Origin: Qipengyuania mesophila
GTDB taxonomy: Bacteria; Pseudomonadota; Alphaproteobacteria; Sphingomonadales; Sphingomonadaceae
Assembly: GCF_019711655.1 (NCBI RefSeq)
Contig: NZ_JAIGNU010000001.1
Span: 1,583,501-1,647,500, forward strand
DNA: 64,000 bases
Reading direction: 5' to 3'
Within the stretch, counting starts at the first letter, position 1. The number at the start of each line of letters is the position of its first letter. Both the position numbers and the translations under genes were made by a program. This document shows positions 1 through 64,000 of this stretch, piece by piece. The notes under the pieces were generated by a model. That model saw nothing but the letters and a program-made list of their open reading frames with translations, made no database searches and was not told the DNA's origin.

Positions 1-982
1 CCAGCTCTTCCCGATGATCGCGGTGTGGGACGACCACGAGAGCGCGAATGATTCGTGGGAAGGCGGGGCAGAGAACCACCAGCCCGACACCGAAGGCGAA
101 TGGTCGGCGCGCAAGGCGGCCGCGATGAAGGCCTATCGTGAATGGATGCCCGTCTCCGACGAGCCTTGGGCCTCCTACGAGGTGGGCGATCTCGCGACGC
201 TCTATCGTCTCGAGACCCGCCTGACCGCGCGCGCCAAGCAGTTCAGCCTCGGCGAGATCCTCCGCGGGGCCAACGGCTCGCCCGAAGAGGCGCAGGCGGC
301 GCTGGTGGCCTTTCGAGAGGGCGATTATGCCGATCCCGCGCGCGAACTGCTCGGCGCCAGGCAGCAGGCGTGGCTCGCCGAAGGCTTCAAGGCATCGAAG
401 GGTGCGGGCAAGACCTGGCAGGTGCTCGTCCAGCAGGTACTGATGGGCAATCTCGTCTCGTCGCCCTCGCTCGCTGCCGCGCTGCCCAAGGATGCGCCCG
501 ACTACATCCGCCAGCGCGTGCTCGCCGGCGCCATGGCCGGCGCGGAGGGCGTGCCGTTCAACATGGATGCCTGGGACGGCTATCCCGCCGCACGGGCGCG
601 CGTGTTCGAAGCCGCGCTCGCTGCCGATGCGAACTTGATCAGCCTGGCGGGCGATACGCACAATGCCTGGGCCTTCGACCTCGATCATGCGGGCACGGCC
701 GTCGGCGTCGAGTTCGGCGGCCAGTCGGTCACCTCCCCGGGGGTGGAAGGCTATCTCCCGCAAATTCCCGCCGATGTCTTCGCGCGCGACACGGTGGCCA
801 ACAATGCGCAGCTCCAGTGGATGGATGCCTCGCGTCGCGGCTATATGGCGGTCGAGCTCACCCCGGGAAGCGCGAGCAGCGAATATCGCTTCCTATCGAG
901 CGTGCGCGAGAAGGGTGCGAGCGTTGTCGCGACCAAGCGGATGACCACGCTGGCGGGGAGCCGCAAGCTCGAGGCGGGTTGA
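1..982 (+). CDS. PhoD-like alkaline phosphatase, C-terminal part (5' end outside window)
   Basis: Partial gene; the reading frame is open from base 2, so the N-terminus lies upstream of the window. The visible part, about 326 residues, carries PhoD-family metallophosphatase motifs: WDDHE followed by ND near the start, which supplies metal ligands, and LAGDTHNAW about two thirds of the way along. Family members are usually exported phosphodiesterases or alkaline phosphatases that use Ca/Fe and release phosphate from organic esters in the periplasm. The signal peptide, normally Tat, would be in the missing part. The stop codon overlaps a likely promoter for the downstream thrS leader. The family call is secure; the substrate is not. 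Confidence 0.85.
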   Translation, partial: QLFPMIAVWDDHESANDSWEGGAENHQPDTEGEWSARKAAAMKAYREWMPVSDEPWASYEVGDLATLYRLETRLTARAKQFSLGEILRGANGSPEEAQAALVAFREGDYADPARELLGARQQAWLAEGFKASKGAGKTWQVLVQQVLMGNLVSSPSLAAALPKDAPDYIRQRVLAGAMAGAEGVPFNMDAWDGYPAARARVFEAALAADANLISLAGDTHNAWAFDLDHAGTAVGVEFGGQSVTSPGVEGYLPQIPADVFARDTVANNAQLQWMDASRRGYMAVELTPGSASSEYRFLSSVREKGASVVATKRMTTLAGSRKLEAG

Positions 983-1007
983 GCATTCCTGCCTCCCGCG
1001 CTATCTC
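979..1007 (+). promoter_or_regulatory. Putative sigma-70 promoter of the thrS leader transcript
   Basis: TTGAGC (979-984) and TATCTC (1002-1007) are separated by exactly 17 bp. The -35 box overlaps the stop codon of the PhoD gene. A start site 7-8 bases after the -10 box would fall at 1014-1015, on the A of the leader-peptide ATG, so the transcript may begin with AUG. No Shine-Dalgarno sequence precedes that ATG, which fits a leaderless start. The boxes are seen in the sequence; the transcription start is inferred. Confidence 0.55.
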
Positions 1008-1014
1008 TCGCCGC

Positions 1015-1086
1015 ATGACGCAGCTGCGGATCACAACCACGACTACCACCACTCCGGGCAACCGGGGGCGGTCGGTCGCGGCATAA
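1015..1086 (+). CDS. Threonine-rich leader peptide of the thrS attenuator (23 aa)
   Basis: A 23-codon frame, ATG to TAA. Residues 7-13 are seven consecutive threonines written with mixed codons (ACA, ACC, ACG, ACT, ACC, ACC, ACT), and Thr is also residue 2, making 8 Thr of 23. A GC-rich hairpin starts 9 bases after the stop, and the next gene is threonyl-tRNA synthetase. This is the classical layout of ribosome-mediated transcription attenuation: scarce charged tRNA-Thr would stall the ribosome on the Thr run and favour read-through into thrS. Mixed Thr codons would sense all Thr isoacceptors. No Shine-Dalgarno is visible, so translation may start on a leaderless RNA. Expression and regulation are inferred. 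Confidence 0.75.
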   Translation: MTQLRITTTTTTTPGNRGRSVAA

Positions 1087-1094
1087 GCGATCCA

Positions 1095-1124
1095 CTGCCG
1101 CCCGGTTTCGGGCGGTGGGCGTTT
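1095..1124 (+). terminator. Attenuator terminator hairpin upstream of thrS
   Basis: CCGCCCG (1098-1104) pairs with CGGGCGG (1109-1115) around a GTTT loop. Wobble and C-G pairs extend the stem to about 10 bp (1095-1118), and a short TTT (1122-1124) follows. GGGCGG at 1066-1071, inside the last leader codons, could pair with CCGCCC at 1098-1103 and act as an antiterminator. The Thr-codon region (about 1038-1047) can in turn partly pair with 1070-1078. The U-tract is weak. The structure is read by eye without energy calculation. Confidence 0.6.
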
Positions 1125-1211
1125 CCTCCCGAAATCGCGAAATTCCGCCAAACGCCGCTTCAAGCGCGCGCGCTCCTGTGCCATGGCCGCGCCAAGCAAC
1201 GGTAAGAGACG

Positions 1212-3224
1212 ATGACGGAACTTCTCAAGATCAGCCTGCCCGACGGTTCGGTGCGCGAAATGGAGGCGGGTTCGACGCCGGCCGATGTGGCTGCTGCGAT
1301 CGGCCCCGGCCTCGCCAAGGCCGCGATCGCCGCGCGGGTCGATGGCGAATTGCGCGACATCAACCGCCCGTTCGAGGGCGATGCCGAGCTTGCCCTGGTC
1401 ACCGGTCGCGACGAGGAGGACGCACTCGAGCTCGCGCGCCACGATTTCGCCCATGTGCTCGCGGAAGCGGTACAGGCGCTGTGGCCCGGCACGCAGATCA
1501 CCTTCGGCCCGGCGACCGACGACGGCTTCTATTACGACGTGAAGGCGCCCGAGAGCCGCGATCCCTTCAGCATGGACGATCTGCCCGCGATCGAGGAAAA
1601 GATGCGCGAAATCATTCGCGCGGACAAGCCGCTCCGCCGCGAGGTCTGGAGCCGCCAGCAGCTGATCGACAAGTGGGAGGCCGAGGGCGAGGTCTTCAAG
1701 GCCGAATGGGCCAAGGAACTGCCCGAGAACGAGGAGCTGACGGTCTACTGGTCGGGGGACGACTGGCTCGACATGTGCCGCGGCCCGCACCTCGCCAGCA
1801 CGGGCAAGCTCGATCCCGATGCCTTCAAGCTGATGCGCGTCGCCGGGGCCTATTGGCGCGGCGACCAGAAGAACGCGCAGCTCACGCGCATCTACGGCAC
1901 GGGCTGGCTCAACAAGAAGCAGCTCAACGCCCACCTTACGCGGCTGGAGGAGGCGGCCAAGCGCGACCATCGCAAGCTCGGCCGCGAGATGGATCTGTTC
2001 CACCTGCAGGAAGAGGCGCATGGCAGCGTCTTCTGGCATCCCAAGGGCTACCGCATCTGGCGCGAGCTCGAAGCCTATATGCGCCGCAAGATGGACGGCG
2101 GCGGCTATCGCGAGATCAAGACGCCGCAGCTGATGGACGTGCGCCAGTGGACCCAGTCGGGCCACTGGGGCAAATATGCCGAGAACATGTTCGCCGTCCC
2201 CGACATCGTCCCCGAAGTGGATGACGAAGGGGAAACGGCCGCTTCGCCCCGGGTCGCCGACGATGCCGACTGGATGGCGATCAAGCCGATGAACTGTCCG
2301 GCGCACGTGCTCGTCTTCAAGCAGGGCATCACCTCCTATCGCGACCTGCCGATCCGGCTGGGCGAAATGGGCTGCTGCCACCGCAACGAGCCGCATGGCG
2401 CGCTTCACGGCCTCATGCGCGTGCGCCAGTTCACGCAGGACGACGCACATATCTTCTGCACCGAGGCGCAGGTGGTCGAGGAGGTGCGCAAGTTCTGCGC
2501 GCTCGCCGACAGCGTCTACAAGGACTTCGGCTTCACCTATCACGTCAAGCTCGCGCTGCGCCCCGAGAAGCGTTTCGGCAGCGAGGCGGACTGGGACAAG
2601 GCCGAGCAGGAACTGCGCGATGCGGTCGCCGAAGCGGGCATGGACAACGAGGAATACGGCTGGGAAGAACTCCCGGGCGAAGGCGCCTTCTATGCGCCCA
2701 AGCTCGAATGGCACCTGACCGACGCGATCGGCCGCACCTGGCAAGTCGGCACGATCCAGGGCGATCGTGTGCTGCCCGACCGCCTCGACGCGACCTATGT
2801 CGGCGAGGATGGCGAGAAGCACCGCCCGGTCATGCTGCACCGCGCCATCTTCGGCAGCTACGAACGCTTCATCGGGATCCTGATCGAGCATTTCGCCGGT
2901 CGCCTGCCCGCGTGGCTGGCTCCCGTGCAGGCGGTGGTCGCGACGATCGTCTCGGATGCCGACGACTACGCCAAGGAAGCGGTCGTCAAGCTCGAGGCGG
3001 CGGGCATCCGTGTCGAGAGCGACCTGCGCAACGAGAAGATCAACTACAAGGTCCGCGAGCACAGCCTCGCCAAGGTCCCGCACCTGCTGGTGGTCGGCAA
3101 GCGCGAGGCCGAGGAAGGCACCGTCGCGGTCCGCACGCTCGGCGAACAGCACCAGAAGGTGATGAGCCTCGACGAGGCGATCGCGATGCTCAAGGACGCG
3201 GGCACGCCGCCCGACCTGCGATAG
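1212..3224 (+). CDS. thrS: Threonyl-tRNA synthetase
   Basis: Charges tRNA-Thr with threonine in the cytoplasm. At 670 aa it has the full bacterial architecture: an N-terminal TGS domain (about 1-65); an N2 editing domain with HxxxH (H77, H81) and CRGPH (C189, H193), which hydrolyses mischarged Ser-tRNA; a class II catalytic core with the zinc-binding MNCPAH segment near residue 360, motif 2 in CHRNEPHGALHG, and a later MLHRAIFGSYERF; and a C-terminal anticodon-binding domain. It lies 125 bp behind the Thr leader peptide and terminator hairpin, so its expression probably responds to charged tRNA-Thr. The next gene starts 14 bases after the stop and may be co-transcribed. Confidence 0.97.
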   Translation: MTELLKISLPDGSVREMEAGSTPADVAAAIGPGLAKAAIAARVDGELRDINRPFEGDAELALVTGRDEEDALELARHDFAHVLAEAVQALWPGTQITFGPATDDGFYYDVKAPESRDPFSMDDLPAIEEKMREIIRADKPLRREVWSRQQLIDKWEAEGEVFKAEWAKELPENEELTVYWSGDDWLDMCRGPHLASTGKLDPDAFKLMRVAGAYWRGDQKNAQLTRIYGTGWLNKKQLNAHLTRLEEAAKRDHRKLGREMDLFHLQEEAHGSVFWHPKGYRIWRELEAYMRRKMDGGGYREIKTPQLMDVRQWTQSGHWGKYAENMFAVPDIVPEVDDEGETAASPRVADDADWMAIKPMNCPAHVLVFKQGITSYRDLPIRLGEMGCCHRNEPHGALHGLMRVRQFTQDDAHIFCTEAQVVEEVRKFCALADSVYKDFGFTYHVKLALRPEKRFGSEADWDKAEQELRDAVAEAGMDNEEYGWEELPGEGAFYAPKLEWHLTDAIGRTWQVGTIQGDRVLPDRLDATYVGEDGEKHRPVMLHRAIFGSYERFIGILIEHFAGRLPAWLAPVQAVVATIVSDADDYAKEAVVKLEAAGIRVESDLRNEKINYKVREHSLAKVPHLLVVGKREAEEGTVAVRTLGEQHQKVMSLDEAIAMLKDAGTPPDLR

Positions 3225-3238
3225 GAGGCCGGCGCGGG

Positions 3239-3982
3239 ATGGAACTGCTCGCGGCCTATGCGCCGTGGCAACTGGCGGCGGTGCTGGCCGCCGCCTTCAG
3301 CTCGGCCTTCGTGCGCGGCCTGACCGGCTTCGGCATGGCTATCCTGCTGGTGCCGATTCTCGCGCTCGCCCTGTCGCCGGTGCATGCCGTGCTACTGACC
3401 AATTTCCTCTCGGTCTTCGTCGGCCTGTCGGAGATCCGGCGGCTGGTGCGTGGGGCGGAGCGATCGGCCTGGATCATCATCGCGCTGGTTGTGCTGACGA
3501 CGCCCGCGGGGCTGTATCTATTGAGCATCACCACACCCGACGTGGCGCGCCTGGCGATCGCCATCATTGCCTTGTCGGCCTTCGGCGCGATCCTGCTGCC
3601 GCAACGCGCGGCGCTGGAGCATCATCCAGCAACCACCGGGAGTGTGGGCATCTTGAGCGGGCTGATGACGGGCTATGCCGGCATGCCGGGCCCGCCGGTC
3701 GTTCCCTACTACGTCGGCCGCGCCATCCCGCGCGAGATGGCCAAGGCCTCGATGCTGCTGATCTTCACCTGCGCCTCGACCACCGGTTTGGTCAGCGGAG
3801 CGGTCTTGGGAGTCCTCGACTGGTCCCTCCCGCCGCTTGCCGTGCTACTGTTTCCCGCAGTGCTGCTGGGCAACTGGCTCGGCAACCGCGCCTCGGGCCG
3901 GATTGGCGACGGGCTATGGCGTACCGCTGTAGGTGCAATTCTGGGCGGGGCGGCGCTGGCCGCGCTCGCGCGCCTGATCTAG
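3239..3982 (+). CDS. TauE/SafE family membrane transporter (sulfite/organosulfonate exporter-like)
   Basis: A protein of about 247 aa made almost wholly of hydrophobic helices, with the family's duplicated layout: RGLTGFGMAILL near the N-terminus and a related GLMTGYAGMPGPPVVPYY segment near the middle, the signature glycine-rich turns of TauE/SafE (DUF81) permeases. Members move sulfite, sulfoacetate or other small anions across the inner membrane; the substrate here cannot be read from sequence. The ATG at 3239 is preceded by AGGAGG, and the gene follows thrS by 14 bp, suggesting co-transcription. No sulfur-metabolism genes adjoin, so the role is unresolved. Confidence 0.85.
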   Translation: MELLAAYAPWQLAAVLAAAFSSAFVRGLTGFGMAILLVPILALALSPVHAVLLTNFLSVFVGLSEIRRLVRGAERSAWIIIALVVLTTPAGLYLLSITTPDVARLAIAIIALSAFGAILLPQRAALEHHPATTGSVGILSGLMTGYAGMPGPPVVPYYVGRAIPREMAKASMLLIFTCASTTGLVSGAVLGVLDWSLPPLAVLLFPAVLLGNWLGNRASGRIGDGLWRTAVGAILGGAALAALARLI

Positions 3983-3986
3983 CGGA

Positions 3987-4115
3987 TCAGAAAGGCAGGA
4001 CCGGCCCGGCGAGGACCAGCGCAAGGCCGCAGCCACCGACAATCAGCGCGCGTGCGATATCGACAATGCGATCGTTGGCGCTTTTTGAGCGGGCGAGAGC
4101 GATAGCCTTGGCCAT
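3987..4115 (-). CDS. Small hypothetical membrane protein (42 aa)
   Basis: A 42-codon frame with a basic N-terminal half (KAIALARSKSANDR) and one hydrophobic helix, ALIVGGCGLALVLAGPVLPF. A GGAG sequence precedes the ATG at a reasonable distance. It lies between the convergent end of the TauE gene and the end of the agmatine deiminase gene. A single-pass protein with a short cytoplasmic tail is plausible. I do not recognise a family, and a chance frame cannot be excluded. Confidence 0.4.
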   Translation of the reverse strand: MAKAIALARSKSANDRIVDIARALIVGGCGLALVLAGPVLPF

Positions 4116-4149
4116 GCTCCCATTCTCCGCTGCAAATCCTAACGAATTG

Positions 4150-5139
4150 TTAAGGACACCATCCGGCGCGGGGCATCTGCTGGCTCGCGCAGTGGAACCC
4201 GCCGCCCCCTGCCAGCACCGCGTCGCCCGGTAGGCCCACGGTGGCGCGGTCGGGAAACAGCTCGGCGATCGCCGCAACGCCGTCCGCGTCGTGCGGGCTG
4301 CCGAAGGTCGGAACCACTACGAGGTGGCTGGTGATGGCGAAATTTGCGTAGCTCGCGGGCTCGATCCGGTCGCCGCTGGTGACGAGGCCTGGGGAGGGGA
4401 TTTCCTTCACCGCCACGCCCGCTTCCTCCGCGCGCCGCCTGGCGTCGGCATAGATGGCCGCATTGGGATCGTCGCTGCCCGTCGCGCGCGCCAGGCACAG
4501 CGTATTGGTAGCGACGAAGCGCGCGAGATTGTCGACATGGCCGTCGGTGTGATCGTTGATCAGCCCGTCACCGAGCCACAGCACGCGGCTGAAGCCGAGG
4601 TCATCCTCCAGCCGCTGCTCGATTTCCTCGCGCGACAAGTGCGGGTTGCGATTGGGATTGAGCAGGCACTGCTCGGTGGTGGCGACAAGACCGGTCCCGT
4701 CGCCGTCCACCGCGCCGCCCTCGAGGACCCAGTCGGCTACCTCGAGCGGCAGCCCGGCGTCCTTGGCCAGTTCGGCGCCCACCGTCTGGTCGCCGTCCAT
4801 CAGATATTTGCCGCCCCAGCCGTTGAAGCCGAAGCGCCGCGCACTGCGCTGGCTGTCGCCGCCGCACAGCACCAGCGGACCGGTGTCGCGCAGCCAGACG
4901 TCGCCGTAGACACGGCGTTCGAGCGTGACCTTGCCCGAAACGAGCTGGCGTGCACGCGCCTCGTTCGCGGCATCGCGCACCAGCAGGCGGACTTCCTGTC
5001 CGCTTTCGGCCACCGCATTGGCGAAGGCCGCGATCTGCTCCTGCGCGCGCGGGAGCACCTCGGGCCATTCGTCGGCGTCGTGCGGGAAGCCGATCCACAG
5101 CCAGTCCTGCGGCGCCCATTCGGGCGGCATCATCTGCAT
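4150..5139 (-). CDS. aguA: Agmatine deiminase / peptidyl-arginine-deiminase family protein
   Basis: 329 aa, matching the PPAD/AguA family of guanidine-modifying enzymes. Agmatine deiminase converts agmatine to N-carbamoylputrescine and ammonia in polyamine synthesis or arginine breakdown. Visible motifs are WLRDTGP (substrate acid), WVLEGGAVDGDG, NDHTDGHVDNLARF (catalytic His region) and, near the C-terminus, GGGGFHCASQQMPRAG with the nucleophilic Cys. The ATG at 5139 has an AAGGG ribosome site. It follows the M28 peptidase gene on the same strand by 31 bp. An N-carbamoylputrescine amidase partner is not in the window, so agmatine as substrate is probable rather than proven. Confidence 0.88.
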   Translation of the reverse strand: MQMMPPEWAPQDWLWIGFPHDADEWPEVLPRAQEQIAAFANAVAESGQEVRLLVRDAANEARARQLVSGKVTLERRVYGDVWLRDTGPLVLCGGDSQRSARRFGFNGWGGKYLMDGDQTVGAELAKDAGLPLEVADWVLEGGAVDGDGTGLVATTEQCLLNPNRNPHLSREEIEQRLEDDLGFSRVLWLGDGLINDHTDGHVDNLARFVATNTLCLARATGSDDPNAAIYADARRRAEEAGVAVKEIPSPGLVTSGDRIEPASYANFAITSHLVVVPTFGSPHDADGVAAIAELFPDRATVGLPGDAVLAGGGGFHCASQQMPRAGWCP

Positions 5140-5170
5140 CGGCTTGCCCTTCTCGACCTGTGCCGACGGC

Positions 5171-6865
5171 TCAGCAGCCGCCCTCGCCTTCGCAGCTCTT
5201 GTCGCGTGCGGCGCGGAATTCGTCGCCCTCGACCCAGTTGGGCCAACTGGTGCTCATCGCGAGCATGCGACCGATGCGGTAATAGAGCGAGAGGTCCTTC
5301 AGCGCGCCCGACCAGTCCCAGTTGGGATCGTATTCGTCGCTCGGCTGGTGGTAGCGGTTCTCGGTATAGTCCTTGGCATAGGCCTGGCCGGCTTCGGTCC
5401 CGCCCTCGACCAGGTCTTCGCCGCCGTCGACATAGAGCATCGGCAACCCGCGCTTGGCCATGCTGAAGTGGTCCGAGCGATAGTAATAGCCCTTCTCGGG
5501 GGTCGATTCGGGCGTGGCCGTGCGGCCTTCTTCCTTGAGTGCGGCGTCGAGGAACTCGTCGAGCCTGCTCTTGCCGCCGCCGACCACGGTGACGTCCTTG
5601 GCCGGACCCGCGAGCGACAGCGCGTCCATGTTGAGCCCGCCCACGGTTTGCGACAACGGGAAGACCGGGTTGGCGGCGTAATAGTCCGAACCGAGCAGGC
5701 CCGATTCCTCACCGGTCACTGCCAAGAAGACGAGGCTGCGATCGGCCGGCCCGGCCTTGGCATGCGCCTCTGCCAGCGCGACGAGCGCCGCGCTGCCGGT
5801 GGCGTTGTCGACCGCGCCGTTGCAGATGTCGTCACCGGTGGCGTCGGGCTTGCAACGGCCGAGATGGTCCCAATGGGCGCTGTAGAGGACGTATTCGTCG
5901 GGGCGCTTCGCACCCGGCAGCACGCCGATGACGTTCTTCGAATCGAACTTGCGGACGGTGTTGCCGAACTTGGTCGAGGCGGTCAGGCCCAGCGGAACCG
6001 CCTTGAAGCCCTTCTTCTTGGCTGCGGCCGAGAGCGTGGCGAGATCCTTGCCCGCCGCGCCGAGGATCTTCTCCGCGACCGGCTTCTGCATCCAGCCGTT
6101 GACCAGCGTCTGGTCGGCGCCGCCGTCCTTGCGCTCGGGATAGACCTGCGGCCCGGTCCAGGAAGATTCGACGACGTTCCAGCCATAGGCGGCGGGGAAG
6201 GTGTCGTGGATGATGATAGCCCCCGCGGCACCCTGGCGCGCGGCTTCTTCATACTTGTAGGTCCAGCGCCCGTAATAGGTCATGGCGCGGCCGTTGAACG
6301 GGCCTTCGAGGCCCTCGGTCTCGTAATCGGGATCGTTGACGAGGATGACCGCGGTCTTCCCCTTCATGTCGACGCCCGCATAGTCGTTCCAGCCCTTCTC
6401 GGGTGCGTTGATGCCGTAGCCGACGAAGACCAGCTCGCTGTTCTCGAGATCGGTCTGCTCGTCCTCGCGATAGGTGACGCCGACCCACTCATCGCCGAAG
6501 GAGAAGCTCATGTCCTTGCCCGCCCCCGCGATCTTGAGCGGACCGAGGTCCTGGCCCTCGATCTCGACGAAGGGGACGGTCTGCGTCCACGAACCGTTGT
6601 TGCCCGGCTCGAGTCCGGCCCGCTTGAACTGCTCGATCAGGTAGGCGACCGTCTTCTCCTCGCCCGGCGTGCCGGGCGCGCGGCCTTCGAATTCGTCCGA
6701 AGCGAGTTTCTCGGTGACGCTCTTCATCGTGTCGATGTTGAGCTCGCCGGCGGCGACCTGCGGGATGTCGAGCGCCGCGCCTTCGGTACTGGCGGCTCCA
6801 TCCTGGCCCATCGAACAGGCGGTGAGCGCCAGCGCTGCGCTGGCGGCGAGAATGGTTCGGATCAT
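5171..6865 (-). CDS. M28-family zinc peptidase lipoprotein with PA domain
   Basis: 564 aa. The N-terminus MIRTILAASAALALTACS is a lipoprotein signal with the lipobox Cys at 17, placing the enzyme in the periplasm or on a membrane. A protease-associated (PA) insertion spans roughly residues 120-260 (GAAGAIIIHDTFPAA). The M28 aminopeptidase core follows with its zinc ligands in order: SAHWDHLG, VDNATGSAAL, TGEESGLLGS (catalytic and ligand Glu), GLNMDAL and a late YHQPSDEYD His. It probably trims peptides from their N-terminus. The start has GAGAGG upstream and diverges from glnE across a 99-bp gap. Confidence 0.92.
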   Translation of the reverse strand: MIRTILAASAALALTACSMGQDGAASTEGAALDIPQVAAGELNIDTMKSVTEKLASDEFEGRAPGTPGEEKTVAYLIEQFKRAGLEPGNNGSWTQTVPFVEIEGQDLGPLKIAGAGKDMSFSFGDEWVGVTYREDEQTDLENSELVFVGYGINAPEKGWNDYAGVDMKGKTAVILVNDPDYETEGLEGPFNGRAMTYYGRWTYKYEEAARQGAAGAIIIHDTFPAAYGWNVVESSWTGPQVYPERKDGGADQTLVNGWMQKPVAEKILGAAGKDLATLSAAAKKKGFKAVPLGLTASTKFGNTVRKFDSKNVIGVLPGAKRPDEYVLYSAHWDHLGRCKPDATGDDICNGAVDNATGSAALVALAEAHAKAGPADRSLVFLAVTGEESGLLGSDYYAANPVFPLSQTVGGLNMDALSLAGPAKDVTVVGGGKSRLDEFLDAALKEEGRTATPESTPEKGYYYRSDHFSMAKRGLPMLYVDGGEDLVEGGTEAGQAYAKDYTENRYHQPSDEYDPNWDWSGALKDLSLYYRIGRMLAMSTSWPNWVEGDEFRAARDKSCEGEGGC

Positions 6866-6964
6866 TGCGACTACCTCTCTTGCTTCTCGTGCGGGGGGCT
6901 TCTGTCAGCATGGACGCGCGAGGGCAAGCTTGCGTCGGGGGATGCGGGGCGGCAGGAACCCGCG

Positions 6965-9646
6965 ATGGCCGCCGACTGGACCTCTGCGCTCACCCGCGCC
7001 CGCGCGCATGCGCCCTTCCTCGCCCGCGCGCTCGAGCGGCGGCCCGATCTCGCCGAGCTGCTTGCTGCGGGCGATGGCGACGCGGCGTTGATTGCGGCCA
7101 AGCAGGTCGATGCGGAGGATGTCGCCACGGCGCTGCGCCGCGAGCGGCTCGGCCTCGCGCTGGTGCTGGCGATCGGCGACCTCGCCGGCGGCTTCGATCT
7201 CGACAAGGTTATGCGCGAACTGTCGACCTTCGCCGACCGGGCGCTCCACGGCGCGCTCGCTGCGGCGATCGCCCGGCGCGTGCCCGATGCAGAACCGGCG
7301 GGGATGATCGGGCTGGCGCTGGGCAAGCACGGCGCGGGGGAGCTGAACTATTCCTCCGACATCGATCCGATCCTGCTCTATGATCCCGCGACCCTGCCGC
7401 GCCGCGAACGCGACGAGCCCGGCGAAACCGCGCAACGCTATGCGCGCGAGACGGTACGGCTGCTCTCCGAAGTGACCAGCGAGGGCTATGTCTTCCGCGT
7501 CGACCTACGGCTGCGCCCCGCCGCCGAAGTCAGCCCGCCTGCTTTACCCCTCGACGCGGCCATCACACACTACGAGAGCTCGGCGCTGGCGTGGGAGCGG
7601 GCTGCCTTCATTCGCGCACGCGCCTGCGCGGGCGATATCGCGGCGGGCGAGGCCTTCCTCGACCATATCCGCCCCTTCGTCTGGCGCCGCAGCCTCGACT
7701 TCGGCGCGATCGACGAGATTCGTCGCCTCACCTATCGCATCCGTGACGAGCAGAGTGGACTGGCCAGCCCTGAGCCGGGATACAACCTCAAGCTCGGCCG
7801 CGGGGGCATTCGCGAAATCGAGTTCTTCGCCCAGACGCACCAGTTGATTCATGGGGGTCGCGACCCCTCGCTGCGGGTGCGGGGGACCCGCGCCGCACTC
7901 GATGCGCTCGCGGCCACGGGACGGATCGCCCCTGAAGACGCCCGCCTTCTCGGGGAAAGCTACGACGGCCTGCGCACGATCGAGCACCGGCTGCAGATGG
8001 TCGCCGACAAGCAGACGCACTCGCTGCCTGCAGGCGAAGCGCTCGACAATGTCGCGCGGTTGCACGGCCTCGATGATGGCGCCGCGCTTGTCGCGCATGT
8101 TCGCGACCTGGCTCGGCCGGTTGCCGAACGGTTCGATGCGCTGCTCGACCAGGACCGGACGTCGGGACCGGCGAGTGCGCCGCGCACGCTCGCTGCCGAC
8201 GACAACCCACCACCCGTCCCGGCCGATCTGGCCGATCGCGTGGCCGGCTGGAGGGGCGGGCGGTATCAGGCGCTGCGCAGCCCGGCCGCGCTCGGCGCCT
8301 TCGAGGCGATCCGCCCGGACCTCCTCGCCTCGATCGCAGCCTCGCCCGATCCCGATGCGACGCTGGTACGCTGGGAAAGCCTGATCGCGCGCCTGCCGAG
8401 CGCCATCAATTTGTTCCGTCTGCTCGAGGCGCGCCCTGGCCTTTTCGCACTGATCGCCGACTGCCTCACGCTCGCGCCGCCGCTGGCCGACGAGTTGGCA
8501 AGGCGGCCCGATCTGCTCGATGCGCTGATCGATCGCACCGCGCTCGATTTGCCCGGCCGCGTTGCCGATCTGGCCGAGCGCATGGGGCGGCGCGAGCGCG
8601 GCGACGATTACGAGATGCGGCTCGACCGCTTGCGCGTTGTCACCGGCGAAGCGCGTTTCGCGCTCGGCGTCCAGCTGATCGAGGCGGCGCACGACCCGCT
8701 GGCGATCGCCGCCGGACTCGCGCGCACCGCCGAAGCGGCGTTGCAGGTCGCGCTCGCCGCCGCCGAGGAGGAGTTCGCCGCCAGGCATGGCCGTATCGTG
8801 GGCAGCGAGCTGGTGGTTGTCGGGCTCGGGCGGCTCGGTGGCGGCGCGCTGACACATGCCTCCGATCTCGACATCATCTATCTCTTCACCGGCACGCATG
8901 AAGGCGAGTCCGACGGCGATCGCCCGCTCGGCGCGACGCTCTATTTCAACCGCCTCGCCCAGCGGGTGACCGCCGCGCTGAGCGTGCCGACCGCGCAGGG
9001 CGCGCTCTACGAGGTCGATACGCGGCTCCGGCCACAGGGCGCGCAGGGACCGCTCGCGGTGAGCGTCGAGAGCTTCGCCCGCTACCAGCGCGAGGATGCC
9101 TGGACCTGGGAGCACATGGCGCTCACCCGGGCGCGAGTGATCGCTGGCAGCGAGGCCGCGCGCGAGGAGATCGATGGGGTGGTGGATGCGATCCTCCGCG
9201 CGCCGCGCGATCCCGATGCATTACGCACCGACCTGCTCGCGATGCGCGGCGAAATGGCCGCGCACAAGCCGCCCAAGGGCCCACTCGATGCCAAATTGCT
9301 GCGCGGCGGGCTCGTCGATCTCGAGTTCCTGATCCACTTCCTCCAGCTGCGCGACCGCATTGCGCTGACCCCCGATCTCGCCGCCGCGATCGCCGCCTTG
9401 GTCGAGGCCGGGAGCCTGCCCGCCGCCATCGGTGAGGCGCACGACTTGATGACGCGGTTGCTGGTCGGTACGCGGCTGCTCGCGCCCGAGCTCTCCCGCC
9501 CCAAGGCCGCAGCCGCGGCGCTGCTGGCACGGCAGAGCGGGTGCGAGGATTATGCTGCGTTGCTGCAAGCGCTGGACGCGGCTCGCGGAGCGGTCGCGGC
9601 GGCGTGGCAGGCGATATTCGGCGAAACCCTGGAGATGGACCAATGA
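6965..9646 (+). CDS. glnE: Bifunctional glutamine synthetase adenylyltransferase/deadenylase
   Basis: Adds or removes AMP on glutamine synthetase in response to PII state, setting nitrogen assimilation. The protein is 893 aa, somewhat shorter than many homologues. Two nucleotidyltransferase domains are visible: the N-terminal deadenylylase with LGKHGAGELNYSSDIDPILL and the C-terminal adenylylase with GLGRLGGGALTHASDLDIIYL, each followed by helical PII-uridylyltransferase-like regions. The frame stays open far upstream, but the ATG at 6965 has GCAGGAA at a good distance and starts the conserved part. The stop overlaps the next ATG (ATGA), indicating translational coupling to bcp. Confidence 0.96.
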   Translation: MAADWTSALTRARAHAPFLARALERRPDLAELLAAGDGDAALIAAKQVDAEDVATALRRERLGLALVLAIGDLAGGFDLDKVMRELSTFADRALHGALAAAIARRVPDAEPAGMIGLALGKHGAGELNYSSDIDPILLYDPATLPRRERDEPGETAQRYARETVRLLSEVTSEGYVFRVDLRLRPAAEVSPPALPLDAAITHYESSALAWERAAFIRARACAGDIAAGEAFLDHIRPFVWRRSLDFGAIDEIRRLTYRIRDEQSGLASPEPGYNLKLGRGGIREIEFFAQTHQLIHGGRDPSLRVRGTRAALDALAATGRIAPEDARLLGESYDGLRTIEHRLQMVADKQTHSLPAGEALDNVARLHGLDDGAALVAHVRDLARPVAERFDALLDQDRTSGPASAPRTLAADDNPPPVPADLADRVAGWRGGRYQALRSPAALGAFEAIRPDLLASIAASPDPDATLVRWESLIARLPSAINLFRLLEARPGLFALIADCLTLAPPLADELARRPDLLDALIDRTALDLPGRVADLAERMGRRERGDDYEMRLDRLRVVTGEARFALGVQLIEAAHDPLAIAAGLARTAEAALQVALAAAEEEFAARHGRIVGSELVVVGLGRLGGGALTHASDLDIIYLFTGTHEGESDGDRPLGATLYFNRLAQRVTAALSVPTAQGALYEVDTRLRPQGAQGPLAVSVESFARYQREDAWTWEHMALTRARVIAGSEAAREEIDGVVDAILRAPRDPDALRTDLLAMRGEMAAHKPPKGPLDAKLLRGGLVDLEFLIHFLQLRDRIALTPDLAAAIAALVEAGSLPAAIGEAHDLMTRLLVGTRLLAPELSRPKAAAAALLARQSGCEDYAALLQALDAARGAVAAAWQAIFGETLEMDQ

Positions 9647-10116
9647 GCGACAGTTTTGACGAAGGCGATGCCTTTCCCGATTTCAGCATGGAAACGCCCG
9701 ATGGGGGCACGGTGACCAAGGCCGATCTGGCTGGCCGCAAGGCAGTGATCTTCTTCTACCCCAAGGACAACACGCCCGGTTGCACCACCGAGGCGAAGGA
9801 TTTCTCCGCGCTCAAGGCTGACTTCGAGCAGGCCGGCGTGCGGCTGCTGGGCGTCAGCAAGGATTCGGCGAAGAAGCACCAGAATTTCATCGCCAAGCAC
9901 GATCTCACGGTCGACCTTGCCACCGATGCGCAGGAGGGCGGCCTGTCTGACGTGCTCGGCGCCTGGGGCGAGAAGCAGAATTACGGCCGGACCTACATGG
10001 GCATGATTCGCTCGACCTATCTGCTCGACGGCGAAGGCCGCATCCTGCGCGTCTGGCCCAAGGTGCGGGTCAAGGGACACGCAGAGGAAGTGCTCGAGGC
10101 AGCACGATCGGCATGA
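9643..10116 (+). CDS. bcp: Peroxiredoxin of the Bcp/PrxQ family
   Basis: 157 aa thioredoxin-fold peroxidase that reduces hydroperoxides in the cytoplasm. The peroxidatic motif FFYPKDNTPGCTTEAKDF is clear. The resolving Cys that often lies five residues after the peroxidatic Cys (PGCTxxAC in E. coli Bcp) is Lys here, and no other Cys is evident in the protein. It would therefore work as a 1-Cys type enzyme or need an external thiol. It overlaps glnE and the next gene by four bases each, so the three genes form one tightly coupled unit. Confidence 0.93.
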   Translation: MSDSFDEGDAFPDFSMETPDGGTVTKADLAGRKAVIFFYPKDNTPGCTTEAKDFSALKADFEQAGVRLLGVSKDSAKKHQNFIAKHDLTVDLATDAQEGGLSDVLGAWGEKQNYGRTYMGMIRSTYLLDGEGRILRVWPKVRVKGHAEEVLEAARSA

Positions 10117-10913
10117 CCTCCCGCCATCGCATGCTCGGCGAGGCGATCCGCGCCGCATTGCTGACAGGCGAACCACAGGCCAAGGTCTTCGCCGCGCGCG
10201 CGGTCGCGCGCGACTGGCGGCTGGGGCGGCTAGAATTCGGTTCCGATGGAGCAATGCCCGATCGCCCGGCCTGGCCGGCGAAGCTCGAGTTCCTGCCTCC
10301 CGCCCGCATGCCCAAGCGCGGCAAGATGGGATCCGAGCGCAATCGAATCGCGTTGTGGCACGCGCTCGCGCATATCGAATTCGTCGCCATCGACCTCGCA
10401 CTCGACATGGCCGGACGCTTCGGCGCGGCGATGGGCGAGGCGTTCGTTTCGGATTTCCTGGCGGTGGCCGCGGACGAGGCGATGCATTTCGCGCTGATCG
10501 CCCGCAAGCTCGAATCGCTCGGATTGCAATACGGTGCGCTGCCGGTGCACGACGGGCTATGGAGTGCCGCGCAGGACACCGCGCACGATGTCGCCGCGCG
10601 GCTGGCGGTGGTTCCCATGGTGCTCGAGGCGCGCGGGCTCGACGTCACGCCTGCAACGCTCGAGCGGGTTCGCGAGCAGGGAGATGAAGGCGGCGCGCGA
10701 ATCCTCGAACGAATCCTTGACGACGAAATCCGGCATGTCGCCATTGGCTCCAAGCACTTTCATGCGTTGTGCGAGGTGCGCGGAGAGAATCCCCGAGAAT
10801 CGTGGCAAAAGCTCGTCCACACGTATTTTTCCGGAGGGCTGAAAGGTCCGTTCAACGACTCAGCGCGTTTCGCAGGCGGCCTACCGCGCGACTACTACGC
10901 GACTATTGCCTGA
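10113..10913 (+). CDS. DUF455 ferritin-like di-metal protein
   Basis: 266 aa, DUF455 (ferritin-like superfamily). Carboxylate and histidine metal ligands recur in helices: LAHIEFVAIDLALD, ADEAMHFALIARKL, VLEARGLDVTP and DDEIRHVAIGSKHF, giving the E...ExxH...E...ExxH pattern of a diiron four-helix bundle, as in MiaE-like proteins. The enzymatic role is not established for the family; it may be an oxidase, a hydroxylase or a metal store. Its start overlaps the bcp stop (ATGA). Coupling to a peroxiredoxin would fit an oxygen- or peroxide-linked role, but that is inference. Confidence 0.85.
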   Translation: MTSRHRMLGEAIRAALLTGEPQAKVFAARAVARDWRLGRLEFGSDGAMPDRPAWPAKLEFLPPARMPKRGKMGSERNRIALWHALAHIEFVAIDLALDMAGRFGAAMGEAFVSDFLAVAADEAMHFALIARKLESLGLQYGALPVHDGLWSAAQDTAHDVAARLAVVPMVLEARGLDVTPATLERVREQGDEGGARILERILDDEIRHVAIGSKHFHALCEVRGENPRESWQKLVHTYFSGGLKGPFNDSARFAGGLPRDYYATIA

Positions 10914-11053
10914 TTAAGATTTTCGCCCTTAACCCAAACTCACGAGACGCCGGGGGGTTCCGGCAGTGACTGAAAAGAGAGCGGTAGCGGCACGGGACGC
11001 CGTCATCGCTCGGGATCGAACAGGCGCAAAAGCGCCGGATGGACGGGTTTTGC

Positions 11054-11734
11054 ATGCTCACCAAGCGCATTTCGCTTGCTCTCACCGTGATGGCAGGTTT
11101 CGGTATCGCCGCAGCTCCGGCTCAGGCACAGGAAACCAACGCTGCCGCCGCAGTCGGGGCGATCGACATGAGCAAGGTCGCCGCACCGGCACAGGCCGGC
11201 GATGACGCTCAGTTCCAGCAGCTTTTCGCCCAATGGGACAAGCTCGACGGTGCGGCTCCGGCTGCGGCGCGGGTTTCGGTTCCTTCGCGCATGCCGCTCG
11301 ACAACACCCGGCTGACCAGCGATTACGGCATGCGCACGCACCCCGTGCTCGGCGGTCGCCGAAGCCATAAGGGTGTCGACCTGTCCGCGCCCACCGGCAC
11401 TCCGATTTACGCGACTGCCGACGGCTATGTCAGCAAGGCCGAATGGTTCTCGAGCTACGGCAAGTACGTTTCGATCGAACATGGCGCCCGTCTGCAGACA
11501 CGTTTCGCGCACATGTCGGACATCGCGGTCGAAGCGGGCACGCGCGTCAAGAAGGGCGACATCATCGGATACGTCGGTTCCACCGGCCGTTCGACCGGCC
11601 CGCACCTACACTATGAAGTCCGCATCGACGGCGAAGCGGTCAACCCGGTTCCCTACATGGTCGAATCGGAAGCTCAGCGCGCCTTCGCGCTAGCCATGGG
11701 CACCGGCGGGCAGGGCGACGGCGACGACGAATAA
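11054..11734 (+). CDS. M23-family metallopeptidase (LytM/peptidoglycan endopeptidase type), exported
   Basis: 226 aa. MLTKRISLALTVMAGFGIAA...AQAQ is a Sec signal peptide, so I chose the ATG at 11054 over one five codons upstream, which would disturb it. The C-terminal half is a LytM domain with the zinc motifs HKGVDLSAP (HxxxD) and GRSTGPHLHYEV (HxH), preceded by the typical SDYGMRTHPVLGG. Such enzymes cut cross-links in peptidoglycan. The tail after the domain is short and acidic (GTGGQGDGDDE). The gene stands alone, with a strong terminator directly downstream. Confidence 0.93.
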   Translation: MLTKRISLALTVMAGFGIAAAPAQAQETNAAAAVGAIDMSKVAAPAQAGDDAQFQQLFAQWDKLDGAAPAAARVSVPSRMPLDNTRLTSDYGMRTHPVLGGRRSHKGVDLSAPTGTPIYATADGYVSKAEWFSSYGKYVSIEHGARLQTRFAHMSDIAVEAGTRVKKGDIIGYVGSTGRSTGPHLHYEVRIDGEAVNPVPYMVESEAQRAFALAMGTGGQGDGDDE

Positions 11735-11765
11735 GTCCAAACGAACCCGCGGGTTCGGTGAAAAA

Positions 11766-11797
11766 GGGCAGCGGGAGCGATCCCGCTGCCCTTTTTT
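11766..11797 (+). terminator. Rho-independent terminator after the M23 peptidase
   Basis: GGGCAGCGGGA (11766-11776) and TCCCGCTGCCC (11781-11791) form a perfect 11-bp stem closed by a GCGA tetraloop, followed by six T. AAAAA just before the stem lets it work in the other direction too. Confidence 0.95.
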
Positions 11798-11890
11798 CTT
11801 GCCCATGGGAGAGGCTGGGGTAGGTTTCTTTGAGAAACCCGATGAGTCCGCGCGAGATGACGGACCGACGGAGAGGAGAGAGGCCAGCCC

Positions 11891-13438
11891 ATGCACCCCA
11901 TCGCCCATGCGCAGACGCGTCCCGAGCATCCCGCCATCGTCATGGCTGGCAGCGGGGAGACCGTGACTTTCGGCGAGATGGACCGCTACGCCAACCGCTT
12001 CGCCCATCTGCTCCGTGTGCGAGGTCTGGGGCGCGGCGACCATTTCGCCGTGCTGATGGAAAACAACGTCCACTATCTTCAGGTCGTGTGGGGCTCGCAG
12101 CGCGCGGGCACGATGATGGTGCCGATCTCGACCCGGCTGACCGCGCCCGAAATCGCCTACATCCTCAAGGATGCCGGCGCGAAGTTCCTGCTCACAACAC
12201 GCAAGTTCGACGACGTGCTCGACGGCATACGCGCCGAATGCCCCGAGCTGCCGCTGCTGATCGTCGGCGGCGAGGGCGAGGAGGATTACGAGGCGGCGCT
12301 GGCCGCGCAGCCCGACGAGCCGATCCCCGACCAGGCCCCCGGCCAGTACATGCTCTATTCCTCGGGCACCACCGGCCGACCGAAGGGCGTCAAGCCCGCG
12401 CCCCCTGCGGATGACGACATTCAGGCGGTCAATCCGCTGATGGGGCTGGCAGTTATGGGTGCCGGCATGCCCGCCGACGGCAGCATGGTCTATCTCTCGC
12501 CCGCGCCGCTCTATCATGCCGCCCCGCTCGGCTGGGGTACCACCGCGCAGCGGCTCGGCGGGACGGTCGTCGTGCTGGAGAAGTTCGAACCCGAACATGC
12601 GCTGGCGACGATCGAGAAATACAAGGTCACCGACAGCCAGTGGGTGCCGACGCATTTCGTGCGCATGCTCAAGCTCGATCCCGACGTGCGGACGAAATAC
12701 GACCTGTCGAGCCACCAGCGAGCGCTGCACGCGGCCGCGCCCTGCCCGGTCCCGATCAAGCGCGCGATGATCGAGTGGTGGGGCCCGATCATCAATGAGT
12801 ACTACGCCGGCTCCGAAGGCATCGGCATGACGCTGATCAAGGCGGCGGACTGGCTCGATCACCCGGGAAGTGTGGGCAAGGCGATCCACGGCACCCTTCA
12901 TGTCTGCGACCCCGAGGGCAACGAGGTCCCCGCGGGGCAGGACGGGCTGCTGTTCTTCGAGAACGAGAACATCCCGACCTATCACAACGACCCCGACAAG
13001 ACGCGCGAGGCGATGCATCCCAAGGGCTGGATGACGCTGGGCGACATCGGCCATGTCGACGAGGACGGCTATCTCTTCCTGACCGACCGCAAGAGCCACA
13101 TGATCATCTCGGGTGGGGTCAACATCTACCCGCAGGAGATCGAGAACCTGCTCGTCACGCATGACAAGGTGATGGATGCGGCGGTGATCGGCGCGCCCTG
13201 CCCCGATTTCGGCGAGAAGGTGGTGGCGGTGGTCCAGCCGATGGACATGGCCGATGCCGGCGAGGCGCTCGAGGCGGAACTCCGCGATTTCCTCGCGCCG
13301 AGCCTGTCGAAGATCAAGATGCCCAAGCTGTTCGATTTCCGCCCGCAACTGCCGCGCGAAGCCAATGGCAAGCTCTACAAGCGCGAGCTGCGTGACGAGT
13401 ACCAGCGCATGGCCGAAGCCGAGACGGAGCAGGCGTGA
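11891..13438 (+). CDS. Acyl-CoA synthetase (AMP-forming), FadD-like
   Basis: 515 aa member of the ANL superfamily, which activates a carboxylic acid with ATP and CoA. Motifs in order: the phosphate-binding YSSGTTGRPKGVKPA near residue 155; NEYYAGSEG, the A5-type motif with the Glu typical of acyl-CoA ligases; GWMTLGDIGHVDEDGYLFLTDR; and the C-terminal PREANGKLYKREL with the catalytic Lys. Substrate range is not readable. Its stop overlaps the following P450 start (TGATG), so the two are translationally coupled, suggesting a shared pathway for a lipid, steroid or terpenoid acid. A GGAGAGGAGAG purine stretch precedes the ATG. Confidence 0.9.
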   Translation: MHPIAHAQTRPEHPAIVMAGSGETVTFGEMDRYANRFAHLLRVRGLGRGDHFAVLMENNVHYLQVVWGSQRAGTMMVPISTRLTAPEIAYILKDAGAKFLLTTRKFDDVLDGIRAECPELPLLIVGGEGEEDYEAALAAQPDEPIPDQAPGQYMLYSSGTTGRPKGVKPAPPADDDIQAVNPLMGLAVMGAGMPADGSMVYLSPAPLYHAAPLGWGTTAQRLGGTVVVLEKFEPEHALATIEKYKVTDSQWVPTHFVRMLKLDPDVRTKYDLSSHQRALHAAAPCPVPIKRAMIEWWGPIINEYYAGSEGIGMTLIKAADWLDHPGSVGKAIHGTLHVCDPEGNEVPAGQDGLLFFENENIPTYHNDPDKTREAMHPKGWMTLGDIGHVDEDGYLFLTDRKSHMIISGGVNIYPQEIENLLVTHDKVMDAAVIGAPCPDFGEKVVAVVQPMDMADAGEALEAELRDFLAPSLSKIKMPKLFDFRPQLPREANGKLYKRELRDEYQRMAEAETEQA

Positions 13439-14739
13439 TGGCGACGCGGGAAAAGCCCACGCTCGATCCCGCCGTCGCGCGCGCGGTCATCGACCCGGCC
13501 AGCTACGCCGCCTGGGACCCGCTGCTCGACATCTTCGACCGGTTGCGCGAGGAGATGCCGGTCGCCTGGGCGGAGAGCCAGGACGATCACGTACATCCGC
13601 CCTTCTGGCTGGTCACGCGCTATGACGACGTGATGCGCATGTCGAAGGACAATGCGACCTTCCTCAACAATCCGCACACGGTGGTCTTCAGCCTCACCGA
13701 GGGGATCGAATTCGCCAAGAAGATGACCGGCGGCAGCGAACATCTCGTCGCCAGCCTCGTCACCTTCGACGGGGCGACGCATATGAAATACCGCAAGCTG
13801 ACGCAGGAATGGTTCATGCCCAAGAACCTGCGCACGGTGGAGGAGGAGATCCGCGGTATTGCCCACGCCGCCGTCGACCGGCTGCTGGAGGGCGGCAACG
13901 AGGCCGATTTCGTCAAGGCCGTGTCGGCTCCCTACCCGCTGCATGTGGTGATGCAGATCATGGGCGTGCCCGAGGAAGACGAGCCGCGCATGCTGATGCT
14001 CACGCAGCAGCTCTTCGGGGGGCAGGACGACGATCTCAACCAGTCGGGCATCAAGGACCTGCCGCCCGAGGCGATCACCCAGCTGGTGGCGGGGGCGGTG
14101 GCCGATTTCGAAGCCTATTTCGCCAAGTTGACGGCCGAGCGCCGCGCCAATCCCACCGCCGACGTCGCCAGCACCATCGCCAATGCGGTGATCGACGGCG
14201 AACCCCTCAACGACCGCGACATGATGGGCTATTACATCATCCTCGCAGCGGCGGGGCACGACACCACCAGTGCCAGCACGGCGGGCGCCATGCTCGCGCT
14301 GGCGCGCGATCCCGAGCAGTGGGCCAGGGTGAAATCCGACCGTTCGCTGCTCCCCGGCATCGTCGAGGAAGCGATCCGCTGGACCACGCCGGTGCAGCAT
14401 TTCATGCGCACCGCGGCAGAAGACACCGAGGTGGGCGGGCAGGCGATCGCCAAGGGCGACTGGCTGATGATGAACTATGTCGCCGCCAATCACGACCCGG
14501 CGCATTTCGAGAACCCGCGCAAGTTTGACGCCGCGCGCAGCCCCAACCGCCACCTCGCCTTCGGCGCGGGCGCACATCAATGTCTAGGTTTGCATCTCGC
14601 GCGGCTCGAGATGCGCATCCTGTTCGAGACTCTGCTTGACCGGATCGAGAGCGTCGAACTGGCGGGCGAACCGGCGCGGAGCAAATCGACCTTCGTCGGC
14701 GGGCTGAAGGCGCTGCCGCTGCGCTTTACCGCGGCCTGA
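13438..14739 (+). CDS. Cytochrome P450
   Basis: 433 aa soluble bacterial P450 without a membrane anchor. The I-helix oxygen-activation motif AAAGHDTTSAS, the ExxR pair in VEEAIRW, and the heme loop FGAGAHQCLGLHLARLE with the axial Cys are all intact. It needs a ferredoxin and a reductase, neither of which is in the window. The ATG at 13438 overlaps the stop of the acyl-CoA synthetase gene; a GTG one codon earlier is possible. The pairing suggests hydroxylation of an acid that is then, or has already been, activated to a CoA ester. The subfamily cannot be fixed by eye. Confidence 0.94.
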   Translation: MATREKPTLDPAVARAVIDPASYAAWDPLLDIFDRLREEMPVAWAESQDDHVHPPFWLVTRYDDVMRMSKDNATFLNNPHTVVFSLTEGIEFAKKMTGGSEHLVASLVTFDGATHMKYRKLTQEWFMPKNLRTVEEEIRGIAHAAVDRLLEGGNEADFVKAVSAPYPLHVVMQIMGVPEEDEPRMLMLTQQLFGGQDDDLNQSGIKDLPPEAITQLVAGAVADFEAYFAKLTAERRANPTADVASTIANAVIDGEPLNDRDMMGYYIILAAAGHDTTSASTAGAMLALARDPEQWARVKSDRSLLPGIVEEAIRWTTPVQHFMRTAAEDTEVGGQAIAKGDWLMMNYVAANHDPAHFENPRKFDAARSPNRHLAFGAGAHQCLGLHLARLEMRILFETLLDRIESVELAGEPARSKSTFVGGLKALPLRFTAA

Positions 14740-14934
14740 TCCCGAAGCGACGCAAGACCGTCAAACTCCCGTAATAGTGCGGAGATTCGAACTCGGTTCG
14801 TCGCATATTCCTGTCGGTCGATCCCTCCGATCGCTAGATTGACAGTATGGAAAAAGACGCTGGATGCACACTTTTCGACTGCGGTCGGGGAGACGTATCC
14901 ATTCGCCCTGTATAGCAAGAAGAAAGGAGGGGCG

Positions 14935-15561
14935 ATGACACTATTGGAACCGTACAATCTGCCGTTCGCGGCAGCCCTGGTCTTGGTGGCGGCGCTGTTC
15001 GTCATCCAGCTGTTTGGCTTTCTCGATATCGACCTCGATCTCGACGCCGATGCGGATGGCGATGCGGCGATCGGCGCGGGACCGCTGGGCGGCCTGCTGA
15101 CCTTGCTCGGTCTTGGCCGGGTGCCTCTGACGATCTGGCTGGTGGTCTTCCTGCTCGTCTTCGCCGCGGTCGGCGTGAGCGGGCAACAGCTGGCTCACGG
15201 CCTGACCGGAGCGCCGCTCGATCGCTGGCTCGCCGCCGCGCTTGCCGGTGCGGGGGCGCTACCTCTGGCGGCGCTTATCGCCCGGCCGTTGGGAATGATC
15301 CTGCCGCAGGACGAGACCACCGCGGTCGATATCGGGACGCTCGTGGGGCGCCGTGGGGTGATTACCGACGGTACCGCCCGCAGCGGTTCGCCCGCCCGCG
15401 CCCGCGTCAGGGATCTCCACGGGCAGGACCACTACGTCATGGTCGAGCCGCACGAGGCCGACAGCCACCTCCTCGCCGGCGATGAGGTTCTCCTCGTCCG
15501 CCGCGAGGGCAACCAGTTCTACGCGACCGCGCTCGCCGAGCGCCGCCTGTCGCCGCAATAG
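14935..15561 (+). CDS. yqiJ: YqiJ-like membrane protein with C-terminal OB-fold domain
   Basis: 208 aa, close to the 209 aa of E. coli YqiJ. The N-terminal half holds three hydrophobic segments (AAALVLVAALFVIQLFGF; PLTIWLVVFLLVFAAVGV; WLAAALAGAGALPLAALIA) separated by an Asp-rich loop. The C-terminal half (GTLVGRRGVITDG... to VLLVRREGNQFYAT) is an NfeD/OB-like beta domain. AAAGGAGG precedes the ATG at 14935, which I prefer to an in-frame ATG further upstream. NfeD/YqiJ proteins partner with flotillins, and a flotillin gene follows after 18 bp. The pair probably organises membrane microdomains. Confidence 0.85.
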   Translation: MTLLEPYNLPFAAALVLVAALFVIQLFGFLDIDLDLDADADGDAAIGAGPLGGLLTLLGLGRVPLTIWLVVFLLVFAAVGVSGQQLAHGLTGAPLDRWLAAALAGAGALPLAALIARPLGMILPQDETTAVDIGTLVGRRGVITDGTARSGSPARARVRDLHGQDHYVMVEPHEADSHLLAGDEVLLVRREGNQFYATALAERRLSPQ

Positions 15562-15579
15562 TTTCTGCAAGGAGTAGCA

Positions 15580-17298
15580 ATGGAAAACCTTACCGATCTT
15601 GCCATCATCGTGGGTGGCGGCGTCCTTGGCCTGCTGGTCATCGGCCTGTTCCTCGCCAAGCTCTATCGCCGAGCGTCGAAGGAAGTCGCCTTCGTTCGTA
15701 CCGGCGTGGGCGGCGAGAAGGTCGTGATGAACGGCGGCGCGCTGGTGCTGCCCGTCTTCCACGAGACCATGCCGGTCAACATGAACACGCTGGTGCTGCC
15801 GGTCGTGCGCCGCGATGGCGAGGCGCTGATCACGCTCGACCGCTTGCGCATCGACGTTAAGGCCGAATTCTACGTCCGTGTGCGGCCCGACGCCTCGGCC
15901 ATCGCGATGGCCGCGCAAACGCTCGGCCAGCGCACGATGCAGCCGGAAATGCTCAAGGACCTCGTCGAGGGCAAGTTCGTCGATGCGCTGCGCAGCGTGG
16001 CGGCGGGTATGAGCATGAACGAGCTCCATGAACAGCGTGCGGACTTCGTCCAGAAGGTGCAGCAGGTCTCGTCGAACGACCTCGCGATGAACGGGCTCGA
16101 GCTGGAATCGGTCTCGCTCACCGGGCTCGACCAGACCAGCATCGAGCACTTCAACGCCAACAACGCCTTCGACGCCGAGGGCCTGACCAAGCTGACCGAG
16201 CAGATCGAGGCGCGCAAGAAGCTGCGCAACGACATCGAGCAGGACACGCGTGTCCAGATGGAGACCAAGAACCTCGAGGCCGATGCCCGCAGTTTCGAGA
16301 TCGGACGCGACAAGGAATATGCCCGTCTCCAGCAGGAACGCGAGGTCGAAATCCGTCGTGCCGCGCAGGCGTCGGAAATTGCCCGCGAACAGGCCGAGCG
16401 CAGCCGCGAGGCCGATGCGGCGCGGATCGAAGCCAAGAAGCAGGTCGATGCGCAGCAAATCGAAGCCGACCGGCTCGTCGAGGAAGCGCGCATCGACCAG
16501 CAGCGCGCGCTCGAAATCGCCCGGCAGGAACAGCAGATCGCGGTGCAGAACAAGAGCCGCGAGGAAAGCCAGGCCAAGGCCGAGGCCGATGCCGCCCGCG
16601 CCAAGGCGGTCGCTGCCGAGGAACAGGTCTCGACCAGCCGCGAGACCGAGATTGCCGAGCGTATGAAGCGCATCGAGCTGATCGAGGCATCGAAGCAGGC
16701 CGAGCGCGACGCGATCAAGATCCGCGTCGATGCCGAGGCGGAAAGGGACGCCGCGTCGAACCGCGCCGAAGCCGCGCGCCGCGAGGCCGAGGGCGAGGCC
16801 GAGGCCGAGAAGCTGCGGGCCGACGCCGCGCGTGTCCGCTTCGAGGTCGAGGCGGCTGGCCAAAAGGCGATCAACGAGGCGGCAAACCTGCTGTCGTCGG
16901 ACCAGATCAGCCTGCAGACCAAGCTGGCGCTGCTCAAGGTCCTGCCCGAAGTCATTCGCGAGAGCGCCAAGCCGATGGAGGCGATCGATTCGATCAAGAT
17001 CGTCCAGGTCGATGGACTCACCAACGGTGGCGGCAAGGGCGGCGCGTCTTCAGGTGCCGGCGGGTCGGGCAATCTCGCAACCGACGCGGTTAGCGCCGCG
17101 CTGGCTTATCGCGCGCAGGCACCCGTGCTCGACGGCCTGATGAAGGAGCTCGGACTCGACGGGTCGTCGCTCGATGGCCTGCTCAAGCACGCGACGCCAG
17201 GCCCCCAGGCGGCGGCGCCTGCGGACCTTACGGAGGAAGCGCCTGCGGAACCACCCATCGAACCGTCCGTACCTGCCCCAGTGGCCGAAGGCGGCTGA
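15580..17298 (+). CDS. yqiK: Flotillin-family protein (YqiK-like)
   Basis: 572 aa. One N-terminal membrane helix (LAIIVGGGVLGLLVIGLFLAKL) is followed by an SPFH/Band 7 domain (about 30-200; FVRTGVGGEKVVMNGG...) and a very long charged coiled-coil region (about 200-430) rich in Ala/Glu/Arg heptads. Next come the conserved flotillin C-terminal stretch (LKVLPEVIRESAKPMEAIDSIKIVQVDG) and a Pro/Ala tail. Flotillins oligomerise on the inner membrane and scaffold fluidity and protein assembly. It has an AAGGAG ribosome site and lies 18 bp after yqiJ, an arrangement conserved in E. coli and elsewhere. Confidence 0.93.
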   Translation: MENLTDLAIIVGGGVLGLLVIGLFLAKLYRRASKEVAFVRTGVGGEKVVMNGGALVLPVFHETMPVNMNTLVLPVVRRDGEALITLDRLRIDVKAEFYVRVRPDASAIAMAAQTLGQRTMQPEMLKDLVEGKFVDALRSVAAGMSMNELHEQRADFVQKVQQVSSNDLAMNGLELESVSLTGLDQTSIEHFNANNAFDAEGLTKLTEQIEARKKLRNDIEQDTRVQMETKNLEADARSFEIGRDKEYARLQQEREVEIRRAAQASEIAREQAERSREADAARIEAKKQVDAQQIEADRLVEEARIDQQRALEIARQEQQIAVQNKSREESQAKAEADAARAKAVAAEEQVSTSRETEIAERMKRIELIEASKQAERDAIKIRVDAEAERDAASNRAEAARREAEGEAEAEKLRADAARVRFEVEAAGQKAINEAANLLSSDQISLQTKLALLKVLPEVIRESAKPMEAIDSIKIVQVDGLTNGGGKGGASSGAGGSGNLATDAVSAALAYRAQAPVLDGLMKELGLDGSSLDGLLKHATPGPQAAAPADLTEEAPAEPPIEPSVPAPVAEGG

Positions 17299-17328
17299 GC
17301 GCCTGCCAGGCAGGTCCGGCTGGCAGAA

Positions 17329-17362
17329 CAGGCTGGGAAGGCCATACAAGCCTCCCAGCCTG
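17329..17362 (+). terminator. Hairpin after the flotillin gene, possible terminator without a U-tract
   Basis: CAGGCTGGGA (17329-17338) pairs perfectly with TCCCAGCCTG (17353-17362), and inner GGC/GCC pairs can form past one bulged A. No T-run follows, so termination would be inefficient or factor-dependent. Confidence 0.4.
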
Positions 17363-17479
17363 AACATGGCGCTCATCGGCGGTTTATGCTCGGCTCGGTA
17401 GAGCTGGCACGAATGCGAAGCCAATCCTTGCGCGGTCCGGCGGGGTGCCGGTCCGCGTCCCGCAAGTAGAGAGTGCCCG

Positions 17480-18628
17480 ATGCCCCATCCTGTCGCCCGT
17501 AGAACCGTCCTTGCCGCGCTTGCCGGCGGTAGCGCCGCGGTGGCATGGTCCGCAGCGGGAAGCGTTCCGTCGCTCGGCGACCCGTCGCGCAGGATGTCGT
17601 CGTTCGGCAAGGACGCTGTGGCGCTCCAGCAGGCGTTCGACTGGGCCCACGCCAGCATGGGCACTCTGGTGCTCGATACCGAGGTCGTGGTCGATCGCCC
17701 CGTGTTCATGGGCAACCTGCGCCTGGTCGACTCGGGCGGGCGGATCCTCATCCTGGCCGACGAGAATTTCCAGCATTTGACCGAAGCGCCCGGGGCCAAT
17801 TGGGCCGCCATCAACATGCGCTCGGCGCCGGCCAATCCGGTCTATGGTGAAGCCCTCGATACGCAGTATCTGGTGAAGATCGATCCGGGATGCCGCATCG
17901 ACTTCCTGCGCACCGTCAAAGGCCAGCCGCGATACCCTATTCGCTTTATCGGGCTTAAGGAGGGATCCTACCTTTATCCGGTATTCACCGCCCGCTCGAC
18001 GGTCGATGGCGATTTCAACGGACCCGACTGGCAATTCTATAACCGCTGCCGGATCGGCGGCAGCTACAGCCTGACCTACGACAAGGGCAATCCGACCGGG
18101 GGCTTCTTCCTGCGCGACATGGATACCCAGAAGATGGGAGCGGCGTATTATTCCGACTTCGAACTCGACGATCCGGTGTTCAGCAAGTTCGGCGGGCGCG
18201 GGGAATGCGTCGCGATCTTCACCACCTATACCCAGCCCGGCCACCTGCGGTGCCGGGGCAACATCACCGTCGCCAATTCGGATGGCATCGGCTTTTCGAT
18301 TCTCAACCGATCGAAGGCCTCACGCGACGATTTCCGGGTATCGCTGGGGAGGGTCACGGTGACGACGACCGTCCGCAACAACCAGACCGCGATCCGCATC
18401 GACGACGACTTCGCCACCATCGAAGATCTCGACGTCACGGTCACCGGCGCGACGCCGGATACCAGGCGGGCATCGGTCATTCACTGCCTGAACCGGTCCG
18501 GCACGCAAGCAACGCCGCAGCTGGGGAGGGCCCGCCTGGTCATCGACTCCGCAGTGGAACGCGACGTCCACCGCCTCCTCGATCTGCGCGGGCGGTGCGC
18601 TATCGGGCAGATGGTCAGGGGTAACTGA
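17480..18628 (+). CDS. Exported protein of unknown function, probable right-handed beta-helix
   Basis: 382 aa. The N-terminus ARRTVLAALAGGSAAVAWSAAGS has a twin-arginine-like RR and a hydrophobic run, so Tat or Sec export is likely. The body has short repeated strands typical of pectate-lyase-like beta-helices: DTEVVVDRPVFMGNLRLVDSGG, CRGNITVANSDGIGFSI, FRVSLGRVTVTTTVRNNQTAI and ATIEDLDVTVTGA. The opening FGKDAVALQQAFDWA resembles the start of phage tailspike/pectate-lyase domains. I recognise no catalytic signature or named family. A role in binding or cutting polysaccharide is inference from the fold. It has its own unit, with a galU remnant overlapping its end on the other strand. Confidence 0.75.
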   Translation: MPHPVARRTVLAALAGGSAAVAWSAAGSVPSLGDPSRRMSSFGKDAVALQQAFDWAHASMGTLVLDTEVVVDRPVFMGNLRLVDSGGRILILADENFQHLTEAPGANWAAINMRSAPANPVYGEALDTQYLVKIDPGCRIDFLRTVKGQPRYPIRFIGLKEGSYLYPVFTARSTVDGDFNGPDWQFYNRCRIGGSYSLTYDKGNPTGGFFLRDMDTQKMGAAYYSDFELDDPVFSKFGGRGECVAIFTTYTQPGHLRCRGNITVANSDGIGFSILNRSKASRDDFRVSLGRVTVTTTVRNNQTAIRIDDDFATIEDLDVTVTGATPDTRRASVIHCLNRSGTQATPQLGRARLVIDSAVERDVHRLLDLRGRCAIGQMVRGN

Positions 18629-18734
18629 CGCCGCGCAGCCGAGTGTTCAGCTCGGCACCTATCTCGTTGCGTTCGAGTGCCAGCGCCGGCCCCGCTCCGA
18701 CGAAGCCGCTTGTGGCGGCGCCAGATCGATGCCG
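18615..18734 (-). pseudogene. Remnant of a galU C-terminus
   Basis: The minus-strand frame ends TSGFVGAGPALALERNEIG followed by AELNTRLRG, which mirrors the intact GalU tail encoded at 21196 (KTGFVEATLALALERKDMG, AEVRAIMQR). At DNA level 18667-18687 is identical over 21 bases to 21248-21268, and over about 59 bases the two regions differ at about nine positions. Nothing resembling the rest of galU is present upstream. The fragment overlaps the end of the beta-helix gene by 14 bases and has the same orientation as the intact galU 2.5 kb away. Confidence 0.75.
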
Positions 18735-18833
18735 AGTGGCGTGAGCAACCCTGCGCCACATCGTAGATTCACGTATCCCGCAGACCACGCTCTTTAACGC
18801 CGTTGTGGCAGGAGATGGCACAGGGATACCACA

Positions 18834-21182
18834 ATGAACCCAGCCGGAACTTCCAACCTGGGACTGGAAGATCGTCTGCTGATCCGCCAGATGTCCGACT
18901 TCATCTCGAACGTTCGCAGTGCGGCGGCCGGGACACTGCTCAGTGCGCTCATCGTCATTCCTCTCTTGGCCAGGGCCGAGCAGGCCGTATTCTGGGCTGT
19001 CTGGGTGCCCGTCCTGCTGCTTCTCGACGGACTGCGCGTCATACAGACCTTCGAGTTCGACAAGACATCGAACGATCCCGCCTACATCCAGCGCAACGTC
19101 CGCTACGCCACGGGCCTCGCGATGGGGTGCGGCGCCCATTGGGGGATCGCTTTCGTGGTGCTGTGGCAGAATGCGCGGTCGCCCGGCGAATTCCTGACCC
19201 TGTGCGTATTGGCCGCCGGGATCATGTCGTCGTCATTGCTGCAATACCGACACCTGAAGCCTGCGGGATTGGCGCTGATGCTGGCCTGCATGCTGGCCGG
19301 GACCGGAATCGCCTTCTTCTATCCGCCGACACTGGCCGTTCCTACCGTGCTGCTGGTCTGGCTGCATGGCATCATCGTGCTGCGCGGCGTCAGCGATCAT
19401 GCCCGCTTCTATCGCGAGCGCTTGATCGAGGAAATCGAGCTCGAGCGATCCGAACAGACCGTCCGTCTGCTGTTGCACGAATATGAGGCATCGGCGTCCG
19501 ACTGGCTGTTCGAAACCAATCCCGCAGGCCGGTTTCTGGAGATTTCGGAGCGGTTTGCCGAAGCCGCCGGCAGGTCGCCGGACGAACTGAGGAAAACGGG
19601 ACTGCTGGACCTGTTCGCGCGCGGTGCGGAGCGCAGGGAACTTGCCCAGATGATCGAGGCTCAGCAGACCTTTCGCAACCACGTGCTGCCGGTTGCCGGC
19701 AAGGGCCGGAAAACATGGTGGTCGGTGTCGGCCAAGCCGCTGAACGACGGGTCGATCCGCGGCGTGATGAGCGACGTATCGGCTGAGGTCATCGCCGAAC
19801 AGCGCCTGTCGCGCATGGCGCGCAACGACACGCTGACAGGTTTGGCCAACCGCTTGCGCTTCAACGAGAACCTCGCGCAGTCCGTGTCTAGGCCGGGTGC
19901 CGGGCGCACCCTGATGTTCATCGATCTCGACAAGTTCAAGATCGTGAACGACACTTTGGGTCACGACACGGGTGACGACCTGCTGGTCGCTGCCGCGCGT
20001 CGCATGACCAGCGAGTGCGGCAGGGGTGACTTGCCGGTCCGCATGGGGGGCGACGAATTCGCAATCCTCTGCGCCCCCAAGTCGACGCCCGGGGAAGCGC
20101 GCGATCTTGCAGACCGTTTGATCCGGCGTCTTGCCGATCCGTTCCGGCTTGGGGGCAAGGTGATCAGGGTATCCGCCAGCATCGGGATCGCGCATGTCGA
20201 CGACGAGCCACCCGAACCCGAAGAACTGATGCGGCAGGCGGACCTCGCCCTCTATGCCGCCAAGCAGAAGGGGCGCGGGCTCTGGCAGGAATACAACGCG
20301 GAATTGCAGGCGATGGAGCGCAAGCGTCGCGGACTCGAGCTCGATCTCCGGCAGGCGCTCGCCGAAGATCAATTCTCCCTAGCGTTCCAGCCGCAGATCG
20401 ATTTCGCCACCGGGGAACCGACCGGCATGGAGGCTCTGCTGCGCTGGAATCATCCGGAGCACGGCTTGGTCATGCCGGACGAATTCATCGGGCTCGCCGA
20501 GGAATCCGGCCTGCTCGTCGCGATCGGGGAATGGGTCGCCAACGAGGCGATTCGCACCGCCGCGAAATGGGAGCGGCCGCTGACAATCGCGCTGAATCTC
20601 TCACCGGTACAGATCCGCTCGGACGGCTTCGTCGAGGTGCTGACCCGGGCGATCGCCGTCAGCGGGATCGCACCCAGTCGCGTCGAATTGGAGATTACCG
20701 AAACCGCACTGCTGCACGATACGGACGAGAACGTGCGCACCCTGCACCGGCTTCGCGCGCTCGGCGTGCGGATCGCCCTCGACGATTTCGGGACCGGCTA
20801 TTCATCGCTCAATTACCTGCGCAGCTTCCCCTTCGACACGATCAAGATCGACCGGTGTTTCGTCATGGACTTGCTGGAGCGCCCCGACTGCCAGGCGATC
20901 ATCCGGGCAACGATCAACCTGGCGCAGGAACTGGACATGGAGACGGTCGCCGAGGGGATCGAGACGGCGGACCAGTTCGAGTGGCTCGGGGAGATCGGTT
21001 GCACCGCAGGGCAGGGGTATTACATCTCGCGACCCATCGCGTGCGGCGAGCAGGTCGAAGGTGTGGCCAGGCGAGAGACGACGCTGCAGCTCGATAGATT
21101 TGCGCCGTCGGCTGGAGGCAGCGTTCGGTCGGGCCAGTTCGGGATGAATGCGGTCGGCACGGCGATGGCCTATCGCGCCTAG
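18834..21182 (+). CDS. Membrane GGDEF-EAL cyclic-di-GMP signalling protein with PAS-like domain
   Basis: 782 aa. Residues about 30-190 contain several hydrophobic segments, forming an integral membrane sensor. A PAS-like region follows (about 215-325; WLFETNPAGRFLEISERFAE). The GGDEF domain has an intact RMGGDEFAIL (about 404), but the RxxD inhibitory site is not canonical (GRGD in its place). The EAL domain carries EALLRW (about 532), NLSPVQI, ELEITETAL, DDFGTGYSSL and ETVAEGIET, the metal and catalytic set of active phosphodiesterases. It may make and break c-di-GMP, or use GGDEF for GTP sensing. The gene lies between two copies of the galU 3' end. Confidence 0.95.
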   Translation: MNPAGTSNLGLEDRLLIRQMSDFISNVRSAAAGTLLSALIVIPLLARAEQAVFWAVWVPVLLLLDGLRVIQTFEFDKTSNDPAYIQRNVRYATGLAMGCGAHWGIAFVVLWQNARSPGEFLTLCVLAAGIMSSSLLQYRHLKPAGLALMLACMLAGTGIAFFYPPTLAVPTVLLVWLHGIIVLRGVSDHARFYRERLIEEIELERSEQTVRLLLHEYEASASDWLFETNPAGRFLEISERFAEAAGRSPDELRKTGLLDLFARGAERRELAQMIEAQQTFRNHVLPVAGKGRKTWWSVSAKPLNDGSIRGVMSDVSAEVIAEQRLSRMARNDTLTGLANRLRFNENLAQSVSRPGAGRTLMFIDLDKFKIVNDTLGHDTGDDLLVAAARRMTSECGRGDLPVRMGGDEFAILCAPKSTPGEARDLADRLIRRLADPFRLGGKVIRVSASIGIAHVDDEPPEPEELMRQADLALYAAKQKGRGLWQEYNAELQAMERKRRGLELDLRQALAEDQFSLAFQPQIDFATGEPTGMEALLRWNHPEHGLVMPDEFIGLAEESGLLVAIGEWVANEAIRTAAKWERPLTIALNLSPVQIRSDGFVEVLTRAIAVSGIAPSRVELEITETALLHDTDENVRTLHRLRALGVRIALDDFGTGYSSLNYLRSFPFDTIKIDRCFVMDLLERPDCQAIIRATINLAQELDMETVAEGIETADQFEWLGEIGCTAGQGYYISRPIACGEQVEGVARRETTLQLDRFAPSAGGSVRSGQFGMNAVGTAMAYRA

Positions 21183-21195
21183 GCGCTGGTTTAGG

Positions 21196-22086
21196 TCAGG
21201 CTTCCAGCATCCGTTGCATGATGGCGCGTACCTCGGCGCCCATGTCCTTGCGTTCGAGTGCCAGCGCCAGCGTGGCTTCGACGAAGCCGGTCTTGCTGCC
21301 GCAGTCGAAGCGGCGACCGCTGAAAGTAACCGCGTGGAAGGGCTGGTTGCCGATCATCTTGGCCATGGCGTCGGTGAGCTGGATTTCGCCGCCCGCGCCC
21401 TTTTCCTGGTCCTCGAGCACGCGCATGACCTCGGGCTGGAGGATGTAGCGGCCCGAGATGATCTTGTTCGAGGGCGCCTTGTCGACGGGCGGCTTCTCGA
21501 CGAGGCCGGTGACCTCGGTGAGGGCGTCGCTCTTGGCCGCGCCGGGTGCGATGACGCCATAGCTCGACACTTCTTCCTGCGGCACTTCGAGCACCGAGAT
21601 CAGGTTCCCGCCGACCTCGTTGTAGGCCTCGACCATCTGCTTCATGCAGCCCGTTCCGCCACTCTTGGCGGCGACCATCAGTTCGTCGGGCAGGAGGATG
21701 GCAAAGGGTTCGTCGCCGACGATCGCCCGCGCACACCAGATCGCGTGGCCGAGGCCCAGCGGGACCTGCTGGCGCACGGTGATGATGTCGCCCGGCGTTG
21801 CCCGCGTGGGTTCGAGCACGTCGAGGTTTTTGCCGCGCTCCTCCATCGTGTGTTCGAGTTCGTAGGCGACGTCGAAATGCTCGACGATGGCGGTCTTGCC
21901 GCGCCCGGTGACGAAGATGATCTGCTCGATTCCCGCCTCGCGCGCCTCGTCCACCGCATACTGGATCAGCGGGCGGTCGACGATCGGGAGCAGCTCCTTG
22001 GGGATCGCCTTGGTCGCGGGGAGGAAGCGCGTGCCCAGTCCGGCGACGGGAAAGACGGCTTTTTTGATCGGCTTGTGCTGGGTCAT
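21196..22086 (-). CDS. galU: UTP-glucose-1-phosphate uridylyltransferase
   Basis: 296 aa enzyme making UDP-glucose from UTP and glucose-1-phosphate for exopolysaccharide, LPS and glycan synthesis. The nucleotide-binding AGLGTRFLPATKAIPKELLP and VDRPLIQYAVDEA are conserved, with the later LPDELMV, GLVEKP and CGSKTGF segments. Length and domain order are normal. It is read alone on the minus strand, convergent with the GGDEF-EAL gene and divergent from murA. A partial second copy of its 3' end lies at 18615. Confidence 0.96.
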   Translation of the reverse strand: MTQHKPIKKAVFPVAGLGTRFLPATKAIPKELLPIVDRPLIQYAVDEAREAGIEQIIFVTGRGKTAIVEHFDVAYELEHTMEERGKNLDVLEPTRATPGDIITVRQQVPLGLGHAIWCARAIVGDEPFAILLPDELMVAAKSGGTGCMKQMVEAYNEVGGNLISVLEVPQEEVSSYGVIAPGAAKSDALTEVTGLVEKPPVDKAPSNKIISGRYILQPEVMRVLEDQEKGAGGEIQLTDAMAKMIGNQPFHAVTFSGRRFDCGSKTGFVEATLALALERKDMGAEVRAIMQRMLEA

Positions 22087-22210
22087 CGTGTCTCGCGGTA
22101 CGTCCGGCGCCGGAACAGGTCAATCTTTCGGCGGTTGGGAAGCCATTGGACGGGCCCGGTGACACATGCATGACGCTTGCCAGCCCGTCGCGCGTGGCTA
22201 AAGGCAGGGC

Positions 22211-23494
22211 ATGGACAAGCTCATCATTCGTGGCGGCAATCGCCTTTCGGGGACGATTCCCATTTCGGGCGCAAAGAACGCCGCGCTCACCCTCATTCCC
22301 TGCGCACTGCTGACCGAAGAGCCGGTGACGCTGCGCAACCTCCCGCGTCTCGCCGACATCGACGGCTTCCAGCACCTGATGGGCCAGTTCGGTGTGGCGC
22401 ACACGATCCAGGGCCACCGGCCCGAGGATTTCGGGCGCGTGGTCACGCTTGAGGCGACGCGGCTGACCAGCTCGGTCGCACCCTACGACCTGGTGCGCAA
22501 GATGCGCGCCTCGATCCTCGTGCTCGGCCCTCTGCTCGCGCGCACCGGCGAGGCGACCGTGTCGCTGCCCGGCGGCTGCGCGATCGGCAACCGCCCGATC
22601 GACCTCCATCTCAAGGCGCTCGAAGCCTTCGGAGCGCATATCGAGCTCGCTGCAGGCTATGTGAAGGCCACCGCGCCAGGCGGCGGCCTGCCCGGCGGCG
22701 AATTCGATTTCCCCGTGGTTTCGGTCGGCGCGACCGAGAATGCGCTGATGGCGGCGGTGCTGTGCAAGGGCACCAGCAGGCTGATCAACGCCGCGCGCGA
22801 GCCCGAGATCGTCGACCTGTGCAACCTCCTCGTCGCCATGGGCGCCGAGATCGAGGGCATCGGCACGTCGGAACTCACGATCCACGGCGTCAGGCGGCTC
22901 CACGGCGCGACCTACCGCGTGATGCCCGACCGGATCGAGGCCGGATCCTACGCCTGTGCCGCGGCGATTACCGGCGGCGAAGTCCGCCTCGAAGGCGCCA
23001 AGGCCGACGACATGGGCTCGACCATCCATGCACTGCGCAACATCGGCGTCGAGGTCGAAAGCGACAAGCACGGGATCGACGTCGCGGCGCGCGGTTCGCT
23101 CAAGGCGCACAACCTCACCACCGCGCCCTTCCCCGGCCTCGCCACCGATATGCAGGCGCAGCTGATGAGCCTGCTGGCCCGCGCCGAGGGGACCAGCGTG
23201 CTCAAGGAAACGATTTTCGAGAACCGCTTCATGCACGTTCCCGAACTTGCGCGCATGGGGGCGGATATCGAAACCGAGGGCCGCACCGCGATCGTCCGCG
23301 GTCCGGTCGAGCTCACCGGTGCGGAAGTGATGGCGACCGATCTGCGTGCGTCGATGAGCCTCGTGATCGCGGGTCTCGCGGCCGAAGGCGAGACCACCGT
23401 GCGCCGCCTCTATCACCTCGACCGCGGCTACGAGCGGCTGGAAGAAAAGCTCCAGCTGGTCGGTGCGGACATCGAACGGGTGGGCGACGACTAG
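22211..23494 (+). CDS. murA: UDP-N-acetylglucosamine 1-carboxyvinyltransferase
   Basis: 427 aa. Catalyses the first committed step of peptidoglycan synthesis, transfer of enolpyruvate from PEP to UDP-GlcNAc. The inside-out alpha/beta barrel signature is clear: the N-terminal [20 protein letters not shown], and [16 protein letters not shown] with the catalytic Cys, the residue that reacts with fosfomycin. Also present is [18 protein letters not shown] near the end. Length is typical. It is transcribed divergently from galU across 124 bp and followed by a small protein gene 68 bp downstream. Confidence 0.97.
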
Positions 23495-23562
23495 GGGCCT
23501 GCGGGCGGACCTTTCGGGCCCGACATGCGTTGGTCGGGCAAGAGACGAAAGGAGTTCGCCCC

Positions 23563-23784
23563 ATGCTACTCAAGCTACTTGCACTCGGCGGTCTCGGCTA
23601 TGCCGGCTATCGCTATTACGAGAAGAACAAGTCCCAGCCCGCCTTCGCCGCCAACCAGGGCGATGCCGCGGTCCGCGACGCGGGCCCCGGCGCGATGCGC
23701 GACAAGCCCGACGGCGACTGGAGCAAGACCGACGAGGCCAGCGACGAAAGCTTCCCGGCGAGCGATCCGCCCGCCAACTACTGA
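23563..23784 (+). CDS. Small conserved protein with SDESFPASDPP motif (73 aa)
   Basis: 73 aa. A short hydrophobic N-terminus (MLLKLLALGGLGYAGYRYYEKNK) could be a membrane anchor. The hydrophilic rest ends in DEASDESFPASDPPANY; similar DESFPASDPP tails occur in many small alphaproteobacterial proteins of unknown function. GAAAGGAG precedes the ATG at a good distance. It ends just before a strong terminator and may be co-transcribed with murA. The function is unknown. Confidence 0.7.
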   Translation: MLLKLLALGGLGYAGYRYYEKNKSQPAFAANQGDAAVRDAGPGAMRDKPDGDWSKTDEASDESFPASDPPANY

Positions 23785-23802
23785 GCAGGCAGGCCCGATG
23801 CC

Positions 23803-24063
23803 CTAGTGAGCGGCTGGAGCGATCCAGCCGCTCTTTTCACGCGAGACCAGCCAGATGCGGATCGCACCGGCCAGTCCGGGCGGGGTTTCGGCTGTGATCC
23901 GTTCGGCGTCGATCTCGGCGACCAGCGCATTGATCGATTGCCCACGCGCCGCGGCGGCGGCGCACAGCTTGTCCCAGAACAGGGGCTCGAGGCTGATCGA
24001 TGTGCGGTGTCCGTCGATCCGGACAGAGTACTTCTTGGGGGGGTGGTAGGGGGGCATTTCCAT
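23803..24063 (-). CDS. Ribbon-helix-helix (RHH_4) domain protein
   Basis: 86 aa. The segment SVRIDGHRTSISLEPLFWD followed by KLCAAAAARGQSINALVAEID matches the RHH_4 family: a beta strand that would contact DNA, then two helices. It is probably a dimeric DNA-binding protein, though many RHH_4 proteins have no known target. The last codons (SGWIAPAAH, stop) are written by the terminator hairpin of the opposing transcript. It diverges from the LuxR-type gene across 88 bp. ATG codons at 24063 and 24057 are both possible starts. Confidence 0.82.
   Translation of the reverse strand: MEMPPYHPPKKYSVRIDGHRTSISLEPLFWDKLCAAAAARGQSINALVAEIDAERITAETPPGLAGAIRIWLVSREKSGWIAPAAH
23808..23837 (+). terminator. 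Rho-independent terminator overlapping the convergent RHH gene
   Basis: GAGCGGCTGGA (23808-23818) and TCCAGCCGCTC (23823-23833) form an 11-bp stem with a GCGA loop, followed by TTTT. It ends the murA/small-protein transcript and lies inside the last codons of the opposing RHH gene. Confidence 0.9.
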
Positions 24064-24151
24064 AAGTCGCGCGCCCTACATCGCTCGCGCCCGCGGCTCT
24101 ACGATTTTTTTGGGGTGTGCGATGAACCGTGCCGCACGTAGGTAATCCGGC

Positions 24152-24892
24152 ATGGCCGACGCCTATGACACGCTGACCGAAAAGGAGAAGGAAACGCTGC
24201 GACTCATGGTCCGCGGCCACGACGCCAAGTCGGCGGCGGCCGAGCTGGATTTGTCGGTGCATAAGATCAACGAGCGCCTGCGCGCGGTGCGGCGCAAGCT
24301 CGAGGTGACGAGCAGCCGCGAGGCAGCGCGCCTGCTGCTCGAGAGCGAGGGCGGCGCCTACGAAAATCTTGCGGACAAGGAATTGGGGGATGCCGGCGCG
24401 CAGCAAAGGACTGACGATGACCGGGCAACGGCAGGCACGTCCGTCCGCCGTCCGATTGTTGCAGGAGTTCTCATCATGCTCACCCTCGCCGCCGTACTGG
24501 TGCTTGCTGCGACCAGCGCCACGCACGAACCGCCCGTCGACACTCCTCCCGAAGAGGTCGCCCGCGACCATGCGAATGAAGACGCGGCGCGGGCATGGCT
24601 CGCATTGACCGATGCGCATGACTGGGAAGCCAGCTATGCGGCAACTGGGAGCCAGTTCCGCGATCTCAACACGCTCGATGTTTGGATGAAGGCCTCGCAA
24701 GAGGCCCGTGCTCCGCTCGGCGCGGTTCTGTCACGCGAGGCGATCGGCTATCGCGATGTGCACGCGCCTCCTCTTGGGTATGGCGAGGTCCAGTTCCGCA
24801 CCGACTTCGCTACTCGCAAGGGTGTTGTCGAAACGGTGACGCTCGAACGTGAAGGCGATGATCTGCGCGTGGTCGCTTATATTATCGACTGA
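24152..24892 (+). CDS. Membrane-anchored LuxR-type HTH protein with DUF4019 domain
   Basis: 246 aa. Residues 1-70 form a LuxR/GerE helix-turn-helix (LTEKEKETLRLMVRGHDAKS, then HKINERLRAVRRKL). A linker and a single transmembrane helix follow (about 102-122; RRPIVAGVLIMLTLAAVLVLA). The remainder (ARAWLALTDAHDWEASYAAT...) is a DUF4019 domain that would lie in the periplasm. This places a DNA-binding domain and an outside domain on one chain, as in one-component membrane regulators. DUF4019 has no established ligand. Target genes are unknown; the divergent RHH gene is one candidate. Confidence 0.82.
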   Translation: MADAYDTLTEKEKETLRLMVRGHDAKSAAAELDLSVHKINERLRAVRRKLEVTSSREAARLLLESEGGAYENLADKELGDAGAQQRTDDDRATAGTSVRRPIVAGVLIMLTLAAVLVLAATSATHEPPVDTPPEEVARDHANEDAARAWLALTDAHDWEASYAATGSQFRDLNTLDVWMKASQEARAPLGAVLSREAIGYRDVHAPPLGYGEVQFRTDFATRKGVVETVTLEREGDDLRVVAYIID

Positions 24893-24936
24893 TTGGGCGG
24901 CAAGTCCGGCTGCGCGTCCGCCGCCGGGCCCCCCCG

Positions 24937-25662
24937 TCAATACATGTGCTGGCCTCCGTTAATGCTCATGGTCGAGCCGGTGACGAATGCGGCATGCTCG
25001 GAGCACAGGAAGCTGACCCCGCGGGCGATCTCGCTCGCCTTGCCCAGGCGACCGACGGGGATCTTGGCGACAATCTTCTCGAGCACCGGTTCGGGCACAG
25101 CGGCGACCATGTCGGTGTCGATATAGCCCGGGGCGATGGCGTTGACGGTGATGCCGAAGCGCGCACCTTCCTGCGCCAGCGCCTTCGTGAAGCCGTGGAT
25201 GCCGCTCTTGGCCGCGGCATAGTTGACCTGGCCATATTGTCCTGCCTGGCCATTGATCGAACCGATGTTGACGATCCGGCCCCAGCCGCGCTCCTTCATG
25301 CCGGCGAAGGTTGCCTTGGCCATGTTGAAGCACCCGCCGAGATTGGTGCGCATGACGGCATCCCAATCTTCGTAGCTCATCTTCAGGAGGGTGCCGTCGC
25401 GGGTGATCCCGGCATTGTTGACCACCACGTCGATTGCCCCGTGCTCCTGCTCGACCGTCTTGCACGCCTCTTGCACGGCGTCGAAGTCCCCGACATCGAA
25501 CTTGATCGTAGGAATACCAGTCTCGTCGGAGAACTTTCGCCCCGCATCGTCATTGCCGGCGTAGTTCGCGACGACCGTGAACCCGCGCTCGTCGCGCAGT
25601 CGTTCGCAGATGGCGCGGCCGATCCCGCGCGTGCCCCCGGTTACGATGGCAACACGTCCCAT
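24937..25662 (-). CDS. phaB: Acetoacetyl-CoA reductase (NADPH)
   Basis: 241 aa short-chain dehydrogenase of the PhaB/PhbB type, reducing acetoacetyl-CoA to (R)-3-hydroxybutyryl-CoA for polyhydroxyalkanoate synthesis. Seen: the cofactor loop TGGTRGIGRAI, NNAG, the catalytic Ser in NIGSINGQ and YAAAK, and a C-terminal SINGGQHMY typical of the family. I start it at the ATG at 25662, which has GGGAG nine bases upstream, rather than at an in-frame TTG five codons earlier. No PHA synthase is in the window, but a PHA depolymerase is at 49.5 kb. Confidence 0.92.
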   Translation of the reverse strand: MGRVAIVTGGTRGIGRAICERLRDERGFTVVANYAGNDDAGRKFSDETGIPTIKFDVGDFDAVQEACKTVEQEHGAIDVVVNNAGITRDGTLLKMSYEDWDAVMRTNLGGCFNMAKATFAGMKERGWGRIVNIGSINGQAGQYGQVNYAAAKSGIHGFTKALAQEGARFGITVNAIAPGYIDTDMVAAVPEPVLEKIVAKIPVGRLGKASEIARGVSFLCSEHAAFVTGSTMSINGGQHMY

Positions 25663-25778
25663 AGGTGATTCTCCCAAGCTTTCCGTAGCGTCTCCAGCAA
25701 CCTAGGCGCGGCACGCGGCGCACGCCAAGTCCTTTCGCCGATCGGGGCGAGGGCACAGTGGTATTCTTTCGGAAAAGG

Positions 25779-26543
25779 TTAGAAGCTGACCCGCGTGCCG
25801 ACGTAGACGGCCTGGTCGTCTTCGACCCCGTCGGTCAGCGGAGCCAGCCGATTGCTGTCCTTGGACACGCGGACACCGGCGGTGACGTTCACATTGCCGA
25901 CCACGCGATAGGAGGTGCTCAGGTCGAGGGTCTGGCTTCCCGCCCCGCCGAGCGTACGCGGCGAGCGACCGGCGTTTTCTTCCTTCTCGAGCGCCAGGCG
26001 CGAGCCGAAGCGGCTCGGTTTCTCGGCCTTCTCGGCCTTTTCGGGCGCGAAACTCGCGAGATCGGGCATGCCCATGTCGCGCAGGCCGACCGAAACGGCG
26101 GTTTCCTTGGTCGGCTGGGCGAAGCTCTGGTAGCCGCGCGCCACGCCGAGATTGTAGCTTGTCGGGCTGATCGCGAGAATGCGTTCGCGGCTGTCGGAAG
26201 TGCCGGTGGCGTCGAGCGCAGTGCGGACCGAGATCGCGCGGGCGGTGGCATCGTCGACCCGGACCGCGACGGTCACGGTGCGATCCTTCGACAACGGCGA
26301 CTTGTTCGCCGGGGTAAAGCGCAAGCCATCCTCGCCGATCACGGCGGCGACGCGGGCGGCGAGCCGCGCATCGACCTTCGGCGGAGTGAAGGGCAGGTAA
26401 GAAACGGTTTCGGGCAGTTCCGCCGCGGAGCCGGTCTCGACCACCGCGAGGCCGGCGACGGGAATCGACAGCGCCAGACCGGCAACAGCCAGCGCCGCGG
26501 GAGCGAACCGCGCCTTGCCCTGACTTTTGACCGAACGTGCCAT
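25779..26543 (-). CDS. Exported protein of unknown function, possible outer-membrane strand protein
   Basis: 254 aa. An N-terminal signal peptide (FAPAALAVAGLALSIPVAGLA) is followed by PETVSYLPFTPPKVDARLA and then alternating polar/apolar stretches. The last third reads as amphipathic strands (LDLSTSYRVVGNVNVTAGVRV ... AVYVGTRVSF) and ends in Phe, the usual C-terminal residue of outer-membrane barrel proteins. A short Ala/Glu/Lys segment (PEKAEKAEKPS) interrupts it. I recognise no family. The start is the first ATG after a 338-bp gap. Confidence 0.65.
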   Translation of the reverse strand: MARSVKSQGKARFAPAALAVAGLALSIPVAGLAVVETGSAAELPETVSYLPFTPPKVDARLAARVAAVIGEDGLRFTPANKSPLSKDRTVTVAVRVDDATARAISVRTALDATGTSDSRERILAISPTSYNLGVARGYQSFAQPTKETAVSVGLRDMGMPDLASFAPEKAEKAEKPSRFGSRLALEKEENAGRSPRTLGGAGSQTLDLSTSYRVVGNVNVTAGVRVSKDSNRLAPLTDGVEDDQAVYVGTRVSF

Positions 26544-26881
26544 CGCTAACCCGCTTCCCTTATCCCTTCCCGACTCCAAGCCACAGATCCGCTGAACGGT
26601 TCCTGACTTTCCCCTCTTGCGTGGGGCGAGTCCCTTTCTTCTTGCAGGCCAGACTAGCACCCGTTCGGCACAGGGCCAGCTTTTCCACAGGCGCTCCGGC
26701 AATTGGCCGCAAGGTGTTGCCAAGTTTCCACAAGCTGAGAGCCGTGGCGCTGGCGGCCCGCGCGGGATTAAGCCCGCATTCACCCTCGAAAGGCTGTGTG
26801 CGGCCTTGTGGGCCCAACGCCTTGCTCCGCAGCGTGCAGGCATTATAGAGCCTTGAAACCCGCAGGATACCAAGGACCGAC
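26544..26881. other. Intergenic region of 338 bp between divergent genes
   Basis: Holds the promoters of two divergent envelope genes. TTTTCCACA (26681-26689) and GTTTCCACA (26724-26732) lie 43 bp apart in the same direction and resemble DnaA boxes with one and two mismatches to TTATCCACA. A weak GCGGG/CCCGC stem lies near 26765-26780, and a TATAGA near 26849 could be a -10 box for the DUF3576 gene. I see no convincing small gene or RNA. Confidence 0.4.
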
Positions 26882-27328
26882 ATGAGCGCTCTCGCAAACC
26901 TCCGCCGACCCGCAACCATTGCCGTGGCGATCGCTGCAACGCTCGGCCTTTCGGCCTGCGGCGGGCGCGAGCGGCCCAAGGCGGATCTCGCGGCGGCGCA
27001 GGTCACCACCATCGGCGTCAATTCCTATCTCTGGCGCGCCGCGCTCGAAGCGGTCAGCTTCGCTCCGCTGCTCCAGGCCGACAGCAATGGCGGGGTGATC
27101 GTCACCGACTGGTACGCCAATCCCAGCAATCCGGGCGAGCGGGTGAAGATGACCGTGACGATCCTCGATTCGGACCTGCGCGCCGACGCGCTGCGCGTCG
27201 CCGCCAGTCGCCAGGTCAGCCAGGGCGGGACCTGGGTCGATGCCCCGGTCCAGGCAGCCACGGTGCAGAAGCTGGAAGACATCATCCTGACCAAGGCACG
27301 CGAACTGCGCCGCCAGGCGGTTGGCTGA
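26882..27328 (+). CDS. DUF3576 lipoprotein
   Basis: 148 aa. The signal LRRPATIAVAIAATLGLSACGG contains a lipobox ending in Cys, so the mature protein is lipid-anchored in the periplasm. The rest matches DUF3576: TTIGVNSYLWRAALEAVSF, then GGVIVTDWYANP and RVKMTVTILDSDLRADALRV. The family occurs in alphaproteobacteria next to envelope genes, but its biochemical role is unknown. Here it precedes leuS-lptE-holA by 67 bp on the same strand and may belong to that transcript. Association with the Lpt pathway through LptE is only positional. Confidence 0.85.
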   Translation: MSALANLRRPATIAVAIAATLGLSACGGRERPKADLAAAQVTTIGVNSYLWRAALEAVSFAPLLQADSNGGVIVTDWYANPSNPGERVKMTVTILDSDLRADALRVAASRQVSQGGTWVDAPVQAATVQKLEDIILTKARELRRQAVG

Positions 27329-27395
27329 TCGCCCGCGAGGGCGCCCGGCAAAAGCGCCTTCCAATAGGCTGCAAAATCCGTAAACGCGGCTCCCT

Positions 27396-29918
27396 ATGAG
27401 CAGCGATACCCGTTTCGATCCGGCCGGCGCCGATGCGCGCTGGCAAAATGCGTGGGATGAGGCGCAGACCTTCCGCGCCGACAGCGATTCCCCCAAGCCC
27501 AAGAGCTACGTGCTCGAGATGTTCCCCTATCCCTCGGGGCGCATCCATATCGGCCATGTGCGCAATTACACGATGGGCGACGTGCTGGCGCGCTACAAGA
27601 AGGCGCGCGGGTTCGAAGTGCTGCACCCGATGGGCTGGGACGCCTTCGGCATGCCGGCGGAAAACGCCGCCATGGAGAAAGGCGTCCACCCCGGCGGCTG
27701 GACCCGCGACAATATCGAACACATGAAGGCTCAGCTGAAGCGGCTGGGCTTCGCGCTCGACTGGAGCCGCGAACTCGCCACCTGCGAGCCCGAATACTAC
27801 GGCCACGAACAGGCGCTGTTCCTCGACATGTACGAGGCCGGGCTGGTCTATCGCAAGGAGAGCGAGGTCAACTGGGACCCGGTCGATATGACCGTGCTCG
27901 CCAACGAACAGGTGATCGACGGCAAGGGCTGGCGCTCGGGCGCCGAGGTCGAGCGACGCAAGCTCAACCAGTGGTTCATGCGCATCACCGATTTCGCCGA
28001 GGATCTCCTCGACGGCCTCGGCACACTCGACGACTGGCCCGACAAGGTCCGGCTGATGCAGGAGAACTGGATCGGCAAGTCGCGTGGACTCGAATTCCGC
28101 TTCGATCTGTCGAATGGCGACACGCTGCCGGTCTACACCACGCGCCCCGACACGATCTTCGGCGCAAGCTTCGTCGCGGTCGCCGCCGATCACCCGGTGG
28201 CGCAGGGCGTCGCCGCGCAGAACTGCGACGCGGCGAAGTTCATCGAATTGTGCAAGAAGGGCGGCACCACCGCTGCCGAACTCGAGACGGCGGAAAAGCT
28301 CGGCTTCGATACCGGGATCGGCGCGAAGCATCCCTTCACCGGCGAACACCTGCCGGTCTTCATCGCGAATTTCGTGCTCATGGATTACGGCACCGGGGCG
28401 ATCATGGCGGTGCCGGGCCACGACCAGCGCGACTTCGAATTCGCCACCAAATACGGCCTACCGATACCGCGCGTGGTGGCGCCGAGCGTCGACGATGCGG
28501 GCAAGCCCTTCGACGGCGAAGCCGAACCCGGCGAAGGCGTTCTGGTGAATTCGGACTTCCTCGACGGAATGGAAGTCGAGGAGGCCAAGCGCGAGATCAT
28601 CCGCCGCATCGAGGAACAGGGTCGCGGCGAAGGCAAGACCGTCTGGCGCCTGCGCGACTGGGGTGTCAGCCGCCAGCGCTACTGGGGCACGCCGATCCCC
28701 TTCATCCACTGCGGCGCATGCGGCGTGGTGCCCGTGCCCAAGGCCCAGCTTCCCGTCGTGCTGCCCGAAGACGTCGATTTCCAGACACCCGGCAATCCGC
28801 TGTTGCGCCATCCGACGTGGAAGCACGTCGACTGCCCCAAATGCGGCGGAAAGGCGGAGCGCGAAACCGACACGCTCGACACCTTCACCAACAGTTCGTG
28901 GTATTTCCTGCGTTTCGCCAGCCAGCCCGCCGACAAGCCCTTCGACCGCGAGGAAGTCGCCAAATGGCTGCCGGTCGAACAATATATCGGCGGGATCGAG
29001 CATGCGATCCTGCACCTGCTCTACGCCCGCTTCTGGACCCGGGCACTGGCCCGCATGGGCCAGATCGAGGTGAAGGAACCATTCGCCTCGCTCTTCACGC
29101 AGGGCATGGTGACGCATGAGACCTACAGCCGCAAGGAAGGCGGCAAGACCGTCTACTACGCGCCCGAAGAAATCAGCCGCGAGGCCGAGCGCGCGCTGCT
29201 CAAGGACGATGGCGGCGAGGTCGAAATCGGTCGCGTCATCAAGATGTCGAAGTCGAAGAAGAACGTCGTCGACCCCGACACCATCATCGACACCTATGGC
29301 GCCGACGCAGTGCGCTGGTTCATGCTTTCCGACAGCCCGCCCGAACGCGACCTGCCCTGGTCAGAGGCAGGCATCGAGGGCTGCAGCCGCTTTGTCCATC
29401 GCCTCTGGCGCCTGTTCTCTGCCTATGACGCAGGCGCCGAGGGCGAGGACAAGTCGCTCGATCGCAAGACGCACCAGACCGTCGCAGCTGTCGCCGACGA
29501 CATCGAGGCGCTGGGCTTCAACAAGGCCGTCGCGCGGATCTACGAACTCACCGGCGCGGTCGAGAAGGCCGCCGCTTCGGCCAGCCGTTCTGCCGCGATC
29601 CGCACACTCGTGCAGTTGGTCGCGCCGATGATGCCGCATCTCGCCGAAGAAGCATGGGCGTCGCTCGGCGAAGGCGGCCTTGTCGCCGACGCGCCCTGGC
29701 CCGAAGTCGATCCGGCGCTGCTGGTCGAGGACGAAGTCACCATCGCCGTCCAGCACAAGGGCAAGCTGCGCGATACGCTGACCGCGCCCAAGGGTGCCTC
29801 GAAGGACACGCTCGAGGCGATGGCGCTCGCGTCGGAAAACGTCCAGCGCTCGATCGACGGGGCCGAAATTCGCAAGGTCATTGTCGTGCCCGACAGATTG
29901 GTGAATATCGTCACCTGA
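27396..29918 (+). CDS. leuS: Leucyl-tRNA synthetase
   Basis: 840 aa class Ia synthetase. The HIGH motif appears in [18 protein letters not shown] near residue 50. The CP1 editing domain (about 220-420) carries [13 protein letters not shown] and [16 protein letters not shown] zinc-finger-like CPKCGG insert follows the catalytic core, KMSKSKKN is near 615, and the anticodon domain and C-terminal extension are complete. I looked for a leucine leader peptide in the 67-bp gap before it and found none. The stop overlaps the lptE start (TGATG). Confidence 0.97.
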
Positions 29919-30406
29919 TGCGCATCCTCTTCGCCAGCCTCGCCCTTGCACTCCTGTCGGCATGCGGCCTCTCGCCCATGTATGCGGGCGGCGGCAGCGG
30001 CGCGGTGGCGCAATCGCTCGCGGCAATCGAGGTCGCGCCGATCGAGGGGCGCGCCGGCTGGCTGGTGCGCAGCGCGCTCGAGGAACGCTTTGCCGCCGCG
30101 GGGCAGGCGAGCCCGCAATATCGGATCGAGGTCAGGCTCGACGACCAGCTCGAGGGCCTCGCCGTGCTGCGCGACGATACGATCAGTCGCGAGCGCCGCA
30201 CCTTGCGCGCGCGCTACCAGCTGATCGACCTGACCAGCGGCGAGATCGTGCTCGACGCGACCGACGGATCGGACGCCGGGATCGACGTGGTGTCGAGCGA
30301 GTACGCCGTCATCGCGGCCGAGCAGACTGCGCTCGAGAATCTGTCGCAGGACCTCGCCCAGCGGATCGTGACGCGCGTCGCGTGGGCGCTGCGCGCCGGA
30401 CAGTGA
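29918..30406 (+). CDS. lptE: LPS-assembly lipoprotein LptE
   Basis: 162 aa. [17 protein letters not shown] is a lipoprotein signal with Cys at 16. The mature part (SPMYAGGGSGAVAQSLAAIEV ... ISRERRTLRARYQL) fits the short alphaproteobacterial LptE, which plugs the LptD barrel that inserts LPS in the outer membrane. Position supports the call: lptE between leuS and holA is a widespread order in proteobacteria. It overlaps leuS by one base and holA by four, so all three are coupled. lptD is not in the window. Confidence 0.88.
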   Translation: MRILFASLALALLSACGLSPMYAGGGSGAVAQSLAAIEVAPIEGRAGWLVRSALEERFAAAGQASPQYRIEVRLDDQLEGLAVLRDDTISRERRTLRARYQLIDLTSGEIVLDATDGSDAGIDVVSSEYAVIAAEQTALENLSQDLAQRIVTRVAWALRAGQ

Positions 30407-31449
30407 AGCTCACCAACCGCGATTTCGCGGCCAAAGGGCGCGGTGCCGCGCAGGGCTGCGGCATCTTCTTCTTCTGCGGGCAGGACGAGGCCGGCGCGAG
30501 CGCCGCGGCTAACGATCTCGTCAGCTGGCTCCCCGAACCGGGCGAGCGGGTCGAGATGTCGGGCGCCGAACTGCGCAGCGACCCGGCGAAGCTGGGTGAC
30601 GAAGCACGCACGACCTCGCTGTTCGGCGACCAGCGCCACATCTGGGTCCGCGCCAGCGGGGACGAGGCGCACGAGGCGCTCAAGGTGCTGGTCGAAACGG
30701 GCGATTCGGGGGCAGGCGAGGCCTGCCCGGTGGTCATCGTCGCCACCTCGGCGACCGACAAGTCACGCACCGCCAAGCTGCTCGAGAAGCGCAAGGATGC
30801 GCTGGTGGCGATGTTCTATCCGCCCGACCTGCCATCGGTGACCAAGAGCGTGCGTGCGCTGGCCGACGGGGCCGGCGTCCGGCTTGGCGGGGATCTCGCC
30901 GAACGGATTGCGCGCGCCGCCAATCTCGACGTGCGCCTCGCCCGGAGCGAGGTCGAGAAGCTGGCGCTCTATCTCGATGCGAGCGCGCAGAGCCCGCAGG
31001 CTGCGACCGAGGAAGACCTCGACGCGATCGGTGCGGCGAGCGAGGACGACGGGTTCGCGCCGCTGGTCAACGCCGTGCTCGGCGGGCAGGCTGCCAAGCT
31101 CGGGGTCGAGCTGGCGCGGATGAAGCAGCTCGGCCTTAACCCGGTCGGCGTGCTGCTCGCCTTCGAACGGCGCGCGGCGCAGCTGGCGCGGATCGCCGCG
31201 ACGCTGGGTAGCCGCTCCTTCGGCGATCTCGACCGGGGGGAAGAAGCGCGGCTCGGGATCTTCTTCAAGGAGAAGCGCGAGATCGGTCAGCAGTTCGGCC
31301 TCTGGCGCCACGGCGACAAGCTCGACCGGTTGACCCAGCGACTGGTGACGCTCCACCGCGAACTGCTGACCAACAGCCAGGCCGCCGAGCTGCTGCTCGC
31401 GCAGGGGCTCGCCGAGATCGCGCGGGTCGCGGGCGCCCGGGCGCGCTAG
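30403..31449 (+). CDS. holA: DNA polymerase III delta subunit
   Basis: 348 aa. Part of the clamp-loader that opens the beta ring at replication forks. The N-terminal AAA-like fold is visible (GIFFFCGQDEAGASAAANDL ... VVIVATSATDKSRTAKLLEK), and the C-terminal collar region (NPVGVLLAFERRAAQLARIA) is typical of HolA. The start is GTG at 30403, overlapping the lptE stop (GTGA). It ends 7 bp before the end of convergent lptA. Confidence 0.9.
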   Translation: MKLTNRDFAAKGRGAAQGCGIFFFCGQDEAGASAAANDLVSWLPEPGERVEMSGAELRSDPAKLGDEARTTSLFGDQRHIWVRASGDEAHEALKVLVETGDSGAGEACPVVIVATSATDKSRTAKLLEKRKDALVAMFYPPDLPSVTKSVRALADGAGVRLGGDLAERIARAANLDVRLARSEVEKLALYLDASAQSPQAATEEDLDAIGAASEDDGFAPLVNAVLGGQAAKLGVELARMKQLGLNPVGVLLAFERRAAQLARIAATLGSRSFGDLDRGEEARLGIFFKEKREIGQQFGLWRHGDKLDRLTQRLVTLHRELLTNSQAAELLLAQGLAEIARVAGARAR

Positions 31450-31456
31450 CCCGAAA

Positions 31457-32005
31457 TCAGTTCTCGGGGACCGAGAAGGTGCCCGTCACGCGCCCGCCCG
31501 ATTCGCCTTGCCCGGTAACCGAGGAGGAGCCGCTGGCGCGCCCGTCGACGCTCGACACGCCGCTGGCGAGGTCGATCACCAGCCGCCCGCCATTGAGCGT
31601 GTCGCCGCCGCGGTTGAGGCGGACATTGCCCGCCATGGTGATGATCCGGCGGTTGAAATCGTAGACCGCCGTATCGCCGCGGGCACGCTCGTTGCCGCGC
31701 GTCACATTGACCCCGCCGGTGGCCATGATCCGCTGGATCTTGAGGCTGCCGCTGTCGGTGTAGTTCACGATCGTGCGCGCCGCGCTGAGGTTCAGGCCCG
31801 CCTGCGTGATCTGGACATTGCCCGACAGCACGACGCGGTTCTGCCTGTCCTGCAGCTCGATCCGGTCGGCGGCATAGCTCACCGGAGCGTTCGAATTGTG
31901 CCCGGCGATGGCCTGTGCCGACAGCTGCATGCCGGCGAAGGCGACAGCGGTCACGGCGAAGGAGCCGATGCCCCAGCGGGCCATGGTGAGAAACAGGGGC
32001 TTCAT
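31457..32005 (-). CDS. lptA: LPS transport periplasmic protein LptA
   Basis: 182 aa. A signal peptide (WGIGSFAVTAVAFAGMQLSAQAIA) precedes an OstA-type beta-jellyroll: YAADRIELQDRQNRVVLSGN, IMATGGVNVTRGNERARGD, and RIITMAGNVRLNRGGDTLNGG. LptA forms the periplasmic bridge that carries LPS from LptC to LptD. The ATG overlaps the lptC stop by one base. lptB, often next, is absent here because lptA runs straight into convergent holA. Confidence 0.92.
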   Translation of the reverse strand: MKPLFLTMARWGIGSFAVTAVAFAGMQLSAQAIAGHNSNAPVSYAADRIELQDRQNRVVLSGNVQITQAGLNLSAARTIVNYTDSGSLKIQRIMATGGVNVTRGNERARGDTAVYDFNRRIITMAGNVRLNRGGDTLNGGRLVIDLASGVSSVDGRASGSSSVTGQGESGGRVTGTFSVPEN

Positions 32006-32673
32006 CAGGGCATCCTCAGCTTTCCGGGCGCCATGCGCAGCCGCGCATTGCCCGACAGGGTGATGGTGCGCGCCGAGAGATCGGCGGTCAAGCGGTCGGC
32101 GCGGAAGGTCCCGGCGGGGATCGCACCGTCGACGCCGCCGCTCCCGACGAGGCGCTTTTGGGCGAGGTCGAGCGAGACGTCGCGCGAGAGCATGCGATAG
32201 CCGTCGGCGGCCACCAAGTTCATCGGGCCGATGATCGAGACGACCTCCTGGTCGATATCGTATTGCCCGGCGCGGGCGGAAATGCGCGCGGGGCCTTCGT
32301 CGAGCAGCAGCCGCGCGACGAGATTGTTCATCCGGACGATGCCTTCGGCGCTCGATCGCTGGACGGCTTCGCCCGCGGTCAGCGAGAAGGGGCGGCCCTT
32401 GTCGTCGGCGCCGCGATAGAGCGCATTGTCGACCCGCAGCCGCTCCTTGATGATCGCCACCTTGTTGCGGTCGAGCAGGAAGCTGACCTCGCCGCGCGGG
32501 GACAGCGGGGTCACCACCATCAGCGCGGCGAGCACGCCGACGGCCATCGGCAGGGCGCGCGCGAGGAAGGCGACGAGGCGGTCGTGCGAGCCGCCGGGCT
32601 CGGCCCAGTGCTGGCGCTCGTGCCGCCGTTCCTTGGCTTCGGCCGTCTCTATCCTGCGTTGCCGGGATGCCAT
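32005..32673 (-). CDS. lptC: LPS export protein LptC
   Basis: 222 aa. A charged N-terminal tail is followed by one membrane helix (ALPMAVGVLAALMVVTPLS) and a periplasmic OstA-like domain (VDNALYRGADDKGRPFSLTA, LVARLLLDEGPARISARAGQ). It accepts LPS from the LptBFG extractor and hands it to LptA. It is the middle gene of a minus-strand group: RNase D-like gene, lptC, lptA. The stop overlaps the lptA ATG, so the last two are coupled. Confidence 0.92.
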   Translation of the reverse strand: MASRQRRIETAEAKERRHERQHWAEPGGSHDRLVAFLARALPMAVGVLAALMVVTPLSPRGEVSFLLDRNKVAIIKERLRVDNALYRGADDKGRPFSLTAGEAVQRSSAEGIVRMNNLVARLLLDEGPARISARAGQYDIDQEVVSIIGPMNLVAADGYRMLSRDVSLDLAQKRLVGSGGVDGAIPAGTFRADRLTADLSARTITLSGNARLRMAPGKLRMP

Positions 32674-32697
32674 GGAGCTTGCCTGCCTGCGTGACCC

Positions 32698-33315
32698 TTA
32701 CATGTGGCTGAAGATGTCGTGATCGGCCCAGCCGGCGACATCGAGCCGTGCGCGCGTCGGGAGGAATTCGAAACAGGCCTGCGCCAGTCCGCTGCGGCCC
32801 TCGCGCTCGAGCCGGCGGTCGAGTTCCTCTTTCATCCGGTGAAGATAGCGCACGTCGGAGGCGGCGTATTCGCGTTGCGCATCGGACAGTTCGGGCCCGC
32901 CCCAGTCGCTCGACTGCTGCGCCTTGGAGATGTTCTCGCCGAGCAGTTCCTCGACCAGCATCTTGAGGCCATGGCGGTCGGTATAGGTGCGCACCAGCTT
33001 GCTGGCGATCTTGGTGCAATAGCAGGGCGTCGCCATCACGCCGAGGTAGTGCTCGATCGCGGCAAGGTCGAAGCGCGCGAAGTGGAACAGCTTGAGCCGG
33101 TTCGGATCGCCCAGCACGGCCTTGAGATTGGGCGCGTCGTAGGTGCTGTCGGGGCCGAAGCGGACGAGGTGCTCGTCGCCATTGCCGTCGCTGATCTGGA
33201 CGACGCACAGCCGGTCGCGGATCGTCACCAGGCCCATGGTTTCGGTATCGACGGCCACCGGGCCATCGGCGAGCACGCCTGCGGGGAGGTCTTCTTCGTG
33301 GAAATGCACTGCCAT
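32698..33315 (-). CDS. RNase D-like 3'-5' exonuclease
   Basis: 205 aa, exonuclease domain only, without the HRDC domains of full-length RNase D. DEDDy catalytic residues are in place: VAVDTETMG (D, E), LFHFARFDLAAI (D) and EYAASDVRYLH (Y, D). The same short protein commonly precedes lptC in alphaproteobacteria. It probably trims structured RNAs. The ATG at 33315 is the first that gives a compact domain; the frame stays open about 190 bp further upstream across the divergent ung start. The gap to lptC is 24 bp. Confidence 0.9.
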   Translation of the reverse strand: MAVHFHEEDLPAGVLADGPVAVDTETMGLVTIRDRLCVVQISDGNGDEHLVRFGPDSTYDAPNLKAVLGDPNRLKLFHFARFDLAAIEHYLGVMATPCYCTKIASKLVRTYTDRHGLKMLVEELLGENISKAQQSSDWGGPELSDAQREYAASDVRYLHRMKEELDRRLEREGRSGLAQACFEFLPTRARLDVAGWADHDIFSHM

Positions 33316-33394
33316 GCGCGAGGCCTTAGGCGCATCGGGGATTGTAGGGAAGGGCGGACTGGTCCCTCGCGCAGCAGGCCCTACAATCGCCCGC

Positions 33395-34075
33395 ATGACC
33401 GAAAGCGTGCCGCCAAGCTGGAAGCCCGTGCTCGACCCCGTCCTGGCGAGCGCCGAGGCGCGGCGGCTGGGCGGCTTCCTCGTCGCCGAGGAGCGCGACG
33501 GCAAGACGATCTATCCCTCACGCGGCTGCCGGCTGAAGGCGCTCGAGCTGACCCCGCTCGACGCGGTCAAGGTCGTGATCCTCGGGCAGGACCCCTATCA
33601 CGGGCCGGGGCAGGCGATGGGCCTGTGCTTCGCCGTGCCCGAAGGGGTCAAAGTGCCGCCGAGCCTGGTCAATATCTACAAGGAGCTCGAGACCGATCTC
33701 GGCCTGGAGCGGCCCGAGCACGGCGATCTGAGCAAATGGGCGCGACAGGGCGTGCTGCTGCTCAACAACACGCTGACGGTCGAGGCAGGGAATGCGGGGA
33801 GCCATGCGGGGCGCGGCTGGGACGCGATCACCGATGCCTGCGTCGCGGCGGTGGCGGCGCGCGAGGCGCCCTCGGTCTTCATCCTCTGGGGCAGCCATGC
33901 GCAGGCCAAGGCGAAGCGGGTCGCGGGCCTCAGGAATGGGCGGCATTGCGTGATCGAGAGCCCGCACCCCAGCCCGCTTTCGGCGCATCGCGGTTTCTTC
34001 GGGAGCCGGCCCTTCAGCCGCACCAATGCCTTTCTCGAAGAACACGGACGTGGCGCCATCGACTGGGCGGTGTAG
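33395..34075 (+). CDS. ung: Uracil-DNA glycosylase
   Basis: 226 aa family 1 UDG that removes uracil from DNA as the first step of base excision repair. The catalytic water-activating loop is VVILGQDPYHGPGQAMGLCF; the DNA-intercalation loop near the C-terminus is SPHPSPLSAHRGFFGSRPFS; LLLNNTLTVEAG is the uracil-binding Asn region. The start is the ATG at 33395 between the divergent RNase D-like gene and the conserved core. No operon partners are visible. A perfect palindrome follows 7 bases after the stop. Confidence 0.96.
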   Translation: MTESVPPSWKPVLDPVLASAEARRLGGFLVAEERDGKTIYPSRGCRLKALELTPLDAVKVVILGQDPYHGPGQAMGLCFAVPEGVKVPPSLVNIYKELETDLGLERPEHGDLSKWARQGVLLLNNTLTVEAGNAGSHAGRGWDAITDACVAAVAAREAPSVFILWGSHAQAKAKRVAGLRNGRHCVIESPHPSPLSAHRGFFGSRPFSRTNAFLEEHGRGAIDWAV

Positions 34076-34082
34076 GCGGACA

Positions 34083-34103
34083 AAGGTGACACCGTGTCAC
34101 CTT
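34083..34103. promoter_or_regulatory. 21-bp perfect palindrome downstream of ung
   Basis: AAGGTGACAC (34083-34092) and GTGTCACCTT (34094-34103) are exact inverted repeats about one central C. There is no T-run after it on the plus strand, so it looks more like a protein-binding site or cruciform than a terminator. It lies in a 186-bp gap that also holds a CGGAGG-CAAAAA-CCTCCG hairpin (34176-34193). No gene starts toward it on either side, since ung and the SDR gene converge here. Confidence 0.5.
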
Positions 34104-34261
34104 CGCTCGCTTGCCCCATCCGGCTGATATTGCGAACGAAAAGGCTCGCTCCGGCCACCGGACGGACACGGAGGGCGGAGGCAAAAACCTCCGGCGGATC
34201 GACGATGCGAAAGAACCGGCCGCCCCCCTACCACCCCGGCGGCGTGTAGGAAAATTCGTCG

Positions 34262-35041
34262 TCAGAAGATCGAATAGCCGCCGTCGATCACCACCGAATC
34301 GCCGGTGTGGAATGTGCTCGCGTCGCTGGCGAAATAGACCGCGATGCCGGCGAAATCCTCGCCCTCGCCCCAGCGGCGCATGGGCACGCGGCCGATCGCC
34401 TTTTCGTTGAACGCGTCCCATTTTTGCAACCGCTCGGTCATCTCGGTGGCGATCCATCCGGGCAGGACAGCGTTGGCGCGAATGCCGTGGCGTGCCAGTT
34501 CGACCGCGGTCCCGCGCACCATCGCCAGCACGCCCGCCTTGGTCGCGGCATAGGCCTGGTTCTGCGGTGCGCCGTGGATCGCCGACACGCTCGAGGTGAC
34601 CAGAAGCGATCCGCCCTTGTCGCCCTCCTCGGCGCGCGCGACCATGTGCTTCGCCGCCTCGCGGAAGGTCCAGAATACCGCGTCGAGATTGACCGTGGTG
34701 ACCTTGCGCCATTGTTCGGTGGTCTGCTCGGTCAGCGGTGCGCCGCCACCGACCCCGGCATTGGCGATGCAGCAGTCGATCCGCCCGAGCCGCGCGAGGC
34801 TTTCGGCCATCGCGTCGACCACCGCCGCTTCGTCGGAGACGTCGACCGCCAGCGCCTCGGCGCGCCTGCCATGCGCCTTCAGCCGCTCCAGCGCGGCGGC
34901 GTTCTTGTCCGCGTTGCGGCCCCAGATCGCGACATCCGCGCCCGCCGCCGCCAGCCCTTCAGCCATGCCCAGGCCGATGCCGCTGTTGCCGCCGGTGACC
35001 ACCGCCACCTTGCCGGTGAGGTCGAAGGGTTTGAATGCCAT
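34262..35041 (-). CDS. Short-chain dehydrogenase/reductase (SDR)
   Basis: 259 aa classical SDR. The cofactor loop is VVTGGNSGIGLGMAE, ANAG marks the fold, the catalytic Ser lies in LLVTSSVSAIHG and the Tyr-Lys pair in QAYAATKAGV; the tail ends DGGYSIF. GRNADKN after strand 2 suggests NADP(H) preference. Substrate unknown; an oxidoreductase for a sugar, hydroxy acid or 3-oxoacyl compound is possible. GAGGAGAG precedes the ATG at 35041. It diverges from the crotonase-fold gene across 79 bp. Confidence 0.9.
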   Translation of the reverse strand: MAFKPFDLTGKVAVVTGGNSGIGLGMAEGLAAAGADVAIWGRNADKNAAALERLKAHGRRAEALAVDVSDEAAVVDAMAESLARLGRIDCCIANAGVGGGAPLTEQTTEQWRKVTTVNLDAVFWTFREAAKHMVARAEEGDKGGSLLVTSSVSAIHGAPQNQAYAATKAGVLAMVRGTAVELARHGIRANAVLPGWIATEMTERLQKWDAFNEKAIGRVPMRRWGEGEDFAGIAVYFASDASTFHTGDSVVIDGGYSIF

Positions 35042-35120
35042 TGATGTCTCTCCTCTCGCTGTCACTGAACGCGAGTGGCGGGACGATTGCAAGTCGCAAC
35101 CTATCGGCTAGGCTATCTGC

Positions 35121-35912
35121 ATGACCCAGCTGATCCTGACCGAGATCGCCGACGGTATCGCCACCGTCACCCTCAACCGCCCCGAGGCGATGAATGCGCT
35201 GTCGAAAGCGCTCCGCCACCGGCTCTACGAGGTGATGAAGGAACTCGATGCCGACGATGCCGTCCGCGCGGTCATCCTGACCGGCGCGGGGACAAGGGCC
35301 TTCACCGCCGGGCTCGACCTCAAGGAGCTCGGCTCGCAGGAGGGCGCGCTCGGCGCGGCCAATGCAGAGGGGGCGGACGAGAACCCGGTCAAGGCTATCG
35401 AGCAGTGCCGCAAGCCGGTGATCGGGGCGATCAACGGCGTCGCCATCACCGGCGGCTTCGAGGTCGCGCTGGCCTGCGACGTGCTGGTCGCCAGCACCAA
35501 TGCGCGCTTCGCCGATACGCATGCACGCGTCGGGATCGTCCCCGGCTGGGGGCTGTCGCAGAAACTGAGCCGGATGATCGGCATCAGCCGCGCCAAGGAA
35601 CTGAGCTTCACCGGCAATTTCCTCGATGCCGAAACCGCCGAACGCTGGGGGCTGGTCAACCGCGTGGTCGCGCCCGAGGAGTTGTTGCCAGAGGCGCGTC
35701 GGCTCGCGGCCGATATGGCGAGCGTGGATCCCGCATTCCTCGCCACCTACAAGGCGCTGATCGACGAGGGCTATGCCGCGAGCTTTGGCGAGGGGCTGGT
35801 GATCGAACACGCACGCTCCTCCGCCGCCAATTCCGCGGTCAGCCCCGAGGAAGTCGAGGCGCGCCGCGCCGCGGTGCAGGCGCGCGGGCGGACGCAGGGC
35901 GCGGGCGGCTAG
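35121..35912 (+). CDS. Enoyl-CoA hydratase/isomerase-family (crotonase-fold) protein
   Basis: 263 aa crotonase fold. RAFTAGLDLKEL is the CoA/oxyanion loop and AINGVAITGGFEVALACD the second. The Glu of GGFE matches Glu144 of rat enoyl-CoA hydratase, but the position of Glu164 is His (in FADTHARVG), so the ordinary syn-hydration dyad is incomplete. Proteins with this ADTHARVG segment are usually annotated enoyl-CoA hydratase without proof; isomerase or another CoA chemistry is as likely. The end overlaps the convergent ATPase gene by four bases. Confidence 0.88.
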   Translation: MTQLILTEIADGIATVTLNRPEAMNALSKALRHRLYEVMKELDADDAVRAVILTGAGTRAFTAGLDLKELGSQEGALGAANAEGADENPVKAIEQCRKPVIGAINGVAITGGFEVALACDVLVASTNARFADTHARVGIVPGWGLSQKLSRMIGISRAKELSFTGNFLDAETAERWGLVNRVVAPEELLPEARRLAADMASVDPAFLATYKALIDEGYAASFGEGLVIEHARSSAANSAVSPEEVEARRAAVQARGRTQGAGG

Positions 35913-36421
35913 GCGATCGCCAGCTTCCGCAGCACGAAATCTGCGCGGTCGCCAACCGGTAGTTTGGGCAAGGTGAGCGGGCTATAGCCGAGCTTCGGCA
36001 GGAGCTCTGCCAGATGCTCGTATTCATCGCGGGCAGCCTCGAAATCGTGGCGACGCATCGAATCCTCGGCGTAGATTTCGGGCCAGGGCGGGGCGAGGAA
36101 CACCCCGCCGGCATAGGGACGCTCCTCGCCGAGGGCGTCGGCGACCGGGGTGACACCAATGCGTTCGAGCCCCGCGAGCGCGTCGAACAGCCCACGATCG
36201 TAGAACACCGGCTCGTCGATCGAGGCATGTGCGGCGAGATCGGCCATGGCCATGTCGGCGGCGGCGCGAAGGAATGCCTCGGCATCGTCCCAAGGCGCGA
36301 TGCCCTGCGCGATCAGGCGGCGGCCGGGCTCGGCGACGGTGCGGCAGCCGCGCGCCGCCAGTTCGTCGAGCAGCGTCGTCTTGCCGCCGCCCGAACAGCC
36401 GGTGATCAGGATGTCGGCCAC
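35909..36421 (-). CDS. Small P-loop ATPase/kinase-like protein (AAA_28 type)
   Basis: 170 aa. A Walker A motif GCSGGGKTTLLDEL lies at the N-terminus, followed by a conserved AEPGRRLI and a probable Walker B/catalytic segment VFYDRGLFDALAGLERI, then WPEIYAEDSMRRHDFE and a lid-like helix. This matches the AAA_28 (NadR/thymidylate-kinase-like) group, whose members may phosphorylate small molecules or nucleotides. The true substrate is unknown. It starts 4 bp after the gltD stop on the same strand, so it is probably the third gene of the gltB-gltD transcript. Confidence 0.8.
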   Translation of the reverse strand: MADILITGCSGGGKTTLLDELAARGCRTVAEPGRRLIAQGIAPWDDAEAFLRAAADMAMADLAAHASIDEPVFYDRGLFDALAGLERIGVTPVADALGEERPYAGGVFLAPPWPEIYAEDSMRRHDFEAARDEYEHLAELLPKLGYSPLTLPKLPVGDRADFVLRKLAIA

Positions 36422-36425
36422 GCGC

Positions 36426-37862
36426 CTAGCGCGGCAGCTCGGTCGCCCCCATCAGCGCGAGGTCGACCGCGCGCGCGCATTGGCGCCCTTCGCGGATTGC
36501 CCAAACGACGAGGCTCTGTCCGCGCCGCATGTCGCCGCAGGAAAAGACGTTGGGCTCGCTGGTGAGATACCATTCGGTGTCCGCCGCGACATTGCCGCGT
36601 CCATCGAGATCGACGCCCGCGCGATCGAGCAGCCCGCGCCGCTTGGGCCCGGTGAAGCCCATGGCGAGCAGGATCAGGTCGGCCTTCAACGTGAAGGTGC
36701 TCCCGGGCACTTCCTGCATGCGCCCGTCGATCCATTCGACGCGCACGCATTCGAGCCCGGCGACATCGCCGCCTTCCTCGACCACGCGCTTGGTCAGCAC
36801 CGCCCAGTCGCGCTCAACGCCTTCCTCGTGGCTCGAGGAGGTGCGCAGCTTGAGCGGCCAGTCGGGCCAGGTCAGCGCCTTGTCTTCCTTCTCGGGCGGC
36901 TTGGGCATGATCTCGAGCTGGGTGACGCTGGCCGCGCCCTGGCGATTGCTGGTCCCGACGCAGTCGCTGCCGGTGTCGCCGCCGCCGATGACGATGACAT
37001 GCTTGCCCGTCGCGGTGAGGCTGCCGCGCGGCGCGGCGCGGACCTCGTCGTCGCCGGCATTGCGCTTGTTCTGCTGGGTGAGGAATTCCATCGCCAGCCG
37101 TACGCCGGGCAGTTCCGCCCCGGGAATGTCGAGCCGCCGCGCTTCCTCGGCCCCGCCGGCGAGCACCACCGCGTCGAAATTCTCCTGCAAGGCGCTGAAG
37201 CTGACCTCGACCCCGACCTCGCTCGAGGTGCGGAACTGGACGCCCTCGGCCTCCATCTGCACCGCGCGGCGGTTGATCAGGTGCTTCTCCATCTTGAAGT
37301 CGGGAATGCCGTAGCGCAGCAGCCCGCCGATCCGGTCGGCCTTCTCGAACACCGTCACCGCGTGGCCCGCGCGCGCCAACTGCTGCGCGCAGGCGAGGCC
37401 CGCAGGCCCGCTGCCGATCACCGCGACCGACTTGCCGGTGCGTTTCTCGGGCAGCTGCGGCTTGACCCAGCCTTCGGAAAAGCCGCGGTCGATGATCGCG
37501 CATTCGATGCTTTTGATCGTGACCGGCGAATCCATGATGTTGAGCGTGCAGGCCGCCTCGCAGGGGGCGGGGCACACGCGGCCGGTGAATTCGGGAAAAT
37601 TGTTGGTCGAATGGAGCACCTCGAGCGCGTGCTTCCAGTCGTCCTCGTAGACGAGGTGGTTCCAGTCCGGGATGATGTTGTTCACCGGACAGCCGTTGTG
37701 ACAATAGGGGATGCCGCAATTCATGCAGCGCGCGGCCTGCTTGCGCAGCTGCTCTTCCGACAGCGGGACCACGAACTCCTTGTAGTTCGTCAGCCGCTCC
37801 GCGGGGTCGCGATAGGTCCTGTCTTCGCGCTCGTATTCGAGAAAGCCGGTTTCCTTGCCCAT
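36426..37862 (-). CDS. gltD: Glutamate synthase (NADPH) small subunit
   Basis: 478 aa. Takes electrons from NADPH through FAD and Fe-S centres to the large subunit. The N-terminal cysteines [17 protein letters not shown] and [12 protein letters not shown] bind two 4Fe-4S clusters. The FAD loop is [19 protein letters not shown], and the NADPH loop is [19 protein letters not shown]. Length is typical. The start overlaps the gltB stop (TAATG), so the subunits are coupled translationally. Confidence 0.97.
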
Positions 37863-40800
37863 TATTCCGCGGCCTCCATTGCCGCCTGTTCGCGTTCGTC
37901 CTCGAGTGCCTTGAGTGCGCGTGCGTAGTCGCGCGGCATCACCTTGCGGAAGTTCTTCAGCTCGCTCGCCCAGTCGTCGAGCAGCGCCTGGGCCCTGGCC
38001 GAGCCGGTGTGGAGCAAGTGGCGCTCGACCAGCACCTTCAATCGCTCGGCATCGTGGTAGAGTGGATCGCCCATCCCGGCATTGTCGACCGAGACGGGGC
38101 GCTGCTGCGGCCTGGCCCAGCTCTTCTCAGCCCCTTCGCCATCGCCCGTACGGACGTCGAGCACATCGACCTGCGCCGGGTTGCACAGCTGTGCGAAGCG
38201 GCGATCCGGATCGTAGACATAGGCCACGCCGCCGCTCATCCCGGCGGCGAAATTGCGCCCGGTCGGGCCGAGAACGCAAACCACACCCCCGGTCATGTAT
38301 TCGCAGCCATGGTCGCCGGTGCCTTCGACCACCGCGACCGCGCCCGAATTGCGCACCGCGAAGCGCTCGCCCGCGACGCCGGCGAAATAGGCCTCGCCCG
38401 CGATCGCGCCATAGAGCACGGTGTTGCCGACGATGATGTTCTCGCCGGGCTCGCGCGGCGCCTTCTCGGGCGGGCGGACGGCGATATGGCCGCCCGAGAG
38501 GCCCTTGCCGACATAGTCGTTGGCATCGCCGGTCAGGCTCAGCGTCACGCCATGCGCCAGCCAGGCGCCGAAGCTCTGCCCCGCCACGCCGGTGAAATCG
38601 ATCCGGATCGTGTCCTGCGGCAGGCCCGCGTGGCCATAGGCCTCGGCGATCCGGCCCGACAGCATCGCACCGACGGTGCGGTTGACGTTGCGGATGGTGC
38701 GGGTGAGCTGGACCGCCTGTCCGCTCTCGATCGCCGGTTTGCAGGCCTCGATCAGCTCGACGTCCATCGCCGCGGCGAGGCCGTGGTCCTGGTTCTCGGT
38801 ATGGTGGAGCTTCTGCCCTTCCTTGAGCGGCACGGCATGGAGGATCCGCTTGAGGTCGACCCCATGCGCCTTCCAGTGGCGCTCGACGCGGCGCATGTCG
38901 AGCCGGTCGACCCGGCCGACCATCTCCTCGACCGTGCGGAAGCCCATCTGCGCCATGATCTGCCGCAGTTCCTCGGCGACGAAGAAGAAGTAGTTGATCA
39001 CGTGTTCGGGCGTGCCGGTGAAGCGCTTGCGCAGCACCGGGTCCTGCGTCGCCACCCCGACCGGGCAGGTGTTGAGGTGACACTTGCGCATCATGATGCA
39101 GCCTGCCGCGATCAGCGGGGCCGTGGCAAAGCCGAACTCGTCTGCACCCAGCAGCGCGCCGATGGCGACGTCGCGACCGGTGCGCAGCCCGCCGTCGACC
39201 TGCACCGCGATGCGGCTGCGCAGATCGTTGAGCAGCAGCGTCTGCTGCGTTTCGGCGAGGCCGATCTCCCACGGCGAACCCGCATGCGTCAGGCTGGTCA
39301 GCGGGCTCGCGCCGGTGCCGCCCTCATAGCCCGAGATGGTGATGTGATCGGCCTTGGACTTGGATACGCCCGCGGCGACCGTGCCCACGCCCACCTCGGA
39401 GACCAGCTTGACCGAGATGCGGCTGTCGGGCTGGACGTTCTTGAGGTCGTGGATCAGCTGCGCGAGATCCTCGATCGAATAGATATCGTGGTGCGGCGGC
39501 GGCGAGATCAGGCCCACGCCGGGGGTCGAATGGCGCACCTTGCCGATGCGCTTGTCGACCTTGTGGCCGGGCAACTGCCCGCCCTCTCCAGGCTTGGCAC
39601 CCTGCGCCATCTTGATCTGGATGTCGTCCGAATTGACCAGATATTCGGTGGTCACGCCGAAGCGGCCGCTGGCGACCTGCTTGATCCGGCTGCGCATCGA
39701 ATCGCCATTGTCGAGCGGACGGAAACGCTCGGGCTCCTCGCCGCCTTCGCCGGTGTTCGAGCGACCGCCGATGCGATTCATCGCGATGGCGAGCGTCGAA
39801 TGCGCCTCGTGGCTGATCGAGCCGAAGCTCATCGCCCCGGTGCTGAAGCGCTTGACGATCTCGACCGCGGGTTCGATCTCGTCGAGGTCGAGCGGCTGTT
39901 CGGCGCTCTTCAGCTCCATCAGCCCGCGGATCGTCAGCAGGCGTTCGCTCTGCTCGTTGATCGCCGCAGCGAACTCCGCGTAGTTCTTCGGGTCGTTGCC
40001 GCGCACCGCGTGCTGCAACTGCGCGACCGAATGCGGGGTCCAGGCATGCGCCTCGCCGCGGATGCGGTACTGGTAGATGCCGCCCACATCGAGCATGCCG
40101 GCATAGAGCGGGTTGTCGCCATAGGCCTGCGCGTGGCGCAGCACGGCCTCCTCGGCGACCTCCTTCAGGCCGATGCCCTCGATGGTGGTCGCGGTGCCGT
40201 TGAAATAGGCGTCGACGAATTCGGAATTGAGGCCGACCGCGTCGAAGATCTGCGCGCCGCAATAGGACTGGTAGGTCGAGATGCCCATCTTGGACATGAC
40301 CTTGAGGATGCCCTTGCCGACCGCCTTGACGTACTGCGCCTGGACCTTGTCCGCGTCGAGATCGGGGAAGCGCTCGGCGCGCAGGGCCTCGATGGTCTCG
40401 AAGGCGAGATAGGGGTTGATCCCTTCGGCGCCATAGCCCGCGAGCGCGCAGAAGTGGTGCACCTCGCGCGCCTCGCCGGTCTCGATGACGAGGCCGGTCT
40501 GCATCCGCAGGCCCTGACGGACCAGCTGGTGGTGGACAGCGGCGGTGGCGAGCAGCGCGGGCATGGGAATGCGTTCGGGGCCCTGGTTGCGGTCCGAGAG
40601 GATCAGGATGTTGGCATCGCCGAGCACCGCCTCGGTCGCCGCCCAGCACATTTCCTTGAGCGCCATGGCGAGGCCCTCGGCCCCGGTCGACGCGTCCCAG
40701 GTGATGTCGATCGTCGCGGTGCGGAAGGCGCCATCGAGCGCGACCTCGACCGAGCGGATCTTGGCCAGATCGGTGTTGGTGAGGATCGGCTGCGCGACCT

Positions 40801-42514
40801 CGAGGCGCTTGTGCGTGCCGCCGTCGCGACCGAGCAGGTTCGGGCGCGGACCGATCATCGACAGCAGGCTCATCACCAGTTCCTCGCGGATCGGGTCGAT
40901 CGGCGGATTGGTGACCTGTGCGAAGTTCTGCTTGAAATAGTCGTAGAGCAGCCGGCTGCGATCGCTGAGCACGGCGATCGGCGTGTCGGTACCCATCGAG
41001 CCGATCGGATCCTCGCCGCCCGTCGCCATCGGCTCGAGGAAGCGGGAGATGTCCTCCTGCGTGTAGCCGAAGGCCTGCTGGCGATCGAGCAGCGCAATCT
41101 CGGACTTGGTGATTTCCGACAGGTCGGGCTCGATATGGTCGAGGTCCTCGAGCTTGTACTGCGCCTTGGCGAGCCAGGCCTCGTAGGGCTGCGCGGCGGC
41201 GAGGTCGGCCTTGAGCTCCTCGTCCTCGACGATGCGGCCCTGTTCGAGGTCGATCAGCAGCATGCGGCCCGGCTGCAACCGCCACTTGCGGGTGATGTCG
41301 GCATCGTCGAACGGCAGCACGCCGCTTTCCGAGGCGAGCACCACGAGGTCGTCCTTGGTGGTGCACCAGCGCGCGGGGCGCAGGCCGTTGCGATCGAGGC
41401 AGGCGCCGATCTGGCGCCCGTCGGTGAAGCACACCGCGGCGGGGCCGTCCCACGGCTCCATCAGCGCGGCGTGGTATTCGTAGAAGGCGCGCCGTGCCGG
41501 ATCGATCAGCGGATCCTTGGCCCAGGCCTCGGGCATGAGCATCATCATCGCATGGGCGAGCGAATAGCCGCCGGTCAGCAGCAGCTCGAGCGCATTGTCG
41601 AGGCAGGCGGTATCCGATTGCCCGTGCGGGATCAGCGGCCACATCTTGTCGAGGTCGGAGCCGAGCAGCTCGCTTTCCATCGTCCGGCGGCGGGCCTCCA
41701 TCCAGTTCACGTTTCCGCGAACGGTGTTGATCTCGCCATTGTGCGCCATGAAGCGATAGGGGTGGGCGAGCCGCCAGCTGGGGAAGGTGTTGGTGCTGAA
41801 GCGCTGGTGGACGAGCCCGAGCGCCGAAACGCAGTCGGGATCGCGTAGATCGTCGTAGAAACTGCCGACCTGGTTGGCGAGCAGCAGGCCCTTGTAGACG
41901 ACCGTGCGGCTGGAAAAGCTCGGGATATAGGCCTGGCTCAGCCCGGCGATGCCGTGCTTCGCCTCGAGCGCCTTCAGCGGATTGAGCGTCTGTTTGCGGA
42001 TGACGATGAGCTTGCGCTCGAAGGCGTCCTGGTCGGTGCAGTTCTCGCCCCGCGCGATAACGCACTGACGGATGACCGGCATCGAATCGACCACCGCCTT
42101 GCCCAGCCCGTCGAGTGTGGTCGGCACGTCGCGCCAGCCGATGACGCGCTGGCCTTCCTTCTCGGCGAAACGTTCGAGCTGCTTCTCGACGAAGTCGCGC
42201 GCCTCGTCTTCCTGCGGCAGGAAGCACATGGCGACGGCGTAATCGCCCACTTGCGGAAGATCGTGGCCATGATCGCCCGCCCATTTGCGGAACAGCGGGT
42301 CGGGCACCTGCAGCAGGATGCCCGCACCGTCGCCCAGCAGCGGGTCGGCGCCGACCGCGCCGCGGTGGTCGAGATTGGCGAGGATTTCGAGCGCCTGGGT
42401 AATGATGGCATGGCTCTTGGCGCCCTTGATATGCGCGACCATGCCGACGCCGCAGGCGTCGTGTTCGTTACGCGGATCGTAGAGACCCGTGGCCTGGGGC
42501 GGCATGCGTCCCAT
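37862..42514 (-). CDS. gltB: Glutamate synthase (NADPH) large subunit
   Basis: About 1550 aa. Converts glutamine plus 2-oxoglutarate into two glutamates. Order of parts: a 20-residue propeptide, then the Ntn-amidotransferase nucleophile Cys in [14 protein letters not shown]; a central domain; the FMN-binding synthase domain with [15 protein letters not shown] and the Fe-S cysteines [15 protein letters not shown]; and a C-terminal glycine-rich beta-helix ([17 protein letters not shown]). I place the start at the ATG at 42514, after AAGGAGG; an in-frame TTG one codon earlier is equally near it. With gltD and glnE in the window, this is the ammonium-assimilation set. Confidence 0.96.
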
Positions 42515-42607
42515 CAATACTGCGTCCTCCTTCGTACCCGCCGACCTGCCGCGCGGGGGGAGCGGGGCGAGCGGGGGCATGGGCGAGCGGTGCCGCGCGC
42601 GACACCT

Positions 42608-42691
42608 GCAAAATTGCGCGAAGGGCCGTCATGCCGACAGGATGGAGATTTTGCAACTGCGAGAAGCGTAGCAAAATTTCACGCGCGTCAA
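42608..42691 (-). promoter_or_regulatory. Candidate promoter and repeated TTTTGC sites upstream of gltB
   Basis: On the minus strand TTGACG (42691-42686) lies 15 bp before TACGCT (42670-42665), a possible but short-spaced promoter. Three AT-rich elements stand out in the GC-rich gap: GCAAAATTGC (42608-42617), ATTTTGCAA (42648-42656) and GCAAAATTT (42671-42679). The last falls between the boxes and the second near the expected start site, as operators would. No sigma-54 GG-N10-GC element was seen. Regulator unknown; Lrp controls gltBD in E. coli, but the link here is only a suggestion. Confidence 0.4.
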
Positions 42692-42735
42692 GAATTACGC
42701 TTCAGCGCGCAGGGTCGTAGCGGAAACGCTTTGAT

Positions 42736-43815
42736 CTATTTCGGCTTGCCGACGCGGCTCAGCTTGTCGAGCGCGCTGCGCAATTCGGCCTGCGGGTCGG
42801 ACGAGCGATGGCCGGGGCCGGTGGCCGACATATCGCGCTCGGCCTCGCGGCGCAGAAAGGCGATCACGGGATCCTCCTCTCCGCGGCCCCCGTCGGGCGA
42901 ACCGGGCTTGGCGGCTTCGAGCGCATGGGCGAGGCGTTCGGTCAGCGCTTCGAGCGAGAGGTCGCCGAGGGCCGTTGCGGGGAGCGGCGGGGTTTCGAGT
43001 TGCTGCTCGGTCGTGTCCGACGCGGGAGCGGACTCCACGTCGTCCCATTCGCCTTCGTCAACCTGGAGTGCCGCGGGTGCGGGCGGAAGCACGATGGCGT
43101 CTTCCTCCTCGATTGCGGTCGGTGTTTCGGCAAGTCCTTCCGCACCGGGCGAAAAGTCGAACGGGCCGTGCCAGGCATCGGCGAAATACGGATCCCCGGG
43201 CATCGTTTCCGCCTCCGGCAGGACCACATCCTCCCCCAGACCGCCGGTGATGTCCTCACCGTCGAGGACGAGCGGGTCGGCATCGGGAAGGAACGGCGCG
43301 ATGCCTTCCTCGGCCAGGTCCTCGCGCGGGTTGAACGGGCGACGGGGGGCATCGTTCACGCTCGGGGGCGGGCCCTCGGTTTCCTCGGGCCTCGCAGCGG
43401 ATCCCCGGAGCGGATGCGTCCGACGGCTGGAAGGGGAGTCGTTCTTCTGCGGCCCGGCATCCGGCAACCAGATATTGTCGGGCTCTTCAGCGGAAATCTC
43501 GTCGTCTGCCTCGGGCTCGTCGAATTCGGCGGCGACATCGTTGAGTGCGATTACGCGCAGCGCGAGCGCAAGACCGATGGCCAGGCCGAGCAGCGCGGCA
43601 CCGAGCGACAGCACGGCGCGGATGGTCGCCGGATCGCTCAGCATCCCGTTCAGGCCGAGACGTTCGGCCAGCAGCAGGTGGACCTGCGACGGCATGACGA
43701 ACAGACCGAGGCCAAGCAAGAGCGCGAACCACGCGCCAACGCCCCATTTGAAGGCCGGGTGGCTGCTGATCGGAGCGGGACGCGTGGCGGCGGTCATCGG
43801 TGGCGAAATACCCAT
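42736..43815 (-). CDS. Acidic two-TM protein of unknown function
   Basis: 359 aa from the ATG at 43815; a GTG 33 bases earlier would overlap the previous gene. Two membrane helices lie near the N-terminus (WGVGAWFALLLGLGLFVMP and AVLSLGAALLGLAIGLALAL), then about 260 residues of low-complexity, very acidic, Pro-rich sequence. The end (LSLEALTERLAHALEAAKPG ... SALDKLSRVGKPK) looks helical. It may be a cytoplasmic scaffold tethered to the membrane. It starts 10 bp after the glycosyltransferase gene on the same strand, which suggests a role in envelope polysaccharide work. No family recognised. Confidence 0.7.
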   Translation of the reverse strand: MGISPPMTAATRPAPISSHPAFKWGVGAWFALLLGLGLFVMPSQVHLLLAERLGLNGMLSDPATIRAVLSLGAALLGLAIGLALALRVIALNDVAAEFDEPEADDEISAEEPDNIWLPDAGPQKNDSPSSRRTHPLRGSAARPEETEGPPPSVNDAPRRPFNPREDLAEEGIAPFLPDADPLVLDGEDITGGLGEDVVLPEAETMPGDPYFADAWHGPFDFSPGAEGLAETPTAIEEEDAIVLPPAPAALQVDEGEWDDVESAPASDTTEQQLETPPLPATALGDLSLEALTERLAHALEAAKPGSPDGGRGEEDPVIAFLRREAERDMSATGPGHRSSDPQAELRSALDKLSRVGKPK

Positions 43816-43825
43816 TGCAGGCGGC

Positions 43826-45043
43826 TCAGGCGGCCGCGGATTTCCCACTGCCTAGCAGATTTTGGTAAACGGCCTGATAACGATCTATGTTCCTTGACCA
43901 ATCATGGTTTTCGGACACGTGAAGACGGCCCGCCTCGCGTATTGCCGGCCAACGGTAACGTTCGTCGATGAAGCGCGCGAGGGCGGTGGCCATGCTTCCT
44001 GGCTTATCGGGCGGGAACAACAGGCCGGTAACGCCGTCCTCGATCAGTTCGCGGTGGCCGCCGACGTCGCTCGCGGCGACGATCCGTTCCTGCGCCATCG
44101 CTTCGAGCGGCTTGAGCGGCGTGACCAGATCGGTGAGGCGCGATTTCTTGCGCGGATAGGCGAGCACGTCGATCAGCGAATAGAAGCGGTCGACCTCGGC
44201 ATGCGGCACACGCCCGGTGAAGTGGATCGCCTCGCGCGCGGTGGAGGCGGCGGCCTGCGCGCGCAACGCCTCGTCCATCGGTCCCCCACCGACGAGCAGC
44301 AGCTGCGCCTGCGGATGCCTTTGCCGGAGCATGGGCATGGCGGTGATGAGGTCGTCGAGCCCCTCGTAATCGTAGAAACTGCCGATGAAGCCGATCACCG
44401 GCCCCTCGCCCAGACCGAGCTGCTCGGCCAGCGCCGCATCGCGTGGCGGCGGTGCGCCGAACAGCGTCAGGTCGACGCCATTGGGCGAGAGTGCGATCTT
44501 GTCCGCGTCGTGGCCGCGCGCGATCAGGTCCTGCCGCAGCCCGTCGCAGATCGTGAATACGGTGTCGGCCCCGGCCACCACGCGGTTCTCGAGCGCGCGG
44601 GTGAGGCGGTATTTGAGCGAATTCTCGCTGCCCGTGCCATTGCCCACCGCCGCATCTTCCCAGAAGGCGCGGATCTCGTAGACGAAGGGCAGGTCGAGCC
44701 GGCGCGCGGCGCGCAGGCCCGCCATGCCGCACAGGGCGGGCGAGTGGGCGTGGAGGATATCGGGACGCCAGTCGTCCGCAAGCCGCTCGATCCCGGCGCG
44801 CAGCGCCTCGATCTCGCGCCATTCGCGAAGGAGCGGCGGTCCACCGACGGGGCCCGGAACGCGGTTGAAGGTGAGACCCTCGACCTGCTCCACCAGCGGA
44901 CCCTGCGCGGTATGGCGCGGCCCGGTGATCGCGCGCACTTCGTCGCCCGCCGCCTGCAGGCTCTTGAGGATCGCGCGTGTACGGAAGGTATAGCCGGAAT
45001 GCAGCGGCAGCGAATGGTCGAGAATGTGCAGCACGCGGGTCAT
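43826..45043 (-). CDS. Group 1/4 glycosyltransferase, exosortase-A-system type
   Basis: 405 aa GT-B enzyme. The start MTRVLHILDHSLPLHSGYTF, followed by RTRAIL, is characteristic of the glycosyltransferases found with exosortase-A/PEP-CTERM exopolysaccharide loci (TIGR04063-like). The C-terminal donor-sugar domain has IGFIGSFYDYEGLDDLI, LLLVGGGP and the E-x7-E-like KPLEAMAQERIVAASDVGG. Donor and acceptor sugars are unknown. It diverges from the small protein/ligase pair and precedes the two-TM acidic protein. A full exosortase cluster is not in the window. Confidence 0.9.
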   Translation of the reverse strand: MTRVLHILDHSLPLHSGYTFRTRAILKSLQAAGDEVRAITGPRHTAQGPLVEQVEGLTFNRVPGPVGGPPLLREWREIEALRAGIERLADDWRPDILHAHSPALCGMAGLRAARRLDLPFVYEIRAFWEDAAVGNGTGSENSLKYRLTRALENRVVAGADTVFTICDGLRQDLIARGHDADKIALSPNGVDLTLFGAPPPRDAALAEQLGLGEGPVIGFIGSFYDYEGLDDLITAMPMLRQRHPQAQLLLVGGGPMDEALRAQAAASTAREAIHFTGRVPHAEVDRFYSLIDVLAYPRKKSRLTDLVTPLKPLEAMAQERIVAASDVGGHRELIEDGVTGLLFPPDKPGSMATALARFIDERYRWPAIREAGRLHVSENHDWSRNIDRYQAVYQNLLGSGKSAAA

Positions 45044-45123
45044 CGGCGGTGTCCTCTGTCACATTAGGCTTAACGGGGCGTCAACCGCGGTGCATTAGGA
45101 ACGCCGCTCGAAAGTACCGCATC

Positions 45124-45306
45124 GTGATCGACTATTTCGCCCTTGGACTGACTCACGTTCTCATCGTGATCGCGTTGCTGCGCATCTTTGCGCGCGCCCA
45201 ACTCGATCGCGAGGACGAGCTGGTGGACCCTCCTGCCGAGCCAGCCCGCGTGACACCGCGCGAGGCCCGTCGGCAGCGGCGGCGCAAGGGGGGCGGCGAT
45301 GCTTGA
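45124..45306 (+). CDS. Small single-TM protein upstream of the ligase (60 aa)
   Basis: A 60-codon frame from GTG at 45124, starting MIDYFALGLTHVLIVIALLRI, one membrane helix, and ending in a basic tail (REARRQRRRKGGGDA). It overlaps the ligase start by 8 bases, which supports a real coupled gene. The ribosome site is poor (GAAAG, 11 bases upstream). It could be a small partner of the ligase or polysaccharide export. No family recognised. Confidence 0.5.
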   Translation: MIDYFALGLTHVLIVIALLRIFARAQLDREDELVDPPAEPARVTPREARRQRRRKGGGDA

Positions 45307-46681
45307 CGTTGCCTTGTTCCTGACCGTGATGGGCATGTTCCTGCTCGGCCTCGGGCGCCCCTTCATCTGGGTGCTCGCCTATCTCTATATCGATATCCTC
45401 GCGCCGCAGAAGATCGGCTGGACGCTGACCCCGATGCTGCCGATCTCGCTGATCGCCTTCCTGCTCGCCTTCGCTGGCTGGGCGGTGGCCGACCCGAAGT
45501 CCGACATCCGCTTCACGCTGCGCCAGGGGATCCTGCTGGCGCTGCTGGTCTACTGCTTCATGACGCTGCAATGGGCCGATTTCCCGGTCGATGCGGCTTT
45601 CAAGTGGGAGTGGGTGTGGAAGGCGCTGGTCTTCGCCATCTTCCTGCCCGTCACGCTCTACACCCGCCTGAGGATCGAGGCCGCGGCGCTGGTGCTCGTG
45701 CTCACCGCGGGCGCGATCATCATTTCCGCCGGGATGAAGACCGCGCTCGGCGGCGGGGGCTACGGCAGCCTCTATTTCTTCGTGAACGACAATTCGAACA
45801 TCTACGAAAGCTCGACGCTCGCCACGGTGGCGATCGCGCTGATCCCGATCATCCTGTGGTTCACCAAGCACGGCACGATCTTCCCGCCTGACTGGCGGGT
45901 GAAGACCTTCGCCGCGCTGCTGATCTTCGCCTGCCTGCTGATCCCGGTCGGGACGGAGGCGCGCACGGGCCTGCTGTGCATCGCGGTGCTCGGCGTGCTG
46001 ATGCTGCGCGACGTCAAGAACCGGCTGATGTACCTGCTCGCCGCCGGCGCGCTCGGCGCGATGGCGCTGCCCTTCCTGCCGGCGAGCTATTACGACCGCA
46101 TGGCCACGCTCGGCTCGGTCCAGTCGGACGAATCCGCCTCGACCCGCGTCCAGGTGTGGATGTGGACGCTCGACTATGCCGCCGAACATCCGCTCGGTGG
46201 CGGGTTCGATGCCTATCGTTCGAACAAGTTCACTTACCGCCTGCCGGTAACGCGCGAGGAGGCCGGTACCTCGATCACCCGGGTCGAAGAGGTCACCGAC
46301 GAAGCGCGCGCCTATCATTCCTCCTTCTTCGAAATGCTCGGCGAACAGGGCTGGCCGGGGCTGATCCTGTGGCTCTCGCTGCATCTTCTGGGACTGCTGC
46401 AGATGGAAGGGATCCGCCGCAAATGGCGGACCCGCGAGGGCCCGGCGGATCAGTGGCAGGCGCCGCTCGCCAGCGCGCTGCAATTCGCCAATATCGTCTA
46501 TCTCGTCGGCGCCGCCTTCCAGGGAATCGCCTACCAGCCGGTGTTCCTGATGCTGATCGGCCTCCAGATCGCGCTGGCGACCTATTGCAAGAAACGCGAT
46601 TCGGCGAAGGCCGAGGCGGAGCGCAAGGCCGTGCGCGCGGCACGCCGCACGGCGGCTGCGGCCAATCCCGCCATTCCGTAA
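45299..46681 (+). CDS. O-antigen ligase/polymerase-like membrane protein (exosortase-A O-glycosylation ligase type)
   Basis: 460 aa with about ten hydrophobic helices. The N-terminus (FLLGLGRPFIWVLAYLYIDI, then LAPQKIGW) resembles the putative O-glycosylation ligases of exosortase-A loci (TIGR03097/DUF5935). The larger periplasmic loop after ASYYDRMATLGSVQSDESA, with HPLGGGFDAY and YHSSFFEMLGEQGWPGLILW, matches the Wzy_C/WaaL ligase domain, including the conserved H and GE region. It probably transfers or polymerises an undecaprenyl-linked glycan at the outer face of the inner membrane. A basic, Ala-rich tail follows the last helix. Ligase versus polymerase cannot be settled by eye. Confidence 0.85.
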   Translation: MLDVALFLTVMGMFLLGLGRPFIWVLAYLYIDILAPQKIGWTLTPMLPISLIAFLLAFAGWAVADPKSDIRFTLRQGILLALLVYCFMTLQWADFPVDAAFKWEWVWKALVFAIFLPVTLYTRLRIEAAALVLVLTAGAIIISAGMKTALGGGGYGSLYFFVNDNSNIYESSTLATVAIALIPIILWFTKHGTIFPPDWRVKTFAALLIFACLLIPVGTEARTGLLCIAVLGVLMLRDVKNRLMYLLAAGALGAMALPFLPASYYDRMATLGSVQSDESASTRVQVWMWTLDYAAEHPLGGGFDAYRSNKFTYRLPVTREEAGTSITRVEEVTDEARAYHSSFFEMLGEQGWPGLILWLSLHLLGLLQMEGIRRKWRTREGPADQWQAPLASALQFANIVYLVGAAFQGIAYQPVFLMLIGLQIALATYCKKRDSAKAEAERKAVRAARRTAAAANPAIP

Positions 46682-46790
46682 CGGCACGGTTCGCGTGGTT
46701 GCGCGGCCCCTTTCCATGCGCCATGACTCGCGCCGCACCGCGCGGCCGGAGTCGCGCGAATCCGTGAGATTTCGATTGAGGAGAGGCGCG

Positions 46791-47240
46791 ATGAGCCCGC
46801 AGGAACTGGCCGAAAAAGTCGGCGAAACCATCGGCACCAGCGAATGGGTCGAAATGAGCCAGGAACGGATCAACCAGTTCGCCGATGCCACTGGCGACCA
46901 CCAGTTCATCCATATCGACGAGGAAAAGGCCAAGATGACGCCCTTCGGCGGCACCATCGCGCATGGCTTCCTGACGCTGTCGATGATCCCCTATCTCGGC
47001 GCACATTCGGACACGCCCAAGATCGATGGCGTGAAAATGGGCGTCAACTACGGCGGCAACAAGACCCGTTTCATCTCGCCGGTGCGCAGCGGCAAGCGCA
47101 TCCGCGGCCACTGGAAGCTGCTCGAGATGATCGAGAAGCGCCCCGGCCAGTGGCAGCAGACCTGCGAGATCACCATGGAGATCGAGGGCGAGGAAAAGCC
47201 CGCCCTGATCTGCGAATGGATTACCCAGATTTTCGTCTGA
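46791..47240 (+). CDS. MaoC-family (R)-specific enoyl-CoA hydratase
   Basis: 149 aa single hot-dog domain. The hydratase-2 motif FADATGDHQFIHID contains the catalytic Asp and His, followed by FGGTIAHGFLTLSM. It hydrates trans-2-enoyl-CoA to (R)-3-hydroxyacyl-CoA, a possible supply of PHA monomers or part of beta-oxidation. GAGGAGAGG precedes the ATG. A thiolase gene follows after 54 bp on the same strand, and a PHA depolymerase gene lies a little further on. Confidence 0.92.
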   Translation: MSPQELAEKVGETIGTSEWVEMSQERINQFADATGDHQFIHIDEEKAKMTPFGGTIAHGFLTLSMIPYLGAHSDTPKIDGVKMGVNYGGNKTRFISPVRSGKRIRGHWKLLEMIEKRPGQWQQTCEITMEIEGEEKPALICEWITQIFV

Positions 47241-47294
47241 TTTCCCCCTCCTCCCCGGCGAGGATCAGGCACTTAGCAAACCAAGGAAATACCC

Positions 47295-48473
47295 ATGCGT
47301 GACGCAGTCATCGTCTCCACCGCCCGCACCGCCATCGGTCGCGCCTACAAGGGCGGGTTCAACGACACCAAGGGCCCGACGCTCGGTGCCTATTCGCTCA
47401 AGCCCGCGATCGAGCGCGCCGGTATCGACGCCGGCGAGGTCGACGACGTGCTCTGGGGCAGCGCGCTCCAGCAGGGCACGCAGGCGGGCAACCTCGCCCG
47501 CCAGGTCGCGCTGCGCGCGGGCTGCCCGATCGGCACCAGCGGCATGACCATCGACCGCCAGTGCTCTTCGGGCCTGATGAGCATCGCCACCGCCGCCAAG
47601 CAGATCATCACCGATCGCATGGACGTGGTCGCTGCCGGCGGGCAGGAATCGATCAGCCTCGTGCAGACCAAGGAAATGCGCGTCATGCCCGATCCCGAGC
47701 TGATCGCCATGCACGGCGCGATCTACATGCCGATGCTGCAGACCGCCGAAACGGTCGCCAAGCGTTACGGCATCAGCCGCGAGGCGCAGGACGAATACGC
47801 GCTCCAGTCGCAGCAGCGCACCGCCGCAGCGCAGGAAGCGGGCCTGTTCGACGACGAAATCGTTCCCGTCACCACCACGCACAAGGTGCAGGACAAGGAA
47901 ACCGGCGCAATCTCCGACGTCGAGGTGACCATCGCCAAGGACGAGGGCAACCGTCCCTCGACCACGCTCGAAGGCCTCTCGGGCCTGCAGCCGGTCATGG
48001 GCCCGGGCACCACGATCACCGCGGGCAATGCCTCGCAGCTGTCCGACGGTTCCTCGGCCAGTGTGCTCATGGAAGCCAAGGTCGCCGAGAAGAAGGGCCT
48101 CACCCCGCTCGGTCGCTATGTCGGCATGGCGGTCGCGGGCACCGAGCCCGACGAGATGGGCATCGGCCCGGTCTTCGCCATTCCCAAGCTGCTCGAACGC
48201 TTCGACCTCAAGGTCGACGACATCGGCATCTGGGAGCTGAACGAAGCCTTCGCCGTGCAGGTGCTCTACTGCCGCGACAAGCTCGGCATCCCCGACGAGC
48301 TGCTCAACGTCAACGGCGGCTCGATCTCGATCGGTCACCCCTACGGCATGACCGGCGCGCGCTGCACCGGCCACGTGCTGCTCGAAGGCAAGCGCCGCGG
48401 CGCCAAATACGGCGTCGTCACCATGTGCGTCGGCGGCGGCATGGGCGCGGCGGGCCTGTTCGAGATCTTCTGA
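47295..48473 (+). CDS. Acetyl-CoA acyltransferase (thiolase)
   Basis: 392 aa. The three thiolase signatures are present: the nucleophilic Cys in [11 protein letters not shown] (about 90), NEAFAVQ with [20 protein letters not shown] (catalytic His, about 350), and the second Cys in [12 protein letters not shown] near the end. It either condenses two acetyl-CoA or cleaves 3-ketoacyl-CoA. GHPYG replaces the more common GHPIG. It sits between the MaoC hydratase and a metalloprotease lipoprotein; co-transcription with the hydratase is likely. Confidence 0.95.
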
Positions 48474-48496
48474 CACCAACCAAAGGGGTCGCATCC

Positions 48497-49453
48497 TTGT
48501 TCAGAGCCATGATCGCGGCGAGCCTGCTCGGGCTCGCCGCCTGTTCTCCGGTCGCGCCGCCAGCCGCGACGCCTCCGGCGCCACCAGCGGGGCTGCGGCT
48601 GGTCGATTACGCGCATGAGTTCGACGCCGTGCTGCAGACCGAAGCGGACGCCTCCCCGGATCGGCAGCTGTCGGCGCTCGAGGCGCATTTCGCCGACACG
48701 CTGCCAGGCTTCTATGGCAGTGAACGGTTCGGCGACCGCGCCGAAGCGGCGGACCGCTTTCGCGCCGATGTCCTGTCCCGCTGGCCCGAGAAGCGCGAAG
48801 CCGCGCTTGCTGTGGCCGACGAATTCGCGGATCGGTTCGATCAGGCGATCGCGCGCTTCGAGGCGGCGGTCGGCCCGCTCCCCACCGAGCGTCCCGTCTA
48901 TCTGCTGATGAGCCTCGGTGAATTCGACGGGGCGACGCGGGATTTCGGGGACGGCGAGAACCTCTATTTCGGGGCAGACGCGATTTCGCAATATTATCCG
49001 GGGGCGAGCACCATGCCCTTCCTCCAGCACGAACTGTTTCATCTCTACCATTCGCCGAGGATGGGCGAATGCCCCGAGATATGGTGTTCGCTGTGGAGCG
49101 AGGGATTGGCGACATACACCGCCGAACGGCTCAATCCGGGAGCGAGCGACATCGAACTCGGCCTGCATCTGCCCGAACCCATTCGCCCGGCGCTCGACCC
49201 TCGTCGCCGGGAAGCAATCTGCGAAGTCCGTTCGCGTCTCGATGCGACGGGATCCGAAGCCTACAATCCGCTCTTCACCGGGATGAGCGGAGAGGCCACG
49301 CGGTTTCCGGCGCGCTATGGCTATCTCGTGGGCCTGTGGCTCGCGGAACACCTCGGCGAGGGGCATGACCTGTCCGAGATGGCCGAATGGCACGGACCGG
49401 AATTGCGCCAGCGGATAGTCGCCGGCCTGGCTGCAATGGCCGAGTGCCCCTGA
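48497..49453 (+). CDS. Zinc-metalloprotease-like lipoprotein (HExxH)
   Basis: 318 aa from TTG at 48497, chosen because AAAGGGG lies 8 bases upstream and the extra FRA residues give the signal its positive charge; an ATG at 48509 lacks both. FRAMIAASLLGLAACS is a lipoprotein signal. The sequence QHELFHLYH has the HExxH zinc motif, and the following WSEGLATYTAE supplies the third ligand in gluzincin style, like DUF2268 peptidases. Substrate unknown. Residues before the motif (YLLMSLGEFDGATRDFGDG) match the family's preceding strand. Probably periplasmic. Confidence 0.78.
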   Translation: MFRAMIAASLLGLAACSPVAPPAATPPAPPAGLRLVDYAHEFDAVLQTEADASPDRQLSALEAHFADTLPGFYGSERFGDRAEAADRFRADVLSRWPEKREAALAVADEFADRFDQAIARFEAAVGPLPTERPVYLLMSLGEFDGATRDFGDGENLYFGADAISQYYPGASTMPFLQHELFHLYHSPRMGECPEIWCSLWSEGLATYTAERLNPGASDIELGLHLPEPIRPALDPRRREAICEVRSRLDATGSEAYNPLFTGMSGEATRFPARYGYLVGLWLAEHLGEGHDLSEMAEWHGPELRQRIVAGLAAMAECP

Positions 49454-49534
49454 ACGCACGGAAACGAGCCGAGGCTACAGCGGCTGGCGGGTGAAAGGAG
49501 CCTGCCAGGGAACGGTCGAAACTGCGCCGCGATC

Positions 49535-50773
49535 TTATCCGTGCTTGGCGATGAACTCTTCGACCACCGGGGCGATGCGGTCGCGCCACTTGCTGCCGTT
49601 GAAGATGCCGTAATGGCCCGCTCCCTCGGCCATGTAGTAGCGCTTCTTGTCGTCCGCCAGCCGCGGGGTCAGCTCGAGCGCGGCCTTGGTCTGGCCGAGC
49701 CCCGAGATGTCGTCGCGCTCGCCCTCGATCGCGAGCAGCGCGGTTTCGGTGATGTCGCCAAGGTCGATGCGCTTGCCGCGATGGAGGAAGGTGCCATTGG
49801 GCAGCGCATGGTCCTGGAAAACCTCCTGCACCGTCTGGAGGTAGAATTCGGCGGTCATGTCGCAGACGCTGCGGTATTCGTCGTAGAAATCCTTGGTCGC
49901 CTGCGCGCTCTCGTCGTCGCCCACGGTGAGGTGTTTGAACATCTCGTAGTGGCTCATCATGTGGTTGCCGAGGTTCATGCTCATGAAGCCGGCGAGCTGC
50001 ATGAATCCCGGATAGACCTGCCGTCCGGCGCCGCGATACTGCATCGGCACGGTGGCGATGACATTGTGGCGGAACCACTCGATCGGTCGCTCCATCGCGA
50101 GGTCGTTGACGCTGGTCGGCGAACGGCGCGTGTCGATCGGCCCGCCCATCATGGTCAGCGTCTTCGGCGTGCAGGGGTGCCCGTCGCGGTTCATGATCGC
50201 GGTCGCGGCGAAGACCGGGACCGAGGGCTGGCACACCGCCATCACATTCGCACCCGGGCCGATGTGCTCGAGGAAGCCGACGATGTAGTCCATGTAGTCG
50301 TCGAGATCGAACGTGCCCTCGTGCAGCGGCACGGTCTTGGCATCGGACCAGTCGGTGACGAAGACGCGGTAATTTTCCAGCATCCGCTCGACCGTGCCCC
50401 GCAGCAGCGTGGCGTAATGCCCGCTCATCGGGGCCACGACCAGCAGCCGCGGCGCATCCTCGGGCAGGTTCTCGCGGTAGAACTCCTTGAGGTCGCCGAA
50501 CGGGCGGTTGACCACCGTCGCCTCGACCACCGGATCGCTGTGGCCGCCGACATCGATCGCCTCGATGTTCCACGCCGGCTTGCCGTAGGAAGCGGTGGCA
50601 TGGGCGAAGACTTCGAGCGCGCTCGCCGCCATCGGGCCGATGTTGAGATAGCCCATGGGGCCGAAATTGTTCAGCGGATGCGCCGGATGGTTGAGCATCT
50701 CCACCCCGATCGAGGCGAAGGCGCTGGCCGAATTGAGCCAGCTGCGCTGGAGTTCATAGGCGTGGTAGAGCAA
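49535..50773 (-). CDS. phaZ: Intracellular polyhydroxyalkanoate depolymerase
   Basis: 412 aa, matching the intracellular PHB depolymerase family (PhaZ, TIGR01849). MLYHAYELQRSWLNSASAFA is the conserved start, and VMAVCQPSVPVFAA holds the nucleophile-region Cys typical of these enzymes; the C-terminal GAGHYGIFNGSKWRD carries the catalytic His. It releases 3-hydroxybutyrate from storage granules. The start is TTG at 50773, with GGGGA upstream, and the family N-terminus supports it. It diverges from an ABC transporter gene across 158 bp that contains two palindromes with GTGCA/TGCAC arms. Confidence 0.93.
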   Translation of the reverse strand: MLYHAYELQRSWLNSASAFASIGVEMLNHPAHPLNNFGPMGYLNIGPMAASALEVFAHATASYGKPAWNIEAIDVGGHSDPVVEATVVNRPFGDLKEFYRENLPEDAPRLLVVAPMSGHYATLLRGTVERMLENYRVFVTDWSDAKTVPLHEGTFDLDDYMDYIVGFLEHIGPGANVMAVCQPSVPVFAATAIMNRDGHPCTPKTLTMMGGPIDTRRSPTSVNDLAMERPIEWFRHNVIATVPMQYRGAGRQVYPGFMQLAGFMSMNLGNHMMSHYEMFKHLTVGDDESAQATKDFYDEYRSVCDMTAEFYLQTVQEVFQDHALPNGTFLHRGKRIDLGDITETALLAIEGERDDISGLGQTKAALELTPRLADDKKRYYMAEGAGHYGIFNGSKWRDRIAPVVEEFIAKHG

Positions 50774-50852
50774 AAACTATCCCCTGCGGACCCGGTGTGC
50801 CGTCGTTCTCTCCCACCGGCTAAGGACGACGATCCTGCCTGCCGCTTTACCT

Positions 50853-50899
50853 TTGTGCAATGCACAATGATGGAAATTGTGCCTTCGCGTGTGCAGCAC
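50853..50899. promoter_or_regulatory. Two palindromes in the phaZ/ABC-transporter divergent region
   Basis: TTGTGCA-A-TGCACAA (50853-50867) is a perfect 7+7 inverted repeat, and GTGC-A-GCAC (50891-50899) is a perfect 4+4 one with the same core. Their centres are 35 bp apart, a little over three helical turns. TGCA-centred palindromes are the kind of site described for the PHA regulator PhaR in other alphaproteobacteria, and phaZ is adjacent. Binding is inferred from position and sequence only. Confidence 0.5.
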
Positions 50900-50931
50900 T
50901 GTGGATTTTCGCGCCCCGGCGACCTAACTGC

Positions 50932-52767
50932 ATGGCCATGTCAGCCAAGGACGAGACGCAAATCGAGGGTCGCGGCCGCTTCGCCCGCAAGACCGCAACC
51001 AAGGACGCGCCGCGCGAGCGATCGCTGCGCCCGCTGAAGATGGTGTGGCAGGCGGGGGCCAATTACCCCGGCCATGTCGTGCTGGCGCTGGTCGCGTTGA
51101 TGATCACCGCCTCCGCCACGCTGGCGATCCCCGCGGGCTTCAAGCTGGTGATCGATCGCGGCTTCGCCGAGGGAGCCGATCCCGCCGACATGGGGCGCTG
51201 GTTCCGCTATCTGCTGATGATCGTCGCCGTGCTGGCCGCGGGTACGGCAATGCGCTTCTACTTCGTCAGCTGGCTGGGCGAGCGCGTGGTCGCCGACATC
51301 CGGCTGAAAGTTCAGGAAAACCTGCTGCGGCTCGCCCCGGGCTTCTACGAGGAGAACAGCCCCAAGGAAATCTCGAGCCGCATGACCAGCGATACCGCGC
51401 TGATCGAACAGGTGGTCGGAACCACCGTCTCGGTGGCCCTGCGCAACACGCTGATGGCGATCGGCGGGTCGATCTACCTGTTCTGGCTGGTCCCGGGCCT
51501 CACCATGGGCCTGTTGCTGATCATCCCGGCGATCGTCGTCCCGATCACGTTCTTCGGCCGGCGGCTGCGCAATGTCTCGCGCACCAGCCAGGACCGCGTC
51601 GCCGATATCGGCGCGATGGTGACCGAGGTGCTGTCGGCGATGAAGATCGTCCAGGGCTTCAACCAGGAGGATCGCGAGCATGGCCGCTTCCGCGAAGCGG
51701 TCGAGCGGACCTTTTCGGTCGCGCGACGCCGGGTGATGATCCGCGCGGCAATGACCGCGGTGGTGATCCTGCTGGTCTTCGGCGGCATCACCCTCCTCGT
51801 CTGGCGCGGTGCGCAGGCGGTCAGCGAGGGTGCGATTTCTGGCGGCACGATTGCCGCCTTCGTGCTCACCGCGGGCCTCGTGGCGGGCGCGATCGGCGCG
51901 CTGACCGAGGTCTATGGCGATTTGCTGCGCGGCGCGGGGGCGGCGAGCCGCCTGTCCGAACTGCTCGACGAAAGGCCGACCATCACCGCGCCCGAACGGC
52001 CGCAGGCTCTCCCCACGCCGCCGCGCGGCAGCCTCTCGTTCCGCAACGTCACCTTCCGCTATCCGACCCGGCTCGAGGCCCCCGCGATCACCGATTTCAG
52101 CCTCGAAGTCGAACCGGGCGAAACGGTCGCCATCGTCGGCCCCTCGGGAGCGGGCAAATCGACCATCTTCCAGCTCGCCGAGCGGTTCTACGATCCGCAG
52201 GCGGGCTCGATCCGGCTCGACGGCATCCCGCTGACCGGTGCCGATCCGGCCGAAATCCGCCGCCGGATCGCCTATGTCCCGCAGGAAGGCGTGCTGTTCA
52301 GCGCCAATGCGCGCGACAATCTGCGCTATGGCAATTGGGATGCGAGCGAGGAAGAGATCTGGGCCGCCGCCCGCGCCGCCAATGCCGCCGAGTTCCTCGA
52401 GAAGCTGCCGCAGGGGTTCGACACCTATCTCGGCGAAAGCGGGACGCAATTGTCGGGCGGCCAGCGCCAGCGCATCGCCATCGCGCGCGCGCTGCTGCGC
52501 GATGCGCCGATCCTGCTGCTCGACGAGGCGACCAGCGCGCTCGATGCGGAGAGCGAGCGGCTGGTGCAGGAGGCGCTCGAACACCTGATGCAGGACCGCA
52601 CCACGCTGGTCATCGCACACCGCCTCTCGACCGTGTACGCCGCCGATCGCATCGTGGTGATGGAGGACGGGCGCATCGTCGAACAGGGTACGCATGATGC
52701 GCTGTCATCGAATGGCGGGCTTTACGCCCGGCTTGCCTCGCTGCAGTTCGGCCTCGAGAACGCCTGA
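50932..52767 (+). CDS. ABC transporter with fused membrane and ATPase domains (lipid/multidrug exporter type)
   Basis: About 611 aa half-transporter. The N-terminal 330 residues contain six membrane helices (VLALVALMITASATLAIPAGF ... GGTIAAFVLTAGLVAGAIGAL). The ATPase follows with Walker A GPSGAGKSTIF, the Q-loop in YVPQEGVLFS, signature LSGGQRQRIAIARALL, Walker B ILLLDEATSALD, and H-loop IAHRLST. It works as a homodimer and belongs to the MsbA-like exporters. ATGs at 50932 and 50938 lie after the palindromes; neither has a good ribosome site, and the frame is open to 50860. uppP follows in 42 bp. Substrate unknown. Confidence 0.93.
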   Translation: MAMSAKDETQIEGRGRFARKTATKDAPRERSLRPLKMVWQAGANYPGHVVLALVALMITASATLAIPAGFKLVIDRGFAEGADPADMGRWFRYLLMIVAVLAAGTAMRFYFVSWLGERVVADIRLKVQENLLRLAPGFYEENSPKEISSRMTSDTALIEQVVGTTVSVALRNTLMAIGGSIYLFWLVPGLTMGLLLIIPAIVVPITFFGRRLRNVSRTSQDRVADIGAMVTEVLSAMKIVQGFNQEDREHGRFREAVERTFSVARRRVMIRAAMTAVVILLVFGGITLLVWRGAQAVSEGAISGGTIAAFVLTAGLVAGAIGALTEVYGDLLRGAGAASRLSELLDERPTITAPERPQALPTPPRGSLSFRNVTFRYPTRLEAPAITDFSLEVEPGETVAIVGPSGAGKSTIFQLAERFYDPQAGSIRLDGIPLTGADPAEIRRRIAYVPQEGVLFSANARDNLRYGNWDASEEEIWAAARAANAAEFLEKLPQGFDTYLGESGTQLSGGQRQRIAIARALLRDAPILLLDEATSALDAESERLVQEALEHLMQDRTTLVIAHRLSTVYAADRIVVMEDGRIVEQGTHDALSSNGGLYARLASLQFGLENA

Positions 52768-52809
52768 CCGCCCGACACCTGCCACCCGCTTTCCCTGGGG
52801 TCTCCCGCA

Positions 52810-53625
52810 ATGAACGATTTTCTCACCGCGATTTTCCTCGGCATCGTCGAGGGGCTGACCGAATTCATTCCGGTCTCCTCGACTGGCCATCTGATCCTCG
52901 CCACCGAGCTTTCGGGTGCCGATCCCGACGAGTGGGCGATGTTCAACGTGGTCATCCAGTTGGGGGCGATCCTGGCAGTGGTGTATCAATATTGGGGGAC
53001 TTTCTGGAACGCGGGCATGGGCGTGCTGCGACTCGAGCGCGACGGGCTGATGTTCGCGCGCAACATCCTGCTCGGCTTCCTCCCCAGCGCGGTCATCGGG
53101 CTGGCGCTCTACGAGAGTTTCGAGGCCATGCTCGGCAATCCGGGGATCGTGCCCTGGGCGCTGATCGTCGGCGGCTTCGCCATTCTTGCGATCGAACGGA
53201 TGGCCAAGCCGAACGACGAGGGACGCGGGGTGGCCGAGCTGCCGCTCACCAAGGTGCTCGGCGTCGGCTTCGCACAATGTCTCGCGATGATCCCCGGAGT
53301 CAGCCGCTCGGGTGCGACGATCATGGGCGCGCTGGCGATGGGCATCAACCGCAAGACCGCCGCCGAATTCTCCTTCTTCCTCGCCGTGCCGACGATGATC
53401 GGCGCGACCACGGTCGAAGTCGCGAGCAATTACGACGAGATGCTGGCTGGGGCGACGCGTGTCGGTTGGGACGAGATCGCAGTCGGTTTCGTGGTCAGCT
53501 TCATCGTCGCGCTGGTCGTGATCCGCGCCTTCGTCAGCTACGTCAGCCGCAGCGGCTTCACGCCCTTCGCCTGGTATCGCATCGTCGCCGGCTCCGCCGC
53601 GCTGGCCTGGCTCACTTTCGCCTGA
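52810..53625 (+). CDS. uppP: Undecaprenyl-diphosphatase
   Basis: 271 aa, eight-helix BacA/UppP enzyme that dephosphorylates undecaprenyl diphosphate, recycling the lipid carrier for peptidoglycan and polysaccharides. The catalytic motifs EGLTEFIPVSSTGHLIL (N-terminal) and MIPGVSRSGATIMGAL (second half) are intact. Length is typical. It follows the ABC exporter by 42 bp on the same strand. With murA and the glycosyltransferase/ligase genes it adds to the envelope theme of the window. Confidence 0.96.
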   Translation: MNDFLTAIFLGIVEGLTEFIPVSSTGHLILATELSGADPDEWAMFNVVIQLGAILAVVYQYWGTFWNAGMGVLRLERDGLMFARNILLGFLPSAVIGLALYESFEAMLGNPGIVPWALIVGGFAILAIERMAKPNDEGRGVAELPLTKVLGVGFAQCLAMIPGVSRSGATIMGALAMGINRKTAAEFSFFLAVPTMIGATTVEVASNYDEMLAGATRVGWDEIAVGFVVSFIVALVVIRAFVSYVSRSGFTPFAWYRIVAGSAALAWLTFA

Positions 53626-53735
53626 CATACGATTGTGCCATATAGCCACAGTCCGGCCATATTCCTTCCCTCGTCGCGGAACCATCGCAGCGCTACCGGA
53701 TTGACCCCAAGAATGAATTACGAAGGTGGCAACCG

Positions 53736-53990
53736 ATGGGCTTACTGATCCTGATCGTCGTGGGCGCCCTGCTGGGCTGGCTGGCGACTATCATCCTGCG
53801 TATCGAGGATGGTCGCACCATCCTCGCCAATGCGCTGGTCGGCGTGCTCGGCTCGCTCGTAACCGGCCTGATTGCCGGGAACGGCGCCATTTTCGGCACG
53901 GTCAGCGGTATCGCCCTGCTCTGGGCGGTGCTCGGCTCGGCCGTGGCCATCGGATTGTTCAATCTTGTCAGGCAGCGCGCCTTCCGTTGA
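53736..53990 (+). CDS. GlsB/YeaQ/YmgE-family small membrane protein
   Basis: 84 aa with three hydrophobic segments: MGLLILIVVGALLGWLATII, a glycine-rich NALVGVLGSLVTGLIAG, and ALLWAVLGSAVAIGLFNLVR. This is the transglycosylase-associated (GlsB) family, commonly part of general stress responses; the biochemical role is unclear. GAAGGTGG lies about 10 bases before the ATG. A GGAACC element at 53690 has no matching CGTT at the EcfG distance. Confidence 0.85.
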   Translation: MGLLILIVVGALLGWLATIILRIEDGRTILANALVGVLGSLVTGLIAGNGAIFGTVSGIALLWAVLGSAVAIGLFNLVRQRAFR

Positions 53991-54073
53991 GGTCGGCCGC
54001 TGCATGAAGAGGAAGCTGCCCGGGAACCATTCGGGCCGTTTCATTGACCCGAACGCGGTTGGAGCAAAATCCG

Positions 54074-54098
54074 GGAACCGACCCGTACTTGACCCGTT
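54074..54098 (+). promoter_or_regulatory. EcfG-type general-stress promoter
   Basis: GGAAC (54074-54078) and CGTT (54095-54098) are separated by 16 bp, the consensus for EcfG (sigma-EcfG) of the alphaproteobacterial general stress response. The start would be near 54105, leaving a leader of about 57 bases before the small lipoprotein gene. Confidence 0.6.
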
Positions 54099-54161
54099 CA
54101 TCACATTCTCGCCGCATTTCGAATCAGGCGGCGCGAATTCACGCACAAAGGGGAAACGCAA

Positions 54162-54422
54162 ATGAAGTTCACCAAAGCTATGCTGGTTGCCTCGACGGCC
54201 GCTCTCAGCCTCGGCCTCGCTGCCTGCGACGGCCCGAACGAAAATGCCATGGAAGACGCCGGCGAACAGCAGGCCGAAGCCGTGAACGAGCAGGTCGACG
54301 CCATGGAAGACGCCGGCACGATCAGCGATGCCGAATCGGACGCCATCACCGAGCAGGCCGAAGACAAGGCCGACGCCATGGAAGAGCAGGGCGAAGCCAT
54401 GGACGAAGCTGCCGGCGAATAA
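54162..54422 (+). CDS. Small acidic lipoprotein-like protein (86 aa)
   Basis: 86 aa. MKFTKAMLVASTAALSLGLAACD carries a lipobox ending in Cys. The mature part is highly acidic and Ala-rich with repeats (AMEDAG twice, EQQAEAVNEQVDAMED, ADAMEEQGEAMDEA), probably helical. AAAGGGGAAA precedes the ATG, an EcfG promoter lies upstream, and a terminator lies just downstream, so it is a single-gene stress-type unit. Function unknown. Two further small acidic lipoproteins occur at 60.9 and 61.3 kb. Confidence 0.78.
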   Translation: MKFTKAMLVASTAALSLGLAACDGPNENAMEDAGEQQAEAVNEQVDAMEDAGTISDAESDAITEQAEDKADAMEEQGEAMDEAAGE

Positions 54423-54447
54423 GCCGAGCCTTCGAACGAATAGGAAG

Positions 54448-54479
54448 CGGCCCGGAAGCGATTCCGGGCCGCTTTTTTG
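54448..54479 (+). terminator. Rho-independent terminator after the small lipoprotein
   Basis: GCGGCCCGGAA (54448-54458) and TTCCGGGCCGC (54463-54473) form an 11-bp stem with a GCGA loop, followed by six T. It ends just before the convergent phenylalanine hydroxylase stop. Confidence 0.95.
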
Positions 54480-54484
54480 TCGGC

Positions 54485-55426
54485 TTAGACGGGCTTGGCG
54501 CCGCTGCCGCGTCCGCCACGCAGCGTATATTCGAGCGTGCCGCGGTTCACCACATAGTCGACGTCGATCACTGCCGTATTGGCATAGGTGAATCCCGGCC
54601 CGAGGTTGCGATAGAGCTTGTCGAAATCGCGCTCGACCGTCTGCCGATAGAGGTCCTCGAAGCTCTCGATGACGAAATAGGTCGGCTGCAAATCGCTGAT
54701 CACGTAATCGGTGCGCATCACCCGGTCGACATTGAGCATGATCCGGTTGGGGCTTTCGGCCTCCACCGCATAGACCACCTCCGTCGGTCCCGAGAGGATC
54801 CCCGCCCCATAGGCGCGCACATCGCCCGGCGCTTCCTGGAGCAGGCCGAATTCGACCGTGTACCAATAGAGCGATCCGAGCGCCTTCAGCCGGTTGTAGC
54901 GCATCGCCTTCCAACCGGCGCGGCCGTATTCCTGCATGTAGTCGGCATAGACCGGGTCGGTCAGCATCGGCACGTGGCCGAAGACGTCGTGGAAGACGTC
55001 GGGTTCCTGGATGTAGTCGAAGGTCTCGCGCGTGCGGATGAAATTGCCCGCCGGGAAGCGCCGGTTGGCGAGATGCCAGAAGAACACGTGATCGGGGATC
55101 AGCATGGGCACGGGCACCACGCTCCATCCGGTCAGCGCGTCGAGATCCTCACTCAGCTTGCCGAATTCGGGCACGCCGCCGCGGTCTAGGTTCAGTTTCT
55201 CGAGTCCGGCCATGAAGGCGGTGGCCGCGCGGCCGGGCAACACGCCCATCTGTCGCGCGAAAAGGTCGTTCCAGATCGCATCGTCTTCCGACGAATACTC
55301 GGTCTGCTTGGGTTCGAGCCAGTCTTCGCCGACATGCGCGGGCTTCTTCAGCGGGGCGGTGAAAACCGCCTCGTCAAGATCGGGAAGTCGGCTAAAGTCC
55401 TGTTCGGGTTCTGCGAGTGTGGCCAT
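54485..55426 (-). CDS. phhA: Phenylalanine 4-monooxygenase
   Basis: About 313 aa. Uses tetrahydropterin and O2 to turn phenylalanine into tyrosine. The iron-binding region is clear: EPDVFHDVFGHVPML (two His) with a later Glu in the YTVEFGLLQE stretch. The catalytic domain is complete; there is no N-terminal ACT domain, as in other bacterial enzymes. The ATG at 55426 is my choice; another at 55459 has no better ribosome site. It is convergent with the small lipoprotein and diverges from ppk2 over a short gap. Confidence 0.94.
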   Translation of the reverse strand: MATLAEPEQDFSRLPDLDEAVFTAPLKKPAHVGEDWLEPKQTEYSSEDDAIWNDLFARQMGVLPGRAATAFMAGLEKLNLDRGGVPEFGKLSEDLDALTGWSVVPVPMLIPDHVFFWHLANRRFPAGNFIRTRETFDYIQEPDVFHDVFGHVPMLTDPVYADYMQEYGRAGWKAMRYNRLKALGSLYWYTVEFGLLQEAPGDVRAYGAGILSGPTEVVYAVEAESPNRIMLNVDRVMRTDYVISDLQPTYFVIESFEDLYRQTVERDFDKLYRNLGPGFTYANTAVIDVDYVVNRGTLEYTLRGGRGSGAKPV

Positions 55427-55481
55427 GGTTGCGGATGATACTAGCAATGGCGGCGTCATTCAAATGCCGGGCGGGAATGCG

Positions 55482-56252
55482 ATGAAAAAGAGCGACTACG
55501 AGAACGCGATCGAGCCGATGCAGGAAGAGCTGGTCGGCATGGCGCGCTGGGCCAAGGCGACGGGCGCGCGCATCGTGGTGCTGTTCGAAGGGCGCGACAC
55601 GGCAGGCAAGGGCGGTGCGATCCAGGCGGTGCGCGAACAGCTCAATCCGCGCCAGTGCCGCGTGGTCGCGCTGGCCAAGCCGACCGAGGCCGAGCAGGGC
55701 CAGTGGTATTTCCAGCGCTATGTCGACCACCTGCCGAGCGCGGGCGAGATCGTGCTGTTCGACCGCAGCTGGTACAATCGCGCCGGGGTCGAGAAGGTCA
55801 TGGGCTATGCCGAGGACGCGCAGGTCGCGCTGTTCCTCGAACAGGCGCCGGTGTTCGAGAAACTGCTCGTCGACGACGGCATACTGCTGTTCAAATACTG
55901 GCTCGCGACCGACCAGGCGCAGCAGGAGGAGCGGCTGCGCGAGCGGCTCGATGACCCGCTCAAGCGCTGGAAGCTCTCGCCCGTCGATCTTGCGGCGCGC
56001 GACCGATACGATGCCTATACCGAGGCGCGCGAGGCGATGCTCGCGGCGACACATACCACCCACGCCCCGTGGACGCTGGTCGATTTCAACGACCAGAAGC
56101 GCGGGCGGCTGACGCTGGTGCGCGACCTGCTCGACCGGCTGCCCGACATGCAGGTCGCGCCGCCCGAGATCGACTTTCCCGAGCTGGGCCGCGAGCCCAA
56201 GGCGGAGCGCTATGGCGTGCTTAAGCCGATTGCGGAGTACCTGCTCGACTAG
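55482..56252 (+). CDS. ppk2: Polyphosphate kinase 2 family protein
   Basis: 256 aa PPK2. Walker A is FEGRDTAGKGGAIQAV, the second conserved motif is VLFDRSWYNRAGVEKVMG, and the lid is FLEQAPVFEKLL; LFKYWLATDQAQQEERLRER is typical of the class that moves phosphate between polyphosphate and nucleotides. I start at the ATG at 55482, preceded by GGGA, rather than at one six codons upstream. The end overlaps the convergent dehydratase gene by four bases. Direction (NTP synthesis or polyP synthesis) cannot be read from sequence. Confidence 0.93.
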   Translation: MKKSDYENAIEPMQEELVGMARWAKATGARIVVLFEGRDTAGKGGAIQAVREQLNPRQCRVVALAKPTEAEQGQWYFQRYVDHLPSAGEIVLFDRSWYNRAGVEKVMGYAEDAQVALFLEQAPVFEKLLVDDGILLFKYWLATDQAQQEERLRERLDDPLKRWKLSPVDLAARDRYDAYTEAREAMLAATHTTHAPWTLVDFNDQKRGRLTLVRDLLDRLPDMQVAPPEIDFPELGREPKAERYGVLKPIAEYLLD

Positions 56253-57103
56253 ACGAGTGTCGCCGAGGCTTTCGTCACCTGGCGCCCGTTGCCGGCGAAG
56301 GCGCCGAGTTCGATAGAATCGCTGTCGCCGCGCAGAACGAGGTGGAGCGGTTCGCCCGCCACCGCGGGGCTGACGCCGCGAAAGGCGAAGTTTGCGAGCC
56401 GGTTCTCGCCGAATCGTTCGGCGGCGACCTGGAGCAGCAGGCTCGCGGTCAGCGGGCCGTGGACGACCAGCCCGCGATAGCGCTCGACCTCGCGGGCATA
56501 GGGGGCATCGTAATGGATGCGGTGCGTGTTGAAGGTCAGCGCCGAATAGCGGAACAGCAGCCGCTCGTCGGGGCGGACCTCGCGATGCGCATCCCAGCCC
56601 GACGGATCGAAGCTACCTTCGCCTGGCTCGGGCGGCGAGAGCGGTGCGTCGGGTGCCAGCGCTTCGAGATAGACCAGCGTCTGCCGCTCGCTCACCGCGA
56701 GTGCTCCGTCGGCGCTGGTCTCGTGATCGACCTCGACGAAGACCATGTCGCCGCGGGTGCCCGACTTGGCTTCGACCGAGGCGACGCGGCTGACGCGCTC
56801 GATGCTCGCACCCACCGCTATCGGGGCGTGGAAGCGCATAGCGCTCGAGGCCCACATGCGGCGCGGCAGTGGCACGGGCGGGAGGAAGCTTGCTGCACTG
56901 TCGTCGCGCGCCGGATGCCCGTCATCGCCGAGCTGTGCGGTGCGGGCCTCGGGCGTGCAGAGGCACAAATGGATACCCTGCGGCATGGCCGCGCTCGACG
57001 GCGCGTCGCGGTCGAATGTCGCGCACCAGCGCGCGGCGAGGGCAGGGTCGAGCCGGTCGGCGGCGCGCTGTTCGCGGCCGATCCAGTCCGACCAGTCATC
57101 CAT
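56249..57103 (-). CDS. MaoC/FAS1-like dehydratase-domain protein (mesaconyl-C4-CoA hydratase-like)
   Basis: 284 aa. The N-terminal half matches the FAS1-like dehydratase domain found in mesaconyl-C4-CoA hydratases and related enzymes (FLPPVPLPRRMWASSAMRFHA). The C-terminal half is a hot-dog fold with FRYSALTFNTHRIHYDAPYA (catalytic His region) and YRGLVVHGPLTASLLLQ. It probably hydrates an enoyl-CoA in a catabolic route. It is the last gene of a five-gene minus-strand operon, and its ATG overlaps the thiolase stop by one base. Confidence 0.87.
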   Translation of the reverse strand: MDDWSDWIGREQRAADRLDPALAARWCATFDRDAPSSAAMPQGIHLCLCTPEARTAQLGDDGHPARDDSAASFLPPVPLPRRMWASSAMRFHAPIAVGASIERVSRVASVEAKSGTRGDMVFVEVDHETSADGALAVSERQTLVYLEALAPDAPLSPPEPGEGSFDPSGWDAHREVRPDERLLFRYSALTFNTHRIHYDAPYAREVERYRGLVVHGPLTASLLLQVAAERFGENRLANFAFRGVSPAVAGEPLHLVLRGDSDSIELGAFAGNGRQVTKASATLV

Positions 57104-58335
57104 CAGGCGGCGCGCTCGAACACGGCGGCCATGCCCTGCCCGCCGCCGATGCACATGGTCTCGAGCCCGTAGCGGACCTCGCGGCGCTGCATCTCGTGCG
57201 CCATGTCGGCGAGGATGCGGATGCCCGTGGCGCCGATCGGGTGGCCGAGCGAAATGCCCGAGCCGTTGACGTTGACGATCTCGCGGCGGCTGTCGTCCGC
57301 GGCGAAACCCCAGCCCTTCATCACGGCGAGCGCCTGCGGGGCGAAGGCCTCGTTGAGCTCGATCAGGCCGATGTCATCCCAGCCCATGCCGTTGCGCGCG
57401 AAGAGGCGCTCGACCGCGGGGACGGGGCCGATACCCATGCGGCTCGGATCGCAGCCCGCCGCGCTCCACGAATGGAACCACAGGATCGGTTCGAGCCCCA
57501 ATTCCTCGACCTTGTCCTCGGCGACGACGAGGCAGGCCGCCGCGGCGTCGTTCTGCTGGCTGGCATTGCCCGCGGTCACGATGGCGTCGGCGTCGCGCTT
57601 GAGGTCGATGGCGCGCAGCGCGCCGAGCGTCTCCATGCTCGCATCGGCGCGGAAGCCCTCGTCCCTCGCGAAGACCACCGGATCGCCCCGGCGCTGCGGA
57701 ATCTCGATCGGGACCAGCTGCTCGTCGAACTTGCCCTCTTCCCATGCCCGCGCGGCGTTCTGGTGGCTGCGCACGGCGAAGGCATCGGCCTCCTCGCGGC
57801 TGATGCCGTAATCCTTGGCGAGGTTTTCCGCGGTCTCGATCATGCCGGTAATCACGCCGTAGCGTTCGATCGGCTGGCTCATCAGGCGGCCGCGCGTCAG
57901 CCGGTCCCACAGCTGCAGGTCGCCCATCCGCACGCCGTTGCGCACGGCGGTAGTATAGTGCTCGACATTGGACATGCTCTCGACCCCGCCCGCGAGCACG
58001 CAGTCGGCGACGCCGGTCTGGACCATCATCGCTGCCGTCGCGACCGCCTGCAGGCCCGAGCCGCAGCGGCGGTCGAGCTGGAAGCCGGGGACTTCCTCGG
58101 GATAGCCTGCGGCAAGCCAGCTCCAGTGCCCGATGGCGGGCGCCTCGCCGCTGCCGTAGCCCTGGCTGAAGACGACGTCGTCGACGCGTGCCGGATCGAT
58201 GCCGCTGCGTTCGACCAGCGCCTTGATGATGATGGCGCCAAGCTGTCCCGCTTCGAGCGGGGCGAGGCTGCCGAGATAGCGCCCCACGGGCGTCCTCAGG
58301 GGCTTGCAGATGGCTACGCGGCGCTGTGACGTCAT
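57103..58335 (-). CDS. Acetyl-CoA acetyltransferase-family thiolase
   Basis: 410 aa. Catalytic signatures: DRRCGSGLQAVATA (nucleophilic Cys), NEAFAPQA, NGSGISLGHPIGATG (His) and ETMCIGGGQGMA (second Cys). It overlaps the CoA-transferase gene by four bases (ATGA) and the dehydratase gene by one base, so it is coupled on both sides. It would release acetyl- or propionyl-CoA in the final step of the pathway encoded by the operon. Confidence 0.95.
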   Translation of the reverse strand: MTSQRRVAICKPLRTPVGRYLGSLAPLEAGQLGAIIIKALVERSGIDPARVDDVVFSQGYGSGEAPAIGHWSWLAAGYPEEVPGFQLDRRCGSGLQAVATAAMMVQTGVADCVLAGGVESMSNVEHYTTAVRNGVRMGDLQLWDRLTRGRLMSQPIERYGVITGMIETAENLAKDYGISREEADAFAVRSHQNAARAWEEGKFDEQLVPIEIPQRRGDPVVFARDEGFRADASMETLGALRAIDLKRDADAIVTAGNASQQNDAAAACLVVAEDKVEELGLEPILWFHSWSAAGCDPSRMGIGPVPAVERLFARNGMGWDDIGLIELNEAFAPQALAVMKGWGFAADDSRREIVNVNGSGISLGHPIGATGIRILADMAHEMQRREVRYGLETMCIGGGQGMAAVFERAA

Positions 58336-59588
58336 GGCAATGTCCTGATCCTGGAATAGTCGCGACCTTGGTCGCTGGGCGCGGCGACGCCGCTGTCCAT
58401 CAGCCGGCCGATCTCGCCCGAGGAAAGCCCGAGCGTTTCGGCGAGGACCTCTTCGGTATGCTCGCCGAGATAGGGCGCGCGCCGGGGCTCGCCGCGTGGG
58501 CGATCGGGCATGTTGGCGAAGCTGCGCGCGACGGGGTAGTCGACGCCGCTGGGATTGTCGGGCGTGCGCCCGAACAGCGGGTTCTGCCCCACCAGCACCG
58601 GGTCCTGCGATGCCTCGTAAGGCGTGCGATAGCGCTCGTAGGTCGTACCCGCCGCCGCCATGCGCTTCTCGAGTTCGGCGTAGTCGATCCGGCCCGCGAC
58701 GCCCTGGAACAGTGCGAGCAGGCGGTCGCGATGCTTGAAGCGCGGCGTGTCGCCGTCGGCGAAGCGCACCCCGAGCTCGGCCTCCAGCGCGGTGATTTCC
58801 TGCGCCAGCCCGAAGGCCTCGACGATGCCATCCCACTGCTTGGCGGTCAGCGCGGCGACCATGAAGCGCACGCCGTCGCGCGTGACCATGTCGCTGCCGA
58901 AGGCGCCCCAAATGGCATTGCCGAGCCGCTCGCGGTCGGCGCCGCGATGGAGCATTTCGGCCATGGTCCCCGAATTCGCCAGCGTCCCGATCGCGACGTC
59001 GCCCAGCGGCACGCGGATTTCCGCGCCTTCGCCGGTGGCGTCACGGTGGCGCAGCGCCGCGAGCAGGGTGAAGGCGCAATAGGCCCCGGTGAGGAAGTCC
59101 CACGCGGGCATCAGCTGGTTGACCGGCGGCGCGGTGGCCGGGTCCCATTCGGCGGGGCCGGTCATCAGCGGGTATCCGGCGGCGGCATTGACGGTGAAGT
59201 CCATCGCCTGGCGCCCGTCGTGCCAGCCCATGATGCGCACCGAGATCATGTCTGCCCGCCGCTTGGCCATGGCGGCGTGGCTGAGGAAGCTCTTCTCGGG
59301 CAGATTGGTGACGCACTGGCCGATCTTGCCCGCCAGCTCGACGCAGAGCTCGCGCCCCTCGGCACTGCGCAGGTCGAGCGCGACCGATTTCTTGGTCCGG
59401 TTGAGGTTCTCCCACGCGAGCGAGCGGCCGTTGTCGGCGAGCATGAAGCGGTCGTAATCGAGCCCGCCCTCCTTGTGGTCGACCCGGATGACCTCGGCGC
59501 CGAACTGTCCGCAATAGAGGCCCACGGTGGGAGATGCGACGAAGCTCGAGACTTCGAGAACCGAGAGGCCTTGGAGGAAATCGTACAT
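58332..59588 (-). CDS. CaiB/BaiF family CoA-transferase
   Basis: 418 aa class III CoA-transferase. YDFLQGLSVLEVSSFVASP and GQFGAEVIRVDHKEGG at the N-terminus, and NRTKKSVALDLRSAEGRELC, are the family's conserved segments. It moves CoA between acids or isomerises branched acyl-CoA. Its start is preceded by a 136-bp gap containing two hairpins, the only sizeable gap in the operon. It overlaps the thiolase gene by four bases. Substrate unknown. Confidence 0.92.
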   Translation of the reverse strand: MYDFLQGLSVLEVSSFVASPTVGLYCGQFGAEVIRVDHKEGGLDYDRFMLADNGRSLAWENLNRTKKSVALDLRSAEGRELCVELAGKIGQCVTNLPEKSFLSHAAMAKRRADMISVRIMGWHDGRQAMDFTVNAAAGYPLMTGPAEWDPATAPPVNQLMPAWDFLTGAYCAFTLLAALRHRDATGEGAEIRVPLGDVAIGTLANSGTMAEMLHRGADRERLGNAIWGAFGSDMVTRDGVRFMVAALTAKQWDGIVEAFGLAQEITALEAELGVRFADGDTPRFKHRDRLLALFQGVAGRIDYAELEKRMAAAGTTYERYRTPYEASQDPVLVGQNPLFGRTPDNPSGVDYPVARSFANMPDRPRGEPRRAPYLGEHTEEVLAETLGLSSGEIGRLMDSGVAAPSDQGRDYSRIRTLP

Positions 59589-59605
59589 CAGCGAGTTCCT
59601 GTTGC

Positions 59606-59640
59606 GTGCGCCTTCGACCTCCGTCGAAGGCTTGCGGCAC
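59606..59640 (-). repeat. Small hairpin in the acd-CoA-transferase gap
   Basis: GCCTTCGAC (59610-59618) and GTCGAAGGC (59623-59631) are a perfect 9-bp stem with a CTCC loop. GTGC (59606-59609) and GCAC (59637-59640) can extend it past an internal bulge. It looks like a REP-type intergenic element; no second copy was noticed. Confidence 0.55.
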
Positions 59641-59710
59641 CGGCCCACTCCCCCACCCGGCCACCCACGGCACAATAATGATTGGGTGGTCGGGTGGGGG
59701 AGTGGGCTGG
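59641..59710 (-). repeat. Long inverted repeat (28-bp stem) in the acd-CoA-transferase gap
   Basis: CGGCCCACTCCCCC at the left pairs with GGGGGAGTGGGCTG at the right, and the stem continues inward to 59667/59683. The arms are 59640-59667 and 59683-59710, with a 15-base loop and only two G-T pairs in about 28. It lies inside an operon, has no T-run, and would be transcribed as a very stable RNA hairpin. Confidence 0.8.
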
Positions 59711-59724
59711 CAAGGTCACGCCAA

Positions 59725-60909
59725 TCAAAGACCCGCCGCGTATTCGCGCAGCATGTGCTTGGCGATCTGCAGCTGGAGGATTTGCGTGGTGCCCTCGTAG
59801 ATGCGGTAGATGCGCGCGTCGCGGAAGAAGCGCTCGGCATCGTATTCGGCGAGGTAGCCCGCGCCGCCGTAGATCTGCACCACGCGGTCGACCACGCGGC
59901 CGCACATTTCGGAGGCGAAGACCTTGAAGGCGGCGGCGTGCTTGACCGTGTTCTCGCCGCGGTCGACCCGCGCGGTGACGTCGGCCATCATCGCCTCGGC
60001 GGCGTAGATCTCGGTCCAGCTGTCGGCGAGCATCGCCTGGATCAGCTGGAAATTGGCGATCGGCTCGCCGAAGGCCTGTCGCTCGTTGGCATATTTGATC
60101 GCGCTGTCGAGCGCGCGGCGCGCGTAGCCGGTGGAGGCCGCGCCGACCGAGATGCGGCCGTTGTCGAGGCTCATCATGGCGAAGCGGAAGCCCTTGCCCG
60201 TCTCGCCGCCGAGCAGCGCGTCGCCGGGCACATGGACGTCGTCGAGCATCACGTCGGAGATATGGCTGCCCGACTGGCCCATCTTCTCATCGGGGCTGCC
60301 GGTCGATACGCCGGGCGTGTCCATCGGCACGATGAAGGCGCTGACATGCGCGTTCTTGGGCAGCGCGTCCTTCTCGGTACGCGCCATGATCAGCCCGACA
60401 TCGGCATGCGGGGCATTGGTGATGTAGCGCTTGGTCCCGTTGAGGATCCAGCCGTTCCCGTCGGGGTCGGGGCGCGCGGTGGTCGCCATCGCGGCGCTGT
60501 CGCTGCCCGAACCGGGCTCGGTGAGGCCGAAACAGGCGATCGCGCCTTCGGCGATGCGCGGCCACCATTCGGCCTTCTGCGCGTCGGTTCCGCCGTTCTT
60601 GATCGCCGAATTGAACATGCCGACGTTGATCGAGAAGATCGAGCGATATGCGGGCGCGGCATAGGCCATCGTCTTCACGACCTTGGCGTATTGCGTGCAG
60701 TTGAGCCCCGCGCCGCCGAAATCCTCGGGCACGGTCAGGCCGAACAGCCCCATGTCCTTCATCTCGGCGACGATCTCGTCGGGGATCTTGTCGTCGGCGA
60801 TGACCTGCTTTTCCGCAGGGATCAGCCGCTCGCGGACATAGCGCTCGAGCTGCTCGAGGAACTGGTCGAAAATGTCGGCATCCATGCCCGGGTTCACGGC
60901 ATCGCTCAT
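59725..60909 (-). CDS. Acyl-CoA dehydrogenase
   Basis: 394 aa flavoprotein. The middle domain has CFGLTEPGSGSDSAAM (FAD/substrate loop) and KRYITNAPHADV. The C-terminal domain has RQAFGEPIANFQLIQAML, and RIYEGTTQILQLQIAKHML contains the catalytic Glu of the short/medium-chain type. It makes a 2,3-enoyl-CoA and passes electrons to ETF. The ATG overlaps the stop of the upstream lipoprotein gene (ATGA). It is the first enzyme of the operon that continues with CoA-transferase, thiolase and dehydratase. Confidence 0.96.
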   Translation of the reverse strand: MSDAVNPGMDADIFDQFLEQLERYVRERLIPAEKQVIADDKIPDEIVAEMKDMGLFGLTVPEDFGGAGLNCTQYAKVVKTMAYAAPAYRSIFSINVGMFNSAIKNGGTDAQKAEWWPRIAEGAIACFGLTEPGSGSDSAAMATTARPDPDGNGWILNGTKRYITNAPHADVGLIMARTEKDALPKNAHVSAFIVPMDTPGVSTGSPDEKMGQSGSHISDVMLDDVHVPGDALLGGETGKGFRFAMMSLDNGRISVGAASTGYARRALDSAIKYANERQAFGEPIANFQLIQAMLADSWTEIYAAEAMMADVTARVDRGENTVKHAAAFKVFASEMCGRVVDRVVQIYGGAGYLAEYDAERFFRDARIYRIYEGTTQILQLQIAKHMLREYAAGL

Positions 60910-61175
60910 TGCGGAAGCTCCATCTTTTCCGGCCCACCCGATTCCTGCGGCGCCGGGAGAAGCGATTTGTCGGCGGGATCCTGCGCCTCCGCGTCATCGC
61001 CGTCTTCGGGCACCGCGCCTTCGGGCAGTCGCCGCGCCTCGATCATCTCGGCGGCATCGTCGAGCGCCGCGGCTTCGCTCTGGCTGACCGCGCCGACGGG
61101 CTCCTCCGCCTCCTGGTTGCCGGAGCAGGCGGACAGCGCGGCGAGCGCGGCGATCAGGGGGGCGAGTCGGGTCAT
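60906..61175 (-). CDS. Small lipoprotein coupled to the acyl-CoA dehydrogenase
   Basis: 89 aa. LAPLIAALAALSACSG carries a lipobox, followed by an acidic, Pro-rich mature part (NQEAEEPVGAVSQSEAA ... APQESGGPEKMELPQ). Its stop overlaps the acyl-CoA dehydrogenase start, so it is translated as the first gene of the catabolic operon. A lipoprotein in this position is unusual for a beta-oxidation-like unit. Function unknown; it may be a chance neighbour sharing the promoter. Confidence 0.7.
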   Translation of the reverse strand: MTRLAPLIAALAALSACSGNQEAEEPVGAVSQSEAAALDDAAEMIEARRLPEGAVPEDGDDAEAQDPADKSLLPAPQESGGPEKMELPQ

Positions 61176-61266
61176 GGAGCGCAAGCTAGGCGCAGCCGCG
61201 CGTCTCGCAAAGGACGCTACGGCGCGGCTGGACGCGGGCGGACGCGCGGCCCGCCCGCGATCCCGA

Positions 61267-61557
61267 TCAGTTGCCCGCGTCTTCGCCCATGGCGTCCATG
61301 GCGGCCGCGGCGGTGTCGGCGGCCTTGTCACCCGCTTCCTGGATCTGCGCCTCTTCGCTCGGCGCCATGCCTTCGGGCGCGGCTCCCTCGGCATTGGCGT
61401 CGGCGTCCTCGACCGGCATGGCGTCGACATCGCTCAGCGCCTCGTCGGCGGGCATTTCGACGGTGTCGGCCTCGGCTTCGGTCGAGGCGTCCTCGGTGCT
61501 GCCGCAGGCGGCGAGGGCGAGCGTGGCGGCGGCGGTCAGGGCAATACGAAATTTCAT
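61267..61557 (-). CDS. Small acidic lipoprotein (96 aa)
   Basis: 96 aa. MKFRIALTAAATLALAACGS is a lipoprotein signal; the rest is extremely acidic and Ala-rich (EAEADTVEMPADEALSDVDA ... DTAAAAMDAMGEDAGN). Composition and start resemble the stress-type lipoprotein at 54162. GGAGAG precedes the ATG. It diverges from recQ and is read alone, 91 bp upstream of the next small lipoprotein on the same strand. Function unknown. Confidence 0.75.
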   Translation of the reverse strand: MKFRIALTAAATLALAACGSTEDASTEAEADTVEMPADEALSDVDAMPVEDADANAEGAAPEGMAPSEEAQIQEAGDKAADTAAAAMDAMGEDAGN

Positions 61558-61676
61558 CGGTTTCTCTCCGGATGGGGTGGGTTGCGCAGGGGATAAAGCG
61601 CAAGCGCGGGGCAGGGGGCAAGGGAAAATCGCCTCGCAGCGGTTGAACCCGCGTCGCCTTCTGGCATCAGGCGGGG

Positions 61677-63446
61677 ATGAATGCGATCGCGGGTGCACGC
61701 CAGTCCCTCAAGGACGTCTTCGGCTTCGACGGGTTCCGGGGCCGGCAGGAGGCGGTAGTGGCGCGCGTGCTCGAAGGGCGCTCGACGCTGGCCGTGATGC
61801 CGACCGGCGCGGGCAAGTCGCTGACCTACCAGCTGCCCGCGGTCACCCTGCCGGGCACCTGCGTCGTGGTCAGCCCGCTGATCGCGCTGATGCACGACCA
61901 GCTGAGGAGCGCGCGCGCCAACGGCATCCGCGCGGCGACGCTGACCAGCGTCGATGCCGACTGGCGCGAGACGCAGCATGCCTTCCGCGCGGGCGAACTC
62001 GACCTGCTCTATGTCGCGCCCGAGCGTGCCAGCCAGCCCGCCTTCCGCGAGTTTCTGTCTGCCGCACCGCTATGCCTCTTCGCGGTGGACGAGGCGCATT
62101 GCGTCTCCGAATGGGGACACGATTTCCGACCCGACTACCGCTTGCTGCGCGGGCTGATGGATGCCTTCCCCGAGGTCCCGCGGCTCGCGCTGACCGCCAC
62201 CGCGGACCGCCAGACGCGCGCCGACGTGATGGCGCAGCTCGGTATCCCCGAGGACGGGCTGGTGCTCGCCGGCTTCGACCGGCCCAATATCCGCTATTCG
62301 ATCCGCCACCGGGACAACCCGGTACGCCAGCTGACCGAGCTGATGGCGAGCGAGCCGGGACCGGGGATCGTCTATGCCCCCACCCGGCGCAAGGTCGAGG
62401 AGCTGGCCGAGAAACTTGCCGCGGCCACGGGGCGCCCGGTGCTGCCCTATCACGCGGGGCTCGATGCCGAAGTGCGCGCGGCCAACCAGGCGGGTTTCGT
62501 CGCCAGCGAGGACATGGTGATCGTCGCCACCGTCGCCTTCGGCATGGGGATAGACAAGCCCGACGTGCGTTTCGTCGCGCATGTCGGCGTGCCCAAGTCG
62601 ATCGAGGGCTATTACCAGGAAACCGGGCGCGCGGGGCGCGACGGCGATCCGAGCCAGGCGGTGATGTTCTGGGGCGCGGGCGATTTCGCCACCGCGCGCC
62701 AGCGGCTCGCCGAGGTCGACGAGGCCCGCCGCAGCGCCGAGCGCGCGCGGCTCGATGCGCTCGCCGGGCTTGTCGAAACCGCCGGATGCCGCCGCGCGGT
62801 GCTGCTCCGCCATTTCGGCGAGGATCCACCGAGCACCTGCGGCAATTGCGACAATTGCCTCGAACAGCCGAGCGTGACCGACGTCACCGAGCTGGCGCGC
62901 AAGCTGCTCTCGGCGGTCTACCGGACGGGGCAGAGCTTCGGCATGGGGCATCTGCAGAAGGTGCTCACCGGGAACGAGGACGAGCGCGTGCGCCAGCGCG
63001 GGCATGACCGGCTGAGCGTCTTCGGCATCGTCGAGGGCGAGGACGCGCGGCTGCTCCAGCCGCTGTCGCGCGCGCTGCAGGCGCGCGGCGACCTCGTCGC
63101 GACCGAGCATGGCGGGCTGGCGCTCGGCGGATCGGCGCGCTCGATCCTCAAGGGCGAGAGCGGGGTCGAGATCGTCATTCCGCCCAAGCGGCAGCGCGGG
63201 CGGCGCGGTGATGCGGCGCCCAACCCTGTCGGCGATCCGCTGTTCGAGGCGCTGCGCGCGCTGCGCAAGGAGCTGGCCGAGGAGGCGCAGGTCCCGCCCT
63301 ATGTCATTTTCCACGACTCGACGCTGCGCGAAATGGCGGCGAACCGACCCGCAACGCTCGCACAATTGGCTCAACTGCCGGGCGTCGGGGCGAAGAAGCT
63401 CGAGGCCTATGGCGAACGCTTCCTGCTTGAGATCGCCCGCCATTGA
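61677..63446 (+). CDS. recQ: ATP-dependent DNA helicase RecQ
   Basis: 589 aa. 3'-5' helicase acting in recombination and stalled-fork repair. Walker A is VMPTGAGKSLTYQLPA; the DEAH box is in AVDEAHCVSEWGHDFR; motif VI is YYQETGRAGRDGD. The RQC region has the zinc cysteines CRRAVLLRHFGEDPPSTCGNCDNC in pattern (given here as separate C's at about 371, 388, 391 and 394). A C-terminal HRDC domain ends LAQLPGVGAKKLEAYGERF. Length is typical. The stop overlaps a possible promoter for the next gene. Confidence 0.96.
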   Translation: MNAIAGARQSLKDVFGFDGFRGRQEAVVARVLEGRSTLAVMPTGAGKSLTYQLPAVTLPGTCVVVSPLIALMHDQLRSARANGIRAATLTSVDADWRETQHAFRAGELDLLYVAPERASQPAFREFLSAAPLCLFAVDEAHCVSEWGHDFRPDYRLLRGLMDAFPEVPRLALTATADRQTRADVMAQLGIPEDGLVLAGFDRPNIRYSIRHRDNPVRQLTELMASEPGPGIVYAPTRRKVEELAEKLAAATGRPVLPYHAGLDAEVRAANQAGFVASEDMVIVATVAFGMGIDKPDVRFVAHVGVPKSIEGYYQETGRAGRDGDPSQAVMFWGAGDFATARQRLAEVDEARRSAERARLDALAGLVETAGCRRAVLLRHFGEDPPSTCGNCDNCLEQPSVTDVTELARKLLSAVYRTGQSFGMGHLQKVLTGNEDERVRQRGHDRLSVFGIVEGEDARLLQPLSRALQARGDLVATEHGGLALGGSARSILKGESGVEIVIPPKRQRGRRGDAAPNPVGDPLFEALRALRKELAEEAQVPPYVIFHDSTLREMAANRPATLAQLAQLPGVGAKKLEAYGERFLLEIARH

Positions 63447-63489
63447 CCGAGTGGCCTGCCTGATATAAATATGATATCATAATTATATC
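63443..63489 (+). promoter_or_regulatory. Promoter with 28-bp AT-rich inverted repeat upstream of the SPFH gene
   Basis: TTGACC (63443-63448) and TAAATA (63466-63471) are 17 bp apart. From 63462 to 63489 the sequence is an inverted repeat with 13 of 14 base pairs matching, centred on TATGATATCATA (63470-63481). It is the most AT-rich stretch noticed in this GC-rich window, covers the -10 box, and ends 2 bases before the AGGAG ribosome site. A repressor operator is the simplest reading. Confidence 0.6.
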
Positions 63490-63505
63490 GAAGGAGCGAT
63501 TCGTC

Positions 63506-64000
63506 ATGTCGGTCGAACTCAAGGGAATGAACACCAGTACCGAACGGGCCGGGTCGAGCTTCAGCGGCTATCCCATGCTCGCGCTGATCCTCGTCCTGCT
63601 GGCGCTGGTGGCGTGGAATCTTTCGGGCAGTCTCCCGCCCTACGGCGCGACCAAGGCCGAAAAGCTGATCTTCGTCGGCCTGCTTGTGGGGCCGCTCCTC
63701 CTGCTTGGCTTCCTCGCTGCCGGCTTCTTCATGATCCAGCCCAACCAGGCCGCGGTGCTGACGCTGTTCGGCGAATATCGCGGGACCGAACGGCGCGAAG
63801 GGCTACGCTGGATCTGGCCGTGGATGGGCAAGAACAAGATCTCGGTTCGCGCGCACAACATCCATTCCGAACGGGTCAAGATCAACGACCTTCGCGGCAA
63901 TCCGATCGAGATCGCCTGCAACGTCGTGTGGCGCGTCGCCGATACCGCACAGGCGAGCTTCGACGTCGACGACTACAAGGCCTTCGTGAACATCCAGATC
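63506..64000 (+). CDS. SPFH/Band 7 domain protein, N-terminal part (runs off window)
   Basis: The first 165 residues are visible. After a short polar start come two membrane helices (YPMLALILVLLALVAWNL and LIFVGLLVGPLLLLGFLAAGFFM), then the beginning of an SPFH domain (IQPNQAAVLTLFGEYRGTER ... INDLRGNPIEIACNVVWRVA). The two-helix start separates it from the flotillin at 15.6 kb and resembles HflK/stomatin-like proteins. AAGGAG precedes the ATG at 63506. An AT-rich inverted repeat directly upstream suggests tight regulation. Confidence 0.9.
   Translation, partial: MSVELKGMNTSTERAGSSFSGYPMLALILVLLALVAWNLSGSLPPYGATKAEKLIFVGLLVGPLLLLGFLAAGFFMIQPNQAAVLTLFGEYRGTERREGLRWIWPWMGKNKISVRAHNIHSERVKINDLRGNPIEIACNVVWRVADTAQASFDVDDYKAFVNIQI

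Follow-up and report, generated by a model that had tools for sequence, protein, structure and literature searches.

How is thrS, the gene for threonyl-tRNA synthetase (ThrRS), controlled in a sphingomonad? Known controls of thrS are the T-box and a translational operator; the latter, in E. coli, is tRNA-like and mediates autoregulation by ThrRS. In classic ribosome-mediated attenuation, as at trp, his and pheST, a ribosome that stalls at a run of cognate codons frees segment 2 of a leader able to form mutually exclusive hairpins. The E. coli thr operon has such an attenuator, thrL, with Thr and Ile codons, and the operon that it controls is biosynthetic. Attenuation of aminoacyl-tRNA operons was reportedly surveyed by Lopatovskaya et al. 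in 2010. We analysed a stretch of 64,000 nt of Qipengyuania mesophila DNA (hereafter the window), in which a ribosome-mediated Thr attenuator had been predicted in front of thrS. We consider it probable that the element is a ribosome-mediated, Thr-responsive attenuator of thrS, and most likely, judging from its sequence and that of its relatives, more ThrRS would be made when charged Thr-tRNA is scarce.

The thrS locus and its leader ORF

The leader ORF and thrS lie on the forward strand:

1015..1086, + strand: leader ORF, MTQLRITTTTTTTPGNRGRSVAA, 23 aa, with ATG at 1015 and TAA at 1084-1086
1033..1053, + strand: Thr codon run, putative sensor, codons 7-13, seven consecutive Thr
1212..3224, + strand: thrS, threonyl-tRNA synthetase, with Pfam domains TGS, tRNA_SAD, tRNA-synt_2b and HGTP_anticodon

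The 23-codon leader with its seven consecutive Thr codons is thus as originally predicted. In the window 125 nt separate it from thrS; upstream, a PhoD-like gene on the same strand ends at 982. The interval 1015-1145 folds better than all 200 of its dinucleotide shuffles (z = -2.63). As in leader-peptide attenuators, the codon run is cognate to the gene that would be controlled. However, a run of six Thr codons alone is unremarkable: the genome of Q. mesophila contains five overlapping matches to the corresponding pattern, distributed over three sites, of which the two other than the leader lie within ORFs of 128 and 264 aa, and the same pattern read backward as a control has 12. What goes beyond chance is the position of the element before thrS and its conservation there; it is this conservation, and not the Thr run itself, that rules out a chance or local oddity.

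We took as relatives the best 80 of 587 thrS loci. A Thr-rich leader ORF ending 50-221 nt before thrS was found in 52 of these 80 loci, and 55 loci out of the 80 were matched by a covariance model at E <= 1e-5 (46 in the model and nine outside it), so that the conservation of Thr run and hairpins on which the prediction had been staked is borne out. By eye we excluded the ORFs flagged at loci L042, L063 and L079 and, at both L043 and L048, the second ORF. A set of 53 leaders was selected by Thr content, hence the Thr-richness of all 53 is no test and the count of 52 of 80 loci is. Alignment A1 comprises 47 of the 53, without L014, L033, L043, L048, L049 and L059, which carry inserts or a deletion or are divergent. 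The covariance model was built from these 47, and three matches at E of 0.012-0.048 were left out of all counts.

The 53 leaders span 21-26 aa and contain 5-12 Thr codons, with longest Thr runs of 2-9. At three aligned Thr codons, bases 1 and 2 are identical in 46-47 of the 47 sequences while base 3 takes all four letters; two flanking Thr codons are more variable (34-42 of 47). The leaders use all four Thr codons, and ACT accounts for 74 of their 402 versus 23 of 799 among 36 of the window's ORFs. Because AC is constant and the third base drifts, the comparison points to selection for Thr decoding in the leader ORF, rather than for a pattern of bases.

Promoter-like sequences and the start of the leader

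Two promoter-like sequences flank the element:

979..1007, + strand: promoter P1 (promoter-like), -35 TTGAGC at 979-984 and -10 CTATCT/TATCTC at 1001-1007
1158..1186, + strand: possible promoter P2, CTTCAA, 17 nt, CCATGG, directly after hairpin B (see below) and downstream of the attenuator

The scan for P1 allowed gaps of 4-14 nt between the -10 and the ATG and spacers of 14-19 nt. Among the 50 aligned leaders (window included), 38 have their best -10-like hexamer ending 6-7 nt upstream of the ATG, and in 37 of the 50 the -35-like and -10-like hexamers are 17 nt apart; a Shine-Dalgarno-like sequence upstream of the leader ATG is present in one of the 50. The leader ORF is therefore probably leaderless, with the transcription start expected at or adjoining the ATG. 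By analogy with trpL of Sinorhizobium meliloti, translation from the extreme 5' end would be the simplest reading.

The P2 motif occurs at 50 of 81 loci (38 of 56 with the attenuator and 12 of 25 without) and in none of 567 coding stretches; the motif was picked after inspecting the same loci. Given its proximity to thrS, P2 would probably ensure a basal supply.

Alternative pairings in the leader RNA

We divided the leader RNA into segments 1 (1052-1057), 2 (1060-1083), 3 (1087-1103), 4 (1103-1112), 5 (1128-1137), 6 (1118-1124) and 7 (1150-1156); the slices taken for the tests were slightly wider. Five pairings are predicted among them:

1052..1067, + strand: hairpin 1:2, 1052-1057 with 1062-1067, statistically weak
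1060..1103, + strand: candidate antiterminator 2:3, core 1066-1071/1098-1103 and inner stem 1074-1079/1087-1092 around the stop codon
1097..1116, + strand: hairpin A (3:4), GC-rich, with a 7-pair stem
1103..1137, + strand: pairing 4:5, 10 bp, 1103-1112 (CGGUUUCGGG) with 1128-1137 (CCCGAAAUCG), incompatible with hairpin A
1118..1156, + strand: hairpin B (6:7), 1118-1124 (GGCGUUU) with 1150-1156 (AAACGCC)

In the cognate test, the own segment pair of each sequence is compared with permuted partners. Permutation leaves relatedness in, and control pairs of the same sequences share that relatedness. Across the 47 sequences of A1 we obtained z = -8.9 for 4:5, -8.3 for 6:7, -7.9 for 2:3 and -4.9 for 3:4, each reached in 0/5000 permutations. 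Eight other segment pairs ranged from z = -2.1 to +1.7, the extreme being the control pair 6:5 (90/5000). Hairpin 1:2, with 69.1% of cells paired, gave z = -1.6 (289/5000).

The GC-rich hairpin predicted before thrS is confirmed at 1097-1116: in the stem of hairpin A 97.6% of cells are paired, and one pair is doubly changed, in 12 sequences. In hairpin B four of the seven pairs show double changes. Pairing 4:5 is present in 88.6% of 447 cells, and no more than 62.8% remain paired once the partner is shifted by 1-3 columns; its 34 double-change cells compare with 12.3 in shuffles (0/500), whereas the number of its pairs with double changes (five) is not above chance, being reached in 89/500 shuffles. 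Nor does the structure comprising A, B and 1:2 have more pairs with double changes than expected by chance (173/500 shuffles).

As 4:5 was first found by eye, we re-tested it in sequences outside the alignment. Removing from 38 model matches four that are identical to A1 rows and one duplicate leaves 33 sequences, in which z is -7.6 for 4:5, -8.7 for 6:7 and -5.1 for 3:4, with four controls between -1.0 and +0.7. The 33 rows were aligned by fitting to a model that contains A and B, which biases them toward 3:4 and 6:7 and not toward 4:5. Six of them (L006, L014, L033, L043, L049 and L059) had been in view before 4:5 was proposed; in the remaining 27, previously unseen, the values are -5.5 for 4:5, -7.4 for 6:7 and -4.0 for 3:4 (0/5000 each), and the four controls lie between -0.7 and +1.1. 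Cognate tests and covariation together thus show 3:4, 4:5 and 6:7, with strong covariation in 4:5 and 6:7.

The antiterminator had been predicted as 1066-1071 (GGGCGG) with 1098-1103 (CCGCCC). These strands are complementary, and the segment test supports 2:3; column covariation does not, as the fixed-register count of paired cells (65.2%) is below that of shuffles (67.3%). The core is 91% paired and nearly invariant, and the inner stem fails to align; perhaps indels between the arms are responsible for the failed count. We therefore regard 2:3 as partly shown, on the segment test. Both 2:3 and 3:4 use 1098-1103, so the two are mutually exclusive, as in leader attenuators. The original prediction thus holds for the competition at the first hairpin but is incomplete, having missed the covarying pairings 4:5 and 6:7.

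In a pseudoknot combining 4:5 and 6:7, the loops would measure 5-7, 2-3 and 9-12 nt across the 47 aligned sequences. Because these lengths vary so little, the two pairings may coexist as a pseudoknot instead of excluding each other. At L014 (2344-2427), a 34-nt inverted repeat, 91% complementary, lies between the arms of hairpin B, both of which are retained.

Distribution of the element

Under stricter filters, the covariance model matches 86 of 296 genomes order-wide, all in the family of the window and spread over 20 of 79 genera; 20 of 23 genomes of the genus of the window have a match. In a class-wide sample 2 of 190 genomes were matched, both of that same family. The genome of Q. mesophila has a single match, and all 30 retrieved matches, the window's own included, precede thrS. 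These comparisons support the view that the leader, its Thr codons and the predicted 2:3/3:4 competition are shared by many Erythrobacteraceae and also by a few further Sphingomonadales, where they precede thrS or are separated from it by a small ORF. At L006, L012 and L055 a 168-aa ORF lies between attenuator and thrS (the L012 copy has no Pfam match), and by eye hairpin B lies right against that ORF's ribosome-binding region. L048 (2403-2483) retains the leader ORF with hairpins A and B absent before thrS, a natural deletion of the switch.

The model has no match in 25 of the best 80 of 587 loci (L057 with just 353 nt of upstream DNA), and therefore thrS can do without the element. When presence is mapped onto a thrS tree with 81 rows, built by a quick search, 15 changes are needed, and starred branches force at least nine of these; the element has therefore been lost or gained repeatedly.

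Terminators and the readout

The original prediction placed a short U-tract after the hairpin. This part does not hold: it consists of three U (1122-1124), five bases beyond the stem of hairpin A, and a terminator scan of 900-1300 found none, so the U-tract of transcriptional attenuators is missing. In relatives these three U change to C jointly with their partners in hairpin B. Neither hairpin is followed by a U-tract in L006, L012 and L055, where A, 4:5 and B are nevertheless retained. The loop of hairpin B, at 25 nt, is also unlike that of a normal terminator. The missing U-tract counts against a textbook terminator. However, the U-tract test is weak, because the window shows no excess of U-rich terminators: 60 kb of it contain 23, versus about 30 in shuffles. 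Among five pairs of convergent ORFs inspected (rough calls), three, at 18834-22086, 35121-36421 and 55104-57154, have a 4-nt overlap or a 13-nt gap and leave little room for a terminator.

We also considered opening of the thrS start as the readout. Constrained folding of the 47 leaders gave no gain in accessibility in the ON state (mean change -0.05; above +0.1 in 0/47 and below -0.1 in 14/47), which does not support this candidate.

Proposed mechanism and alternative explanations

The reading that we favour for the readout is transcription attenuation via a relay. RNA polymerase would begin transcription at the leader ATG or immediately beside it, followed by a ribosome. With ample Thr-tRNA, the ribosome would reach the stop codon at 1084 and mask segment 2, allowing hairpin A to form; segment 5 would then be free, hairpin B would form, and there would be no productive transcription into thrS. 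When charged Thr-tRNA is scarce, the ribosome would stall at codons 7-13, leaving segment 2, just beyond its edge, to pair with segment 3. Segment 4, thereby freed, would pair with 5 and oppose hairpin B, so that the stop signal would be lifted and thrS made. In an untranslated leader, hairpin 1:2 would pre-empt 2:3. The leading edge of a ribosome lies about 12-16 nt ahead; on codons 7-13 it would reach at most ~1063-1066, and segment 2 would therefore be free. The geometry over segment 2 is that of a classic attenuator.

From the order and exclusivity of the segments we infer the relay itself, in which 2:3 leads to 4:5 and against B, and 3:4 leads to B. Segment 5 is transcribed after the polymerase has passed hairpin A; 4:5 therefore cannot affect a decision at A, and the decided step must be further downstream. 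In this scheme Thr shortage would cause the stall, the switch would run in the direction described, and the readout would be transcription, the stop signal being either hairpin B or the A-B pair. Of the predicted Thr attenuator, then, the peptide, its Thr codons and the 2:3/3:4 competition recur before thrS, and a usable U-tract at the first hairpin does not.

A ribosome-gated relay could also operate with no U-tract terminator at all. The position of the ribosome would set 2:3 versus 3:4, which in turn would set an H-type pseudoknot (4:5 with 6:7) versus two adjacent hairpins; the signal would be the pseudoknot and not a plain antiterminator. We put this forward tentatively, as a possibility of rather low probability.

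Alternatively, the sensor may be the same and the readout be translation or mRNA decay, with A and B versus 2:3 and 4:5 chosen on the transcript; erm-type translational attenuation would be the model. The absent U-tract fits such a readout, as does the synthesis of segment 5 only once the polymerase is past hairpin A, and in L006, L012 and L055 hairpin B abuts, by eye, the ribosome-binding region of the intervening 168-aa ORF. Against this, the thrS start is no more accessible in the ON state of the 47 leaders, and in the window hairpin B ends 55 nt upstream of thrS; we regard this explanation as the chief alternative, though an unlikely one.

The region might instead contain a tRNA-like operator through which ThrRS autoregulates, the leader ORF being incidental, and both the identity of the gene and the structured 5' region would agree with this. 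However, Thr is preserved as codons despite third-base drift, and the structures swap letters and keep pairs. At gathering score Rfam had no match in the whole window, nor was the structure of a T-box found; at E <= 5, the only families matched in 950-1260 were one of miRNAs and one of snoRNAs, each scoring far under its cut-off, so that no known Rfam leader element is recognised here. An operator of this kind is thus very improbable.

Least credible of all, and in our view barely worth retaining, is that hairpin A marks the transcript end of the PhoD-like gene and that the Thr run arose by chance or belongs to a low-complexity peptide: the upstream gene does end at 982 on the same strand, and six-Thr-like codon runs are not rare in this genome, but the element covaries, has its own promoter-like sequence and does not follow the PhoD-like gene, because a same-strand PhoD relative is found in the retrieved DNA of only 30 of 55 attenuator loci (and of 5 of 25 others; a few loci have little upstream DNA).

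Relation to known systems

We compared the element with known leader systems. Like thrL and the trp, his and pheST attenuators, the leader in the window has a run of cognate codons, a segment 2 predicted to be freed by stalling, and exclusive hairpins. In contrast to them, it would control thrS with Thr codons only, it lacks a U-tract terminator, it adds 4:5 and 6:7, and it is probably leaderless. The element is thus attenuator-like: it has the sensor and the exclusive structures, lacks the U-tract, and has a covarying second tier in addition.

Leader-peptide attenuation of aminoacyl-tRNA synthetase genes is represented by pheST (PMC1262725), with trpS, leuS and hisS as further examples, and in Streptomyces lividans also by alaS and thrS (PMC8079986). 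The idea of a Thr leader before thrS is therefore not new, one having been proposed for S. lividans. In the portion of the report available, thrL-thrS of S. lividans TK24 has a leaderless 18-aa ORF with two Thr codons and one hairpin, with no U-rich sequence, and termination is called unclear by its authors (PMC8079986). It thus resembles the window in having a leader ORF before thrS, in being leaderless (probably so in the window) and in lacking a U-rich sequence; it differs in having two Thr codons only, in belonging to another phylum, and in that the portion consulted reports no comparative or pairing evidence. Judged by that portion, the S. lividans thrS leader is weakly supported. Given our partial coverage of the literature, we do not claim a first description.

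Two cases from S. meliloti, described here from parts of the reports, are closer in taxonomy. Its trpL, a leaderless leader ORF and attenuator of trpE(G) (PMC7298713, PMC10117765), is likewise alphaproteobacterial with two exclusive structures, and differs in its Trp codons, in its target and in having a terminator. SEP5 is a small ORF with six Thr and three Lys codons in the 5'-UTR of an aspartate dehydrogenase gene, suggested to encode a leader peptide and conserved in Sinorhizobium only (PMC10117765); it too is alphaproteobacterial and Thr-rich, and differs from the window in its Lys codons, target gene and range.

Other thrS leaders in alphaproteobacteria

A crude class-wide scan for Thr-rich ORFs, covering 80 thrS regions (79 complete, and L169 with only 222 nt), flagged 5/80, versus 3/80 antisense and 15/400 shuffles, and alone shows nothing. 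Two of the five flags were followed up; one led to a real family and the other to a lone case. The remaining flags were at L118, L137 and L140. In the former, another alphaproteobacterial family (G359 and kin), 7 of 10 thrS loci (L229 and L231-L236) have Thr-rich leaders of 18-19 aa, for example MTARTTTTATTTRTSCGGP. Each is followed by CCCTCC...GGAGGGTTTTTT, a compact attenuator with a canonical terminator ending in TTTTTT (U6). The last leader codons contain GGAGGG (GGGGGG in one), which can pair with the 5' arm of the terminator, and by eye TTGACA-like and -10-like sequences lie near the leader ATG. These leaders are like that of the window in being Thr-rich and placed before thrS, and unlike it in being compact with a U6 terminator; the covariance model (R1) has no match in G359 or G478, the two genomes of that family in the class sample. 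A different RNA has thus arrived at, or preserved, the same logic. At L230 there is another Thr-rich leader, unlike these.

The lone case is L209 (G345), with a Thr-rich leader, MRTHPVLRSTATTTTTATGGRWRMRA, at -322 to -241 from thrS and a TTGACA-like sequence upstream of its ATG. Its family contributed 30 loci, not all complete; of the three flagged among them, L209 alone is leader-like.

Leader-peptide control of thrS would thus be well conserved in alphaproteobacteria, with two unlike architectures in two families. In the sphingomonad version, a covarying second tier for which the classic four-segment model has no need is combined with a missing U-tract, and this makes the element a good test of attenuation in GC-rich bacteria with few canonical terminators.
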